Shown: positions 1-52,244 of the stretch, piece by piece
How the letters are laid out: each line of letters begins with the position of its first letter
Numbering within the stretch: the stretch's first letter is position 1
DNA from: a candidate division WOR-3 bacterium
Lineage (GTDB): Bacteria; SDB-A
Length of the DNA stretch: 52,244 nt
Assembly (NCBI GenBank): GCA_016934535.1
Contig: JAFGSQ010000054.1
Location: 1 to 52,244 of the forward strand
Direction of reading: 5' to 3'
Notes under the pieces: generated by a model
Seen by the model: the letters and a program-made list of their open reading frames with translations, nothing else
What the model was told of the DNA's origin: nothing
The model's database searches: none
Translations under genes and position numbers: made by a program

Positions 1-230
1 ATTGATCCTTCTGTTACCAAATCAACTTTTATTCCAAGCTTATCTGTAAGTTCATTTTCAATTCGCAATAATTGAAGAAGTGAAATATTACCATGAAAAC
101 GCACAAGAATATCAATATCGCTTCCTTTTCCATCTTCTTTTCGAGCATAAGATCCGAACAATCCTATTAACTCCGGATTATATTCCCTTAAATGCTTGAG
201 GATAATATTTCTAATTTTTTGTCGAGACAT
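1..230 (-). CDS. MNT-type nucleotidyltransferase (partial, runs off the left edge)
   Basis: The reading frame opens with ATG at 230 and is still open at base 1, so only the first 76 residues are present. It shows the core of the minimal nucleotidyltransferase fold: GSYAR at residues 26-30, then SDIDIL with Asp38 and Asp40 as likely metal ligands, and a third acidic residue at Asp70 (VDLV). Families of this size (about 100 residues) are usually the antitoxin-like partner of a HEPN protein, acting by AMPylation, or stand alone. The HEPN partner would lie downstream, outside the window, so the pairing is inference. It reads in the same direction as the VapBC-like pair that follows at 1.2-0.6 kb, suggesting a small stress or defence patch. 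Confidence 0.8.
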   Translation of the reverse strand, partial: MSRQKIRNIILKHLREYNPELIGLFGSYARKEDGKGSDIDILVRFHGNISLLQLLRIENELTDKLGIKVDLVTEGS

Positions 231-338
231 ACTTCAAATTTAGCAATTTTTTTTAACAAAAGCTATATCATTGATCGATCACCAATCTGCACCAATGATT
301 AAGCACGTAAAGCACGCCATATAAGAGATCTACACAGT

Positions 339-382
339 TATAAAATTTGCAGGACAAATTTTATAAAGAAAAGTTTCTTTAT
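339..382. other. Two overlapping hairpins (mutually exclusive stems)
   Basis: TATAAAATTTG (339-349) pairs perfectly with CAAATTTTATA (355-365) around a five-base loop CAGGA. ATAAAGAAA (363-371) pairs perfectly with TTTCTTTAT (374-382) around a two-base loop. The right arm of the first stem shares three bases with the left arm of the second, so both cannot form fully at once. There is no clean T-tract on the + strand and no known RNA family is recognised. Possible roles are transcript end processing or a degenerate mobile-element end; both are inference. Confidence 0.5.
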
Positions 383-536
383 TCTCCTTCGTGTGACGAT
401 ATTTTGAATCTTTGATTCAAAAATCGGATTCGCGGTTAATATTCTTTTTTTCTTCTTTCTTATCTTTCGTGTTCATACGCGGTTGATTCTTCTTTATATT
501 TGTGTTCATTAGTGGTGTATATTTTTTCTTATTAAA

Positions 537-582
537 CTCGTAAAGCTATATGCCGCTGCAGCTCGTAAAGATATTTGCCGCT
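537..582. repeat. 21-bp direct repeat, two copies
   Basis: CTCGTAAAG starts copies at 537-557 and 562-582, both ending TGCCGCT. The copies differ at two positions and are separated by four bases, giving a 25-bp period. The pair lies just beyond the 3' end of the VapC-like gene. There is no third copy, so it is not a CRISPR array. Confidence 0.6.
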
Positions 583-609
583 TGACAAGAGATGAAGGAT
601 TGACATTCA

Positions 610-1041
610 TTATCTGTTTTTATAAGGCAATTGAAGTGTTTCAACAAAATCTGAAACTGATTCGAGTCCAGGATCTTTATGGACAAGTACAGCCTTTTTA
701 TCGTGAGCTGTCGCGGCAATAAAAGCGTCGGAAACGGAAAGCCTGTGGTTTGCTTTTATCCTGCCGGCCGACAATGTAATTCTTTCGCAGGGCTCGACGC
801 ATTGCAGGGGTAACGCTTTTAGCAATATTACCAATTCTTTTGCCGCGCTTTCTCCTTTTCCCTGCCATGCTATGTAATAAACTTCGGTAAAAGAGATAAA
901 AGAAATAAAACTCTCGCATTTTTTGTTTCTTGATCTCGTTAAAATATCATCTACCGTTTCGCTCCCTTTTTCGTCTTTTATGAGAGTAAACAGTGCTGAA
1001 GTATCTAAAACGTATCTTTTATTCACTTTTCCGCTCTTCAT
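610..1041 (-). CDS. PIN-domain ribonuclease toxin (VapC family)
   Basis: This 143-residue protein has the length and acidic residues of a VapC toxin, a metal-dependent ribonuclease that usually cleaves tRNA or rRNA. The acidic residues are Asp13 in YVLDTSALF, Glu53 in FTEVYY, Asp105 in LSVSDAFIA and Asp123 near HKDPG, all in the expected spacing, so the active site looks intact. It overlaps the antitoxin gene by 23 bases if the ATG at 1041 is used. A GTG at 1026, just beside the antitoxin stop, is a likely alternative start and would remove five residues. Family assignment is strong; its RNA target cannot be read from the sequence. Confidence 0.9.
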   Translation of the reverse strand: MKSGKVNKRYVLDTSALFTLIKDEKGSETVDDILTRSRNKKCESFISFISFTEVYYIAWQGKGESAAKELVILLKALPLQCVEPCERITLSAGRIKANHRLSVSDAFIAATAHDKKAVLVHKDPGLESVSDFVETLQLPYKNR

Positions 1042-1246
1042 TCCTCGATTCTATCAAAGCTTTCAAGAAATCTATGTTTTTATATTTCCCCCTCAACTCA
1101 TTTACAGGATCTTTTGGTATAGGCAGAACTGATATTGTAAATCCGTCGTCAAGCCAAGCCAGTTTAGACTTTGGGAGAATTTTGTATTTTTTTCTTATGG
1201 CCGAGGGTATGGCGGTTTGACCCCTTATGGTTACCGTGCTTAGCAT
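1019..1246 (-). CDS. AbrB/SpoVT-type antitoxin (VapB/MazE-like)
   Basis: A 75-residue protein beginning MLSTVTIRGQTAIP, the swapped-hairpin AbrB DNA-binding fold (T-x-R-G-Q-x-x-x-P, then an IRKKY helix) found in VapB antitoxins. The C-terminal charged tail would wrap the PIN toxin encoded directly downstream. The ATG at 1246 is chosen over an upstream in-frame start at 1267 because a full AAAGGAGG site lies five bases before it. The protein probably neutralises the toxin and represses its own operon by binding the repeats at 1276-1306. The last 23 bases overlap the toxin ORF, typical of translational coupling. Confidence 0.9.
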   Translation of the reverse strand: MLSTVTIRGQTAIPSAIRKKYKILPKSKLAWLDDGFTISVLPIPKDPVNELRGKYKNIDFLKALIESRNEERKSE

Positions 1247-1271
1247 ATTAGCCTCCTTTATTATCATTGAA

Positions 1272-1300
1272 ATTATACAAGATAAAAATAATATTTACAA
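1272..1300 (-). promoter_or_regulatory. Sigma70-type promoter of the VapBC-like operon
   Basis: Read on the minus strand: -35 TTGTAA (1295-1300), a 17-base spacer, and a consensus -10 TATAAT (1272-1277), 25 bases before the antitoxin ATG. The -10 and -35 elements each overlap one copy of a direct repeat (see 1276-1306), as expected for autorepression. Confidence 0.7.
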
Positions 1301-1306
1301 GATAAA
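1276..1306 (-). promoter_or_regulatory. Operator-like direct repeats at the VapBC promoter
   Basis: The 11-base sequence TACAAGATAAA occurs at 1276-1286 and again, exactly, at 1296-1306. The starts are 20 bases apart, about two helical turns, so bound proteins would sit on one face. One copy touches the -10 and the other the -35. Binding by the adjacent AbrB-type antitoxin is inferred from position. Confidence 0.55.
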
Positions 1307-1454
1307 TTAAGTATTTTACCTGTAATATCTTAAAAAGTCATGACGGGATGGAATTTGACATTTCCATGTTTATGCAATAGCTTATACTATAAAACACGAG
1401 GGAATACTAAAGTCAATGTTGTTTGTTTTGATTACAGGAAAGAACATTTTTTAA

Positions 1455-1721
1455 ATGAAATTTGTTATGATCTTAGGATATGTCTTGTTGATCCTGGGCG
1501 CCGTTTTATGTCTTTTCTGCTTTTCGATATACGTTCTTTCGCATCTGACATACCTTTCAGTATGTTTCAATAAGTGGGTGATGTCCGAAGCCCCCAGGTA
1601 TGCAACCGATCCGATATTGTATCTACTCGGCTCATATTTTTGGCTTTTTGTCGCTTTCATCGGAATGATAATGATCATGTTTCAAAAGATTTATGTTAAA
1701 GTTCTCGGCGAGAATAAATAA
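1455..1721 (+). CDS. Small membrane protein, two TM segments, unknown function
   Basis: An 88-residue protein dominated by two hydrophobic segments, about residues 4-30 and 58-80, separated by a short polar loop; no known family is recognised. An AGGAAAG site at 1438-1444 precedes the ATG by a reasonable distance. Its 3' end overlaps the start of the PAP2 phosphatase gene by 29 bases in another frame, which suggests coupling and a shared job in the membrane, but also leaves open that the phosphatase starts further downstream. A TTGACA at 1355-1360 could be its -35, although no good -10 sits at the right distance. Confidence 0.55.
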   Translation: MKFVMILGYVLLILGAVLCLFCFSIYVLSHLTYLSVCFNKWVMSEAPRYATDPILYLLGSYFWLFVAFIGMIMIMFQKIYVKVLGENK

Positions 1722-2487
1722 ACTTCACCTCCTTGGAAACCGGTATTTTTACGTAACACTGATTTTGTCGTTTCTCGCAGTTCTCACTGCCGTGCCTGTT
1801 GTCAACATGTCTATTTTCAGATTCCTCAATAATTTATCGTCGGTAACGGGAGAGAATGTCTGGATTTTTTTTACATTCTTTTCCGACGGGTTGGTCTCTT
1901 TTGTCATCCTGACTCCTTTTGTTAGGAAAAAACCTAAAATAATATTTGCTGTCATCATCGCCGCAATAATTTCGACAATATTAAACCAAATACTGAAGAG
2001 GTCATTTCACGTCCTCAGGCCGACGAGGGTCCTGGACAGGAACTCAATGATTCTCATAGGACCTGACTGGGGACAGTATTCTTTTCCGTCGGGGCATGCG
2101 TCGATGGTTTTTGTACTGGCTTCAGTTATATCCGAAGAGGGGAAGAGGCCGCTTAAAATAATTGTTTTGTTTATAGCTTCAATTATCGCCATTTCACGGG
2201 CAGTCGTCGGGGTCCATTGGCCGTTTGACATAACTGCTGGAGCCGCTATGGGATGGATTTCAGGTTGCTTGGGTTACTGTATTGCCGGAAAGATCTTGTG
2301 GGGCACAGGCAGAAAAGCGGCGATCTTTTACGGATTTCTTTTGGCAGTATGCTGTATCGTTCTTTTTTTGTGGGACTATTCGGGTTTTGATGGAATCATG
2401 CTTTTTCAAAAGACAGTAGCCCTTGTTTTCTTTGCTGTTTGTTTAGTTGAAGTTTTTTATTTGATGAAAAGATCGCCTAAATCTTAA
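1693..2487 (+). CDS. PAP2-family membrane phosphatase
   Basis: A 264-residue integral membrane protein with all three PAP2 motifs: K102 to R109-P110 (KRSFHVLRP), PSGH at 132-135, and S-R-x6-H-x3-D at 167-179 (SRAVVGVHWPFD) with His175 as the likely nucleophile. Around six hydrophobic segments surround them. Members dephosphorylate lipid phosphates such as phosphatidate, phosphatidylglycerol phosphate or undecaprenyl pyrophosphate on the outer face of the inner membrane. Which substrate is used here cannot be told. The ATG at 1693 lies inside the preceding small gene and has no strong ribosome site, so a slightly later start is possible. Confidence 0.9.
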   Translation: MLKFSARINKLHLLGNRYFYVTLILSFLAVLTAVPVVNMSIFRFLNNLSSVTGENVWIFFTFFSDGLVSFVILTPFVRKKPKIIFAVIIAAIISTILNQILKRSFHVLRPTRVLDRNSMILIGPDWGQYSFPSGHASMVFVLASVISEEGKRPLKIIVLFIASIIAISRAVVGVHWPFDITAGAAMGWISGCLGYCIAGKILWGTGRKAAIFYGFLLAVCCIVLFLWDYSGFDGIMLFQKTVALVFFAVCLVEVFYLMKRSPKS

Positions 2488-2614
2488 AACACTGCATATT
2501 GAATTCTCGTATTCCAAACGATTTTGACTTGATTTTATTCTGAAATTATCGGACAATTCGTTTTTATACATCGGTCATTGCGCTCGTAAAGAGTGAAAAC
2601 GATATTTTTATCTC

Positions 2615-2687
2615 GCCCTCGTAGCTCAGTGGATAGAGCATCGGTTTCCTAAACCGGGGGCCACAAGTTCGAATCTTGTCGGGGGCG
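2615..2687 (+). tRNA. tRNA-Arg (anticodon CCT)
   Basis: A complete cloverleaf of 73 bases: acceptor GCCCTCG/CGGGGGC with one T-G pair, D-stem GCTC/GAGC, anticodon stem TCGGT/ACCGG with loop TTCCTAA (anticodon CCT at 2648-2650), and T-arm ACAAG-TTCGAAT-CTTGT. The discriminator base is G and the CCA end is not encoded. It decodes AGG. The next gene begins 26 bases downstream. Confidence 0.95.
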
Positions 2688-2713
2688 AAATCTACGATCT
2701 TAAAGGAGAAGAA

Positions 2714-3481
2714 ATGACGAAAAATCTTCCTCATCAGGAAATAGGACACGACGATGCTTTTATTAAATACATAAAAAAAATCGTCATTCTCATCAAAAAG
2801 TATCCCTATCATTCGGCCATTGTTGTAGTCGCGGCCGTATCTCTCATAGTCCTTTTGTCCAACCTCTTCGGACGAAGAGGCGACACGATGAAAACACAGG
2901 ATCACATTCTTCTAACCATGAATAATTTTGACGCCCTGTATTACGGAGAAAACACACAGGAAGTCCTGACAGCTTTGACCCAGTCGATGGACAGGCTTTC
3001 GAAAATCTCCAACCAGGACACTACATCCAAAGGACTCATAACAACTCTCGAAGGATACTCTTTTGCTCTCCAGCTTCAATACCAAATGGCCGCCGAAAAA
3101 TGGCAGAAAGTCTTCGGAGGGGAAGTGAATGCGTCCAAAACGGTCGCGCTCGTGGCGACCTTGGGTTTCACGGATATGGTTGACCCGATTAATTCAGTGT
3201 CCATAATCTTTCCGAGACTGCAGGAATTCTTTGTAGAAGATTCCGGGCTGGCCATGCTGGCTCTTCTCGACGCCGGCGAAAACGCTGTTTTTGCGCTGAT
3301 GTACGATACTTCAGCCGCCGTAGACACTTCTACAGTTCAGTTATACGACATGGGAAAAATGGCTCTCGATTTTTCGGTTCACAACATGACCAACTTGTCT
3401 CTTAAAAATGAAGCGCTTTTCTACAGAGAAATGATAGACGTCGCCTATCAGGTCAGAAACAACAAAATAGAGACAGAATAA
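2714..3481 (+). CDS. Single-TM, TPR-like periplasmic-domain protein, unknown function
   Basis: 255 residues: a basic cytoplasmic N-terminus, one TM helix at about residues 35-53, then a roughly 200-residue helical domain. The layout (short N-terminus, one TM, alanine- and helix-rich C-terminal part) resembles YfgM/tetratricopeptide-like membrane proteins, which assist protein translocation, but no TPR consensus is clear and I do not claim that function. A strong AAGGAG site at 2702-2707 fixes the start. It is read just after tRNA-Arg and is followed by a good terminator, so the two may share a transcript. Confidence 0.75.
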   Translation: MTKNLPHQEIGHDDAFIKYIKKIVILIKKYPYHSAIVVVAAVSLIVLLSNLFGRRGDTMKTQDHILLTMNNFDALYYGENTQEVLTALTQSMDRLSKISNQDTTSKGLITTLEGYSFALQLQYQMAAEKWQKVFGGEVNASKTVALVATLGFTDMVDPINSVSIIFPRLQEFFVEDSGLAMLALLDAGENAVFALMYDTSAAVDTSTVQLYDMGKMALDFSVHNMTNLSLKNEALFYREMIDVAYQVRNNKIETE

Positions 3482-3499
3482 ATAACGACTCAAGTATCG

Positions 3500-3538
3500 G
3501 AAATGCATTTTTTAGCTGAAAATGCATTTCGCCTTTTT
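3500..3538 (+). terminator. Rho-independent terminator
   Basis: GAAATGCATTTT (3500-3511) pairs perfectly over 12 bases with AAAATGCATTTC (3519-3530), loop TTAGCTG, followed by GCCTTTTTAT. It closes the + strand gene ending at 3481. No T-run follows on the minus strand, so it should not stop tex transcription. Confidence 0.7.
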
Positions 3539-3616
3539 ATTACCCGTGTTTGAGAATCGAACCAGTAGTAAATTTACAGAAAATCAGGAATTGTAACAGA
3601 AATTACAACTGATTTT

Positions 3617-5869
3617 TCAACGGGAACCCCATATTTTTTTCAGTTGTTCGACTGATTCTGCCATGGATTTTTTCTTTTTTTTCTTCTTTTTATCGGATTT
3701 TTTTTCAAGAGCCTTCATGCTCAGATTGATCCTTTTGAGTTCTTCGTCGACGGAGACGACTTTCACTTTCACTTTTTTTCCGACTGAAATGAATTCTTCC
3801 GGTTTCGTGACAAACGAGTTCGAGAGTTCGGATATGTGTACCAGTCCGTCTATGTGAACTCCGATATCGACGAAAACGCCGAAATTCGTGACGTTTGTGA
3901 CGACGCCGTCGAGTATCATATCGGTCCTGACTTCAGAGATGTCTGCGACTCCTTCGTTAAAAAGGAACATCTGAAAATCTTCGCGAGGATCCCTGCCGGG
4001 ATTTTTCAATTCAGTGAAAATATCAAGAACTGTCGGGAGACCGAAGGATTCCGTCGTGTACTTTTCAGGGTTGATTTTTGAAAGCAGTTCAATGTTCGCT
4101 ATGAGATCGGAAAGAGGTTTTTTGAGGTCATCTGAAATCTGATTGACAATGAAGTAGGATTCGGGATGTATGCCGGTCGCATCCAGCGGCTCGTCCCTGC
4201 CTTTGATTCTGAGAAATCCGGCGCTCTGCTGAAAAGCCCGTTCTCCGTACATTCGCACATTCATAAGATCTTTTCTGCTATTGAACGCTCCTAAATTTTT
4301 TCTGTGATCCACTATGTTTTTGGCGAGAGTTTCTCCGATTCCCGAAACATATTTCAGCAAATGGCACGATGCGATATTGAGATCGACACCAACTCTGTTG
4401 ACTACAGAGACTACTACAGAGTCGAGTTTGTTCTTCAAAAGGGTTTGATTGACGTCGTGCTGATACTGACCGACTCCAATAGCTTTGGGATCAATCTTGA
4501 CGAGTTCGGAGAGCGGGTCCTGAAAACGCCTGCCTATTGATATAGCTCCGCGGACGGTTAAATCTTTGTCGGGAAATTCTTCCCGTCCGGCTTTTGACGC
4601 GGAATAAACAGATGCGCCGGCTTCGCTTATGACCGTGACTATTATGTCTTTTCCTTCGACTGTTTTTTTTACAAGTATTTCGGTTTCTCTCGACGCGGTT
4701 CCGTTGCCGATGACGATTGCCTGAATGGAATGTTTTTCAATGCACTTCAATATTTTTTTTGATGAATCAGCCAAAGCTTTTTCGGAGCCCACCGAAAAGA
4801 ACACGAAATCTTCGGCAAGATTTCCGAGTTCGTCAATTATTGCCGTTTTACAGCCTGTTCTGTAGCCGGGATCTACGGCCATCACTTTCATGTGGCCTGC
4901 GGGAGGCGATAGAAGGAGGCTTTCAAGATTTTTTGAAAAAATCTCCACGGCTTCAACATCGGATGTCTTCTTTAGTTCAAGCCTTATGTCGAGTTCGATT
5001 GATGGCACGATGAGCCTTTTCAGAGAGTCTTCGAGCATCTTGTCCAAAAACATTCTTCTCGGATGAGAACAATCGTAGAGAAGAGTCGAAAGTTCTGAAC
5101 AGTATGAATCCTTTACGGAGGTGATTGATGTTTTGAGAACTTTTTCCCTTTCTCCTCTGGCTATGGCTAAATATCTGTGAGAAGGTATGAATTTGATCTT
5201 TTCTGTAAAATTGTAGTATTTTTCAAATTTAGAGCGTTTGTCGGCCCATCCCTCGGCGGCTGTTACAATTACGACTCCGTTTTCCCTGAGAAAATCGCGG
5301 GCTTTTTTCCTGACTTCGGAATTCTCCGAAAACTGCTCGGCGAGAATGTGACCGGCCCCTTCGAGAGCTTCTTCGGGAGTCAGTTCGAGTTTTTTTTCTT
5401 TGACATATTTCAGGGACATGTGTTTTGGCTCCCCTTGAATGTCCGGTCTCAATATGTCTTGGGAGAGGTCCAGAAGACCTTTCTCTTTGGCCATGGAGGC
5501 TTTTGTCCTGCGTTTAGGCTTGTAAGGGAGATACAAATCCTCGAGTTCGTTCTTTGAGTATACAGATTCTATTTTACTGCGGAGTTCATCCGTGAGTGAT
5601 CCCTGTTCTGAAATTGTCGTCAATATTGTCTTTTTTCTCGAGTTCAGTTCTGAAATGTAATCACAGAAATCTTTGATCTTTTGGACTACAACTTCATCAG
5701 CGCTCTGGATTTTTTCTTTCCGGTATCTCGAAATAAAAGGTACGGTCATCGAAGCGTCGAATAGCTCGATCAGATTGGCTACGGTGGTCCGTTGCACGCC
5801 GGATTCGGACACTATATAACTGATGTCCTTATCAGATATGCTGTTTTTTAAAGATGACTCGTCTTGCAT
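3617..5869 (-). CDS. tex: Tex family RNA-binding transcription accessory protein
   Basis: 750 residues, close to the usual 720-780. In order: the helical Tex N-terminal domain (about 10-190), a YqgF/RuvC-like fold starting near residue 330 (AVDPGYRTGCKTA), tandem helix-hairpin-helix motifs near 490-560 (VSGIGETLAKNIV), and a C-terminal S1 RNA-binding domain near 635-710 (GVVTNVTNFGVFVDIG). Tex homologues bind single-stranded nucleic acid and RNA polymerase and influence transcription and translation. The tail after S1 carries a run of eight lysines (KSDKKKKKKKK). It is transcribed alone from a divergent promoter region shared with the GH18 gene. Confidence 0.95.
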   Translation of the reverse strand: MQDESSLKNSISDKDISYIVSESGVQRTTVANLIELFDASMTVPFISRYRKEKIQSADEVVVQKIKDFCDYISELNSRKKTILTTISEQGSLTDELRSKIESVYSKNELEDLYLPYKPKRRTKASMAKEKGLLDLSQDILRPDIQGEPKHMSLKYVKEKKLELTPEEALEGAGHILAEQFSENSEVRKKARDFLRENGVVIVTAAEGWADKRSKFEKYYNFTEKIKFIPSHRYLAIARGEREKVLKTSITSVKDSYCSELSTLLYDCSHPRRMFLDKMLEDSLKRLIVPSIELDIRLELKKTSDVEAVEIFSKNLESLLLSPPAGHMKVMAVDPGYRTGCKTAIIDELGNLAEDFVFFSVGSEKALADSSKKILKCIEKHSIQAIVIGNGTASRETEILVKKTVEGKDIIVTVISEAGASVYSASKAGREEFPDKDLTVRGAISIGRRFQDPLSELVKIDPKAIGVGQYQHDVNQTLLKNKLDSVVVSVVNRVGVDLNIASCHLLKYVSGIGETLAKNIVDHRKNLGAFNSRKDLMNVRMYGERAFQQSAGFLRIKGRDEPLDATGIHPESYFIVNQISDDLKKPLSDLIANIELLSKINPEKYTTESFGLPTVLDIFTELKNPGRDPREDFQMFLFNEGVADISEVRTDMILDGVVTNVTNFGVFVDIGVHIDGLVHISELSNSFVTKPEEFISVGKKVKVKVVSVDEELKRINLSMKALEKKSDKKKKKKKKSMAESVEQLKKIWGSR

Positions 5870-5892
5870 AAAATTAACTCAGGAATTATCAT
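5864..5892 (+). promoter_or_regulatory. Candidate promoter of the GH18 gene
   Basis: -35 TTGCAT (5864-5869), 17-base spacer, -10 TATCAT (5887-5892). The -35 overlaps the tex start codon and the -10 touches the tex -10, so the two divergent promoters would compete. The -35 match is only four of six. Confidence 0.4.
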
Positions 5893-5919
5893 AATAGCAA
5901 ATAGGTAAACAAATATCAA
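5891..5919 (-). promoter_or_regulatory. Promoter of tex
   Basis: Minus strand -35 TTGATA (5914-5919), 17-base spacer, -10 TATTAT (5891-5896); each hexamer matches the sigma70 consensus at five of six positions. The tex ATG is 22 bases downstream of the -10. Confidence 0.65.
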
Positions 5920-5928
5920 GGCGGTGAC

Positions 5929-8145
5929 GTGTTATCAATAATTGTTTTTTCAGTGTTTGTTGTCGGAACATCAATCCACCGGATTGAATACGATAATCAC
6001 AGGCACGAAATTGACTTTACTGAAGTCGGACCGGTAAATATCCCTTTCGAAGATATCTCACCGGACGGATTGCGCTACGACTATTACGGCTATCTTCCAT
6101 ATTGGGTTTCAAACTCTGCGTACCAGGAATTCGATTACAGCCTTTTGACTCACCTGGCGTATTTCTCAGTGGAATTATCCGCTTCAGGGAGTATCGGAGC
6201 GATACCCAATCAGACAAATTTCAATGAGATAGTATCTCTTTGCCATCCCAGGGGAGTGAGAGTTCACATGACCTTCACTCTTTTCGGCAGTTCGTCGGTT
6301 TCCTCTTTTTTGAACAGTTCGGTTGCAAGGCAGGCGGCGGTCTCAAACATAACGTCTCTTGTAAATTCGAGAGGAATAGAAGGCGCCAATATAGACTTTG
6401 AATTCGTGACATCATCCGTCAGAGATTCCTTTACTCTGTTCATCAGGGAACTTTCGAATTCCTTGCACAACAGCACAGAAGGAAGAAAAGAACTTTACAT
6501 AGCGATGCCGTGTGTTCCGGGATGGTATCCCGGTTACAATTTTCAGGCTCTCGCCGACACGTGCGACGGATTATTCATAATGGCATACGATTATCACTAC
6601 AGCGGCTCTTCAACTGCCGGACCTGTCTCTCCGACTTTCAACAGTTCTTTTTGGGGATATTACGCGGTAAACACTTCTGTCGGAGACATTATCAATTCAT
6701 ACGGCACGGCGAGAGAGAAAGTGATCCTCGGCATTCCGTATTACGGCATAGACTGGCCTACTGAAACGCAGTCTGCAGGATCATCAACAACGGGAAACGG
6801 AAGTGCGGTAATATTCAAAAACGCCAAGGCAAACGCGCTGACATACGGCAGATTGTGGGACGATAATTCATCGACTCCCTGGTACAGATACAATTCGACT
6901 TCGTGGCATCAATGCTGGTACGACGATTCGGTCAGCGTCATGCTCAAGCTCGAGATCGCAAGAGACAGCCTGCTTCAGGGCGCGGGATGCTGGGCTCTCG
7001 GATACGACAGCGGAGAGGACGATTTATGGAACGTGATAGGCCACGTATTCTCTATCGAACCCCCGGAAGGACATTATTCCGCAGAGGTCGCAACTGCCGA
7101 ACTGAATGTCAGGAGCGGGCCTTCGTCTTCGTATCCGGTCATTTCTCAAATTCACTCGGGACAGAAATTCTGTGTTTTTGACAGGAACGGGAACTGGTAC
7201 AAAATATACTTTCCCTCAGGAAGCGGTTACGCTCACGGCTGGGCATACGGCGGAGACGGAAATCCTGAGCAGTATTTGAAAGGCGCTAACGGCAACGAAA
7301 TTCTTCTGGTGACGGCTTCTCTTTTGAACGTACGGTCCGGACCGACAACCGATTCTGCTGTACTGACTCTCGTTTCACGCGGTCAATGTTTCGTCCCGGA
7401 TACTTTTTCCGGAAATTGGGCGAGAATATCGCTTGCCGACAGCAATATTATCGGCTGGATACACTATGTCAGTTACACGACAACGATTCCCTGCCCCGAA
7501 GATTCGAATTGTTTTGAGGCGGCGATTGATTCAATACATTGCAGTGACACAGTTTATTCGGGAGATACATTTACTGTGAGCTTTTATCTATTGAACACGG
7601 GCGAATCGCCCCTGGATTCACTTGTTTTGTTGGGATCAGATTCAGCGAGCTGTTTTTATCTGGCCGGTTATTGGCAGGATTCTTTTAATGCCCTGACAAC
7701 CGGCATTGACGCGCTTCCAGGGCAGTATTCCGCCAGGTATTCCCTGATGTCGGCTCCGCAAGTCAACTCGCCTCAGACGATCACCGAAATCTTCAGATTC
7801 AGAAGGAGACAGACTGACATTTCACAGGATCAAAATATAAGCGTGACGGTTTTGCCAGCATCATTTGTCAGCGAAGTGGATACAGAAGAATATTCGTGCT
7901 GTTTTTCTGTAAAACCATCATCCGGTTTATTCAGGGACGCCTGCGCTTTTGAGACCAATTCTCCCGGACTTTTCGAATTGACGGTTTTCGATATTTCAGG
8001 AAGGATCAGATTCAGTTACACAGGGAAAGACAAATCTGTCGAATTCGGCTCAGGAATTCCCTCAGGTGTTTATTTCTATTCTGCAAAATTCCTCGAAAAT
8101 CCCGGAATCGGAACGATAACCGGCAAGGTGACAAAAACCGAATAA
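5929..8145 (+). CDS. Secreted GH18-family glycosidase-like protein with two SH3b domains and a C-terminal sorting-type domain
   Basis: 738 residues starting at GTG, preceded by an AAGGCGG-like ribosome site. A short signal peptide (1-15) is followed by a GH18 TIM barrel (about 45-370). Its catalytic motif, normally D-x-x-D-x-D-x-E, reads E151-G-A-N154-I-D156-F-E158: the proton donor Glu158 and the adjacent Asp156 are kept while the two earlier aspartates are replaced. Two bacterial SH3 domains follow (about 375-440 and 455-515, each with LNVRSGP), which usually bind peptidoglycan. The C-terminus (about 655-738; FDISGR, then SGVYFYS) resembles a T9SS-type sorting domain. The arrangement resembles spore or cell-wall glycosidases such as YaaH/SleL. 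Substrate is likely peptidoglycan or a related glycan; not proven. Confidence 0.85.
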   Translation: MLSIIVFSVFVVGTSIHRIEYDNHRHEIDFTEVGPVNIPFEDISPDGLRYDYYGYLPYWVSNSAYQEFDYSLLTHLAYFSVELSASGSIGAIPNQTNFNEIVSLCHPRGVRVHMTFTLFGSSSVSSFLNSSVARQAAVSNITSLVNSRGIEGANIDFEFVTSSVRDSFTLFIRELSNSLHNSTEGRKELYIAMPCVPGWYPGYNFQALADTCDGLFIMAYDYHYSGSSTAGPVSPTFNSSFWGYYAVNTSVGDIINSYGTAREKVILGIPYYGIDWPTETQSAGSSTTGNGSAVIFKNAKANALTYGRLWDDNSSTPWYRYNSTSWHQCWYDDSVSVMLKLEIARDSLLQGAGCWALGYDSGEDDLWNVIGHVFSIEPPEGHYSAEVATAELNVRSGPSSSYPVISQIHSGQKFCVFDRNGNWYKIYFPSGSGYAHGWAYGGDGNPEQYLKGANGNEILLVTASLLNVRSGPTTDSAVLTLVSRGQCFVPDTFSGNWARISLADSNIIGWIHYVSYTTTIPCPEDSNCFEAAIDSIHCSDTVYSGDTFTVSFYLLNTGESPLDSLVLLGSDSASCFYLAGYWQDSFNALTTGIDALPGQYSARYSLMSAPQVNSPQTITEIFRFRRRQTDISQDQNISVTVLPASFVSEVDTEEYSCCFSVKPSSGLFRDACAFETNSPGLFELTVFDISGRIRFSYTGKDKSVEFGSGIPSGVYFYSAKFLENPGIGTITGKVTKTE

Positions 8146-8196
8146 TAATTTATCGTTTTTTGCGGATAGAAAACCAATGCATGCGAAAACACAGTA

Positions 8197-10290
8197 TCAT
8201 AGAGGAAAAATAGTTTTACGCGGCAAGACAAGGCGTTTGTGTTTCAACAGTTCAATGACTTCTTCAGGAGTGGAAGATCCGGCGATTTTGTCGGCGTAAT
8301 CCTTGTCCCTGAAAAGACTACCGAGGGAAGCGAGTATTTCAAGGTGCGGAGATTTATCTTCAGGGGACAGTATGAGAAAAACTATTTTTGAAGGAAGTTC
8401 GTCTATAGAGCCGAATTTCACACCGTTTTTCGATATGCCGATGGCGATTTCGACTTTTTTCACCTGGCTGGTCCTGACGTGAGGAACTGCGAGACCGTTT
8501 TGGAGACCGGTACTCATTGTTTTTTCCCTGTCAAGGATCAACTTCACAACAGTTTCTTTATCTTCAATTTTCCCTTTTTTTGAGAGAACTTCAACAAGTT
8601 CGTTTATGACGCCTTCTTTTTCAGAAGATTTCAAAGGGATGGATACACATGAAGGTTCTATGTATTTCGCCAGGTCAATTTCAAATTTTGAACCTCCGTT
8701 AGTGACTATTTCTTTTTTCATCTGGACAGGTTTTGCAAGAGATTTAAGATGTTGAGAAGTGTCGAACAACTTTAGAAACGACTCGTAAATGATCGTATTT
8801 ATTAGCCCGATATCTTCCTGCCTTGCCTTGAAAATCATTTTATCGTTGAAGACGGTCAGCTTTAAAAAAATGTTGTTCCTTCTTATATAATGCAAGTTTT
8901 CTTCTGATTTTATATGAGTTATAAAAAAACCTTCCATACTGAAGTTGTTAAGTACGTTTGACAATATGAGAGCAGAAAGCTCCGGATTGGGAATGTCGAA
9001 AACCGCTTCGGCTTCTTCGACGGTTTTGGGTTCTTTTTTTACGCCTTTTTTACTGGAACGAAAAGACGCGTCAATAAACGGCGGAGCGATGAGCGTGCTC
9101 AGCATAGCCATCATGACGCAAACGCCGAAAGTCTTTTCGTCAAAAATTGAATACATAAGGGCAAAGCCTGCGATTATTAGAGCTACTTCACCTCTCGGTA
9201 TCATTCCGAGTCCGATTCTGATCGCGCCTCTGAGATTGAAATTCATAAAGTAGGCTGGCAGACCACAGCCTATGACTTTCGAAATGATTGCCGTCCCAGT
9301 GAAAATTATGCCGAAAGCGACAATTTCTTTTTGAAGAAAAATCGCGGGATTTAACAGCATCCCCATGACCGTGAAAAAAACAGGAACGAAAAAAGCTTCA
9401 AGGGAACCCAAAGATTCCTTGATAACATAACTGATGTCGGTTCTCGACAGAGAAAGACCCATGACATAAGCCCCCACTATCATTGCCAGGCCGGATTTTT
9501 CGAAAACACCGCCCATTAAAAGGGCCAGAGATAGGGACAGCAATGAAAACGTCATTCTGTTTTTAAAAACTTTTAGAGCCTTGCCGATTTTTTTCGCCGC
9601 GAGAAGAGTCAGAACGGTGAATATCAGCCACGTAGCTACGATTTTCAGTGTAAAGGTAAAAATTTTGTAGAAATTGACGTTAGAAAACTTGCCGGCGGAA
9701 TTTGTCGACGCGAAAGCGAGTATTACGGACAAGGTGATTATTCCCAAGACATCATCAATCACTGCCGCGGACAATATAGTGATTCCTTCCGGAGTGTCTA
9801 TTTTTCTTCTTTCGGAAAGAATTCTCACTGTTATTCCTACCGAAGTGGCCATGCTTATACACCCGAGAAGGAGAGATTTGAAAGAAAAATACGGTTCGTG
9901 CAGAAAAATTACGGAACAGTAGGATCCGAGTAAAAATGAAAATACTGCTCCGGCAATTCCGATGACACTGGCCGAGAGTGAGTAGTGAAGAAACAGCTTA
10001 ATGTCGGTTTCGAGGCCTGAAAAAAACAGAAGGATTATTGAAGCGACCGTGGCGAAAGAATATAGCTCTGCGCTTACAGGAAAGTTCATGGCGTGATTGT
10101 ACGGAAAAAGCCCTTCGGGAAATCCCGGTAGATGTATCTTGCCCAAAACATATGGTCCAATTACGACTCCGGCAATAATCTCGCCCAGAACAGCGGGAAG
10201 TTTTATTTTTCTGAAAAGGATTCCAGTGCCTATCGCAGCGATTATTATCAGCGAAAGCTGAAATATGAATTTTGTCATGTTTTCTATCAT
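8197..10290 (-). CDS. CPA2-type cation/proton antiporter fused to a PTS EIIA domain
   Basis: 697 residues. The first about 400 form the 12-13 TM Na+(K+)/H+ exchanger fold of the CPA2 family (LPAVLGEIIAGVVIGP near the start, ASSVIDDVLGI-type helix near 170-180 written here as AAVIDDVLGI). After a linker domain, residues about 545-690 form a fructose/Ntr-type EIIA domain with the phosphorylatable His604 in LAVPHVRT and the second conserved His649 in SPHLEIL. Such fusions link ion exchange to PTS phosphorylation state; no other PTS gene is visible here. A start at Met5 (10278) is equally possible as neither has a strong ribosome site. Single-gene transcript, convergent with the GH18 gene. Confidence 0.9.
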   Translation of the reverse strand: MIENMTKFIFQLSLIIIAAIGTGILFRKIKLPAVLGEIIAGVVIGPYVLGKIHLPGFPEGLFPYNHAMNFPVSAELYSFATVASIILLFFSGLETDIKLFLHYSLSASVIGIAGAVFSFLLGSYCSVIFLHEPYFSFKSLLLGCISMATSVGITVRILSERRKIDTPEGITILSAAVIDDVLGIITLSVILAFASTNSAGKFSNVNFYKIFTFTLKIVATWLIFTVLTLLAAKKIGKALKVFKNRMTFSLLSLSLALLMGGVFEKSGLAMIVGAYVMGLSLSRTDISYVIKESLGSLEAFFVPVFFTVMGMLLNPAIFLQKEIVAFGIIFTGTAIISKVIGCGLPAYFMNFNLRGAIRIGLGMIPRGEVALIIAGFALMYSIFDEKTFGVCVMMAMLSTLIAPPFIDASFRSSKKGVKKEPKTVEEAEAVFDIPNPELSALILSNVLNNFSMEGFFITHIKSEENLHYIRRNNIFLKLTVFNDKMIFKARQEDIGLINTIIYESFLKLFDTSQHLKSLAKPVQMKKEIVTNGGSKFEIDLAKYIEPSCVSIPLKSSEKEGVINELVEVLSKKGKIEDKETVVKLILDREKTMSTGLQNGLAVPHVRTSQVKKVEIAIGISKNGVKFGSIDELPSKIVFLILSPEDKSPHLEILASLGSLFRDKDYADKIAGSSTPEEVIELLKHKRLVLPRKTIFPL

Positions 10291-10336
10291 GTTTGCGCTT
10301 GATCTTTCTTTCTGTGAGAATTTAAAAAGTTACGTG

Positions 10337-10364
10337 ATTATACATCCGGTAAAGATAAAATCAA
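10337..10364 (-). promoter_or_regulatory. Promoter of the antiporter gene
   Basis: Minus strand -35 TTGATT (10359-10364), 16-base spacer, consensus -10 TATAAT (10337-10342), 46 bases before the first ATG. The 190-base gap to the divergent 10481 gene shows no equally good + strand promoter. Confidence 0.55.
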
Positions 10365-10480
10365 TGAGAATATTTTCCGGAAAACAAAATGTTTCGATTG
10401 AAAAACGATGTCGTTCATGAAAATATTTGTTAGATTTAATAAATGAAAAACTTATAAATTCATAAACGCGGGAGAAATTC

Positions 10481-11221
10481 ATGAACGCTAAAATATTTTT
10501 GTTTTTTTCAATGATATTTTTATGCCGGTCCATTCATTCTTACACGGCTGAAGAAATTGTCAGGAAACTCGACGATCTTTACAGAAGCGAATCGAGTTTT
10601 GGAAAAATCGAAATGAAAATTGTCACTCCCGACTGGCAGAGAACTCTCATTTTCAACATCTGGACTCTCGGCATGGAAAAAACATTTATAAGAATAATTT
10701 CACCGGAAAGAGAAAAGGATTACGCGACACTGAGAATCGGTACGGATATGTGGAATTACCTTCCTCCGACTAACAGAGTGATGAAAATTCCGCCGTCCAT
10801 GATGCTTTCTTCGTGGATGGGGTCGGATTTCACTAACGACGACCTCGTCAAAGAATCTTCCTTCGAAGAAGATTACACATACAGAATCGTTAAAATCGAG
10901 GATTCAAAAGAAGGCGAATTGTATTTGGAAATGCTGCCGAAAGAAAATTCCGCGGTTGTATGGGGGAAGATAATAACGGCCGTTAGTGAAAACGATTTAT
11001 TGCCGCTCTGGCAAAAATTTTACGACGAAGACGGAAACTACAAAAGAACAATAACTTATTCTGACGTCAGGATTTTCGGAACAAGAGAAATCCCGTCTGT
11101 CATGGAACTCGTTCCGATGGACAGACCAGGCAACAGAACCGAAATCCGTTTCACTGAAATGGAATTCGACGCAGAGATAGACGAAGAGATTTTCACTCTG
11201 AAAAATCTTCAGAGAAACTGA
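10481..11221 (+). CDS. LolA-like outer-membrane lipoprotein-sorting family protein, exported
   Basis: 246 residues with a signal peptide (1-20) and the fold signature of the COG2834-type outer membrane lipoprotein-sorting family: the N-terminal TAEEIVRKLDDLY, a central DMWNYLPPTNRVMKI strand pair and a conserved SSWMGSDFTNDDL loop. Such periplasmic proteins have a hydrophobic half-barrel that carries lipid or lipoprotein acyl chains. The GGGAG site at 10470-10474 supports the start. It heads a five-gene operon, its stop sharing one base with the next start, and is followed by two permeases, an ATPase and a barrel protein. It is therefore likely the soluble carrier of that exporter. Confidence 0.85.
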   Translation: MNAKIFLFFSMIFLCRSIHSYTAEEIVRKLDDLYRSESSFGKIEMKIVTPDWQRTLIFNIWTLGMEKTFIRIISPEREKDYATLRIGTDMWNYLPPTNRVMKIPPSMMLSSWMGSDFTNDDLVKESSFEEDYTYRIVKIEDSKEGELYLEMLPKENSAVVWGKIITAVSENDLLPLWQKFYDEDGNYKRTITYSDVRIFGTREIPSVMELVPMDRPGNRTEIRFTEMEFDAEIDEEIFTLKNLQRN

Positions 11222-12438
11222 TGTTTTATCTAAAACTCGCCCTGAGAAATCTTCTTCGTCAGAAAAGAAGGTCCGTCATAACCGGGATAACCATGGCCGG
11301 GGGATTCGCACTTTTTTCAATTTCAATAGCATGGGCGGACGGTTCTTACAAGGGTATCATAGAGGTTTTCACTGAAAACAGACTGGGGCATATTCAGATT
11401 CACGCGGACGGATATCTCGAATCTCCGTCCATCTATAAAAGCGTGAAAGACGCTTATTCGATAGGTTCTGTCGTCTCTGAAATAGAAGGGGTCAAAAGCT
11501 GGACGCCGAGAGTTTTTGCCGGAGGACTCGGAATGGCAGGAGATAAAACAACAGCGGTTCAGATAATAGGAATTGATCCTGAAAAAGAATCGGCGACTTC
11601 GAATTTCGAAAGAAAAATGACAGAAGGCGCTTACCTCGATAATTCCGACAGTAAAAAAGTCATCATAGGCAGAGACCTGGCAAAAATAATATCGGCAGAA
11701 ATCGGTGACACGATTGTGTTTCTTTCGCAGGCGGCAGACGGCTCCATAGCGAACGACCAGTACGAAATAAAGGGAATGGTTTCGACGGGAAATCCGGCTG
11801 AAGACAGAATAAACTGCTACATAATCATTGATGACGCATGGGACCTGTTTTACATGCACGGCAGTTGTCACGAAATATCAATATTGGCTCACTCGATGAA
11901 TGACCTGGATAAGATCGCGGCTGAAATAGAATCGGAAATACCTGAAGAACTTGAGACCAAGACCTGGATTGAATTTGCCGCTCATTTTTACAAGGCCATG
12001 CAGGCAGACAGGGCAGGAGACAGAGTGTTTCGCCTGATAATAATGCTCGTGATATCAGTCGGCGTCTTTAATTCAATTTTGATGTCGGTCCTTGAAAGAA
12101 CGAGGGAATACGGATTATTAAAAGCCCTCGGTATGAAACCCGCCGGTGTTTTCAAGCTTATTTACGCCGAGTTTTTACTTCTCGCAATTTTAAGCGTTTG
12201 CGCAGGAAGTTTAATCGCTGCAGGAGCCATATCATACTTGTCAGTCAAAGGTGTTGTCATAGGGAACGGATTTTCTTACGGAGGCATGGTTTTCAAAGAG
12301 ATGAAAGCCGAATTCAATTTGAGAGCATTGCTCGAACCTCTGTTTCTCCTCTTTATTTCTGTCACAGTAGTCACGTTATTCCCCGCCCTGAAAGCTTCCA
12401 AAACCGACCCGAGCGTAACGATGAGGGATTTCGGATGA
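11221..12438 (+). CDS. FtsX/LolC-type ABC transporter permease 1
   Basis: 405 residues with the MacB/LolCE plan: one TM near the N-terminus (about 17-36, after the basic LLRQKRRS), a large periplasmic domain to about residue 265, then three TM helices at the C-terminus (about 270-395). Such permeases do mechanotransmission rather than channel transport, lifting lipoproteins or other lipids off the inner membrane. The TGATG junction with the upstream LolA-like gene and the ATGA junction with the second permease show translational coupling. It likely forms a heterodimer with that second permease, driven by the ATPase at 13679. Confidence 0.9.
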   Translation: MFYLKLALRNLLRQKRRSVITGITMAGGFALFSISIAWADGSYKGIIEVFTENRLGHIQIHADGYLESPSIYKSVKDAYSIGSVVSEIEGVKSWTPRVFAGGLGMAGDKTTAVQIIGIDPEKESATSNFERKMTEGAYLDNSDSKKVIIGRDLAKIISAEIGDTIVFLSQAADGSIANDQYEIKGMVSTGNPAEDRINCYIIIDDAWDLFYMHGSCHEISILAHSMNDLDKIAAEIESEIPEELETKTWIEFAAHFYKAMQADRAGDRVFRLIIMLVISVGVFNSILMSVLERTREYGLLKALGMKPAGVFKLIYAEFLLLAILSVCAGSLIAAGAISYLSVKGVVIGNGFSYGGMVFKEMKAEFNLRALLEPLFLLFISVTVVTLFPALKASKTDPSVTMRDFG

Positions 12439-13667
12439 AGATTTTTTCTCTATGGCTCAAACTTGCCGGAAGAAATATACTGAGGAACAAGAAAAGAAGT
12501 TTTTTAACTTCGTTGTCCGTCGGTATGGGTCTTGCCGTTCTTATTTTCACAGACGCCTTTATACTCGGATTTCAGGATTACATGAGAATTTCAGCGACTT
12601 CAATATTTTCAGGAGAAGCTCAGATACATGCCGAGAATTATCTCGAGACCATGCAGGCTCAAGACACTTTGTTCGGTTACAGGCAGGTTGTTGAAAGGAT
12701 AAAAGAGCGCCCGGAAGTTCTGTATTTCGCCCCGAGAATTCTGTCAACCGCAACCGTTACTTCAGCTTCAGACATAAAATACATTTATCTTGCCGGAGTA
12801 GATCCTGAAAAAGAAAGAAACATTTCCGTTTTCGACGACTGCCTCGTCGAAGGTGTGTATTTGTCTTCCGACAACCAGCAGGACATTCTATTGGGCAAGG
12901 ACCTTGCAAGAAGCCTCGGCGTCGATTCCGGAGACAAAGTCGTAGTTACGGTGGCTCAGCCTTTCACGGGTCAGATTTATCAGGAACTTTTCAGGGTTTC
13001 AGGCATATTCGAAACGGACATGGAAGAAATAAACAAGACTGTCGTTCTCGTGAATATTGAAAGAGCATCTCAAATACTCGCCCTCGAAGGGAGCGTACAC
13101 GAGATAGCCGTAAAATTCAAAAACTCATATTACGCAGAGAACCTTGAAAATGATTTTTTCAGCGAATTTTCTTTGGACGGCAACAAGACCGCCGGATGGA
13201 CGGAATTGTATCCCGACGTGTCGGCGTTTTTTGACCTTGCAAAAATATCTGTCGGAGTAGTTGCGCTGATAATTTTTTTCATAGTCAGTTTGGGAATAGT
13301 CAACACTATGTTCATGGCAATTTACGATAGAATATTCGAATTTGGCGTCATCAGAGCCATAGGAGCTAAAAAATCGTTCGTTTTTGGGCTTATCATAATC
13401 GAGACTTTTATACTCTGCTTGTGGAGCGTCCTGCTGGGCTGTGTAGCAGGATTTTTAGTCACTTATTTTTTTTCCGTTACAGGTATCGATTATCAGGGCA
13501 TCGAATATGAAAACGTTCTTTTGAGAACCATTTATCCATCCTTGAATCTGTCGCAATTCTATAAATACCCTTTGCTGCTTTTGGCTCTTTCACTTGCGAT
13601 AGCAATATATCCGGCGTCTTACGCTTCGCGCATATCTCTCACAAAAGCCGTAAAAAAAACTTTATAA
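12435..13667 (+). CDS. FtsX/LolE-type ABC transporter permease 2
   Basis: 410 residues, same architecture as the preceding permease: basic NKKRS near residue 17, N-terminal TM, periplasmic domain, three C-terminal TM helices and the cytoplasmic FxxIRAIGAKK loop near 320 that contacts the ATPase. The frame is open further upstream, but the ATG at 12435 is chosen because it forms an ATGA overlap with the previous stop and begins the aligned MKIFSLWLKLAGRN segment. The two permeases are paralogues and probably a heterodimer. Confidence 0.9.
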   Translation: MKIFSLWLKLAGRNILRNKKRSFLTSLSVGMGLAVLIFTDAFILGFQDYMRISATSIFSGEAQIHAENYLETMQAQDTLFGYRQVVERIKERPEVLYFAPRILSTATVTSASDIKYIYLAGVDPEKERNISVFDDCLVEGVYLSSDNQQDILLGKDLARSLGVDSGDKVVVTVAQPFTGQIYQELFRVSGIFETDMEEINKTVVLVNIERASQILALEGSVHEIAVKFKNSYYAENLENDFFSEFSLDGNKTAGWTELYPDVSAFFDLAKISVGVVALIIFFIVSLGIVNTMFMAIYDRIFEFGVIRAIGAKKSFVFGLIIIETFILCLWSVLLGCVAGFLVTYFFSVTGIDYQGIEYENVLLRTIYPSLNLSQFYKYPLLLLALSLAIAIYPASYASRISLTKAVKKTL

Positions 13668-13678
13668 AGGAGCTTTCA

Positions 13679-14368
13679 ATGGAAACGGTCATAATATCCC
13701 TAAAAAACCTGAAGAAAACATATAAAGACGGGGGAGTGCCTGTTGAAGCAGTCAGAGGGATCAGCTGTGAATTTGAAAGAGGAGAGTTCACGGCCGTTGT
13801 CGGACCGTCAGGTTCTGGAAAAACCACACTGATGAATCTGATGGCCGGACTCGATTCCCCTACGGAAGGTTCGTCTTTTCTCGGAGGAACGGACATAAGC
13901 AAGATGAAAGGATCGGAGCTTTCAGATTTCAGAAGAGACAATATAGGATTTATATTCCAATCGTACAATCTGATACCCGTGCTCACAGTGAGGGAAAACA
14001 CCGAATTCATTCTCCTTCTTCAAGGCGTCGGAAAAAAAGAACGTGACAAAAAAATATCGAATATTCTGACAGAAATCGGCCTCGATGGTTTCGCCGACAG
14101 AGTCGTCACAAAACTCTCGGGCGGCCAACAGCAGAGAGTAGCCGTCGCCAGAGCAGTCGCCGCTAATCCGAAAATTATTCTCGCGGACGAACCGACGGCG
14201 AATCTCGATTCTGAAAACAGCTTGAATCTAATAAACCTGATGCTCGACATGAACGAGAAACACGGGACAACTTTTATATTTTCCACTCACGATCAGCTTA
14301 TTATCAGCAAGGCCAAAAGAGTTCTGATAATCAGGGACGGAATGATATTTTCCGACGAAAGAAGATGA
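13679..14368 (+). CDS. LolD/MacB-type ABC transporter ATPase
   Basis: 229 residues, the size of LolD. Walker A GPSGSGKT at 42-49, Q-loop near FQSYN 93-97, signature LSGGQ at 146-150, Walker B IILADE at 166-171, and a switch His in STHD near 203. All catalytic elements are intact. An AAGGAG site lies just upstream of the ATG. It powers the permease pair encoded before it; the substrate is inferred to be a lipoprotein or lipid from the LolA-like first gene of the operon. Confidence 0.93.
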   Translation: METVIISLKNLKKTYKDGGVPVEAVRGISCEFERGEFTAVVGPSGSGKTTLMNLMAGLDSPTEGSSFLGGTDISKMKGSELSDFRRDNIGFIFQSYNLIPVLTVRENTEFILLLQGVGKKERDKKISNILTEIGLDGFADRVVTKLSGGQQQRVAVARAVAANPKIILADEPTANLDSENSLNLINLMLDMNEKHGTTFIFSTHDQLIISKAKRVLIIRDGMIFSDERR

Positions 14369-15525
14369 GCTGTTCAAAAAAACTCTTTTTATTATTTTTT
14401 ACTTTTGTCTATTTCTCCGGTCTGTTCGGAGAGACTGTGGATTTTTCCGGTTACATAAAGAATTATTTCAGCCTGTCGGAATTTACTCCGGAAAAATCGT
14501 CGAGGGGAATGAACACAAACGCAGCCTATTTGAAAATCCGTTTCATTCCGAACGAGTATTTTAGTTTCAACGCCTCGTACAAACTTTCCATGTCCGCATC
14601 GGATCCATACTTCGCGGATTATTTTACGTCTGATGAACTTTCATACAGAGTCACAGACATCAAATCGAGCATATATCCGCGAGAAAATGAAAAGGTAAAA
14701 GCGTTTTTCATCAATCATAACATCGACAGGCTCTACGTTTCCCTGAAAACTAAAAAATTCGATGTTTACACTGGCAGACAGCCGATCTCCTGGGGAATGT
14801 CCAGATTTATTTCACCGACAGATGTTTTGGCCAAAACTTCATTTTTTAATGTGGACAGGGAAGAATTCAGAGGAGTGGACGCAATCGTGGCAAGATTTCC
14901 TTGCGGCACCGGTGAACTGACCGCCGGATCGGTTTTCGGCAGAAACTTTTCAGGAAAAAACTCCGTTCATTACATCAAAACACGGATCGTGTTAAGAGGA
15001 TTTGACACGGAAATTCTGGCGGCACAGGCAAAAGAAGATTTATTGGCCGGGTTTTCATTCTCTTGTCCTTTCAAGGGAGCTTTAATCTGGTTTGAAAACG
15101 CCTGTCATTTCTCGCTCAAAGGATTCAACTCTTCCGCGGGTTTTGATTATTATTTTCCCGGCGGTTTATACGTGTTTTTTGAGTACTATTTTAACAGCTT
15201 CGGCGAAAATTCGGCTGAAAATTATCATCTCAATTCGGTCAAAACAGCTTACGAGAAGAATTTCATATATCTTCAGGCAAAGAATTACCTTTCTTTCGGC
15301 TTGAACAGGCAAATAAACCCCCTCGTATCTATGTCAATGAAAAGTTCTCTGAACGTCTGCGACGTCTCATTGTTCGTCCTGCTTTCATCGGAGATGAATC
15401 TTAGAGAAAATGTCTACATTGAAGTTGGATACGCCACCGGTGTCTCTTTGAACTCTGCTTCCCGGATTTCCGAATACGGAAATTACGGAAAAATGGCTTT
15501 CGCTTCTTCAGTGTTTTATTTTTAA
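14365..15525 (+). CDS. Outer-membrane beta-barrel protein of the LolCDE-like operon
   Basis: 386 residues with a signal peptide (about 1-22), dense alternating aromatic/polar strands throughout and a C-terminal Phe (SVFYF), the usual mark of a BAM-inserted barrel. The segment TGRQPISWGMSRF near residue 135 resembles a motif seen in porin-like proteins of about 400 residues (DUF1302/alginate-export-like), but I cannot assign the family. Its start overlaps the ATPase stop by four bases (ATGA), so it belongs to the exporter operon and may be the outer-membrane end of the route. Nothing after it until a new promoter at 15554. Confidence 0.75.
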   Translation: MSCSKKLFLLFFTFVYFSGLFGETVDFSGYIKNYFSLSEFTPEKSSRGMNTNAAYLKIRFIPNEYFSFNASYKLSMSASDPYFADYFTSDELSYRVTDIKSSIYPRENEKVKAFFINHNIDRLYVSLKTKKFDVYTGRQPISWGMSRFISPTDVLAKTSFFNVDREEFRGVDAIVARFPCGTGELTAGSVFGRNFSGKNSVHYIKTRIVLRGFDTEILAAQAKEDLLAGFSFSCPFKGALIWFENACHFSLKGFNSSAGFDYYFPGGLYVFFEYYFNSFGENSAENYHLNSVKTAYEKNFIYLQAKNYLSFGLNRQINPLVSMSMKSSLNVCDVSLFVLLSSEMNLRENVYIEVGYATGVSLNSASRISEYGNYGKMAFASSVFYF

Positions 15526-15553
15526 AACGCCGAAATATATTTTCACACTCAGT

Positions 15554-15582
15554 TTGACTAATATATCAAACGATTTTATAAT
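15554..15582 (+). promoter_or_regulatory. Promoter of the M23-bactofilin operon
   Basis: -35 TTGACT (15554-15559), 17-base spacer, consensus -10 TATAAT (15577-15582). The gene ATG is 18 bases after the -10, giving a very short leader without a clear Shine-Dalgarno site. Confidence 0.75.
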
Positions 15583-15600
15583 ACTTACAAGTGATATGAA

Positions 15601-16512
15601 ATGAAACGAAATGAAAATAAACATCTGACCATTCTGTTCATACCCCACAGCGCGAAAAATCCGCTGACAATTAATATTTCGTACTTTGTAATAAAGCTTA
15701 TGATTTCCTTGTTTGTTGTTGTAATTCTTTTTTCAGCCGTTTCACTTACTCTTACCAGGTACTACGCGAATCAAAAATCCATTCTCGCCGAGAAAAACGA
15801 AGAGCTTCAAAGCGAGAGAGACACTCTTTACAGGATAATTGATCAGGTTGAAAACATTAAAAACGAAATGATGATTCTTGAACAACTCAGACTGAAACTC
15901 AGAAACAAACTATACAGCGACAGCGATTCGGGAGACAGCCTTGAGGACATGACTTTTCTGGGACTTCTGCCTTCAATGGGCGGAAGCGCAGGGTGTGAAA
16001 GCAGAAGCAGTATTGGAGATGTCTATGAAGAGATCCTGTTCATAAGATCTGAAATCCCCGCGGCTTTTGATCTGGCGGAAAGAACCATTTCAGAAGCCGA
16101 CAGCATCGAATATGAACTTTCTCACATCCCTTCTATAAATCCCACTGACGGCAACGTCACATCGGGATTCGGATTCAGAAAAGACCCGTTTCTTCCGACC
16201 ATCAGATTCCACAACGGAGTAGACATTCCAAACGCTTCAGGAACGCTTGTATGGGCCAGCGCTGACGGCGTCGTCAATTACGCCGGAACCATGTCAGGTT
16301 ACGGAAACATTGTTAGGATTCAGCACAACTGCTCACTCGAGACCATATACGCTCATCTTGACAGCTTCACTGTCCGTTTGCGTGACAAAGTGGCAAGAGG
16401 CGACGTAATAGGCTACATGGGTTCGACTGGAAGAAGCACCGATCCTCATCTTCACTACGAAGTCAGGATTTACGATAAACCTGTTGACCCGATGAACTTC
16501 ATAAAAGATTAG
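15601..16512 (+). CDS. Membrane-anchored M23 (LytM) peptidase
   Basis: 303 residues: N-terminal TM at about 28-52, a coiled coil (about 58-105), a linker, and a C-terminal LytM domain (about 180-303). Zinc ligands are intact: H204 and D208 in RFHNGVD, H252 in YAHLD and H283/H285 in DPHLHYE. It should cut peptidoglycan cross-links from the periplasmic face. The next gene, ten bases downstream, is a bactofilin; M23-bactofilin pairs are a known cell-shape unit in many phyla, where the bactofilin scaffold places the hydrolase. Confidence 0.92.
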   Translation: MKRNENKHLTILFIPHSAKNPLTINISYFVIKLMISLFVVVILFSAVSLTLTRYYANQKSILAEKNEELQSERDTLYRIIDQVENIKNEMMILEQLRLKLRNKLYSDSDSGDSLEDMTFLGLLPSMGGSAGCESRSSIGDVYEEILFIRSEIPAAFDLAERTISEADSIEYELSHIPSINPTDGNVTSGFGFRKDPFLPTIRFHNGVDIPNASGTLVWASADGVVNYAGTMSGYGNIVRIQHNCSLETIYAHLDSFTVRLRDKVARGDVIGYMGSTGRSTDPHLHYEVRIYDKPVDPMNFIKD

Positions 16513-16521
16513 GAGTTTTAA

Positions 16522-16938
16522 ATGCTTGGCAAGAATTCAAAAGGCGAAGGTAAAATTGAAAGCATCGTAGGCCAGACCACCTTTTTCGAAGGGACGGTCT
16601 CTTCTGAAAATTCAATCAGGGTTGACGGTAAAATTGAAGGAACGGTCAACGGACATCAGGACGTGATTATAGGAGAAACAGGTTACGTCAAAGGCACGGT
16701 CAAGGGAGAAAACCTTATAATAGCGGGCACTCTCGAAGGTGGAGCCGACATAAACGGAACGCTTTTCATAAAAAAAACCGCAACCATTCTGGGAGACGTC
16801 ACAGTCGGAATGATAGACATAGAAGAGGGCGGTAAATTTCTCGGCAACTGCAAAATGAAAAATGAGCTGAAACTTCTTGAAAGTTCAAAAAAAATTGAAC
16901 AGGACAGAAACAGGGAAAATCCTGAAGAAACAGAATGA
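16522..16938 (+). CDS. Bactofilin (polymerising cytoskeletal protein)
   Basis: 138 residues with a central right-handed beta-helix domain (about 15-110) of repeated hydrophobic turns such as SIRVDGKIEGTV and LIIAGTLEGGADI, flanked by short disordered ends. Bactofilins form membrane-associated filaments without nucleotide. A TAGGAG site precedes the ATG. It lies between an M23 peptidase and a PEBP lipoprotein, with an ATGA overlap to the latter. Confidence 0.93.
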   Translation: MLGKNSKGEGKIESIVGQTTFFEGTVSSENSIRVDGKIEGTVNGHQDVIIGETGYVKGTVKGENLIIAGTLEGGADINGTLFIKKTATILGDVTVGMIDIEEGGKFLGNCKMKNELKLLESSKKIEQDRNRENPEETE

Positions 16939-17489
16939 AAACGAGAATTTTTTTTTATTTTCTTTTCGGGTTATTTTTCGCCGCGTGCTCGGCGGACCGG
17001 AACGGAATTGAAAGAAGTGAAAACACCATGATTTTGACGAGCGACGCATTTGATAACGGGCAAGAAATCCCCGTCAAATATACTTGCGACGGGGAAAACA
17101 TGTCTCCTTATTTGTCGTGGGATTCTTTCCCCGAAGAGACCAAATCTTTCGCAATTATCTGCGACGATCCCGACGCTCCCTCAGGGGGCTGGGTTCACTG
17201 GGTTGTTTACAATATACCTGTTGAAGTGACTTTTTTACAGGAAGGATTGGCGACGGACAGCGTGCTCGGAAACGGTATAATCCAGGGATTGACTGATTTT
17301 AAACGCACAGGATACGGCGGACCTTGCCCTCCCAGCGGTACGCACAGATATTTTTTTAAAATTTACGCCTTGAACGACTCTCTCGACCTTGGACCGGGAT
17401 TGAACGAAGAGCAGTTATTGCGGAAAATCACCCCTAATATAATCTCACAGGGCGAGCTAATGGGAACATACAGGCGTCAGGGTAGATAA
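16935..17489 (+). CDS. PEBP/YbhB-family lipoprotein
   Basis: 184 residues with a lipoprotein signal (LFFAAC, lipidated Cys18) then a phosphatidylethanolamine-binding-protein fold: CDDPDAPSGGWVHWVVYNIP near 76-95 and GYGGPCPPSGTHRYFF near 128-143, the two conserved ligand-site motifs. Bacterial YbhB-like proteins have no firmly known function. Its coupling to bactofilin and the M23 peptidase suggests an envelope role. It converges with the minus-strand operon only four bases downstream; no terminator is visible between them. Confidence 0.9.
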   Translation: MKTRIFFYFLFGLFFAACSADRNGIERSENTMILTSDAFDNGQEIPVKYTCDGENMSPYLSWDSFPEETKSFAIICDDPDAPSGGWVHWVVYNIPVEVTFLQEGLATDSVLGNGIIQGLTDFKRTGYGGPCPPSGTHRYFFKIYALNDSLDLGPGLNEEQLLRKITPNIISQGELMGTYRRQGR

Positions 17490-17493
17490 AAAG

Positions 17494-18525
17494 TCAAACA
17501 CTGAAAAAGAACTCGACGACGTCTCCGTCTGACATTGTGTATTCTTTACCTTCGGATCTTACCAGATTCAGACTTTTAGCTTTTTGAAAACCGCCCGCTT
17601 TTTTAAGGTCCTCGTAATGCACCACTTGAGCTCTTATGAATCCTCTTTCTATGTCGGAATGGATTTTTCCCGCCGCCTGGGGGGCTTTTGAACCGCTTCT
17701 AGTCAGCCAGGCTCTGCTTTCTTTGGGACCTGTGGTTAAAAATGAGACAAGATCGAGCCCGTTCATGAGCCTTTTCACGAGGTCGTTCCTTCCAGACGCT
17801 CCTACACCGAAATCTTCTCTGAATTTTGCAGCTTCATCTTCGGGAAGATCGGATATTTCAAGTTCGAATTTGGAGCATATAACGACCGCAGGGATCCCTT
17901 TGTCCGTGATCATAGCTTCGATTTCATTTGATTTTTCAAGTCTTTCGTCAGAATTAATGACGGCGAAAGCTTTCAAATGAGAGACGAGGCCGATTTTTTC
18001 GGCCCAAATAAAATCCTGCGGATCGAGGGCACTTCTCAACGGTTTGTTGTTTTCAAGTAAATGAAATATTTTTTCTGACAATATTTTCTTTTCAAGGTCT
18101 TCCATGTTTGTTCTTTTGAATTTATTGTCGTTCAGTCTCAGGAGTCTTCCTTCGACAGTATGAAGATCCGAAAGAATGAGAAAAGTTTCGAGAAGGTCAA
18201 GCTCTGAAAGAGGGTCAGGAGAAGGCAGAGCGGAACCGGGCAAGGTGAAATTCCTGAGACAGTACAAAATGGCGTCCTTGCCTTTTGCCTGAGGCACAAC
18301 TTGTTTTTCAAAGAAGCTTTCGTCTTCCGCGCCGGTTTTCGATGAAGGTGTGTCAACGAGTTCAACTTTTGCATACACTTTCTTTTTCGACGAACTCATT
18401 TCAGTGAGCCAATCGACTCTTTCATCGAGAAGGTCGAGAACACCCCTCGCTATTTTTGATCCTGTCAAAAATTCAAGGAGTGTCGATTTTCCCGAACTTT
18501 TTCTACCGACTATCTGAATTTCCAA
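17494..18525 (-). CDS. YchF-like (Obg-family) P-loop GTPase/ATPase, divergent
   Basis: 343 residues, near the usual 360 of YchF. P-loop G7-RKSSGKST; the YchF-specific stretch DPLSELDLLETFLILSDLHTVE near 104-125 is recognisable; an N-x-D-E element (INSDERL) stands where YchF carries its non-canonical G4; the C-terminus (about 265-343) is a TGS-like domain. The G3 motif reads D58-TPS, not DxxG, and the P-loop has RKSS where YchF has LPNV. It starts at TTG and overlaps the preceding gene by 23 bases. As the last gene of an envelope operon its role there is unclear. A canonical ychF may exist elsewhere in the genome. Confidence 0.75.
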   Translation of the reverse strand: MEIQIVGRKSSGKSTLLEFLTGSKIARGVLDLLDERVDWLTEMSSSKKKVYAKVELVDTPSSKTGAEDESFFEKQVVPQAKGKDAILYCLRNFTLPGSALPSPDPLSELDLLETFLILSDLHTVEGRLLRLNDNKFKRTNMEDLEKKILSEKIFHLLENNKPLRSALDPQDFIWAEKIGLVSHLKAFAVINSDERLEKSNEIEAMITDKGIPAVVICSKFELEISDLPEDEAAKFREDFGVGASGRNDLVKRLMNGLDLVSFLTTGPKESRAWLTRSGSKAPQAAGKIHSDIERGFIRAQVVHYEDLKKAGGFQKAKSLNLVRSEGKEYTMSDGDVVEFFFSV

Positions 18526-19411
18526 TAAACACTCTCAGGCTTTCAAGCATATCTTCGTCGGGATTGTATGCTTCCGTAAAAAGGTTGATTTCTCTGAAAT
18601 TCCAGTTTTTTATTCCGCCGTTTTCGTCAATTTCAATATCAATCAGGCCGACAGAAGACATGTCCGTGTGAACTCTGAAATTCAATGTGTGGTTGACAAA
18701 ACTTTCCCATGTTCCGGCAAAACCGTCGAATCCGCCGATAATTATGTCTATGCCGGACACCGCATTGGCTAAAAGAGTGTCGTGCCTGAAACTCGAATGG
18801 CTGAGTGATATTACAATGTCGCAGTCGTTCAATAAAAGCTCTTCAACCGATCTTTCGACGGCGGTCGATTCGTCGAGAATTTTATACTCGTTCAAAATAC
18901 CCTGAGGTAAAAACCATTCCGCGTGACTTGAAACGTGTCCTGTCACCCCGATTCTGACGCCGTTTATATCGTATATTCTGTAAGGGTCAAAAACGAAGTT
19001 ACCCGAGCTGTCTAAAATCGAGGAAGATATAAAACCGCACGAAAGCCCGGGGGAGAGGATTTTTAAAAATTCCACACCTTTGAAAAGGTCATCAATCCCT
19101 ACCGACATTGCGTCGTATCCGATTTTATTTGAGGCGAATATCCCCGCTTTAATTTTACCTGTCGAACCGAGAGGCGAGAGTCCCCAGAAATTACCCGCGT
19201 CGAGAAGCAGATCCGGTTTTTCGAGGGCGCAAAATCCGGAAAGAGATGCCGCGCCCCCCAATGGCGGAGGGAAGGATGAGCTTATCCAAGTGGCCTCAGA
19301 AGGGAGATAACTTCCCTGAACATCCGAGGTAAAGCATATTTTTATCCGTTCAGAAAAAAGACAGTGAACAGCAACTGTAACGAAAATCAGAGACAGTTTA
19401 AGGATTCTCAT
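18503..19411 (-). CDS. Exported 5'-nucleotidase/metallophosphatase-like protein, probably catalytically dead
   Basis: 302 residues with a signal peptide (1-20) and the UshA/CD73 N-terminal metallophosphatase layout: FTSD30-V-Q32-G, LLLDAGN74F, GYDAMSVG-I106-D107, VISLSH205, GIDIIIGG. Compared with the family consensus (D-x-H-G, GD, GNH, H, GHTH), the His after Asp30 is Gln, the bridging Asp is Asn74, the catalytic Asn-His pair is Ile-Asp, and the final histidines are missing. Only Asp30 and His205 remain. The C-terminal nucleotide-binding domain of UshA is absent. It probably binds rather than cleaves. Overlaps the nuclease gene before it (14 bases) and the GTPase gene after it (23 bases). 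Confidence 0.75.
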   Translation of the reverse strand: MRILKLSLIFVTVAVHCLFSERIKICFTSDVQGSYLPSEATWISSSFPPPLGGAASLSGFCALEKPDLLLDAGNFWGLSPLGSTGKIKAGIFASNKIGYDAMSVGIDDLFKGVEFLKILSPGLSCGFISSSILDSSGNFVFDPYRIYDINGVRIGVTGHVSSHAEWFLPQGILNEYKILDESTAVERSVEELLLNDCDIVISLSHSSFRHDTLLANAVSGIDIIIGGFDGFAGTWESFVNHTLNFRVHTDMSSVGLIDIEIDENGGIKNWNFREINLFTEAYNPDEDMLESLRVFIGNSDSR

Positions 19412-19979
19412 CTGAATAGCCCTCTTCAGCGTCGAGAATGAGCTCTTCCGTACTGTGTTCCCTGATCTTGTCGTAATAGGATCTCACTTCGCGATAGAAA
19501 TCAGACGATCTTATCATGACCGATATCTCGTTGTTTCTCGCGAGTGCGTAATAAGACCAGTTGGTCGAACCGACGACGACAATTTCGTCGTCAACCAGCA
19601 GCAACTTGTCGTGACTTGTGACGTCGGGCGGGTCCCAGAGCACCTGGACTCCGCCTTCCCGGAGCAGTTCGGCCAGCTGAAGGTTCTGAAAAGTGCTTCC
19701 GAGATTCCATGAGGAGGCGTCGAGTATGATTTCCACTCTTACGCCTCTGCTTACGGCGTCGAAAAGGTCCTGATAAAGAAGTTCGTTTACTCCGTCAGGG
19801 TGAGCCGGATAAGTTCTCGCCTGATACATTATTATCAGGATCTCATTTTCTGCATTTTGAAGAATCTCGTGAAGAATCGGGTAATAATCCCTGTTAGCCA
19901 TCATGACGACTTCATTGGCTCCGAAAGCCGCCAAAGAAAAGGCTGCAGCCGAAAACAATAAGAAAAGTCCGGTTTTCAT
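19398..19979 (-). CDS. Exported phospholipase D-family nuclease (single HKD motif)
   Basis: 193 residues: signal peptide (1-20) then one PLD domain with an intact HKD motif, H123-x-K125-x4-D130, followed by GSTNWS and an acidic E151 as in the Nuc-type endonucleases. Single-HKD proteins of this size dimerise to form the active site and cut DNA or RNA non-specifically; a phospholipid substrate is possible. It is preceded by a barrel protein (gap of nine bases) and overlaps the nucleotidase-like gene, so it is firmly in the 28.8-17.5 kb operon. Location is periplasm or surface. Confidence 0.85.
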   Translation of the reverse strand: MKTGLFLLFSAAAFSLAAFGANEVVMMANRDYYPILHEILQNAENEILIIMYQARTYPAHPDGVNELLYQDLFDAVSRGVRVEIILDASSWNLGSTFQNLQLAELLREGGVQVLWDPPDVTSHDKLLLVDDEIVVVGSTNWSYYALARNNEISVMIRSSDFYREVRSYYDKIREHSTEELILDAEEGYSDENP

Positions 19980-19988
19980 GTTTTCTCC

Positions 19989-21077
19989 TCAGAGTAAATA
20001 CGTGATTCCGCAGGTCATGCCGACAGAGCTTTCTCTGACTGTAAGAACCGCGTCACCTGGTTTTGGGTAATCTCTCTGATCGTATTGAAAGGACATCGAA
20101 AAAGCGATCGGTTCGAAATCCGTCAAAAATCCTGCCGTGAAAAAAAATACGCCGGCTTGTTTCTCGAAGCAGTTTTCCTCGTAACCGCCTCCGAGAGAAA
20201 AGACGGTTCTGTTGTAAAATTTATTCTCAAGACCGAAGTAAAATGAATTGACGTCTCTGAGTGAATCATTAAGCTGACCGTAAAAATTTCTCCTGAAGTC
20301 AAAATGGATTCTCGAAGGGATGAATCCGGTGTTGCCGACTGATATTCCCAGTCCTGTTTTGAGGGGAGTGTTGGTCTCTTTGTCACTCGTCGAAAAAACA
20401 AAACCTGCCGAATAATTTCTGTGAGAGGCTTTCAAGCCGCCTTTGAAAACAAACGCGTTTTCGTCAAATTTTTCTTCTACGATAGTGTCGGTTCTTCCGG
20501 TTTCGAAAAAAATGTGTTCGTATTTTTTGTCGTAATTCAACGAGAGATAATCCACTTCGGCTCCCGCTGAAAACGCTTTTCCCGAGTAATTTGCCATAAT
20601 TCCGAATATGTTGCCGTTTCCCGACGAACTTTTCGAGATTTCGCTTACTATCTGGTAAAAAGCGTTTCTTTCGACGTATTTGTATTCGTAATTGAAGTCT
20701 GCAGACTGGACCGCAAAAATACCTGTGCCAAATTTCTGGAAATTGAAATAAATCAAAGCGGAATAAGGTGTCAGATTGATACCGCTGTTCTGAGCTATCG
20801 TGAGGCGGCCTATCCTGTTGTTGTAACTGTCGAACACTGACACGACCTCGGATTCAGTTGTATATTTCAGACCGGTGTTGACCGTAAAAGAATATCTGGC
20901 CGGCATTGTGTTGGCAGGATTTACAAGAGGATCGGACGTTATGCCTGCGTAGCCTCTTGAAGCCGTCGAGGTCATGCAGGGATATATCTGCCTGCCTGAA
21001 TTGACGTATTCGAGATATCCCGAATTGAGCAGTGCCGGGAGAGTCAACAACATTAAAAAGAAACGACTAATTTTCAT
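19989..21077 (-). CDS. Outer-membrane barrel protein, unknown function
   Basis: 362 residues with a signal peptide (about 1-19) and alternating hydrophobic/aromatic strands typical of a beta-barrel. The N-terminal TSTASRGYAGITSDPLVNPAN resembles the opening of FadL/PorV-like proteins (…D…NPA…), so it is probably a distant relative of the PorV/PorQ-like protein encoded two genes upstream. It ends TCGITYLL. The next gene (nuclease) starts nine bases after its stop. No substrate can be named. Confidence 0.65.
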   Translation of the reverse strand: MKISRFFLMLLTLPALLNSGYLEYVNSGRQIYPCMTSTASRGYAGITSDPLVNPANTMPARYSFTVNTGLKYTTESEVVSVFDSYNNRIGRLTIAQNSGINLTPYSALIYFNFQKFGTGIFAVQSADFNYEYKYVERNAFYQIVSEISKSSSGNGNIFGIMANYSGKAFSAGAEVDYLSLNYDKKYEHIFFETGRTDTIVEEKFDENAFVFKGGLKASHRNYSAGFVFSTSDKETNTPLKTGLGISVGNTGFIPSRIHFDFRRNFYGQLNDSLRDVNSFYFGLENKFYNRTVFSLGGGYEENCFEKQAGVFFFTAGFLTDFEPIAFSMSFQYDQRDYPKPGDAVLTVRESSVGMTCGITYLL

Positions 21078-21098
21078 CTGCGTCTCCTTGCATATTTG

Positions 21099-23483
21099 CT
21101 AAAATCTGTAATCCATCAAAACAAACAGGTACAGGTTCGATGACACATCATCGAACCCGGGCCTGACCATGGGTAAATTACCGTCCAGATAAAGTTCTTC
21201 GGATCCGTAATAGGGACTGTAAAAAAGATCGTGCCTGACTTTTAACCGCACGAATATATTCTCGTTTATCCTCTGACGGGCGACGAAATACGATTTTATG
21301 CCGTGTCCGTAAAGAAAATCTATTCCCATGTCCTCGAATTCCCACATGCTCATCTCTTCTCCGTTCCAGATGTCCATTCCTCCGAGTATGGAAAATCCTT
21401 CCGAGAATTTGTGCTCGTATCTCCCGGAAAGATAATATCCGGATATCAATTCGGAACTGCCTTTTCCTTCGCGTTGCGACAGAAGAACCTGGCTCCTCGC
21501 GACTGAAAAAGAGAGATAATCGTCATTTTCAAGAAAAAACCTGAGCCTCAGCTCGGTTTCGTTTGTGACGGACGAGCTGTAGTATGATGTTTTCTGCAAT
21601 TTTTTGTTCTGCCATTTTTGCCTGACACTCAGGCTCATGGGATATGAAAATCTGTATTCTATCGTTCCCTGAGATCTGAAATTATCGAGTCCTGTCGCCA
21701 GATTTTTCCACACGTCGACATAAGCCTTTGTCACTGTCAGATTTCTTGTTATCTGATACCTGGTTTCGACGTAAAATCCTTCTTCAGCTTTCGGAACAGG
21801 ATCATATTGAATGTACGCGTAAAGCGGATTCAGAAGCCTGTACGGCTTTTCAAATTCGGTGTCCTCAAAACGTCTTTGTTCTGAGAAACCTCTCGAGAAA
21901 GGATTGTCGTAGCCCAGATCGTAATGCCTGAAGATGAAGTCGAGATAAATGAATTCTTTCTGTATACGCGAAGTCAGTATGAAAGCCTTTGTGCCGTTCT
22001 TCTGTGAAGCGTATTCTCCAGAAAAATAACAAAATCCGGCAAGAACCGTTCTCGCTGAAAGTGAATAGGCGGTTCTCTCATCACCGGATGAAGAAAGCAG
22101 GAAATTCGCATCTTCGAGATTGTCTCTGTCTCCCGGAATATCAATCAAAGATGTCTCGGGATCGAAGCACTTGTCGTATTCTATCCTGTAAACATAGCCT
22201 TCCAGAACCGTCCCGGGCATGAAGCGGTCGAATCTCAGAGAAATACCCGCTCCGCCGAGTTTTTCTTCTACTTTATCTGAATATCCGTCTGTTTTCCAGG
22301 GAAGATGAAAAAACATGACTGCCGTGTCCCCGGAATACATCAGTGCATCTCGCCGGGTGTAGCTTCCGAATACGACAGGATACACGAAATTTTTGAAATT
22401 CAGTTCAGCGGCGATTCCTCTGAAACCGTATTGTTCGTTTGGATTCAGATCGGGATAAAGTCCTCTTATTCTTTGAGTCTGTCTCGCCCTGAATTCCTCC
22501 GAGTTGTCGATGAAAAGACCCTCGGACAATGTCAGCCTGTAGTCTCCGGCTATAATTTTTTCGAGTAATCCGAAATGTTCTAAAAGCATGAAACCGGAAA
22601 ATGAATTCAGATTTCCGGCGCTTGAATTGTAACTTACACCGGCTCTGTATCTATCTGAGTATCCGCCCTTGATTAGAATCGAATGTGAAAAATTATCACT
22701 GATTTCGGAAAGTTCTTCAAGATCTGAAATATTTGATCGCCTGAGAGAATCTATCATGTTTTGAGTCCAGCCTGAGAGTTCCAGGTCCTGATAAACTGAA
22801 GAGTTTTCGTCGCCGAGAACATTTATTCTCTGTGACAGTTCGTCCATGTAACTGTTCAGGTCTCCTTCTTCATCGCGCTGGTTTTCAAGTTCCGTTTTAT
22901 ACCTTAAAATTCCCCACGGCCTGTCTTCAATCGGTTTGTCCGGCTCAAAGACATAGTATCTTATGTTCCGGTAACCGTAAGATGAAAGATTTTCTGTGTT
23001 TCTGAGTTGACCGAGATATCTGTAATCGCCCCATTTTGATCTGTGACCGACAATTGCAGCGGCGTCGACCATGGAAACGCCGTACAGAGAATTCAACTGT
23101 TGAACAGAAGCTTCGTTGAGATCGAGTGGGAAAAGAAGGAGGTTTTCCCAATAATCGATGGCTGACTTACCGGGGTCGTCTTCGGAAGCGAGTCTGTCTT
23201 TGAGCTCGTCTATTCTCAGGTTTCTCCAATCAGCGGGATCCTGAGGGGCTAAAGAAAAATTTTCGAGAATAAACACATAATTCTCAGTGTCCATTTTTCT
23301 TACGTAATAAAGATCGGTGAAAGTCCTGAAAAATCCGTGTTCGTTCCTGTATTCAATAATATTTTCAGCGACGGTGCTGTCTATGGGAAAAGACAAAAGC
23401 TCCTGAAGCGAAACAGTATTTATGTCTTTTTTTTCAGAAGCAACAGCGCTCGCGATGATGAAAAATATAGTCAGCGCAGTCAC
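21099..23483 (-). CDS. Outer-membrane protein with N-terminal helix-hairpin-helix (ComEA-like) repeats
   Basis: 794 residues, GTG start in a GTGA overlap with the preceding gene. After a signal peptide (1-16) come two HhH-type segments: about 18-78 (DINTVSLQELLSFP, then YRNEHGFFRTFTDL) and about 115-172 (LDLNEASVQQLNSLYGV, then GHRSKWGDYRYLGQL), matching the ComEA pattern. The remaining about 600 residues are aromatic-rich beta strands of a large barrel ending in FVLMDYRF. In ComEA the HhH pair binds DNA in the periplasm. Whether these bind DNA or serve as a structural plug is not known. Confidence 0.75.
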   Translation of the reverse strand: MTALTIFFIIASAVASEKKDINTVSLQELLSFPIDSTVAENIIEYRNEHGFFRTFTDLYYVRKMDTENYVFILENFSLAPQDPADWRNLRIDELKDRLASEDDPGKSAIDYWENLLLFPLDLNEASVQQLNSLYGVSMVDAAAIVGHRSKWGDYRYLGQLRNTENLSSYGYRNIRYYVFEPDKPIEDRPWGILRYKTELENQRDEEGDLNSYMDELSQRINVLGDENSSVYQDLELSGWTQNMIDSLRRSNISDLEELSEISDNFSHSILIKGGYSDRYRAGVSYNSSAGNLNSFSGFMLLEHFGLLEKIIAGDYRLTLSEGLFIDNSEEFRARQTQRIRGLYPDLNPNEQYGFRGIAAELNFKNFVYPVVFGSYTRRDALMYSGDTAVMFFHLPWKTDGYSDKVEEKLGGAGISLRFDRFMPGTVLEGYVYRIEYDKCFDPETSLIDIPGDRDNLEDANFLLSSSGDERTAYSLSARTVLAGFCYFSGEYASQKNGTKAFILTSRIQKEFIYLDFIFRHYDLGYDNPFSRGFSEQRRFEDTEFEKPYRLLNPLYAYIQYDPVPKAEEGFYVETRYQITRNLTVTKAYVDVWKNLATGLDNFRSQGTIEYRFSYPMSLSVRQKWQNKKLQKTSYYSSSVTNETELRLRFFLENDDYLSFSVARSQVLLSQREGKGSSELISGYYLSGRYEHKFSEGFSILGGMDIWNGEEMSMWEFEDMGIDFLYGHGIKSYFVARQRINENIFVRLKVRHDLFYSPYYGSEELYLDGNLPMVRPGFDDVSSNLYLFVLMDYRF

Positions 23484-24337
23484 AGCGAATAACCTACTGA
23501 CAGTACGTGGGTAATGGGGAGTACGGAGTGTTGTATTACGGCGTAATCGAGAGCGAAGCCGGTGTAATTGAGAGAAAATCCGGCTGAAAACCTGACCGGT
23601 TCGGTTTGAATACCCGCCCTCAGCGTCAGATATTCTGAAATGCCGTATTCCTGTCCGAACGCAATCCTCAGAGGGAAACCGATTTCCTGCCTGAAATCCA
23701 GGGAAGTGTTTATGTTGTCTGCGGGTTGAAATGATACTCCGGCTCTTATTACGCGGGGAAGATGTTCGGGAGATTCTTTCCCAACGGAAGGAGAATTGAT
23801 GTTTTTCATTGAAAAACCGATTTTCCAGACTCCGTAAAGAGTTCCCAGTACACCCGCATCAAGACCTATTGCGTATGCAGACCCGAATCTTTCCTGTTTC
23901 AGGGAATACGTGTTTACTGAGACACCGGACGAAAAAAACCGGTTCATAATCACTGCGTGAGTGAAAGAAACATAAAGCTCTCTGTGGAGTTCGGCGTCGG
24001 AAGATATGAGAGAACTGTCCGAACTTCTGTAGTCGCCTTTGACAGAAAGCCACCTGGCGTTCAGTGCGGTCGATCCGAGAGTGTTCTGAAAAGAAATGGA
24101 AGCGCCGGCGGAGTTTATCAATCCGAAAGGCTTTTTATAGAATGCCTTGAGCTGAACTCCGCTCAGGAATGCTATCCCAGCAGGATTGTATACCGCTTCG
24201 AGAGGATCGCGGGGGCATGACGTGACGGCTTCCGCCATCCCTTCGGCTCTCGGAGAAGTCTCGACTTCTTCGAAAACCGGCATGAGAAGTGTCGGAAGAA
24301 AAATCGCGAATAAAAGCAGGCAAGTGAATTTTTTCAT
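23480..24337 (-). CDS. PorV/PorQ-family outer-membrane protein
   Basis: 285 residues with a signal peptide (1-19), then the family's opening RAEGMAEAVTSCPRDPLEAVYNPAGIA (split here: ARG-MAEA region and DP-x6-NPAG at about 30-57) and strands of a FadL-like 14-strand barrel to the end at VLSVGYSL. In Bacteroidetes, PorV shuttles type IX cargo to the sortase and PorQ is part of the same machinery. Three proteins in this window carry sorting-type C-termini, one encoded directly upstream. It follows that gene by three bases and overlaps the HhH-barrel gene by four. Confidence 0.75.
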   Translation of the reverse strand: MKKFTCLLLFAIFLPTLLMPVFEEVETSPRAEGMAEAVTSCPRDPLEAVYNPAGIAFLSGVQLKAFYKKPFGLINSAGASISFQNTLGSTALNARWLSVKGDYRSSDSSLISSDAELHRELYVSFTHAVIMNRFFSSGVSVNTYSLKQERFGSAYAIGLDAGVLGTLYGVWKIGFSMKNINSPSVGKESPEHLPRVIRAGVSFQPADNINTSLDFRQEIGFPLRIAFGQEYGISEYLTLRAGIQTEPVRFSAGFSLNYTGFALDYAVIQHSVLPITHVLSVGYSL

Positions 24338-24340
24338 TTT

Positions 24341-27298
24341 TCACTCCAAAGGCGTTCCGACCACGAGAGGCCGGTTAATTGAAGTTTCTGTACCGTCCGG
24401 GGATTTGAAGCTGTAATTTATAATATAGACTCCTATACCCGCGGAAATTCCGTACTCAGTGATGCCGTCCCAGATTATCAGCTGAGGACCGCTGGAGGCG
24501 TTTTCAAGAAGCGTTTTTACAAGTCTTCCCTCCATGTCGAATATTCTCAGCGCAATTCTTGATCCTAAAGGAGAATTTAAAAACAAATTGAGATTTTCTC
24601 CTATAGAAAAAGAGACGGGATTCGGATAGACAGTGATGTTCTGTGATTCTGAAACCGGTCCGAAATCGACAGGTTGAAGATCCGTCTGGAATCTCGGCAA
24701 AAGCTGATATCCCGTGGCCGGAGGTTCATCGTATGTGTACTGGCCTACGACGCCGTATATGCTTAACAATTGACCGGGTTTTATGAATGAAAGGTCAAGC
24801 GCCGCGGCGTCGTTCACTCTGACGGTTAGCAGTGTCCTTCCATTCCTGACGGTGAAATCACTGCCTGTGCCGCTTTGCTGTGGGTAAGTCGTAATGACCG
24901 AATTGGATACTTTTACGAGTCTTCCTTCGACGATTTCGTGCAATCCCTCGTTTTCTTTGAGCGCTAAAGTGTCAGGTAAAGGTCTTTCCAGTCCCACTAA
25001 TTCTACTGAATCCGGAGCCGAATAGACAAGTTCAGTCACTCCGTTGTATTCAGTGATCACACCCCTCGCCACGACTTCGGCACCGAGAACAAAAGAAGTG
25101 TTGCCTTTGTCCTGTGAAGAAAAAACGTTTATACCGCCTGTCGAATCCTGTATCCAGAAAGAAGTTTTGGTGGTTGATCCGTTGAAAATTGCGGAGGGAC
25201 CTGTGACTACTCCCGAAACAGCGACGTAACGGCCCTGCATCGAGGAATTGTATCCTCCGGAATCCGGAGATTGTGCAAGAGCTATCGGCAGGACTGCCCA
25301 GATTTCCGGAGAGAGGTATGTTTCCTGAAGGAATTGTGCCTGTTCAACCGATGTTTTTGTTTTCAATGTAAATTTTCCGAAAGAATCCGGAGCCGTGACG
25401 TTTCTGAAAACTATTTCGCATGAACTGTCCGGCGGCAGGTGGAGGTTCCCGACGAACACAACATACCTTCTCGACGAGCCGTTTCCAGCGACGGAGTCGA
25501 CAACGGCAGGCTGACTTATGAGGACATCGGAGGTGTTCCCGCTCCAATGCCATGATGTGTCGGTAAATTCGAAAGACGCGCAGTTCAACGAGTCAATCTC
25601 GGACGTAAGTATTACGGTTATCTCACCGATCGATGAAACAGGGACGGAAGAGAGAAATGAATTAGCAAAACCGCTTCCGTCTCCGCCTTTGCGTATATCG
25701 TAAATGCCTCTCGGCATTAATTGATAACCCGTCGTGAACGGGGATGAAGGGCAGTACTGGGATATCACACCCGTAATTGAAAAACCGTCCGGCGGCAAAG
25801 GTTTTCCCGCGATATCACCGGTCTCTATCCTCAGTTCGAAACTTCCGGTTGGATCCTGTATAGTCATGTTCTGGCCTGTTTGCGGAAACACGGGTGCAGT
25901 TCTCAAAAGATTGTCGATTCTCACGAGTTTTCCTTCAAAATTTTCCACTCCTCCCGAACCTTCAAGAGAGAGGGTCGAACAGGTTGCTGTGACCGGATCA
26001 CGCGGCGTGCAGGTAAAAGGTCCCGACAATACAGTGGACGGCGACAGTTCAGTCAAGCCGTTCCATTGTGTCATTGTTCCCTGAAAAACCGCGCTGTCAC
26101 CTATGGAAAGACCGCCCCCGGGATTGTAAACGCAGACGCCCGCCGTGTTGTCCCAGAGGAAATACTGACCTCCTAATTCTCCGGCAACGGTCATTATTCC
26201 GGTTATTTTGACGGTTTCTCCGAGAAGGAGCGGAACGCCCTGAGAATTATTCTGTCTTAAAAGAGATATCGGCACCGTTCCGTCTAATCTGCTGACAAGG
26301 ATTTCCGGAAAATCCGAAACAGGGGATAGGGAAGTGTCCGATTGGGTTCCCGTGTACACGGCGAGTGTTTCTACTCCCGAAAGCCGAGGGGTCAAGTCGG
26401 CAAGGTTTAGATGCCCACCCGCGAGAGAAGTGATCCCTGCGTTTTCAATGTATAATGTGTCACCGGTTATTGTCAAAGTGGCGTTGAGAAATCCTGCTCC
26501 CGACAGGGTGTACGAACCCGGAAACTCGAAATTTTCCGGGATCAAGAGGATAATGCGGTTGATCTCGCCGAAATCGACAGAAAAAGATACGACAACATTT
26601 TCCGGAACTCCTTCAGTCAGCTGATTTGGATTAACGGTGACTCTTCCAATTCCGGAAAAAGAACCGTATATATCGAAGTCGCCGCGCGGTTCGAGTTTAA
26701 AATCGTCGTATGAATAATTAAGTATTCCGACCAATGCGGCGAGAGTGTCACCCAGAGAGGGCATCGTGTAAGAAGCTTCGTCATTGACTCTGCATGGACC
26801 GGAACCGTCGTTTATTTCCCATTCGCCGTAGCCTAGATTGACGTCAGTAACCACCGGATTCATGATTCCGACCAGCACTCCTTCGTACATTTCGGCCGTA
26901 TCCGGATTACTCGTCGCCAGAGCGCTCGTTGTCACTAAAGTTGGCGCTGGAATGTCACAATCCGTCGATAGTACTGTCAGCGAGCTGAGATATCCAATCT
27001 CTGTCTTGCCGTAGTATTCTGAGACAGTGCCGGTAACTTTTATCGAGTCTCCCGTTCTCACAGTATAGTAGCTCGTGTAAATCAAAATTCCGCTGTAAGG
27101 ACCGACTGAATCCTGAATGTATATCGGATCGTTTGTAAAAGTGCCGTTTTGGACCGTCACTACACCTGAAGTAGTCACCACAGTTCCTATGTACTGCCCC
27201 GTAGTGTCAGATTGTATGTCTCTGATCCTCACATCAGCCGTTAAAGTGAAAACCGGCAAAATGAGAAAAATTAAAAAAAGACGGCGTTTATCAGCCAT
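24341..27298 (-). CDS. Large secreted OB-like repeat protein with C-terminal sorting-type domain
   Basis: 985 residues, signal peptide (1-21), strong AAGGAGG before the ATG. At least three modules repeat a pair of signatures: a W/Y-I-Q-D-S-x-G-like strand (IYIQDSVG, FLWDNTAG, FWIQDSTG) and V-x-G-x-x-x-E-Y-N-G-x-T-E-L (TVSEYYGKTEI, TMTQWNGLTEL, VITEYNGVTEL), many followed by PRGDFDI/PRGIYDI. This is the pattern of DUF5689/YhcR-type OB-fold domains, often attached to secreted nucleases, although no nuclease domain is seen. Residues about 890-985 (FDMEGRLVK, then GVYIINY) match a FlgD/T9SS-type C-terminal domain. The neighbouring PorV-like gene fits surface export. Confidence 0.75.
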   Translation of the reverse strand: MADKRRLFLIFLILPVFTLTADVRIRDIQSDTTGQYIGTVVTTSGVVTVQNGTFTNDPIYIQDSVGPYSGILIYTSYYTVRTGDSIKVTGTVSEYYGKTEIGYLSSLTVLSTDCDIPAPTLVTTSALATSNPDTAEMYEGVLVGIMNPVVTDVNLGYGEWEINDGSGPCRVNDEASYTMPSLGDTLAALVGILNYSYDDFKLEPRGDFDIYGSFSGIGRVTVNPNQLTEGVPENVVVSFSVDFGEINRIILLIPENFEFPGSYTLSGAGFLNATLTITGDTLYIENAGITSLAGGHLNLADLTPRLSGVETLAVYTGTQSDTSLSPVSDFPEILVSRLDGTVPISLLRQNNSQGVPLLLGETVKITGIMTVAGELGGQYFLWDNTAGVCVYNPGGGLSIGDSAVFQGTMTQWNGLTELSPSTVLSGPFTCTPRDPVTATCSTLSLEGSGGVENFEGKLVRIDNLLRTAPVFPQTGQNMTIQDPTGSFELRIETGDIAGKPLPPDGFSITGVISQYCPSSPFTTGYQLMPRGIYDIRKGGDGSGFANSFLSSVPVSSIGEITVILTSEIDSLNCASFEFTDTSWHWSGNTSDVLISQPAVVDSVAGNGSSRRYVVFVGNLHLPPDSSCEIVFRNVTAPDSFGKFTLKTKTSVEQAQFLQETYLSPEIWAVLPIALAQSPDSGGYNSSMQGRYVAVSGVVTGPSAIFNGSTTKTSFWIQDSTGGINVFSSQDKGNTSFVLGAEVVARGVITEYNGVTELVYSAPDSVELVGLERPLPDTLALKENEGLHEIVEGRLVKVSNSVITTYPQQSGTGSDFTVRNGRTLLTVRVNDAAALDLSFIKPGQLLSIYGVVGQYTYDEPPATGYQLLPRFQTDLQPVDFGPVSESQNITVYPNPVSFSIGENLNLFLNSPLGSRIALRIFDMEGRLVKTLLENASSGPQLIIWDGITEYGISAGIGVYIINYSFKSPDGTETSINRPLVVGTPLE

Positions 27299-27319
27299 TC
27301 CGGGCCTCCTTTAAGATTT

Positions 27320-27910
27320 TCACTTTATTTCACGGACGTTTTTTTCGATTTTTTCAAATTTCCTGCCGCAATTCGCACAAACGCAGGTTTCTTTTTTCTC
27401 TCCGTTCAAAGTCAAAGGAAGATTCACTCCGCACTCGCAAATCCAACCTCTGATTTTTGCGGGAACCCCCATGACGAGAGCGTAATCCGGTACATCCCTG
27501 GTAATGACTGCTCCGGCCGCGACCATCGCCCATTTACCGACCGTATTGCCGCAGACAATCGTCGAATTGGCGCCGAGGGTTGCGCCTTTTTTAACGGTAG
27601 TCGGAATCCATTTTCCGCCTTTTGGATATGGGGCTCGCGGGTTTACGTCGTTTGTAAAAACCATTGAAGGGCCGGCAAAAACACCGTCCTCGAGAGTTAC
27701 CATGGCGTAAACGGAGACATTGTTCTGAAGCTTGACTCCGTCTCCAAGGACTGCTTTATCGTCTACGTAGCAGTTTTGACTGACAGAACAGTTTTTCCCT
27801 ATTTTAGCGCCGGATCTGACATGGCTGAAATGCCATATTTTTGTGCCTTCTCCAATGTCAGCTCCGCTGTCGATCACGGCAGTTTCGTGGGCGTAATATT
27901 TATCTGACAA
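27320..27910 (-). CDS. Hexapeptide-repeat N-acetyltransferase (WbpD/WlbB-like)
   Basis: 196 residues from a TTG at 27910. A frame open to 27940 gives ten more residues, but AAGGAG lies six bases before the TTG and the conserved region starts at YYAHETAVID. Left-handed beta-helix hexapeptide turns (IGEGTKIWHFSHV, IGKNCSVSQNCYV) run through residues about 10-160, with the family's FTNDVNPRAP and GANSTIVCG; the C-terminus carries two Cys-x2-Cys-like pairs (CECG, CANCG), a probable zinc ribbon. Members acetylate UDP-3-amino sugars for surface polysaccharide. It overlaps the epimerase gene by 11 bases, forming a nucleotide-sugar pair. Confidence 0.85.
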   Translation of the reverse strand: MSDKYYAHETAVIDSGADIGEGTKIWHFSHVRSGAKIGKNCSVSQNCYVDDKAVLGDGVKLQNNVSVYAMVTLEDGVFAGPSMVFTNDVNPRAPYPKGGKWIPTTVKKGATLGANSTIVCGNTVGKWAMVAAGAVITRDVPDYALVMGVPAKIRGWICECGVNLPLTLNGEKKETCVCANCGRKFEKIEKNVREIK

Positions 27911-28835
27911 GTCGGTCTCCTTTTGACTGAAAAAATTCAATTGTTTTTTTCAATCCTTCGCCGAGAGTGGTTTCAGGTTTCCATCCGAGTTCAGATTGAG
28001 CTTTCGCATAACTGGCTACGCTTCTTCGCAGTTCTCCGGGTCTGGTGTCTTTCAAGAGAGGTTCCGGGACGCCACTGAAGTGTTTTTTCATCTCGTTGAA
28101 AAGCTCCAGAACGGAAGTGGCGACGCCGGTAGAAATGTTGTATATCTCTCCGGAGGAACCTGAATCAACGGCTTTGACAACCGCTCTGACGACGTCTCCG
28201 ACGAAAACGTAATCTCTCTCCAGTTTGCCGTGACCATACAGGATTGATTGTTTTTTAGCTTTCAACTGTTTGGCAAAAATCGCCACCACTCCGGCCTCTC
28301 CGTGAGGATCCTGCCTGGGTCCGTACACATTGGTGAATCTGAGGATCGTGTAATTCAATCCGAAATTGTGCAGATATGATCTGAGATAATGTTCACCGGC
28401 CAGCTTGCTCACTCCGTAGGGAGAAACAGGAACGGGGAAAGTCTTTTCGTCTGCCGGAGACGCGGTGTCTCCGTACATGACACCGGCCGAAGAAACGAAA
28501 ACAATTTTGCCTACTCCGTTTCTGGCGGCCGAATCGAGAATATTCAAAAGTCCTTGAACGTTGACCTTGAGATCGAAAAGCGGATCCGAGACCGATTTAC
28601 GTACGTCAATCTGGGCGGCAAAATGAATGATCCTGTCGTATTTGTTTTCAGCGAAAAGCGTACCGAAATCGAACTCTGTAATATCTTCTTTTATAAAAAA
28701 GGCTTCGCGGGGAATGTTTTCGTTTTTTCCTGAAGAAAGATTATCCATAACTGTTACGTCGTGTCCCGAGTTTATCAATGCGTCGCAGGAATGCGAGCCT
28801 ATAAAACCGGCTCCGCCGGTGACCAATATTTTCAT
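27900..28835 (-). CDS. NAD-dependent nucleotide-sugar epimerase/dehydratase (GalE/WbpP-like)
   Basis: 311 residues, extended SDR fold: NAD-binding GGAGFIGSH at about 7-15, HFAAQIDV near 71-78, catalytic SSAG near 115 and Tyr-x3-Lys in YGVSKLAGEHY near 140. The sequence LRFTNVYGPRQDP is typical of UDP-hexose or UDP-HexNAc 4-epimerases. Product likely feeds the adjacent acetyltransferase and a glycan. First gene of the nine-gene minus-strand operon, with ATG preceded by AAAAGGAG. Confidence 0.9.
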   Translation of the reverse strand: MKILVTGGAGFIGSHSCDALINSGHDVTVMDNLSSGKNENIPREAFFIKEDITEFDFGTLFAENKYDRIIHFAAQIDVRKSVSDPLFDLKVNVQGLLNILDSAARNGVGKIVFVSSAGVMYGDTASPADEKTFPVPVSPYGVSKLAGEHYLRSYLHNFGLNYTILRFTNVYGPRQDPHGEAGVVAIFAKQLKAKKQSILYGHGKLERDYVFVGDVVRAVVKAVDSGSSGEIYNISTGVATSVLELFNEMKKHFSGVPEPLLKDTRPGELRRSVASYAKAQSELGWKPETTLGEGLKKTIEFFQSKGDRLVR

Positions 28836-28864
28836 TTGCTCTCCTTTTATAGCGGTAAAGCTTC

Positions 28865-28893
28865 AAGTTAAATTATCGTCACCTTCCTGTCAA
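28865..28893 (-). promoter_or_regulatory. Candidate promoter of the nine-gene operon (28.8-17.5 kb)
   Basis: Minus strand consensus -35 TTGACA (28888-28893), 17-base spacer, weak -10 TAACTT (28865-28870), 30 bases before the epimerase ATG. It lies back to back with a + strand TTGACA ten bases away. Confidence 0.45.
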
Positions 28894-28903
28894 GTTTATA
28901 TGC

Positions 28904-28932
28904 TTGACAATGTTTTTGTAATGTCTGAAAAT
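28904..28932 (+). promoter_or_regulatory. Candidate promoter of the DUF1232-kinase operon
   Basis: Consensus -35 TTGACA (28904-28909), 17-base spacer, -10 GAAAAT (28927-28932; four of six), 22 bases before the ATG at 28955. Confidence 0.5.
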
Positions 28933-28954
28933 TTATTAAAAATTCGGGGGTGCT

Positions 28955-29347
28955 ATGGAAAATCCTAAATTCCAGATAACAGAAGACTTTCTGAAAGAAA
29001 ATTCAAAAAAAATCAGCGATGAAGACCTTAAGAGGGTCGTCGAGAAAGCCGACGAAATTGAAACAAGGGTAAAAAAAAGCAACATCCTTTCACGTTTTTA
29101 CGACGACATAAAAATGTCTCTATCGATGATTAAAGACTACACGGCGGGTAAATACAAAAAGATTCCGTATTGGGCGCTCTCTTCAATTGCTTTTACGGTT
29201 TTATACATAATAAATCCTGCGGACCTTTTTGCCGATCCTCTGCCGGTTTTAGGTCAGATAGACGACGCCGCACTGATAGGAATATGCCTTTACATGATAG
29301 AAAAGGATTTAAGAAAATACAGGGACTGGAAAACCGGTCTTAAATGA
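28955..29347 (+). CDS. DUF1232 (YkvA-like) membrane protein
   Basis: 130 residues. The DUF1232 core is near residues 60-110: YKKIPYWALSSIAFTVLYIINPADLFAD, then PVLGQIDDAALIG. It has two hydrophobic segments and a charged helical N-terminus. Function of the family is unknown. It overlaps the next gene by four bases (ATGA), so it is translated together with a giant kinase-GGDEF protein and may act as its membrane partner (inference). Confidence 0.85.
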   Translation: MENPKFQITEDFLKENSKKISDEDLKRVVEKADEIETRVKKSNILSRFYDDIKMSLSMIKDYTAGKYKKIPYWALSSIAFTVLYIINPADLFADPLPVLGQIDDAALIGICLYMIEKDLRKYRDWKTGLK

Positions 29348-32300
29348 AGTTTATCAACCGCAGGTACAGAATAGACGGCGAGATAGGCCAGGGAGCCTAC
29401 GGTGTTATTTACAAAGTGACCGATCTTTGGGCGGGTAGAAAAAACCCGAAAATCCTGAAGATTTTCAACACGGACAAACTCGGGAATCAGGATCTAGAGG
29501 GTTTCAAAAACGAATATTTTTACACAAAGAACATCGACATACCCTGCGCTGTAAAAACCTATTCCTTCGAAAAGATTTACAACATCGACGGATTTTCATT
29601 TTACGGAAATTATTATTTCTACACAATGAATTTCGTGAGAGGCGAAAAAATTTCAACTTTTTCCGCATCGTCTAAAAAAGACAGAAAAATACTCGCCGAA
29701 AAAATCCTGTTCTCTTTAAAATGGCTTCACGCAAACGGATACGGTCACGGCGACCTGCATCCTGACAACATCCTGCTGGACGAAAACGATCAAATTGTAT
29801 TTCTCGACTTCATACAGCCGAAAAACATAGAACTTAACAAAGAAAACCTGACCGATTTCGTTATGGAAATAACAGGGATCAAACTTGATCCTGATAAAGA
29901 AAGTTTTCGACACGTAACTCCCAAAAGCGTCTTTGAAATCCTCAAAAAGAATTACAAACTCAACATGGGAACTCTTCGGTATGTCAGAAAAACGTTTGAC
30001 ACGGCTTTTAATCGTTCTGAAAAAGACAAAGGCAGATGTTTCAGAATAAATGCAGTCAATTATAAGAAATCTTATTACGATATTGTAAAGGATTATTTTA
30101 AATCATACGCTGAAATTCACGATTTTTTCTTCATTGATCTCGATCTTTCAAAAGATCCCTTGGCTTATTTCAGCGAATTCAGAGAACAGATGATTAAATC
30201 CCTTGATTTGAGGGGTATAAAATCCAGTGAAATAACAAAAGACGAAGCCATACTAAACGGCGAATCCAAAGCGCTGGAGCACATATTGTCGTCCGTCGTA
30301 AAACTTTCCTATTACGGTAAAGTCGCCATGAGCATAGAAGGGGATGATTGCGATCAGAAAATTACAAATGCCGTCGACAGGATTATGAGAGGTTTCAACG
30401 GAGAAAACCTGTTGATGTTTACCTGTGTTCCAACAAAATCCGATCAGGAAAGTCACTCGTATGATGTTTTTGATCCGCCTGATAAAGACGAATACGCGGA
30501 CGAAATTTCCGGCAAAATCAAAGACCTTTTCTACAACATTGACACCGGCAATCTGACGGACTATATGAGAAAAAACGGGAACTATGACCTTTGCGGTGTC
30601 CTTGAAAGAGTCCTGAAATCACCTGGCGGAATGGACAGAAACGGGAAACTCCTGATTCTTGGCAACAGAATAAGAAAGCACCTGAATGACGAATACAACG
30701 GAAAATTTCTCTCTGTAAAAAAACAGAAAGAATATGAAGAATTTTTCGCTTTTTTTGACCTTCTTATCAAGCCGGCAAATATTTCATTGTTAAAAATGTT
30801 TTTATCGGAAAGCTCTGAAAAAAACACGGAGAGGGTGATAGGGGAGCTATTAAATTCAGGTATCGTATCAAGAAACAGCCCAAACTCTCTGAATTATTTC
30901 GATGAAAATACAGAAAACAGAGTCGGTTCAATCATAAGAAACTCTGAATTAAAAAAACGTGCTGCAGAACGAATAATCGAATTTCTCGAAGGGAAAGAAC
31001 TGACGGTTGAAGAAGAAAAACTTCTGCTCAGTTTATATCTTTCATCGGGTTTAATTAATAAATATGCGTCTTATCTATATCACAATTTCATCGAGCCTTT
31101 CAGGACTTCGACAAACCTGGCAAAAATCACGGGCGATTTTTTTGAAAAAATCAACATTCGATCCAAGTTAAAAGAATCGGACATTAAAGATCCCGTGTTG
31201 AAAGAGGCGGTTGAATACGCTCAGATAAAAACAGCAAATCAGGTGGATATAGTCGAAAGGAACCGAAAACTTAATAATTTTATCCTGAAAAGAAAACCTT
31301 CAAAAATAATTCTTATTTACGTTTATTTCGATTTTTTCAATCAGTTCCTAAACGCCGGCGACATGCAGAATTCGAACACTTTTTACACAAAAATACTCCA
31401 GGAAAAAGAATATTTCAATGAATTTCAAAAACTTGCTTTTCTGATATACGAAGCTAAATTTTTCATTCTTAACTCTGATTTTTTAAAAGCTCTCTATGAT
31501 TTGAGGATATTTTTCAAACAAATCGTCAATAAAAAACACCGAAAATACGCTTATTTGCATTTGAATGCTCTTGAGACCCTTTCGGATTGCTATCACAATG
31601 GCGGTCAAATGATAAAATTCGTCAACACTCTCAAGATATATATGGTCAAAGCTGAAGAGATTTCAACGGTTTCAAAAGATTTCAGCTATCTATTTTCCTC
31701 GAACACAAATTTCGCTTTTTATCACTATAAGTACGGCAATCCTCAAATAGCCAAAAAACACTTTCAAATAGCTCTCGATATCGCTAAAAAAAATGGCGAT
31801 TACAACGATTTGATTCTCGCGTGCAACAATCTGGCTGCAATAGAAAACGACACTATAATGACACTTGCGTATTTAAAAGACGCGTTAAAATATTCAAAAC
31901 TTCTGGGCGAGAACATATATATATATCTTGTTCTTTCCAACATACTTTCATTGAACATTGAACCCTTGGAAAAATACAAATTTCTTGAACAAAATTATTC
32001 CCTTGTCAAAAGATGTTACAAAGACCATGAAATTTCAGTAAAGTTCTGCCTGAACATCTTTTATTCAATCATAAGCATATTGTTGTCGCTGAATAAAAAA
32101 GATGAACTTGTTTCATTTTTCGACCATCTGAAAAAGACTGAAATTGAAAAAAATAAAATGCCCGACGCATATCTTTTTAAAAAAATCGTGGCTTTGTTTT
32201 ATGAAATTAACGTAAATGGATATAAAAACGAGTATTATAAAATGTTTTATGATATTCTGGACGAATTTAAAAATATAAATAACTATGATTTAATTCTTTA

Positions 32301-33762
32301 CATGTATATTAACGATCTATTTAATCTTATTGACGACAGACAGATCCAGTTTATTTCAAAAAAACTTATAGCATCATTCAAAGACAAGACAACTGGTGAT
32401 GAAATTAACGCCATCAGGATATTTGTAAAATTAAGATCGTCAAAAATTGATTCCAAGGCGATAATAAGATACATTGAAAGATACGTATCTGGCATATCAA
32501 ACAGGAATTACATAACATACAGATTAATTTTTTATCTGGCCAGCGCTTATAAAAAAACGGGAAATGTTGAGTATAAAAACCTTTTATCTTACACAGCAAG
32601 TGAGCTTTCATTTGAAATGTCGCAATATTCAAATAAACGTTTTTTTAAAAAGACTCACTACGGCAAAGCGCTTGAAATTTTCAGGAAGGATTTTCCTTCT
32701 GAGTATAAACTTCTTATAGAAAAAAGAAAAAAAATTCATTTTACAAAGACAGACATGAACGAAGTCAACAGCCAACTTCATTTGAATTACTTTTCAGAAA
32801 GAGAAACTCTCTTGAAAAAAATACTTTCAACTTTGCTGGAGACAATGAATTACGACAGAGGAGCATTTTTTTCGTCTTTGCACAGCAAGTCGCCGGAATT
32901 AGTGGTTTACAGAAAGAAATATTATTATTCGGACGATGAGATGTTTTTTCTTGACAGGATTCCGCTTGAAAAAGCAGGAGAAATAAACATAAATGAAATA
33001 TATGATCCAAACCTTTCTGTTAAATCATACATTACGATACCCGTTGTAAATGAATTTTATTACAAACGATTCATGCATCACTTCGTTGCAAAAACAAAAA
33101 AATCCAAGTCATCTCTTGGGAGATCAGCTCTGTATGAAAGAGAATTACTGAACGGAGTCTTGTATTTAGACAAGAAAAACGATCTTAGAACTGATTACGA
33201 CATGGAATATCTCGGATTACTGTCTTTTACGATATCTCAATACTGGAATTACAGCACTGCAGAAAAGCTGTTTATGAGAGACGGACTGACAAAACTGTAT
33301 CTGAGAAACGTATTTTTAAACAAATTGAGAGAAATGATACACGGAGAAAAGGATTCAGTAGATAAACTGACCCTTATTATGGTGGATATTGACAATTTCA
33401 AGAACGTCAATGATTTACTCGGACATGCCAGGGGTGATTATGTTTTGAAAAAACTCGCCGAAATAATGAAAAAGAAAATTAGATCTTCCGATATTCTTGG
33501 AAGATATGGCGGAGAAGAGTTTCTGATTGCTTTGCCAAATACAGATATTTACAACGGTAAAATTGTAGCCGATAAAGTACGAGAAGCGGTCGAAAGGTCA
33601 AAAATCCTCGGAGATGTCATGAATTTGACTGTCAGCTGTGGAGTAGCTGAGTATCCAAAAGATTCTAACTGGATAGAAGAATTGATTGAGAAAACTGACA
33701 AATATCTTATAAAAGCAAAACTATTAGGAAAAAACAGCGTAATATCGTCACTTGATGAGTAA
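29344..33762 (+). CDS. Ser/Thr protein kinase-TPR-GGDEF multidomain signalling protein
   Basis: 1472 residues. N-terminal kinase (about 8-170): glycine loop GQGAYG 15-20, ATP Lys39 (KILKIF), Glu57 in the C-helix, catalytic loop HGDLHPDN 135-142 (Asp137, Asn142) and metal Asp155 in LDFI instead of DFG. Residues about 245-400 look like a decayed ATPase with no P-loop. The long helical middle (about 560-1130) contains TPR-like helices (for example YGNPQIAKKHFQIALDIA). A GAF-like part precedes a C-terminal GGDEF domain with GGEEF 1389-1393 and an inhibitory-site RSSD five residues upstream (1380-1383). This predicts c-di-GMP synthesis under product inhibition. No TM; the gene is visibly AT-rich, more so in its second half. 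Confidence 0.88.
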   Translation: MKFINRRYRIDGEIGQGAYGVIYKVTDLWAGRKNPKILKIFNTDKLGNQDLEGFKNEYFYTKNIDIPCAVKTYSFEKIYNIDGFSFYGNYYFYTMNFVRGEKISTFSASSKKDRKILAEKILFSLKWLHANGYGHGDLHPDNILLDENDQIVFLDFIQPKNIELNKENLTDFVMEITGIKLDPDKESFRHVTPKSVFEILKKNYKLNMGTLRYVRKTFDTAFNRSEKDKGRCFRINAVNYKKSYYDIVKDYFKSYAEIHDFFFIDLDLSKDPLAYFSEFREQMIKSLDLRGIKSSEITKDEAILNGESKALEHILSSVVKLSYYGKVAMSIEGDDCDQKITNAVDRIMRGFNGENLLMFTCVPTKSDQESHSYDVFDPPDKDEYADEISGKIKDLFYNIDTGNLTDYMRKNGNYDLCGVLERVLKSPGGMDRNGKLLILGNRIRKHLNDEYNGKFLSVKKQKEYEEFFAFFDLLIKPANISLLKMFLSESSEKNTERVIGELLNSGIVSRNSPNSLNYFDENTENRVGSIIRNSELKKRAAERIIEFLEGKELTVEEEKLLLSLYLSSGLINKYASYLYHNFIEPFRTSTNLAKITGDFFEKINIRSKLKESDIKDPVLKEAVEYAQIKTANQVDIVERNRKLNNFILKRKPSKIILIYVYFDFFNQFLNAGDMQNSNTFYTKILQEKEYFNEFQKLAFLIYEAKFFILNSDFLKALYDLRIFFKQIVNKKHRKYAYLHLNALETLSDCYHNGGQMIKFVNTLKIYMVKAEEISTVSKDFSYLFSSNTNFAFYHYKYGNPQIAKKHFQIALDIAKKNGDYNDLILACNNLAAIENDTIMTLAYLKDALKYSKLLGENIYIYLVLSNILSLNIEPLEKYKFLEQNYSLVKRCYKDHEISVKFCLNIFYSIISILLSLNKKDELVSFFDHLKKTEIEKNKMPDAYLFKKIVALFYEINVNGYKNEYYKMFYDILDEFKNINNYDLILYMYINDLFNLIDDRQIQFISKKLIASFKDKTTGDEINAIRIFVKLRSSKIDSKAIIRYIERYVSGISNRNYITYRLIFYLASAYKKTGNVEYKNLLSYTASELSFEMSQYSNKRFFKKTHYGKALEIFRKDFPSEYKLLIEKRKKIHFTKTDMNEVNSQLHLNYFSERETLLKKILSTLLETMNYDRGAFFSSLHSKSPELVVYRKKYYYSDDEMFFLDRIPLEKAGEININEIYDPNLSVKSYITIPVVNEFYYKRFMHHFVAKTKKSKSSLGRSALYERELLNGVLYLDKKNDLRTDYDMEYLGLLSFTISQYWNYSTAEKLFMRDGLTKLYLRNVFLNKLREMIHGEKDSVDKLTLIMVDIDNFKNVNDLLGHARGDYVLKKLAEIMKKKIRSSDILGRYGGEEFLIALPNTDIYNGKIVADKVREAVERSKILGDVMNLTVSCGVAEYPKDSNWIEELIEKTDKYLIKAKLLGKNSVISSLDE

Positions 33763-33824
33763 ATCCAATGGTTTGATAGATGTATAAAAGAAATGTTGTA
33801 GCGAAAAATAAAGCGCCGATAATA

Positions 33825-34000
33825 AACATTATGTTAAATTGAAAAATCCAATTATAACATAATGTTTAAAAAAACATCATTGAAAAATCCAATTTAACAT
33901 AATGTTATAACAAAACAGCTATAATATGCGGAGCAAAGAGTTATGTTAAATTGAAAAATCCAAGAACTATTTAATAACGTTTATTACAGGATTTTTCAAT
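33825..34000. repeat. Cluster of short palindromic repeats (four copies of ATTGAAAAATCC-type core)
   Basis: TTGAAAAATCCAA occurs at 33839-33851, 33880-33892 and 33951-33963; ATTGAAAAATCC occurs inverted at 33989-34000, across the stop of the next gene. Copy one is a near-perfect palindrome (33825-33866): AACATTATGTTA arms around AATTG-AAAAATC-CAATT. Copy two keeps the right arm TTTAACATAATGTT but a shortened left arm; copy three keeps only the left arm. Spacings are 41 and 71 bases, so this is not a CRISPR array. It resembles REP/MITE-type intergenic elements in different states of decay. The 233-base gap (33763-33995) contains nothing else recognisable. Confidence 0.75.
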
Positions 34001-34475
34001 CGAACATTCCGGACAAACCGGCGGAACAAAGCGTAAGGAAAAATGATCCGTATATTGAAGCGTACACGCAAATTACAGAAGACCAAAGAGCCATAAATAT
34101 CGATCCAATAATTATACCGGCAAGAGCAAATTCGTCGCCTTTCTGAGGTGTTTCAGAATTTTTCAGTTGTTTTCTCGCAATAATTCCCGTGACGATAGCA
34201 GGTATTGCAGCCAACAGGTGAAGAAAAATGGAACCTATGGCAAGGGAAAAACTGACAATGGCGAGGTCGTTGTATTTTATTTTTTTTGGAGGTTCTGCAA
34301 TATTATTTTCGGGAACAGGATTTTCTACCGTTTTCTGAACAGGATATTTTTTTTCGTAGCATTCCTTGCAGTAAACTTTTGATTCAGCCTCTTCCCTGCA
34401 CAAATGACAGATTTTTTTCCCGCAGGAACTGCATTGATCGCACGCAATAATTTCAGGATGAAAATAACAATTCAT
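33996..34475 (-). CDS. B-box-type zinc finger and DUF4190-like membrane protein
   Basis: 159 residues from ATG 34475 (an in-frame TTG at 34490 is the only earlier option). N-terminus: paired cysteine/histidine ligands, C-Y-F-H, C-DQC-SSC, C-HLC and C-KEC within residues 3-44, a B-box-like zinc-binding region. A proline-rich linker follows, then two TM segments (about 72-98 and 118-150) with the DUF4190-type KQLKNSETPQKGDEFALAGIIIGS. Function unknown. The stop codon lies within an inverted copy of the repeat described at 33989. Confidence 0.75.
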   Translation of the reverse strand: MNCYFHPEIIACDQCSSCGKKICHLCREEAESKVYCKECYEKKYPVQKTVENPVPENNIAEPPKKIKYNDLAIVSFSLAIGSIFLHLLAAIPAIVTGIIARKQLKNSETPQKGDEFALAGIIIGSIFMALWSSVICVYASIYGSFFLTLCSAGLSGMFD

Positions 34476-34525
34476 ACATAGAATATACAAAAAAAAACGT
34501 CAAAAATAAACACATTTCTATATCC

Positions 34526-34554
34526 TTGACAGGGGTCAATCAGTGTATTAAATT
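34526..34554 (+). promoter_or_regulatory. Promoter of the 34583 membrane-protein gene
   Basis: Consensus -35 TTGACA (34526-34531), 17-base spacer, -10 TAAATT (34549-34554). The -35 is part of a perfect inverted repeat, TTGAC-AGGG-GTCAA (34526-34539), which could be a regulator site; the divergent gene starts 51 bases to the left. Confidence 0.55.
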
Positions 34555-34582
34555 GATTCCCAATAATGATCAGGAGGACTAA

Positions 34583-35230
34583 ATGGAAAAAAAGATGAAT
34601 TTTCAAAATGCAATGGACAAAGTAAAAACCGGATGGTCGTGGTTTCAAAAAGACATAATGATGTACGGACTGACCGTTCTCGTCGGAGCCCTGGTGTCTT
34701 CGATAACAATCGGAATATTGGCAGGACCGATAATGCTCGGGATATTGAAAGCGGCACGCAAGCAGGAAAAAGGAGAAAAAGTTGAAATCAGCGACGCTTT
34801 TTCAATGATGTCAAAATTCATGCCGTCATTTCTTCTCACTATTGTATCAGGAGCGGCTTATGTAGTAATAATGATTCTTTACGGCCTTTTTATATTCATT
34901 CTCGGTGCTATAAAACTGGGTTTTTGCATCTGTATAATCCATCCCTTTTTCATAACTGTTTTCTTAGCCGCGCTGATTGTAGGCCAGGTATTTCTTATCC
35001 TGGGATTCATGCTCATTCTTTACGAGGACAAGAGTTTTTCTGAAGCCATCAAGGGTTCCATAGGATTCATTAAGACGAACATACCTAAATCTCTCGAGAT
35101 ACTAATCGCTCTTTTTATTTGCAGTCTTTTCGGAATCGTACCCATTGTCGGCGGAATAGCTGCTTACGGTATGATGGCTTTCGTCGCCAACCAGTATTAC
35201 GACGAACTCAAAGAAGCTCAGGCTTTTTAA
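34583..35230 (+). CDS. Multi-pass membrane protein, unknown function
   Basis: 215 residues with about four to five TM segments (around 28-52, 85-110, 115-150, 172-205) and a short amphipathic N-terminus. It resembles DUF4013/DUF975-type membrane proteins in layout (GPIMLGILKAARKQEKGEKVEISDAF is the type of loop they share), but the family is not certain. CAGGAGG lies seven bases before the ATG. It has its own promoter and a strong terminator, so it is a single-gene unit. Confidence 0.75.
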   Translation: MEKKMNFQNAMDKVKTGWSWFQKDIMMYGLTVLVGALVSSITIGILAGPIMLGILKAARKQEKGEKVEISDAFSMMSKFMPSFLLTIVSGAAYVVIMILYGLFIFILGAIKLGFCICIIHPFFITVFLAALIVGQVFLILGFMLILYEDKSFSEAIKGSIGFIKTNIPKSLEILIALFICSLFGIVPIVGGIAAYGMMAFVANQYYDELKEAQAF

Positions 35231-35251
35231 GCGACAATATATTCAACGGTA

Positions 35252-35295
35252 AATAAAGAAGAGGGAAATCTTGTCCCTCTTCTTTATTGTTTTTA
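35252..35295 (+). terminator. Strong rho-independent terminator
   Basis: AATAAAGAAGAGGGA (35252-35266) pairs perfectly over 15 bases with TCCCTCTTCTTTATT (35274-35288), loop AATCTTG, then GTTTTTA. It ends the + strand gene at 35230 and probably also helps to stop the long minus-strand operon ending at 35316. Confidence 0.85.
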
Positions 35296-35315
35296 TTGGC
35301 GTCCAATCAGTTAAT

Positions 35316-36602
35316 TTAAGGTTTTATCCTGTCCATCATCCTCGGGAAAGCGACGGATTCTCTGACGTGCTGTAACCCGCATATCCATGAAACCGTTCTC
35401 TCGAGACCCAGACCGAAGCCGCCGTGAGGCACCGAACCGTATCTTCTCAGATCGAGATACCATTCAAAATCATCTTTTGGCAGGTTGTGTTCCTTTATTC
35501 TGTCTTCTAAAATTTCGATTCTTTCCTCCCTCACTCCCCCACCCACTATCTCTCCGTAGCCTTCGGGCGCTATCACGTCGACTCCCATTGCGAGTTTCGG
35601 GTTTTCAGGATCAGTCTTCATGTAAAAAGCCTTGATTTGCGCAGGAAACCGGTGCACGCATATCGGAGAATCGGAGTTTTTAGACAACTCGGTTTCTTCG
35701 GGAGCTCCGTAATCGGCGCCCCATTCGATCGCGAAACCTTTGTTCTTGAGCATTTCAACGCTTTTGTCGTACGAGAGCCTCGGGAACGGCGCTTTGACTG
35801 ATTCGAGAGGCTTGACGTCCCTTTCCAGTATTTCGAGGTCGTGTCTGTGATCTTCCAGTATTCTTTCAAGTATGTGAAGAATGAGATTTTGAGCGTTTTC
35901 CATAATAGATTCGATGTCGGCAAAAATCCATTCCGGTTCTACCTGCCAGAACTCGGTCAGATGCCTTCTCGTCTTTGATTTTTCGGCTCTGAAAACCGGT
36001 CCGAAACAGTAAACTTTTTCAAGAGCGAGAGCGTTGGCTTCGTTGTACAACTGTCCGCTCTGGGAGAGAAAAACGTCTGTGTCGAAATACTCGACTTTGA
36101 AAAGAGTCGTCGTTCCTTCACAGGCGGAGGGTGTGAAAATCGGAGTGTCGACGCAGAAAAAATCTTCTTTTCTGAAATAATCCCTTATGGCGTGGATGAT
36201 TCCCGATCTTATTCTCATGACGGCGGACTGTTTGGGAGAACGTATCCAAAGATGGCGCATCGAAAGCAGAAAATCCGGACCGCTCGGCTTTCTCGGTATC
36301 GGATATTCACCTGAGGGCTCAGATATTATCTCAATATTTTTCAGGGCGACTTCATAGCCGAATTTGGCTTTTTCCTGTTTTAGCACTTTGCCTTCCGCCC
36401 TGAAAGCGGTTTCTATGGCGAGATGCCCGCATTTATCGAATGTTTCATCGCTGACTTCGCCCTTGACGACTGTCAGCTGACAAAAACCGGAACCGTCTCT
36501 GACCTGAAGGAAATGTATAGGTCCGGAGCTTCTCTTGCCCGTCAGCCAGCAGAAAAAAATTACGTCTTTTCCTTCGTAAACGGAAATATCTGAAATCCGC
36601 AT
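35316..36602 (-). CDS. asnS: Asparaginyl-tRNA synthetase
   Basis: 428 residues, class IIb synthetase: N-terminal OB-fold anticodon domain (about 1-100), then motif 2 region with SGQLYNEANA and TRRHLTEFWQVEPE (the AsnRS form, differing from AspRS), motif 3 GFGLGLERT near 400. The GEIVGGGVREER segment matches the archaeal/Thermus-like AsnRS type. Its presence means Asn-tRNA is charged directly. Last gene of the long operon; 21 bases after the LarA-like gene. Confidence 0.92.
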   Translation of the reverse strand: MRISDISVYEGKDVIFFCWLTGKRSSGPIHFLQVRDGSGFCQLTVVKGEVSDETFDKCGHLAIETAFRAEGKVLKQEKAKFGYEVALKNIEIISEPSGEYPIPRKPSGPDFLLSMRHLWIRSPKQSAVMRIRSGIIHAIRDYFRKEDFFCVDTPIFTPSACEGTTTLFKVEYFDTDVFLSQSGQLYNEANALALEKVYCFGPVFRAEKSKTRRHLTEFWQVEPEWIFADIESIMENAQNLILHILERILEDHRHDLEILERDVKPLESVKAPFPRLSYDKSVEMLKNKGFAIEWGADYGAPEETELSKNSDSPICVHRFPAQIKAFYMKTDPENPKLAMGVDVIAPEGYGEIVGGGVREERIEILEDRIKEHNLPKDDFEWYLDLRRYGSVPHGGFGLGLERTVSWICGLQHVRESVAFPRMMDRIKP

Positions 36603-36623
36603 AAAAACCTCCGAAAATATGTT

Positions 36624-37772
36624 TTAGGACAGATACCGGGGCACAGTGATTTCGCCCCTCGGAATATGATACATAAAGAGTTTTTCTTCTTCAACCTTTT
36701 CGTAAAGTTTTTCTACGTACGGAATTTTTTCTATGAACACTTTCTTCATGACGGATTCGTCAGCTTCTGTAACGGCCCAAATTTTGTGATCCAGGGCTAT
36801 TCTTGCCATGTGGTATGATTTATGATACCCGAATTTGTAACCTTTTTTTAAAAATGCGAGTACATCGAGCGGGTCAGTAAATCCTGAAAGCAGATCGTAA
36901 AATCCCCTGTCGCCTATTCCGTCGGAACAATGAGCCGAAAAACAAAGTATGCCGTTTTTTTTGAGTGCGCAGGAAGCGTGAATTATCGCTTTTTGAGCCT
37001 GATATAGAGTCCGGGAGTAAGGTTCGCCGACTTCGACAAAAACAGCATCTGCCAGGCGTTTGATCGGAACGGCGAAAATTGATGAAGAAAGTGAAGCCGC
37101 TTCGTAAAATGAAGTTCTTATGTCGCCTGTGAAAACATCGGCAATCTGATTTTCAGTGCCGACGATTTGGGCTGAATAAATCGGAAAATCAAAGAAGTCC
37201 AGAACCTGATCCATTTCCGCGTGGACAGGATTTCCTTCGAGTTTCAATGGCATGGCACCGGACTCAAGGGCGAGTGAATGATTTTTTTCAATGGTGCCGA
37301 AAGACGCCAATCCCGGGAGGAACGATTTTCTTCCTCCGGTGAAACCCGCAAAATAATGCGGTTCAACAGAGTTTACAGCGAGAACTGCGCCGAATTGAGT
37401 AAGGGCTTTGTTGAAATAAAGCTCGTTGCCGAAAGATGAAACACCGAAATATTCGACTTGCGAAGGATCTCTCGATTCGTGAAACAAAATTTTTCCGGGT
37501 TTGAATGAGCCCAATATTTTGGCGAGTTGTTCTTTTGAAGGGTCTTTGTGAGTGCCTGACGCGATTATGACTGTGGACTTTTTTTCAAAATCAGCGTCTG
37601 AACCCAGCAATTCGAGGACAGCGGCTGTGGGAGTTGTCCTCTCGTGGTCGTTGACTATTATCAAAATCCTCGAGTAAGAGTCGAGTTCGTCGCGAAGAAG
37701 ATCAAGTTTATCCTTCCATCCTCCGTTTACTTTCGTATTGTCTTCGGAGGGTTTGAGCGTTTCCAAAAGCAT
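36624..37772 (-). CDS. LarA-family (nickel-pincer lactate racemase-like) protein
   Basis: 382 residues. Contains the LarA motifs: ASGTH75KDP, EPH139YFAGFTGGRK149SFLPG, and NH165, equivalent to the histidines and the lysine that anchor the nickel-pincer cofactor. LarA homologues racemise or epimerise 2-hydroxyacids; many are not lactate-specific. No larB/C/E cofactor genes are in the window, so they must be elsewhere or the protein uses another state. Two bases from the dprA-like stop. Confidence 0.82.
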   Translation of the reverse strand: MLLETLKPSEDNTKVNGGWKDKLDLLRDELDSYSRILIIVNDHERTTPTAAVLELLGSDADFEKKSTVIIASGTHKDPSKEQLAKILGSFKPGKILFHESRDPSQVEYFGVSSFGNELYFNKALTQFGAVLAVNSVEPHYFAGFTGGRKSFLPGLASFGTIEKNHSLALESGAMPLKLEGNPVHAEMDQVLDFFDFPIYSAQIVGTENQIADVFTGDIRTSFYEAASLSSSIFAVPIKRLADAVFVEVGEPYSRTLYQAQKAIIHASCALKKNGILCFSAHCSDGIGDRGFYDLLSGFTDPLDVLAFLKKGYKFGYHKSYHMARIALDHKIWAVTEADESVMKKVFIEKIPYVEKLYEKVEEEKLFMYHIPRGEITVPRYLS

Positions 37773-37774
37773 TT

Positions 37775-38761
37775 TTATCTCACGGCGCTGATAATGTTGC
37801 CGCAGGGGGTTTTTTCGAGCAGACCGCGAATTTCCAGATCTGAAATTATGGTCAAAGCTTTTTGCGCTGAAAGTCCGGATTTTTCAACGAGAAGAGGCAA
37901 AGATATTTCTCTTTCAGCGCATCCTATCAAGTTGTTTTCTTCTTCGGTCAGATTTTCATTTAAGCTGGAATTTTCAGTCGCTTCAATTCCCGCGGCGAGT
38001 TTGAATTCTTCAGTATTTTTAAAATATCTGCATCCGCATTCAATCAGAGCGTCAGAGAATTCAGATTGAGGTTTTTCGGCGCCGGATTTCCAAACCAGAA
38101 TTTCTTTGCCTGAATCTGCGGAGTATTCGATGAGGCTTTTTGTTCCGCTTTTCAAAGTGCCTTCGATGAAGACAACGAGATCCGACACCGATGCTATGAA
38201 AGTATTCGCGAGGGCAAAATCTGAAGCAAAAATCCTGCGGTTTTTCATCGGCGGTAAAAGCCACACTATGGTTCCTTTCGAGGACACAATCTTATCGGTC
38301 AGATCGCTGTGGTATGGAGGATATATCGTTCCTAAAGGTGAAGGAAGAACCGCAATCCCGCCGCCGTAATTTACTGCCACGTCATTTTGAACGCAGGATG
38401 AAATTCCCGTCGAAAGGTCGGAAATAATTCTGTAACCCGATGAAGCAAGCAGACGCGCTGTTTTCACTGCAGTCGTTACTCCCTCAGGCGTCGGTTTTCT
38501 TGTGCCGACTATCGCGGCGGTTCTGTCTTTTATATCGAGAGCTTTGCCGCGGTAGAAATATACTGGAAAATCGCTTAATCTTTTCGGCCCGTTTTCTTCG
38601 AATCCGGTCAGAACTATGCCTGATTCTGAAAAGTTTTTGAATTTTTCGGAGAGTTTATCGTTTCCCAGAGCTAGCCTGAAAGATTCGGCGTTGCACGCTT
38701 TCTTTGTTAACTTAGACCATTCATTTCTTGAATAATATCTGTCTAAATAACGGACGTCCAA
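37775..38761 (-). CDS. dprA: DprA-like DNA-processing protein, divergent
   Basis: 328 residues starting at TTG, with a GAGG site eight bases upstream. Rossmann-like core: VGTRKPTPEG near 85, GIAVLPSPLGTIYPPYH near 134-150, and SVSDLVVFIEGTLKSGT near 190-205; the C-terminal 65 residues form a winged helix (LVEKSGLSAQKALTIISDLEIRGLL). DprA loads RecA on incoming single-stranded DNA in natural transformation. The first 80 residues are unlike the usual SAM-like N-terminus and the usual G-S-R reads G-T-R. Immediately follows the HEAT gene stop. Confidence 0.82.
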   Translation of the reverse strand: MDVRYLDRYYSRNEWSKLTKKACNAESFRLALGNDKLSEKFKNFSESGIVLTGFEENGPKRLSDFPVYFYRGKALDIKDRTAAIVGTRKPTPEGVTTAVKTARLLASSGYRIISDLSTGISSCVQNDVAVNYGGGIAVLPSPLGTIYPPYHSDLTDKIVSSKGTIVWLLPPMKNRRIFASDFALANTFIASVSDLVVFIEGTLKSGTKSLIEYSADSGKEILVWKSGAEKPQSEFSDALIECGCRYFKNTEEFKLAAGIEATENSSLNENLTEEENNLIGCAEREISLPLLVEKSGLSAQKALTIISDLEIRGLLEKTPCGNIISAVR

Positions 38762-39295
38762 TCAGGGAACCTCGATTTCAGATAAATATGAATTGATTTC
38801 TTCATAGAGGTCTTCGTGATTTTTAAGAAGCCATTTCATCAAATGATCGACAAAGGAAGGTTCGGAATGCTCAAGATATTCACGGGCGAATCTTTCAGGA
38901 TTCTTTCTTATGATTTTATCTATGGCCTTGGCGGCTTCTTCGGCCACTGTGCTGTTGTGCGAGTTTATGTTCTCGTAGATAAGCGTCACGCTTCTCGGCT
39001 CGCCGATAAGGCTGAGAGCGTAGCAAGCGCTGGATTTCAAATACCAGACTCCATCTTTCATCGAATCGAGGATCATCTGAACAGAATCCGGCCCTTTTTT
39101 TCCGAGCGCTTCCGCGGCGGCCAATCTGACGTTCCAACTCTCGTCTCCGAGCGCTTCGACGAGATTTTTGATTGAACTGACCGAGTCGCTTTCAGCGTAG
39201 AGTTTTACGTTGTCGATTCTTTCCCTGAGATTGTCAGATTTCAGATCTCCCGTCGCGATTAAAGGAGTTTCAATTATACTTTTTTCTTCAGGCAT
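38762..39295 (-). CDS. HEAT-repeat protein
   Basis: 177 residues, mostly about three to four HEAT/PBS-lyase-type helical repeats (SIKNLVEALGDESWNVRLAAAEALG, then VQMILDSMKDGVWYLKSSACYALSLIG), a protein-interaction solenoid. No catalytic residues. It lies between obgE (one-base overlap, TAATG) and the dprA-like gene (adjacent), so it is translated with them. Confidence 0.85.
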   Translation of the reverse strand: MPEEKSIIETPLIATGDLKSDNLRERIDNVKLYAESDSVSSIKNLVEALGDESWNVRLAAAEALGKKGPDSVQMILDSMKDGVWYLKSSACYALSLIGEPRSVTLIYENINSHNSTVAEEAAKAIDKIIRKNPERFAREYLEHSEPSFVDHLMKWLLKNHEDLYEEINSYLSEIEVP

Positions 39296-40281
39296 TACCG
39301 ACCTCCTAAGCCCGTGATTTCTTTGTATATCATTATTATTCTTTCAAGCAGTAAATCTATGTTTTCTCTCGTCAGAGCCGAAACATAAATCGTTTCGTGT
39401 TTTATTTCAAGCTGGGGTATTTTTTTCAACAGATCGATTTTGTTGACGACAATAAGTTTGTTTTTTTCGTACAGACCGGCGTCATAGTTTTTTACTTCAT
39501 CAGAAAGGACGAAAAAATCTCCGGCCGGGTTTTTGCTCGTTCCGTCCAGAACGAAAAGCAGAATTCTCGTTCTGGAGATGTGTCTCAGAAATTCAAGCCC
39601 GAGACCTTTGCCAAGATGCGCGTCTTTTACTATTCCCGGTATGTCTGCAAAACTGATCCTGAAGCCGCCGAGGTCTTCGTAAACGCCTAGATTGGGTATT
39701 AACGTCGTGAAAGGATAGTTTGCTATCTTGGGTTTGGCGCTCGAAATAGCCGAAAGCAGAGTGGATTTTCCGGCGTTGGGAAATCCTATAAAACCGACGT
39801 CGGCTATGAGATTCAATTCGAGGGAAATTTTCAATGAAGATCCTTCTCTCCCTTTTGTGAATTCGAACGGGACCTGATTCGTCGAAGATTTGAAATTCGT
39901 GTTGCCCGCGCCGCCTTTACCGCCTTTTAAGACTGTAATTTCGTCACCTGGATTGACTATGTCGCCGATGACTTCCTCTCCGGGCAGTTTCTTTATAAGG
40001 GTGCCGAGTGGAACGTTTATGTAGAGATTATTTCCGTCCGCGCCGTGCTGTTTTCGTTTTTTGCCGTCGCCGCCGTCTTCGGCCTTGAGCGACTTCTTGT
40101 ATTTGAAATCCCTCAAAGTGCTCATCTTGGTGTCAGCGGCGATTATTACGTTTCCGCCTCTTCCTCCGTCGCCTCCGTCGGGTCCGCCGCGAGGAGCGTA
40201 TTTTTCTCGCCTGAAACTGACGACACCGTCGCCTCCTTTTCCGCTTGAGATATCTATGACAGCTTTATCAATAAAATACAT
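39295..40281 (-). CDS. obgE: Obg/CgtA ribosome-associated GTPase
   Basis: 328 residues. Glycine-rich Obg fold (about 1-157), G domain with P-loop GFPNAGKST near 164-172, G3 DIPG near 212 and G4 NKID near 280. It lacks the optional C-terminal Obg tail. It controls late 50S ribosome assembly and the stringent response. The stop overlaps the HEAT start by one base. Confidence 0.95.
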   Translation of the reverse strand: MYFIDKAVIDISSGKGGDGVVSFRREKYAPRGGPDGGDGGRGGNVIIAADTKMSTLRDFKYKKSLKAEDGGDGKKRKQHGADGNNLYINVPLGTLIKKLPGEEVIGDIVNPGDEITVLKGGKGGAGNTNFKSSTNQVPFEFTKGREGSSLKISLELNLIADVGFIGFPNAGKSTLLSAISSAKPKIANYPFTTLIPNLGVYEDLGGFRISFADIPGIVKDAHLGKGLGLEFLRHISRTRILLFVLDGTSKNPAGDFFVLSDEVKNYDAGLYEKNKLIVVNKIDLLKKIPQLEIKHETIYVSALTRENIDLLLERIIMIYKEITGLGGR

Positions 40282-40290
40282 TTTTGACGT

Positions 40291-41490
40291 TCAGTTTAAT
40301 TCCGCGAGGCCTTCTTTGAATCTTTCCAGGCCTTTACGGATGTCCTCTTCGGAAGCCGCGTAGGAAATTCTGACAGCTCCGTCGTCTCCGAACGCCTGTC
40401 CGGGAACGAGAGCGACATGCTTTTCTTTGAGAAGATACGTCGTCATATCATCGCTTGTGGCAATGGTTTTTCCGGCGTGTTTTTTACCCATGTAGTCGGA
40501 TACGTCTATCCACGCGAAAAAAGCTCCTTCCAGAGGCGCGGTGCGTATGGAAGGAACTTCCGAAATCATGTTTTTGAGGAGATCTCTTCTTTTTTCGTAG
40601 GCGTTTTTCATCTCATTCACACAGCTGAAACCGGCGTTCAAAGCTGAGAGAGCGGCCATTTGAGAAACTGAGGAAGCACAGGAAATAGTGTGGGAAGCTA
40701 TTTTCGATGAAGCTTCGGTTATGAACTGATCGGCTAACAGCCAGCCTAATCTCCATCCGGTCATGGCGAATGTTTTGGAAACTCCATTTACTATTATTGT
40801 CTTTTTCGCCGCTTCTGGCGAGACATTGGCAAAAGAATGATGCTTTTTGCCGTCAAAGACAATGTGATCGTATATTTCGTCCGAAACAACAAACATCCTG
40901 TCGTGTTTTTCAATAACTTTCCACAGGGATTTCAGGAGATCCAGTGAATAGACGTTGCCGACGGGATTTGACGGAGTGTTTATGAAAATCACCTTGGTTT
41001 TTTCCGTTATTTTTTCAGAGAGAATTTTGGGATCCAGCAGGTATCCCGTTTTCTTTGTGTCTATGTAAACCGGTTTCGCTCCGGTCAGTTCGACGAGATA
41101 AGGATAACTGACCCAGTAAGGCGAAGGTATTATGACTTCGTCTCCCGGATCGCAAAGAGCCATCAGGGCGTTGAAAATCGCGTTTTTACAGCCTGCACAG
41201 ACGGCGACATTTTCAAAAGTGTATTTCGTTGAAATAAATTCGTTGGTTTTATCGGCGACAGCTTCTCTCAATTCTTTGATTCCTGAAGACGGAAGATAGC
41301 GCGTATAACCGTTTTCAACGGCTTCGACGGCCGCTTTTCTGACGTGTTCAGGAGTGTCAAAATCAGGTTCTCCGGCTGTCAGGTTGACAACGTCCACTCC
41401 TGATTTTTTAAGTTCTTTTACCATAGAAGAAAGTCTGATGGTCTCTGAAGGTTTTATAAGGCCTGATCTGCTGGACAGGATATTTTTCAT
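40291..41490 (-). CDS. Class I PLP-dependent aminotransferase (aspartate aminotransferase type I-gamma)
   Basis: 399 residues from ATG 41490. The open frame extends 26 residues further into coaD, but AAAAGGAG sits six bases before this ATG and the conserved IKPSETIRLSSM region follows it. PLP lysine is in NGVSKTFAMTGWRLGW (near residue 236); N-term TAGEPDFDTP, NTPSNPVG and DEIYDHIVFD are typical. Likely aspartate/glutamate transamination, although related enzymes act on tyrosine or prephenate. Follows coaD with 11 bases between. Confidence 0.9.
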   Translation of the reverse strand: MKNILSSRSGLIKPSETIRLSSMVKELKKSGVDVVNLTAGEPDFDTPEHVRKAAVEAVENGYTRYLPSSGIKELREAVADKTNEFISTKYTFENVAVCAGCKNAIFNALMALCDPGDEVIIPSPYWVSYPYLVELTGAKPVYIDTKKTGYLLDPKILSEKITEKTKVIFINTPSNPVGNVYSLDLLKSLWKVIEKHDRMFVVSDEIYDHIVFDGKKHHSFANVSPEAAKKTIIVNGVSKTFAMTGWRLGWLLADQFITEASSKIASHTISCASSVSQMAALSALNAGFSCVNEMKNAYEKRRDLLKNMISEVPSIRTAPLEGAFFAWIDVSDYMGKKHAGKTIATSDDMTTYLLKEKHVALVPGQAFGDDGAVRISYAASEEDIRKGLERFKEGLAELN

Positions 41491-41501
41491 TGTCTCTCCT
41501 T

Positions 41502-42005
41502 TTAATTTCTTCTTTTTGACGGAGCGAATTTTTCGTCCAATGCGTCTTTTACAATTTGAGGAACCCATCGGCTGACGTCGCCGCCGAAAGAAGCAATCTC
41601 CTTGACCATTGTCGAACTCAGATAGATCAATTCCTCCCTCGGCGTGAGGAAGATGGTTTCAATTTGCCCGTTCAATTTTCTATTCATCAATGCGAGAGAA
41701 AGTTCGTATTCAAAATCAGAAACAAATCTCAATCCTCTTATAACTATGTTTATGCCACTTTTCAAAATGTAATCAGCGAGGAGTCCGTCGTGGATCTCGA
41801 CAGTGACGCCTGCATTCTGGACGACTGAATTCTTTATGAATCTCATCCTGTTTTTCGCGCTGAATACGTATTTTTTGCCGGGATTGTCCGCGACCAGAAT
41901 TACGAGTTCTTCGAAAATTCCGGAGGCTCTGCGGACTATATCCAAATGGCCGTTGGTAACCGGATCGAAAGATCCCGGATAAATCGCCGTGTTTTTATTC
42001 TTCAT
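41502..42005 (-). CDS. coaD: Phosphopantetheine adenylyltransferase
   Basis: 167 residues, standard size. PGSFDPVTNGH (TxGH at 17-20), IVIRGLRFVSDFEYE and LSSTMVKEIASFGG are the family motifs. It makes dephospho-CoA from 4'-phosphopantetheine and ATP. Its start overlaps the rsmD 3' end by 11 bases, the classic rsmD-coaD pair. Confidence 0.95.
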   Translation of the reverse strand: MKNKNTAIYPGSFDPVTNGHLDIVRRASGIFEELVILVADNPGKKYVFSAKNRMRFIKNSVVQNAGVTVEIHDGLLADYILKSGINIVIRGLRFVSDFEYELSLALMNRKLNGQIETIFLTPREELIYLSSTMVKEIASFGGDVSRWVPQIVKDALDEKFAPSKRRN

Positions 42006-42534
42006 TTAAAACCTCAAAAAAATACAATGTTTTTCCTCCGTGAGAAATCAAGTCGAATAATCGGAAAATTCCTGCAAGATTGATTCTGTCATTCGAGTGC
42101 CATATCACGGTTCCTCCATTTTCAGACAAATTCAGAATTCTTTTTGCGAGATTTTCTGTATCTTTGAAAGCGTAGGGCGGATCAACAAATATAAGACTGA
42201 ATTTTGTGTTCCATTTTAGAGACATGACGTCCGCTTTGACAACTTTAACTTTCTCGACAATGCTCCATTTCCTGGCTCGTTCCAGAATATATCCTGCTCT
42301 GCGCGAGTCTTTTTCGACGAACAATACATCTTTGCATCCTCTCGAAAGCGCTTCAAAGCCGATTGATCCTGAACCTGAAAACAAATCGAGAGCCGAAAGA
42401 CCGAAAATAGAATCTGAAAGCTTGTCGAACATTCTCTTTCTCATATACGCCGTCATGGGTCTTACACCTTCGCCCACTCCCTCTACGATCCTGTTTTTTA
42501 AAGATCCTGCTACTATTCTTGTCCCTTTAGGCAT
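41995..42534 (-). CDS. rsmD: 16S rRNA (guanine966-N2)-methyltransferase RsmD
   Basis: 179 residues with the Rossmann methyltransferase motifs: ALDLFSGSGSIGFEALSRG (motif I) near 48-66, and IFVDPPYAF (motif IV, DPPY) near 118. RVxGxxKxR-like N-terminus (RIVAGSLKNR) and RPMTAYMRKRMFDKL are RsmD hallmarks. Paired with coaD. Confidence 0.93.
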   Translation of the reverse strand: MPKGTRIVAGSLKNRIVEGVGEGVRPMTAYMRKRMFDKLSDSIFGLSALDLFSGSGSIGFEALSRGCKDVLFVEKDSRRAGYILERARKWSIVEKVKVVKADVMSLKWNTKFSLIFVDPPYAFKDTENLAKRILNLSENGGTVIWHSNDRINLAGIFRLFDLISHGGKTLYFFEVLNEE

Positions 42535-42539
42535 GTTCC

Positions 42540-42764
42540 CTATCCGGGTTTGTTCTCCGACAGTTTGGAAGCGTTTTCTTTCATTTGTCTGGCGAGCCGC
42601 TTTACTTCTTCAAGAAGCTCTTCCCTGTCAATCACTTCTTTTTTCACCAATATGCTGACTAACGCTTCAATTGCGATGGCATTGTTGTAAGGGAGCCTTT
42701 CGGGCAGAGGTAATGTCCCGTCGTTTCTGCAGTTTTTGTGAAAAAGTTTTCTAATATAGCTCAT
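42540..42764 (-). CDS. Small conserved-context protein, unknown function
   Basis: 74 residues, not recognised. Helical, charged C-terminal half (KKEVIDREELLEEVKRLARQMKE) and Cys12 near the start. ATGA overlap with the upstream dehydrogenase gene and only five bases to rsmD, so coding is well supported by context although the family is unknown. Confidence 0.65.
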   Translation of the reverse strand: MSYIRKLFHKNCRNDGTLPLPERLPYNNAIAIEALVSILVKKEVIDREELLEEVKRLARQMKENASKLSENKPG

Positions 42765-43750
42765 ATGACAGCCTCCCTGTTAACGGCGTTAAAAGGAATC
42801 TCGCCTCTTAAGAAACTGACTATGCTTTCGGCGGACATAACGGCCATTTTATCGCGGGTTTCCTTTGAGGCGCTTCCTATGTGAGGCGCCAGAACCACAT
42901 TGTCGAGCTTTAACAGTTCTTCCTCTATATCGGGTTCGTGCTCAAAAACGTCGAGCGCGGCGCCGGCAATGGATTTATTTTTAAGGACTTCGCAGAGAGC
43001 TTTCTCGTCAATGAGAGGACCTCTCGATGTGTTGATGAGGTATGCTGTTTTTTTCATGGACAACAAGCGTTTCATGTCGAAAATGTGACGGGTTTCCCCG
43101 TTCAGCGGCGCGTGTAGTGTTATCACGTCAGAACTTTCAGCAAGTTCGTCCATGTCCGCATACGATGCGCCAAAGGATTTTTCAAATTCGCCGTTTTTTG
43201 TCCTCGAAAAGTATATGATCTTCATCCCGAAGCCGGAGGCTCTTCGCGCGACAGCCTGTCCTATTCTTCCGAGACCTACGACTCCGAGGTATTTTCCGTT
43301 GAGATCTCCACCCGTCAGAAGTTCGGGCGACCATCCTTTGAATCTGCGTTCTCTCACAAACCTATCTGCTTCGGGAATTCTTCTCACGACAGACAATAAC
43401 AGGGCAAAAGTGAGATCAGCCGTAGCTTCAGTCAGGACTCCCGGGGTGTTTGTCACTAAAATTTTTTTTTCATTGGCTTTTTCTATATCTATGTTGTCAT
43501 AGCCGACCGCATAGTTTGCTATGATCTTCAGTTTGTCGGAAAATTCAATCACATCGGAGTCGATTTTATCCGTGAGAAGACACAATAATGCGTCTTTGCC
43601 CGGCACTTTTTCTTTCAGTTCTTTTTTAGTAATCGGCCTGTCGTCTTTAGGAAAAATCTCAAATTCGATCGAATTGCCCCTCAGAACATCGAGCCCGGCA
43701 TCGGGAATCTTTCTGGTGACGAGTATATTTTTTGCCACAGACAGTCTCAC
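42761..43750 (-). CDS. D-isomer 2-hydroxyacid dehydrogenase (glyoxylate/hydroxypyruvate reductase-like)
   Basis: 329 residues. NAD(P)-binding GLGRIGQAVARRA near 154-166, then the catalytic Arg in NTSRGP, Glu in DVFEHEPD and His in LAPHIGSAS. The NYAVGYDNIDI and SPELLTGGDLNG stretches are typical of GyaR-type reductases. Starts at GTG (43750) in a GTGA overlap with the HD gene; a second GTG at 43738 is possible. Confidence 0.9.
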   Translation of the reverse strand: MRLSVAKNILVTRKIPDAGLDVLRGNSIEFEIFPKDDRPITKKELKEKVPGKDALLCLLTDKIDSDVIEFSDKLKIIANYAVGYDNIDIEKANEKKILVTNTPGVLTEATADLTFALLLSVVRRIPEADRFVRERRFKGWSPELLTGGDLNGKYLGVVGLGRIGQAVARRASGFGMKIIYFSRTKNGEFEKSFGASYADMDELAESSDVITLHAPLNGETRHIFDMKRLLSMKKTAYLINTSRGPLIDEKALCEVLKNKSIAGAALDVFEHEPDIEEELLKLDNVVLAPHIGSASKETRDKMAVMSAESIVSFLRGEIPFNAVNREAVI

Positions 43751-44292
43751 AATCCGAGTTCATCCGATATGGAAGTCATGGACGCAAGACATATATCTGC
43801 AAACTCGTCGAAGCTCAATCCTGTCTTTTCAATCGTCATTATCTGCTGGCGATTCGCTCCGGCGGCGAATCTTTTTTCCTTGAACCTTTTTTTGATGAAT
43901 TCCCTGTCAATGGATCCGAGCTTTTTTTCCGGATGCATCAGAGCGGATGCTATGATGAGGCCGCTGAAAGGATCGACGGCGTAAAGACACAAAGACATAA
44001 GATCTTCAGGCGGTTCAGTCATGCAATGGTTTTCGATCGCGGAAAGAATTTCGTCGTCCACCCCTTTTGCCGACAGCATTTCTTTTCCGACTTTTCCGTG
44101 AAGTTCCGGAGTGTCTTTCGTCAGGTCGTAATCTATGTCGTGCAGAATCCCGGCCGTAGACCATTTGGCTTCGTCTTTGCCGAAATGAAGCGCGAGACCT
44201 TTCATACAGGCTTCAACGGCAAAAAGATGTTTTTTCAGGTTTTCATTACCGATGTTTTCATCAATTAATTTAATCGCTTCATTCCTAAGCAT
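43747..44292 (-). CDS. HD-domain phosphohydrolase
   Basis: 181 residues. HD ligands visible: His22, His51-Asp52 (GILHDIDYD), His89 (ENHC) and Asp107 (YAVDPFSG). Matches the HDIG-type small family predicted to hydrolyse phosphorylated nucleotides or nucleotide messengers; substrate unknown. GGGAG lies before the ATG. Confidence 0.88.
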   Translation of the reverse strand: MLRNEAIKLIDENIGNENLKKHLFAVEACMKGLALHFGKDEAKWSTAGILHDIDYDLTKDTPELHGKVGKEMLSAKGVDDEILSAIENHCMTEPPEDLMSLCLYAVDPFSGLIIASALMHPEKKLGSIDREFIKKRFKEKRFAAGANRQQIMTIEKTGLSFDEFADICLASMTSISDELGL

Positions 44293-44319
44293 TTTAATCT
44301 CCCAGAATAAATATTGGTT

Positions 44320-45399
44320 TCAATTCAATATCAACGGATAATCACCAGGTGTCAGATATTTTTCCCCGCTCGAAATCAAAATAGTGTCGGAAAACCTTAT
44401 TATTCCCAAACCGGGAACGTTAAGTGACAAGATTGTTACAACTGCTTCATTTTCTCTGAACACATGGTTACTCACGGGGGTAATGTAAAAATAATCGGAA
44501 GAAGCTCCAAGTCCGAAACCTGCAACATTCGTTTGAAACTCGGCAAGTTCGCCGAGTGCGTCTGAAAGCGCGTCGGAAGCTTTTCCGGAAAGTTTGCCCA
44601 CGTCTATCCATTCAGTCATTTTCCTGTAAGCCATTAATGATCTTTCAAGTATTTTTTGCCGTTCCGGGTCCGGTGGTTTAAAAAATGCGGTCCTGCCTAC
44701 TATGGGAGCTTCGGACTTGTACCCAGCTGAAATCTCATACATGACGAGGTCTCCTTCCTGCAGGCTCCTCGCTGAAGGAACAGGATCAGGAAAACAACTG
44801 CCGTTTGAAAAATTGACCATGGTCGGCACACCGATTTTTTCCGCTCCCAGTCTGTGAAGTTCTAAGTCCAACATATTCCTGGTTTCAATTTCGGAGATTC
44901 CGGCTTTCAATGAAGGGATCGTCGATAAGATCGCGCCGTTCATCGCCGAATAAGCTTTTTTGATGAAAACTATCTGGTCTCCGTCTTTTTTGATTGCAAT
45001 TTTAGAGATCGTCGATCCTAGGTTTCTGAATGTAACAATGCCTTTTAAATCTTTTTTTATTAGAGGATTGTCAATAGCCGCAGTTGTTATTTTTTTTTCG
45101 CGAAGAGTTCTGGCGATTTCATTGATGAACAAGCCTCCGGTTGAAATGCTTTCTTTCCAGGATGCATTTTGGAATTTGAATTCAACTGGAGACAATCCCT
45201 TGAAAATTTCAGAAGTAGAAGAATCCGAGATCAGAATTATTTCGTCGAGAAAAACAACCAGAGTCGCTTTTGTCTCTATGAAATTAACAAAGTTTTCAAG
45301 CTTCAGAAGGAAATAAACGTCCAGAATTTTGGTCAGAACACAGCATTCCCAGCCTCTTTCAAGCATTTTAGCGCGCAATCTGTCGAGGGGAGTCACCAT
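44320..45399 (-). CDS. M24/Xaa-Pro aminopeptidase-like protein lacking metal ligands
   Basis: 359 residues from ATG 45399, which overlaps the SUMF gene stop by seven bases; an open frame continues upstream but lies inside that gene. N-terminal creatinase-like domain (about 10-130) and C-terminal pita-bread domain. Where M24 enzymes carry the five metal ligands (D, D, H, E, E) this protein reads Y-E-I-S-A-G in place of D-x-G, A-P-I-V-G-R-T for S-D-x-T-R, G-F-G-L-G without the His, and I-L-S-L-N for the I-E-P motif. It is probably a non-catalytic pseudoenzyme. Function unknown. Confidence 0.75.
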   Translation of the reverse strand: MVTPLDRLRAKMLERGWECCVLTKILDVYFLLKLENFVNFIETKATLVVFLDEIILISDSSTSEIFKGLSPVEFKFQNASWKESISTGGLFINEIARTLREKKITTAAIDNPLIKKDLKGIVTFRNLGSTISKIAIKKDGDQIVFIKKAYSAMNGAILSTIPSLKAGISEIETRNMLDLELHRLGAEKIGVPTMVNFSNGSCFPDPVPSARSLQEGDLVMYEISAGYKSEAPIVGRTAFFKPPDPERQKILERSLMAYRKMTEWIDVGKLSGKASDALSDALGELAEFQTNVAGFGLGASSDYFYITPVSNHVFRENEAVVTILSLNVPGLGIIRFSDTILISSGEKYLTPGDYPLILN

Positions 45400-46256
45400 T
45401 CTACTGTTCCGTCCGGCAATATGAGAATTGTCGGAGGAAGATCTCCTCTGTTTTGGGGAGTAAAAACACACCTGAATCCTATGTTTGAATAGGATATCGC
45501 AGGGTAAGCTATCCCCCTGTATGTCGTCGTCGCCAGTTCAATGGAATTTTCGAAAGAACCGCCGCGGATTACTTTGACAATATTTCCGAAATATTCGCTC
45601 TGTGCGGAACTGCCGGGATATTTGTTGTACCATGTCGAAGTCCATTCGAAAACGTTTCCCGCCATGTCCAAAGCTCCGTAAGGACTCATGGAAAGTTCTC
45701 CGAGCCAGCCTATGTTTTGAGGGACGCTGAATCTGTCTTCTATCGTTCTGGCACCCTGGTCTGTCCATTCGTTTCCCCATGGATAAATCCTGCCGTCTTC
45801 CCCGCGAGCGGCTTTTTCCCATTGACTTTCCGTGGGTATCGTCTTTGCAAGCCAGTTTGCGTATGCCGCAGCGTCTTCGTAACTGACATATCTGACAGGT
45901 TCGAAATACTTGCTCTGCGGAAGTATCCCGTTCGGCCAGTTAGACGGCTTCTGGTGTCCCGTAGCTTCGCAAAACAGCATGTACTGATAGCAAGTGACCT
46001 CGTACTTGTCTATGTAAAAATCATCCAAAAAAATTTCCTGCTCAGGCGTTTCGTCTTCAATTCCTTCGGTTGATCCCATAATAAAAGAGCCTTTTCTGAC
46101 GAGGACCATTTCCCAAACATTCATGTACTGTTCCGTCATTATTATGGGGGGATCAAACCTGTGTATTTTATTATACTTGATAGTAACTTCAGTGGTCCGG
46201 CAAGATGAAAGAATCACTGTGGCCGACAACATCAAAAATAGCGGTAGATATTTCAT
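45393..46256 (-). CDS. Formylglycine-generating enzyme (SUMF1)-family lipoprotein
   Basis: 287 residues from ATG 46256, in an ATGA overlap with the upstream gene (the open frame adds ten residues). Lipobox VILSSC, lipidated Cys19. SUMF1 fold: MVLVRKGSFIMGS near 60, PVRYVSYEDAAAYANWLAKTIPTESQWEKAARG, NVFEWTS, RGGSF and GFRC. The two active-site cysteines of true FGEs are not evident (only the FRC cysteine near the end), so it is more likely a structural or C-type-lectin-like family member than a sulfatase activator. Confidence 0.85.
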   Translation of the reverse strand: MKYLPLFLMLSATVILSSCRTTEVTIKYNKIHRFDPPIIMTEQYMNVWEMVLVRKGSFIMGSTEGIEDETPEQEIFLDDFYIDKYEVTCYQYMLFCEATGHQKPSNWPNGILPQSKYFEPVRYVSYEDAAAYANWLAKTIPTESQWEKAARGEDGRIYPWGNEWTDQGARTIEDRFSVPQNIGWLGELSMSPYGALDMAGNVFEWTSTWYNKYPGSSAQSEYFGNIVKVIRGGSFENSIELATTTYRGIAYPAISYSNIGFRCVFTPQNRGDLPPTILILPDGTVEW

Positions 46257-47218
46257 AGAATTATCGGTGATCCGCATTTTTCGCAATTCCAGGCGTCCGG
46301 TCTGTTTTCAAAACCGCATTTTGGGCATTTTATTGAATTTTCACTGTCATCCTGAGCCTCAAACATTACCGAAGTCAGTTCTTCCTCCTCTTCTTCTTCC
46401 GGTGATTCCTCTTCCGATGCAGTGTCTCCGTCGTCTTCCTGAAAGAGGCTGTCAAAAGTTTCGTCAAACGAATCTTTTGATTTTATTAGGTCTTCAGTGA
46501 CGGACTGTACCGTTTTAATCGGTTCGAAATCGTCCGAAGTCGGAGTTTGAATTTTGCCGGAAAAAGCGTCCTGCGCCAACGTTTCGGTTGTTTTTACTTC
46601 GGAATGGATGTACTCGTGTTCGCTTTCTCCAGGTTCTTTTTCCGGAATTTTTTCCTGATCGGAAAAAGAGAAAGTTGTCTCGGATAAAAAATCGTCTTTT
46701 GAATCGAATTTTGCTTCAATCTCCGCGTCTACGTCGGTTTGAAAGCTTTTCTTGGGCATCTCATAGGGCTCTTCGAAAGTTTTGGTGAAGGAGTCTTGTT
46801 TGGCAAATCTTTTTATCAATTCTTCAAAATCGTTCCTCGATTTGCTCAAAATAATCAAGCTGTCGTCATATTGTTTCTTGTTCGAATTCAGAGTATTTAT
46901 TTTCTGGTTGTAATCATCCTCTCGCATCTCCCCGACCATATACCGGAGATCGATTTCTTCTTTTTGACCCTGTATGGAGTCGATTTTTTTAGTCAAATCT
47001 TCTATGTCTTTATCAAGATTTTTAATTTTTATGTTTATCTCCCCTCCCATTCCGCTCATTTGTGAATTGTATTCGTTCAGCTGTTCGGAATAATCCCTCA
47101 TCACCTTCTCGTAAACATCGGGTCTCACTTTATCTTTAAATTGTTCGGCCTTATTTATCATTTCTTTCAAAGAAATAATCTTGGACAAAATAGCCTCAAA
47201 ATTTTTCTCTTCGGACAT
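46253..47218 (-). CDS. Coiled-coil protein with acidic linker and C-terminal zinc ribbon
   Basis: 321 residues: a coiled coil (about 1-140), an acidic disordered stretch (about 150-290, including a run of nine Glu/Pro residues in ESPEEEEEEEL), and a final zinc ribbon C-x2-C...C-x2-C (CPKCGFENRPDAWNCEKCG). Similar proteins of unknown function occur widely. AAAGGAG lies before the ATG. First or second gene of the operon, thirteen bases after the holA-like stop. Confidence 0.75.
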   Translation of the reverse strand: MSEEKNFEAILSKIISLKEMINKAEQFKDKVRPDVYEKVMRDYSEQLNEYNSQMSGMGGEINIKIKNLDKDIEDLTKKIDSIQGQKEEIDLRYMVGEMREDDYNQKINTLNSNKKQYDDSLIILSKSRNDFEELIKRFAKQDSFTKTFEEPYEMPKKSFQTDVDAEIEAKFDSKDDFLSETTFSFSDQEKIPEKEPGESEHEYIHSEVKTTETLAQDAFSGKIQTPTSDDFEPIKTVQSVTEDLIKSKDSFDETFDSLFQEDDGDTASEEESPEEEEEEELTSVMFEAQDDSENSIKCPKCGFENRPDAWNCEKCGSPIIL

Positions 47219-47231
47219 AGAAAAAACTCCT

Positions 47232-48284
47232 TTAAATATTTATATTTATTATATCACCAATCAGGACTGAAAGTGACAAAAAAAGATCGGATCCTCCTGA
47301 TCTGACGTCTATGGTCTTGCAAAACAGAATCTCTCTCGCTTTTCCGATTTCTTCATCTTTCCATAATTTTGCCTGTTTTATGTACTCCGGGGCATTTTCG
47401 GGAGATATATACAATCCAAATTCATTGAGAAGATAATTTTGTAAAGCAAAACCGTTTGATAAAAACGGATTTTTTTCCGAATAAATCCTAACTGCTTTGA
47501 GAACGCTGAAATGTTTGGACAAAACGTTTATCAAGTCATTGCTTCTATGTCCCCACTTCAGAGTTTTCTCAAGATTGACAAGAGCTTCACCCAGTTTTCT
47601 TCTTCCCACGGCGTATGAAACGCTCTCCAGAGTGTCTTTCTTCACGAGGACATCCTCAATATCTATGCCTGTTCCGCTTAAAATCCCGCTTTCGATGATT
47701 TCAAAAACCTGATGAAGGCCGGCTGCGCTTTCAGGGCCGTTGCTCTCAATCATCGCGTTTTGACGGGGTGTCAGTTTTACAGCGTATATTTTTTCGAGTT
47801 CCGAGATAAACGACCGTCTTTCATTAGGATAAGGGTCGAGAAACATGAATGTTTCGGCAAACCGGCTTATTTCTTTTAAAAGAGAAGGGCATTTGCGCGA
47901 CGAAAGAAACTTTTTGCTGTCGCCGGAGTTTGTAATAAACACGACACAAGTTGTTTCAGGAAAATCAAACAACTCATTTATATCGGCGATGTCTTTTTTC
48001 AATTTAAGCTGGTCGGTATTGTAAACAATCAAAACTTTCGATTTTGAAAAAACAGGCAGAGACCATGCGTTTTCAATAAATTTGTCGCACGCGTCTTTTT
48101 CGTCTCCCCAAATTGCTATTCTGTCAAATGATCTGCCCGCTGGATCAGTAAGTTTTTCCTCGATGAACTTGACAAAAATTCTTTTTGAGACGAAATCAGG
48201 TCCGAGTAAAAGAAAAGAATTGCCCGTTTTTTCTTCGTTGATTTTTGACAGCGCTTGACCTAATTTGAAATGCGGAGTTTTCAT
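47232..48284 (-). CDS. holA: DNA polymerase III delta subunit-like protein (HolA)
   Basis: 350 residues from ATG 48284 (an open frame to 48323 adds thirteen). AAA+-type clamp-loader delta fold: N-terminal LLLGPDFVSKRIFVKFIEEKL, PVFSKSKVLIVYNTDQLK (delta box 'F…v.v'), TCVVFITN, and the helical collar at the C-terminus (KKDTLESVSYAVGRRKLGEALVNLEKTL). Delta lacks catalytic Walker motifs, consistent here. The delta subunit opens the beta clamp. Identity is good but the protein is divergent. Confidence 0.8.
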   Translation of the reverse strand: MKTPHFKLGQALSKINEEKTGNSFLLLGPDFVSKRIFVKFIEEKLTDPAGRSFDRIAIWGDEKDACDKFIENAWSLPVFSKSKVLIVYNTDQLKLKKDIADINELFDFPETTCVVFITNSGDSKKFLSSRKCPSLLKEISRFAETFMFLDPYPNERRSFISELEKIYAVKLTPRQNAMIESNGPESAAGLHQVFEIIESGILSGTGIDIEDVLVKKDTLESVSYAVGRRKLGEALVNLEKTLKWGHRSNDLINVLSKHFSVLKAVRIYSEKNPFLSNGFALQNYLLNEFGLYISPENAPEYIKQAKLWKDEEIGKAREILFCKTIDVRSGGSDLFLSLSVLIGDIININI

Positions 48285-48374
48285 AAAGTCAATTCTATTG
48301 ACATGACGCCGTGTTGTAAACATCTGTCTTATTTATTATGAAACCGAATTTAATAGAAAAATCCGAGTTCTTTT

Positions 48375-48995
48375 TTAAAATGTTTCATATAAGTCCTGAT
48401 TTATCATTGAAATGTTGTTTTCAGGCGGCCATTTCTTTGCGACGCCGTATGATTTTCTCGCCTCCGAATCGGACATGAGAGGCGGAGTGCAGATGATGAT
48501 CGCCTTTAGTTGATCGCTTTTATCAAACTCGACCTGCCATTCTGTTTCGCTGAACTCGTAAAAAAGTATAGTTTCTTCATCATCTTCATCTCTCCAGAAT
48601 ACTCCGGGAAAAAATTTCGTGAAAACTTCTTCAGTAATACGTGTGCCCGCAAAAGCGGTTTTTCCTTCGAAAAGCAATTTGCCTTTAAAAGGCTTGAAAA
48701 GCGGATAACAGTTTTGAAAAACAATAAAGATGCAGGTTACCTTTCCGTTTTCGACTTCGAATTCAAAGCCTTTCGAATGGTAGCTGAATGACAAATTTTT
48801 GGCACCGGAGGGACTTTCCGGCTTTCCGAATTTTCTCAATGACAGGAAGTCGTCAAAAATTCCAATCCCTGAGAGTTTTGAGTATTTGAAATCGAACGCA
48901 AGGGAAAAAAGACCGGCTTCTCCCCAATCCATTCCCGGATATGATTTTCTAAAAAAATCAATTATTATTCCACGAACTTTTTGAAATAAATTCAT
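48375..48995 (-). CDS. Protein of unknown function
   Basis: 206 residues, no signal peptide or TM segment, mixed alpha/beta with many aromatic residues (LSFSYHSKGFEFEVENGKV). Family not recognised. A good promoter lies directly upstream and its ATG is only five bases after the -10, without a Shine-Dalgarno site. The holA-like gene starts 90 bases downstream, so the two may be in one transcript. Confidence 0.65.
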   Translation of the reverse strand: MNLFQKVRGIIIDFFRKSYPGMDWGEAGLFSLAFDFKYSKLSGIGIFDDFLSLRKFGKPESPSGAKNLSFSYHSKGFEFEVENGKVTCIFIVFQNCYPLFKPFKGKLLFEGKTAFAGTRITEEVFTKFFPGVFWRDEDDEETILFYEFSETEWQVEFDKSDQLKAIIICTPPLMSDSEARKSYGVAKKWPPENNISMINQDLYETF

Positions 48996-49000
48996 GATTC

Positions 49001-49030
49001 ATTATAAAAATCATTCCCCCGCCGTGGCAA
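49001..49030 (-). promoter_or_regulatory. Promoter with possible leaderless transcript
   Basis: Minus strand -35 TTGCCA (49025-49030), 18-base spacer, consensus -10 TATAAT (49001-49006). The usual start of transcription, about seven bases downstream, falls on the ATG of the 48995 gene. Confidence 0.65.
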
Positions 49031-49090
49031 CTTTATATTGCGTTCAAAAACCTGGCAATGATTAATAAATTATTCATAATCCTGAAATAA

Positions 49091-49120
49091 AAAAGAGGGA
49101 GCTGTTGCTCCCTCTTTTTT
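49091..49120. terminator. Bidirectional rho-independent terminator
   Basis: AAAAGAGGGAGC (from 49091) pairs with GCTCCCTCTTTTTT (to 49120) around TGTT; flanked by A and T runs on both sides, so it can stop transcription in either direction. It lies nine bases after the 3' end of tRNA-Pro. Confidence 0.85.
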
Positions 49121-49127
49121 CTGAAAG

Positions 49128-49201
49128 TCGGGGCGAGAGGATTTGAACCTCCGGCTTCTTGGTCCCGAACCAAGCGCGCTACCGGGCTGCGCTACGCCCC
49201 G
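49128..49201 (-). tRNA. tRNA-Pro (anticodon CGG)
   Basis: 74 bases: acceptor CGGGGCG/CGCCCCG, D-stem GCGC/GCGC, anticodon stem CTTGG/CCAAG around TTCGGGA (anticodon CGG), T-arm GGAGG-TTCAAAT-CCTCT, discriminator A, no encoded CCA. It decodes CCG. The S8 peptidase stop lies only 14 bases upstream, so it may be transcribed from the peptidase promoter and released by processing, or from an internal promoter. Confidence 0.95.
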
Positions 49202-49215
49202 ATAATCAAGACTTT

Positions 49216-51585
49216 TCAGTTTAAAACAAAAACCTTAGAGTAAACCTTTCCGCGTTCAGTTGTCAATACGTAGATATAGCTTCCCGAGCCCATTGATTCG
49301 GTTGGCATTTCCAGGGAATGAGAACCCGGAGTCTGATGCCCCTCGAAAGCCGTTTGTACGTTTCTGCCTGAGATGTCGAAAGCCTTCAAAGTCACAAAGC
49401 CGGAAGAGGGCAGAAAATAATCTATCCTGACCAAATTCGCACCGGACATGTAACTTGCGTTCATGTTGAGCTCAACTTCCTGTCCTGGGAATATTATTTC
49501 TTCAACGCCGTTCTGCATGCAGACTACCGCTCCTACCGTCCAGCCGTAGTTGTAGCTGTAAGTGCTCAATTTTTCCCATCCACCTGTGTTGGTCCAGGCC
49601 CATTCGCTCTTGTTGGACACGAATGATCCTTCGTTTGCGGGAAAAGGATAGGAAGACGAGTTTTGATAAGTAAATCCGACAAGAACCCACATGTCTCCCG
49701 AAGTGTTTACAGGAACGTGATTAGCCCCGAGGACAATTTCGTACCACTGCTCGCTTCCTGAGACCGTGAATGCCGTATTAAGCAGAGTGTCTCCGGGAGC
49801 CGTTGATGTACCGTTGCCGAAGACGTAAATTCTGGCGTCGTTGGCGGGATTCGTGCCTTCAGAAAGCATGAAGATTATTCTTTCGATGTATCTTCCGGAA
49901 TAAGGAGACAGTTCCGTGGGTGTAAAACGGACTCCCATGCCCATCCATTCCGGTGGATCTCCGTAATTGAAGCTGGTTCCCACTGTGCCCCAATCCCAGT
50001 ATGTAAGCGTGTCGCACTGTGAAGCTGGTTCCGTAGCTATTGTGAAAGCAGCATCGCTGATATCGTAAACTGTCGTCGGATGATTGTAATCTCTGACGCG
50101 AACCCGGCACTGAGTTGCGGGAGTGTTTGGAATTGTCCACGACCTCGAGTTGCCGGTGATGTTGCTTGCGATCGAAGTCCATGTTGAACCGTTGTTAGTG
50201 CTGTAATGAACATCGAAATTATTTACGTTGTTGTCAGTCCAGGTGATGCTGTGAGATGAACCTATGTACCAGGTTTCACCGCCGTTCGGAGCTGTGACGG
50301 TTATATTCGTGTCTGGAGTGGTTCCCTGAAGGGAAGCGAGCGCGTTGATCTTGCCGGCGCCCATGTAGCCGTTGTTGTAATAACTGCAGGAAGGCATAGC
50401 GTCGGCGGCGTCGTAAAGCCTCTGGATTATCTGCGCGTTATTCTCTCCCGGAAACTGGCATCTCATTAAAGTGACAAGACCCGCCGTGATAGGGCAAGCC
50501 ATCGAAGTGCCGTCCATGTACATATATGATCCGAAAGGAACGGTTGAATATATGTTGACTCCGGGAGCGGATATGTCTATCCAGGTTCCGTAGTTCGAAA
50601 AATCGGCCTTCTGATTGGAGGAGTTGGTGGCGGCCACTGCGACAGTATTTTCACCCGCAGCGGGATAATACTGGGCGGAAGTGTTGTAATTTCCCGCCGC
50701 AGCAATGCAAACAACGTCGTAATTGTTGTAGGCGTCGTTTATTGCAGTCTGAATGGATGATATTGGCGAACTCGCGACCCAGCTCATGGAGATTGCGTCC
50801 GCGCCGTTCACGGCTGAAAAATTAATTCCCGAGACAATTGCGGAAACATTTAATTCAGTCCTCACTCCTATAAGACCTATACCGTAACCGATAGATGCTA
50901 TTCCTGTCGAGTTGTTTGTCACGGCTGCGGCGCAACCCGAGCAATGCGTTCCGTGGTTGTAAGATGTATTCGGCGGAGTCGGGTCGTTGTCGTTGCTGAC
51001 ATAATCGTATCCGGTGATGTAGTTACCGGCGAGGTCTGCATGTCCTCTCTCGCAGGCATCATCAACTATGGCAACTATGTGCGAGTGATTTCCCGTCTGA
51101 ATATCCCATGCCGCAGGGGCCTGTATATTTGGAAGAAACCACTGGCTGGAGTAGCTCGGATCGTTGGGAGTCAAAAATGGATCCCAGGGAGAAGCGGATT
51201 CAATTCCCGCTTTTTCCATCTGGATGTTCAGTTCGCAGAAATCGACGAAAGGGTTGTTGGCAAAAGCGCTGACACTCGACACGGCCTTTTCGTCATCTCG
51301 TGAAACGAATACATACATCATGTCCAAACCGTAATCAATGTTCCTGGAATAATCGTAATCGGGAACAATCTGTCTGTATGCGACAATCTCGTATTCGGTG
51401 AAAACAGAGTTCAATCCAGGTATGTTCGAAGACACTATTCCGTCTACTGAAGAAAATTCGATTCCTTCTCTCAGACTATTCCTGAATTTTACAATAACTT
51501 CGCCCGGTTTATGAATTTCAGCCGATAGAAGATTGGCGGCCAAAACAACAAAAACGGCAAAACAAAAAAAAGCCCTCACTTTCAA
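49216..51585 (-). CDS. Secreted S8 subtilase with Ig-like and C-terminal sorting-type domains
   Basis: 789 residues, TTG start with AAGGAGG five bases upstream. Signal peptide (1-22), a propeptide-like part (about 25-120), then a complete subtilisin domain with Asp175 (IVDDAC), His211 (NHGTHCSG), oxyanion Asn299 (AAGN) and Ser361 (GTSMACP). A KNH/Ig-like domain (about 430-520, APNGGETW) and a beta-rich region follow. The C-terminus (about 705-789; FDISGR, GSYIYVL) resembles a T9SS sorting domain. It should degrade proteins outside the cell. Upstream promoter TTGTCT-17-TATAAT. Confidence 0.93.
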   Translation of the reverse strand: MKVRAFFCFAVFVVLAANLLSAEIHKPGEVIVKFRNSLREGIEFSSVDGIVSSNIPGLNSVFTEYEIVAYRQIVPDYDYSRNIDYGLDMMYVFVSRDDEKAVSSVSAFANNPFVDFCELNIQMEKAGIESASPWDPFLTPNDPSYSSQWFLPNIQAPAAWDIQTGNHSHIVAIVDDACERGHADLAGNYITGYDYVSNDNDPTPPNTSYNHGTHCSGCAAAVTNNSTGIASIGYGIGLIGVRTELNVSAIVSGINFSAVNGADAISMSWVASSPISSIQTAINDAYNNYDVVCIAAAGNYNTSAQYYPAAGENTVAVAATNSSNQKADFSNYGTWIDISAPGVNIYSTVPFGSYMYMDGTSMACPITAGLVTLMRCQFPGENNAQIIQRLYDAADAMPSCSYYNNGYMGAGKINALASLQGTTPDTNITVTAPNGGETWYIGSSHSITWTDNNVNNFDVHYSTNNGSTWTSIASNITGNSRSWTIPNTPATQCRVRVRDYNHPTTVYDISDAAFTIATEPASQCDTLTYWDWGTVGTSFNYGDPPEWMGMGVRFTPTELSPYSGRYIERIIFMLSEGTNPANDARIYVFGNGTSTAPGDTLLNTAFTVSGSEQWYEIVLGANHVPVNTSGDMWVLVGFTYQNSSSYPFPANEGSFVSNKSEWAWTNTGGWEKLSTYSYNYGWTVGAVVCMQNGVEEIIFPGQEVELNMNASYMSGANLVRIDYFLPSSGFVTLKAFDISGRNVQTAFEGHQTPGSHSLEMPTESMGSGSYIYVLTTERGKVYSKVFVLN

Positions 51586-51641
51586 ATTCGCCTCCTTTTT
51601 AAATGACTTGAAAGGCTGTAAGAAATCTTTTAAGATTTGAC

Positions 51642-51670
51642 ATTATATCAGGGATTATGAAATGAGACAA
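51642..51670 (-). promoter_or_regulatory. Promoter of the S8 peptidase gene
   Basis: Minus strand -35 TTGTCT (51665-51670), 17-base spacer, consensus -10 TATAAT (51642-51647), 56 bases before the TTG start. The -35 overlaps the first codons of the divergent gene at 51662. Confidence 0.65.
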
Positions 51671-52244
51671 ATTATTACGGCAATTTTTTGCATGATACTG
51701 GCAAAAGAATTATGTTGCCAGGAAATGCCGTTTTCAGAATACGCTCATCCCGGAGAAGGATACTACAAGGAATTCCTGACAACAGCTCTTAAAATCCTTA
51801 GAACGACAGAATCCGAAACCGGATTCTTTTTCCCGGAACCCCCTCCGCTTTTCTCCCCCGCTCTCGCCAAAATGCTTGGTCGACCTCTTGAAAGCCCTGA
51901 TTTTCTGAAAAAAATCCTTTCAGACGCGAAAAATCTCCGGGTTTCAAGGTTCGTATTATCGCTGTGCGAACTGACGGATTTTTTTCATCCAAACCGTGAG
52001 ATTCATGAAAAAATGTCTCCTGAGAATCTTCTATTAAGAAATTCGTTTATTTTTATAGAAGCGTTCGGAGAAGACCGCGATTCCATTTTATCTCTGGCCA
52101 AGGATATTCTCAAAGACGATGCTTCTCTTCTCGATTTGGACCCTTACGAAGAATACAGCATGTCACTCGATTATTCACTTTTTTGCTCTTCGTTCATTGA
52201 AATTTCAGAGAAAGTTGATTTATCAAATCACTACGATGTCTTCG
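51662..52244 (+). CDS. Exported protein of unknown function (partial, runs off the right edge)
   Basis: The frame opens with ATG at 51662 (AGGGA site at 51650-51654) and is still open at the last base, giving 194 codons. The N-terminus MRQIITAIFCMILAKELCCQ looks like a signal peptide; the rest is helix-rich and charged (YAHPGEGYYKEFLTTALKIL, then PEPPPLFSPALAKML). No family recognised. It is divergent from the S8 peptidase with only 76 bases between. Confidence 0.75.
   Translation, partial: MRQIITAIFCMILAKELCCQEMPFSEYAHPGEGYYKEFLTTALKILRTTESETGFFFPEPPPLFSPALAKMLGRPLESPDFLKKILSDAKNLRVSRFVLSLCELTDFFHPNREIHEKMSPENLLLRNSFIFIEAFGEDRDSILSLAKDILKDDASLLDLDPYEEYSMSLDYSLFCSSFIEISEKVDLSNHYDVF

Follow-up and report, generated by a model that had tools for sequence, protein, structure and literature searches.

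Is a protein that joins the fold of the competence DNA receptor ComEA to an outer-membrane barrel a DNA-binding pore, or does the fold serve some other purpose there? The question is raised by the window analysed here, a 52,244-nucleotide stretch of DNA from a candidate division WOR-3 bacterium. The initial annotation placed two ComEA-like HhH segments behind the signal sequence of a 794-residue barrel protein and proposed that the fusion could make a DNA-selective pore or a plug. As described below, the architecture holds and DNA binding finds no support.

Architecture of the HhH-barrel

The gene lies within a dense run of same-strand genes from approximately 28.8 to 17.5 kb, with gaps of -41 to +21 bp, and its GTG start overlaps the stop of an upstream PorV-like gene by 4 bp (GTGA). 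The features of its product, the central protein of this study and hereafter the HhH-barrel, are as follows:

21099..23483, minus strand: HhH-barrel protein, 794 aa, GTG start
23436..23483, minus strand: signal-peptide-like hydrophobic start, residues 1-16 (sequence, model)
23256..23429, minus strand: HhH module 1, residues 19-76, two hairpins without G-h-G (Pfam, AlphaFold, alignment)
22950..23129, minus strand: HhH module 2, residues 119-178, two hairpins without G-h-G (Pfam, AlphaFold, alignment)
21102..22919, minus strand: barrel, residues 189-794, about 24 strands (AlphaFold; outside Pfam and NCBIfam barrel families)
22692..22883, minus strand: helical insert in extracellular loop 1, residues 201-264, little conserved across the family
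22425..22526, minus strand: conserved extracellular loop, residues 320-353 (loop conservation)
21786..21920, minus strand: most conserved extracellular loop, residues 522-566, motif DNPxxRxF (loop conservation)

The Pfam domain HHH_3 matches two stretches of the protein (E-value 3.8e-19, 69 bits against a cut-off of 27), which score 41.8 and 35.2 bits when taken separately in the genome scan; the match is real and not a product of chance. NCBIfam ComEA models match below their cut-offs, and a profile of 73 homologues finds solved ComEA structures with E-values of 6e-11 and 1.8e-9; the ComEA entries compared here are PDB 8dfk and 8dss. The strongest HHH_3 match in the window belongs to another ORF (3617-5869), which was set aside as an ordinary housekeeping protein, Tex-like by sequence inspection.

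A structure prediction had been proposed as the check on the N-terminal segments, and the AlphaFold2 model built with the 73 homologues (mean pLDDT 89.1, pTM 0.84) gives them HhH folds. The helices of module 1 (26-30, 36-49, 55-60, 66-75) form the four-helix pattern of the ComEA domain, which returns in module 2 (127-131, 138-151, 157-162, 168-174). These are followed by about 24 strands, counted by hand, up to residue 793, and the C-terminus (...LMDYRF) resembles the end signal of an outer-membrane protein. By definition, ComEA is small, is secreted or anchored in the membrane and has a single HHH_3 at its C-terminus; the protein, with its 794 residues, N-terminal HhH modules and barrel, is therefore not a ComEA.

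Neither Pfam nor NCBIfam has a barrel model that matches the barrel region. The Pfam scan shows the protein to lack the secretin domain PF00263, and neither the plug nor the TonB-dependent barrel domain of SusC/TonB-dependent receptors has a match. Foldseek returned generic large barrels only, with the FimD usher at the top along with TonB receptors and porins (query-normalised TM at most 0.32). Such low-scoring, generic matches are in keeping with a nutrient porin for an unrelated solute in which the HhH fold is a structural plug and nothing else. However, this is very improbable given the recurring cassette of nucleic-acid-type domains described below and the conservation of two long extracellular loops above the strands, a feature unlike ordinary porins. 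These loops, 320-353 and 522-566, have conservation values of 2.54 and 2.65 as against 1.99 for the average strand, suggesting either a conserved surface partner or a constriction of the lumen.

Whether the HhH pair sits in the lumen or in the periplasm had also been asked. This is answered in part, for the side of the membrane: as the odd-numbered loops of the AlphaFold model are long (up to 64 residues) and the even-numbered turns short (2-8 residues), the HhH domain is placed on the periplasmic side.

Hairpins of the HhH modules

Two HhH motifs make up each HhH segment, and the HhH-barrel accordingly has four hairpins. A G-h-G hairpin offers backbone amides to the DNA phosphate. It is the element that takes part in DNA binding in HhH proteins of the ERCC1/XPF type (PMC3905867). 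Among the 73 homologues of the HhH-barrel, the second Gly of this motif is present in 0, 1, 0 and 1 sequences for hairpins 1 to 4 respectively, being mostly replaced in all four by S, T, D or P. Position 140 in module 2 is Asp in 73 of 73, and the HhH domain is acidic, with a charge of -10 in the window protein and a family median of -5. By contrast, all eight control ComEA-type domains from outside the family keep the second Gly in both hairpins and read GIG, including two from the window's own genome. Shorter HhH-barrels with one module, found in several genomes, have hairpins altered in the same manner when read by eye. Judged by alignment, the DNA-gripping hairpins are lost throughout the HhH-barrel family.

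In a by-eye alignment, Asp140 also occupies the position of K164 in Bacillus subtilis ComEA. The loss of this Lys was dropped as evidence against DNA binding, the control ComEA-type domains lacking it too.

A ComEA-type HhH domain is able to bind protein, as with Pasteurella ComE1, which binds fibronectin (PMC2601033). With this precedent, and with G-h-G lost, Asp140 fixed and the domain acidic, DNA binding by the modules is unlikely on sequence grounds, and this part of the initial annotation is not supported. An HhH fold weakly matched by the family profile is that of PsbU, the 12 kDa extrinsic protein of photosystem II (8iwh_U, E-value 0.12), which is not fused to a barrel, unlike the HhH-barrel. 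The role of PsbU is one of protein binding and not DNA binding. With ComEA the HhH-barrel shares the HHH_3 fold and a location on the non-cytoplasmic side; it differs in its two tandem modules, its fusion to a barrel, its lost G-h-G and its acidity, and its genome has a separate ComEA. A link to DNA is still plausible through the neighbouring gene products (the OB-fold/lamin-tail/DUF5689 protein, the nucleotidase and the PLD nuclease) as opposed to the HhH itself.

A conserved outer-membrane cassette

The neighbours of the HhH-barrel gene in the window are:

24341..27298, minus strand: secreted DUF5689/OB-fold-repeat protein with a type IX-like sorting tail, 985 aa (Pfam, NCBIfam)
23480..24337, minus strand: PorV-like barrel, 285 aa (NCBIfam PorV_fam, 55.7 bits, below the curated 90)
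19989..21077, minus strand: FadL-superfamily barrel, 362 aa (closest solved structures FadL, TodX and Bacteroidota BamG)
19398..19979, minus strand: PLD-family nuclease-like protein with intact HxK(x)4D, 193 aa (Pfam, NCBIfam, motif)
18503..19411, minus strand: degenerate 5'-nucleotidase-like metallophosphoesterase, metal ligands lost, 302 aa (NCBIfam, alignment)

Further along, at 29344-33762, the window encodes a protein of 1472 aa that has a protein-kinase domain at its N-terminus and a GGDEF domain at its C-terminus.

In a scan of 84,980 species genomes, 195 relatives of the HhH-barrel came up and 80 of them were kept; the scan used one conserved barrel motif and the census is therefore biased towards carriers of that motif. 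The relatives come from WOR-3, Edwardsbacteria, Cloacimonadota, Calditrichota, Eisenbacteria, Krumholzibacteriia, Zixibacteria, Gemmatimonadota, Neomarinimicrobiota, Latescibacterota and Coatesbacteria, a family spread, by sequence similarity, across FCB-type phyla. One relative lies on a record titled Desulfuromonas sp. SDB (LKUE01000268.1), which carries the same operon with a barrel identity of 50% and falls in the window's family; its name is probably wrong for this reason.

The conserved gene order is OB/lamin-tail/DUF5689 protein, PorV-like barrel, HhH-barrel, FadL-like barrel and nucleotidase-like protein, and the HhH-barrel is the central barrel of this conserved outer-membrane cassette. 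At loci with a long enough flank, the PorV-like gene is found upstream in 56 of 65 and the OB-type gene in 41 of 57, while downstream the FadL-like gene is present in 61 of 72 and the nucleotidase-like gene in 47 of 61. Apart from the five cassette families, no gene cluster recurs in more than 10 of the 81 loci. Cloacimonadota loci have a barrel-barrel-nucleotidase arrangement without the adjacent PorV/OB pair, which counts against the reading preferred below. The PorV-like gene adjoins several short HhH-barrels as well as the long ones. In the literature searched, which took in few subscription journals, no barrel-fused HhH family or cassette of this type is described. The cassette, made up of known domain types in a new arrangement, is apparently undescribed and common to many little-studied phyla, and it appears to be made for handling nucleic acids at the cell surface.

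Pfam domains identified in the OB-type proteins are LTD (30/43), OB-fold (27/43), FlgD_ig (17/43) and DUF5689 (11/43). OB-folds bind other ligands too, which counts against a nucleic-acid role. The profile of these proteins matches the N-terminal part of solved proteins of the EEP-nuclease family. Nevertheless, the Pfam scan found no nuclease domain in the OB/lamin-tail proteins, a further point against the preferred reading. The extracellular nuclease ExeM also has LTD and OB-fold regions, the latter being crucial for its activity (PMC6085458). The FadL-like neighbour is modelled with a pLDDT of 90.4.

The nucleotidase family profile matches the nucleotidase 3ivd, UshA and CD73. Scoring of the seven positions of the two-metal ligands (DxH, D, NH, HxH) showed that all seven are kept in 40 of 52 family members and only one in the window protein. 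Ligands are also lost in four other copies that adjoin a PLD gene and, in part or whole, in seven further copies without one. The PLD gene adjoins a degenerate nucleotidase in the window (18503-19979) and in all four homologous loci that have it, suggesting from gene content that one enzyme may have replaced the other. At five loci (L073, L080, L094, L108, L112) nucleotidase-like copies lack the metal ligands and no PLD gene was detected. Copies of this kind suggest a possible non-enzymatic role in their lineages, and as the ligands are lost in several lineages without the PLD gene, nucleotidase catalysis is not essential to the cassette.

Type IX secretion, competence genes and possible function

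SprA is encoded in 45 of 47 cassette genomes. In a sample of 193 genomes it was found in 22 of 23 with a full-length barrel and 32 of 170 without (Fisher p=3e-13), an association confounded by shared ancestry: the genomes are not independent, and it therefore means that the family lives in type IX-bearing lineages, not that the two are mechanistically linked. Small membrane-anchored ComEA-like HhH genes adjoin sprA in three distant genomes (L142:9717-10124, L148:10196-10591, L153:6135-6665).

ComEC occurs in 44 of 47 cassette genomes. In the sample it is present in 22 of 23 genomes with the barrel and 157 of 170 without, and its co-occurrence was rejected as a test for competence owing to this near-universal baseline (179/193). 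A secretin is present in 47 of 47 cassette genomes, the window's genome having a separate one. A canonical ComEA of 178 aa is encoded on contig C42 of this genome beside a pilB-type ATPase, as judged by sequence inspection; together with the secretin, these genes make it probable that the bacterium has a standard competence route separate from the cassette.

Two other HhH proteins of the genome should be mentioned. On contig C9 (L046:8855-9880, minus strand), a protein of 341 aa combines a PorV-like barrel at its N-terminus with a C-terminal HhH of ComEA type in which both hairpins are still GIG, making it a second and different HhH-barrel fusion. Contig C49 (L152:6670-8433, minus strand) has the gene for a short HhH-barrel-like protein (587 aa) whose one HhH module is altered; the gene for a lamin-tail protein is found on the other strand, at a distance of two genes.

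In Riemerella, transformation has been linked by a transposon screen to two proteins, one with DUF5689 and one with HhH (PMC8459023). As in the cassette, an HhH protein (R. anatipestifer RA0C_RS02645) and a DUF5689 surface protein (RA0C_RS04920) are thus tied to one process, but their locus numbers are distant, unlike the cassette genes. RA0C_RS02645, set beside the HhH-barrel by description, is predicted to be periplasmic with HhH at residues 236-301 and is not reported as a barrel. This precedent for the DUF5689 neighbour, together with the ComEA-type fold, the usher-like barrel size (FimD at low TM) and the presence of ComEC, would speak for an outer-membrane conduit for transforming DNA with the HhH pair gripping DNA at the pore mouth, a reading that comes near to the initial annotation. 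Such a conduit is nonetheless quite improbable, as G-h-G is gone from four hairpins of an acidic domain with Asp140 invariant, ComEC does not track the barrel and a separate set of ComEA, pilB and secretin is encoded in the genome.

The loci for DNA degradation in Ca. Izemoplasmatales (PMC8289736) likewise have, among DNA-catabolism genes, a large secreted lamin-tail protein that binds nucleic acid. This is a different phylum, without an outer membrane; its large protein has a nuclease domain, and the available part of that report describes no HhH-barrel. The Riemerella and Izemoplasmatales precedents are related to the cassette, and neither is the same system.

The neighbouring barrels belong to the same FadL/PorV superfamily as Bacteroidota BamG and PorV, which act with BAM and type IX respectively. 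A type IX-linked assembly or anchoring platform is an alternative, in which the HhH- and FadL-like barrels display the OB/lamin-tail protein or help to build complex outer-membrane proteins, with no import of nucleic acid. It would account for the PorV-like gene beside long and short HhH-barrels, the SprA association, BamG as the best solved match of the FadL-like profile and the protein binding known for ComEA-type HhH. But the domain theme of the cassette is nucleic acid or nucleotide (OB, LTD, 5'-nucleotidase, PLD), and the likeness to BamG is at the level of fold and profile; among the BAM subunits described in the accessible part of that literature there is no HhH-barrel. We consider this platform unlikely.

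The reading we prefer, tentatively and as possible rather than probable, is a surface complex, assembled by type IX, that acquires nucleic acids or nucleotides and in which the HhH pair serves for docking or gating. The OB/lamin-tail protein would be exported through SprA and kept on the cell surface by the PorV-like barrel, and it would capture extracellular nucleic acid or its fragments and dock on the conserved outer loops of the HhH-barrel. The latter would be the entry path, its periplasmic HhH pair would dock or gate by binding a protein partner and not DNA, and the nucleotidase, or the PLD nuclease in the window's lineage, would process the incoming material. We favour scavenging of nutrients or phosphate over transformation, since a separate, canonical ComEA is encoded beside pilB in this genome, along with a secretin and ComEC. 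The broader proposal of an FCB-wide, type IX-assembled machine for nucleic-acid acquisition, whose ComEA-like fold lost DNA binding and was taken into service in the periplasm as gate or docking module for a pore of about 24 strands, is more doubtful.

The label 'ComEA family DNA-binding' is probably misleading for barrel-fused HhH proteins. How DNA and nucleotides cross the outer membrane in double-membraned bacteria without well-studied uptake systems, especially candidate phyla, is largely unknown, and the cassette, with its type IX export, OB-fold/lamin-tail surface proteins, large barrel and nucleotidases, offers a concrete and testable candidate for such uptake.
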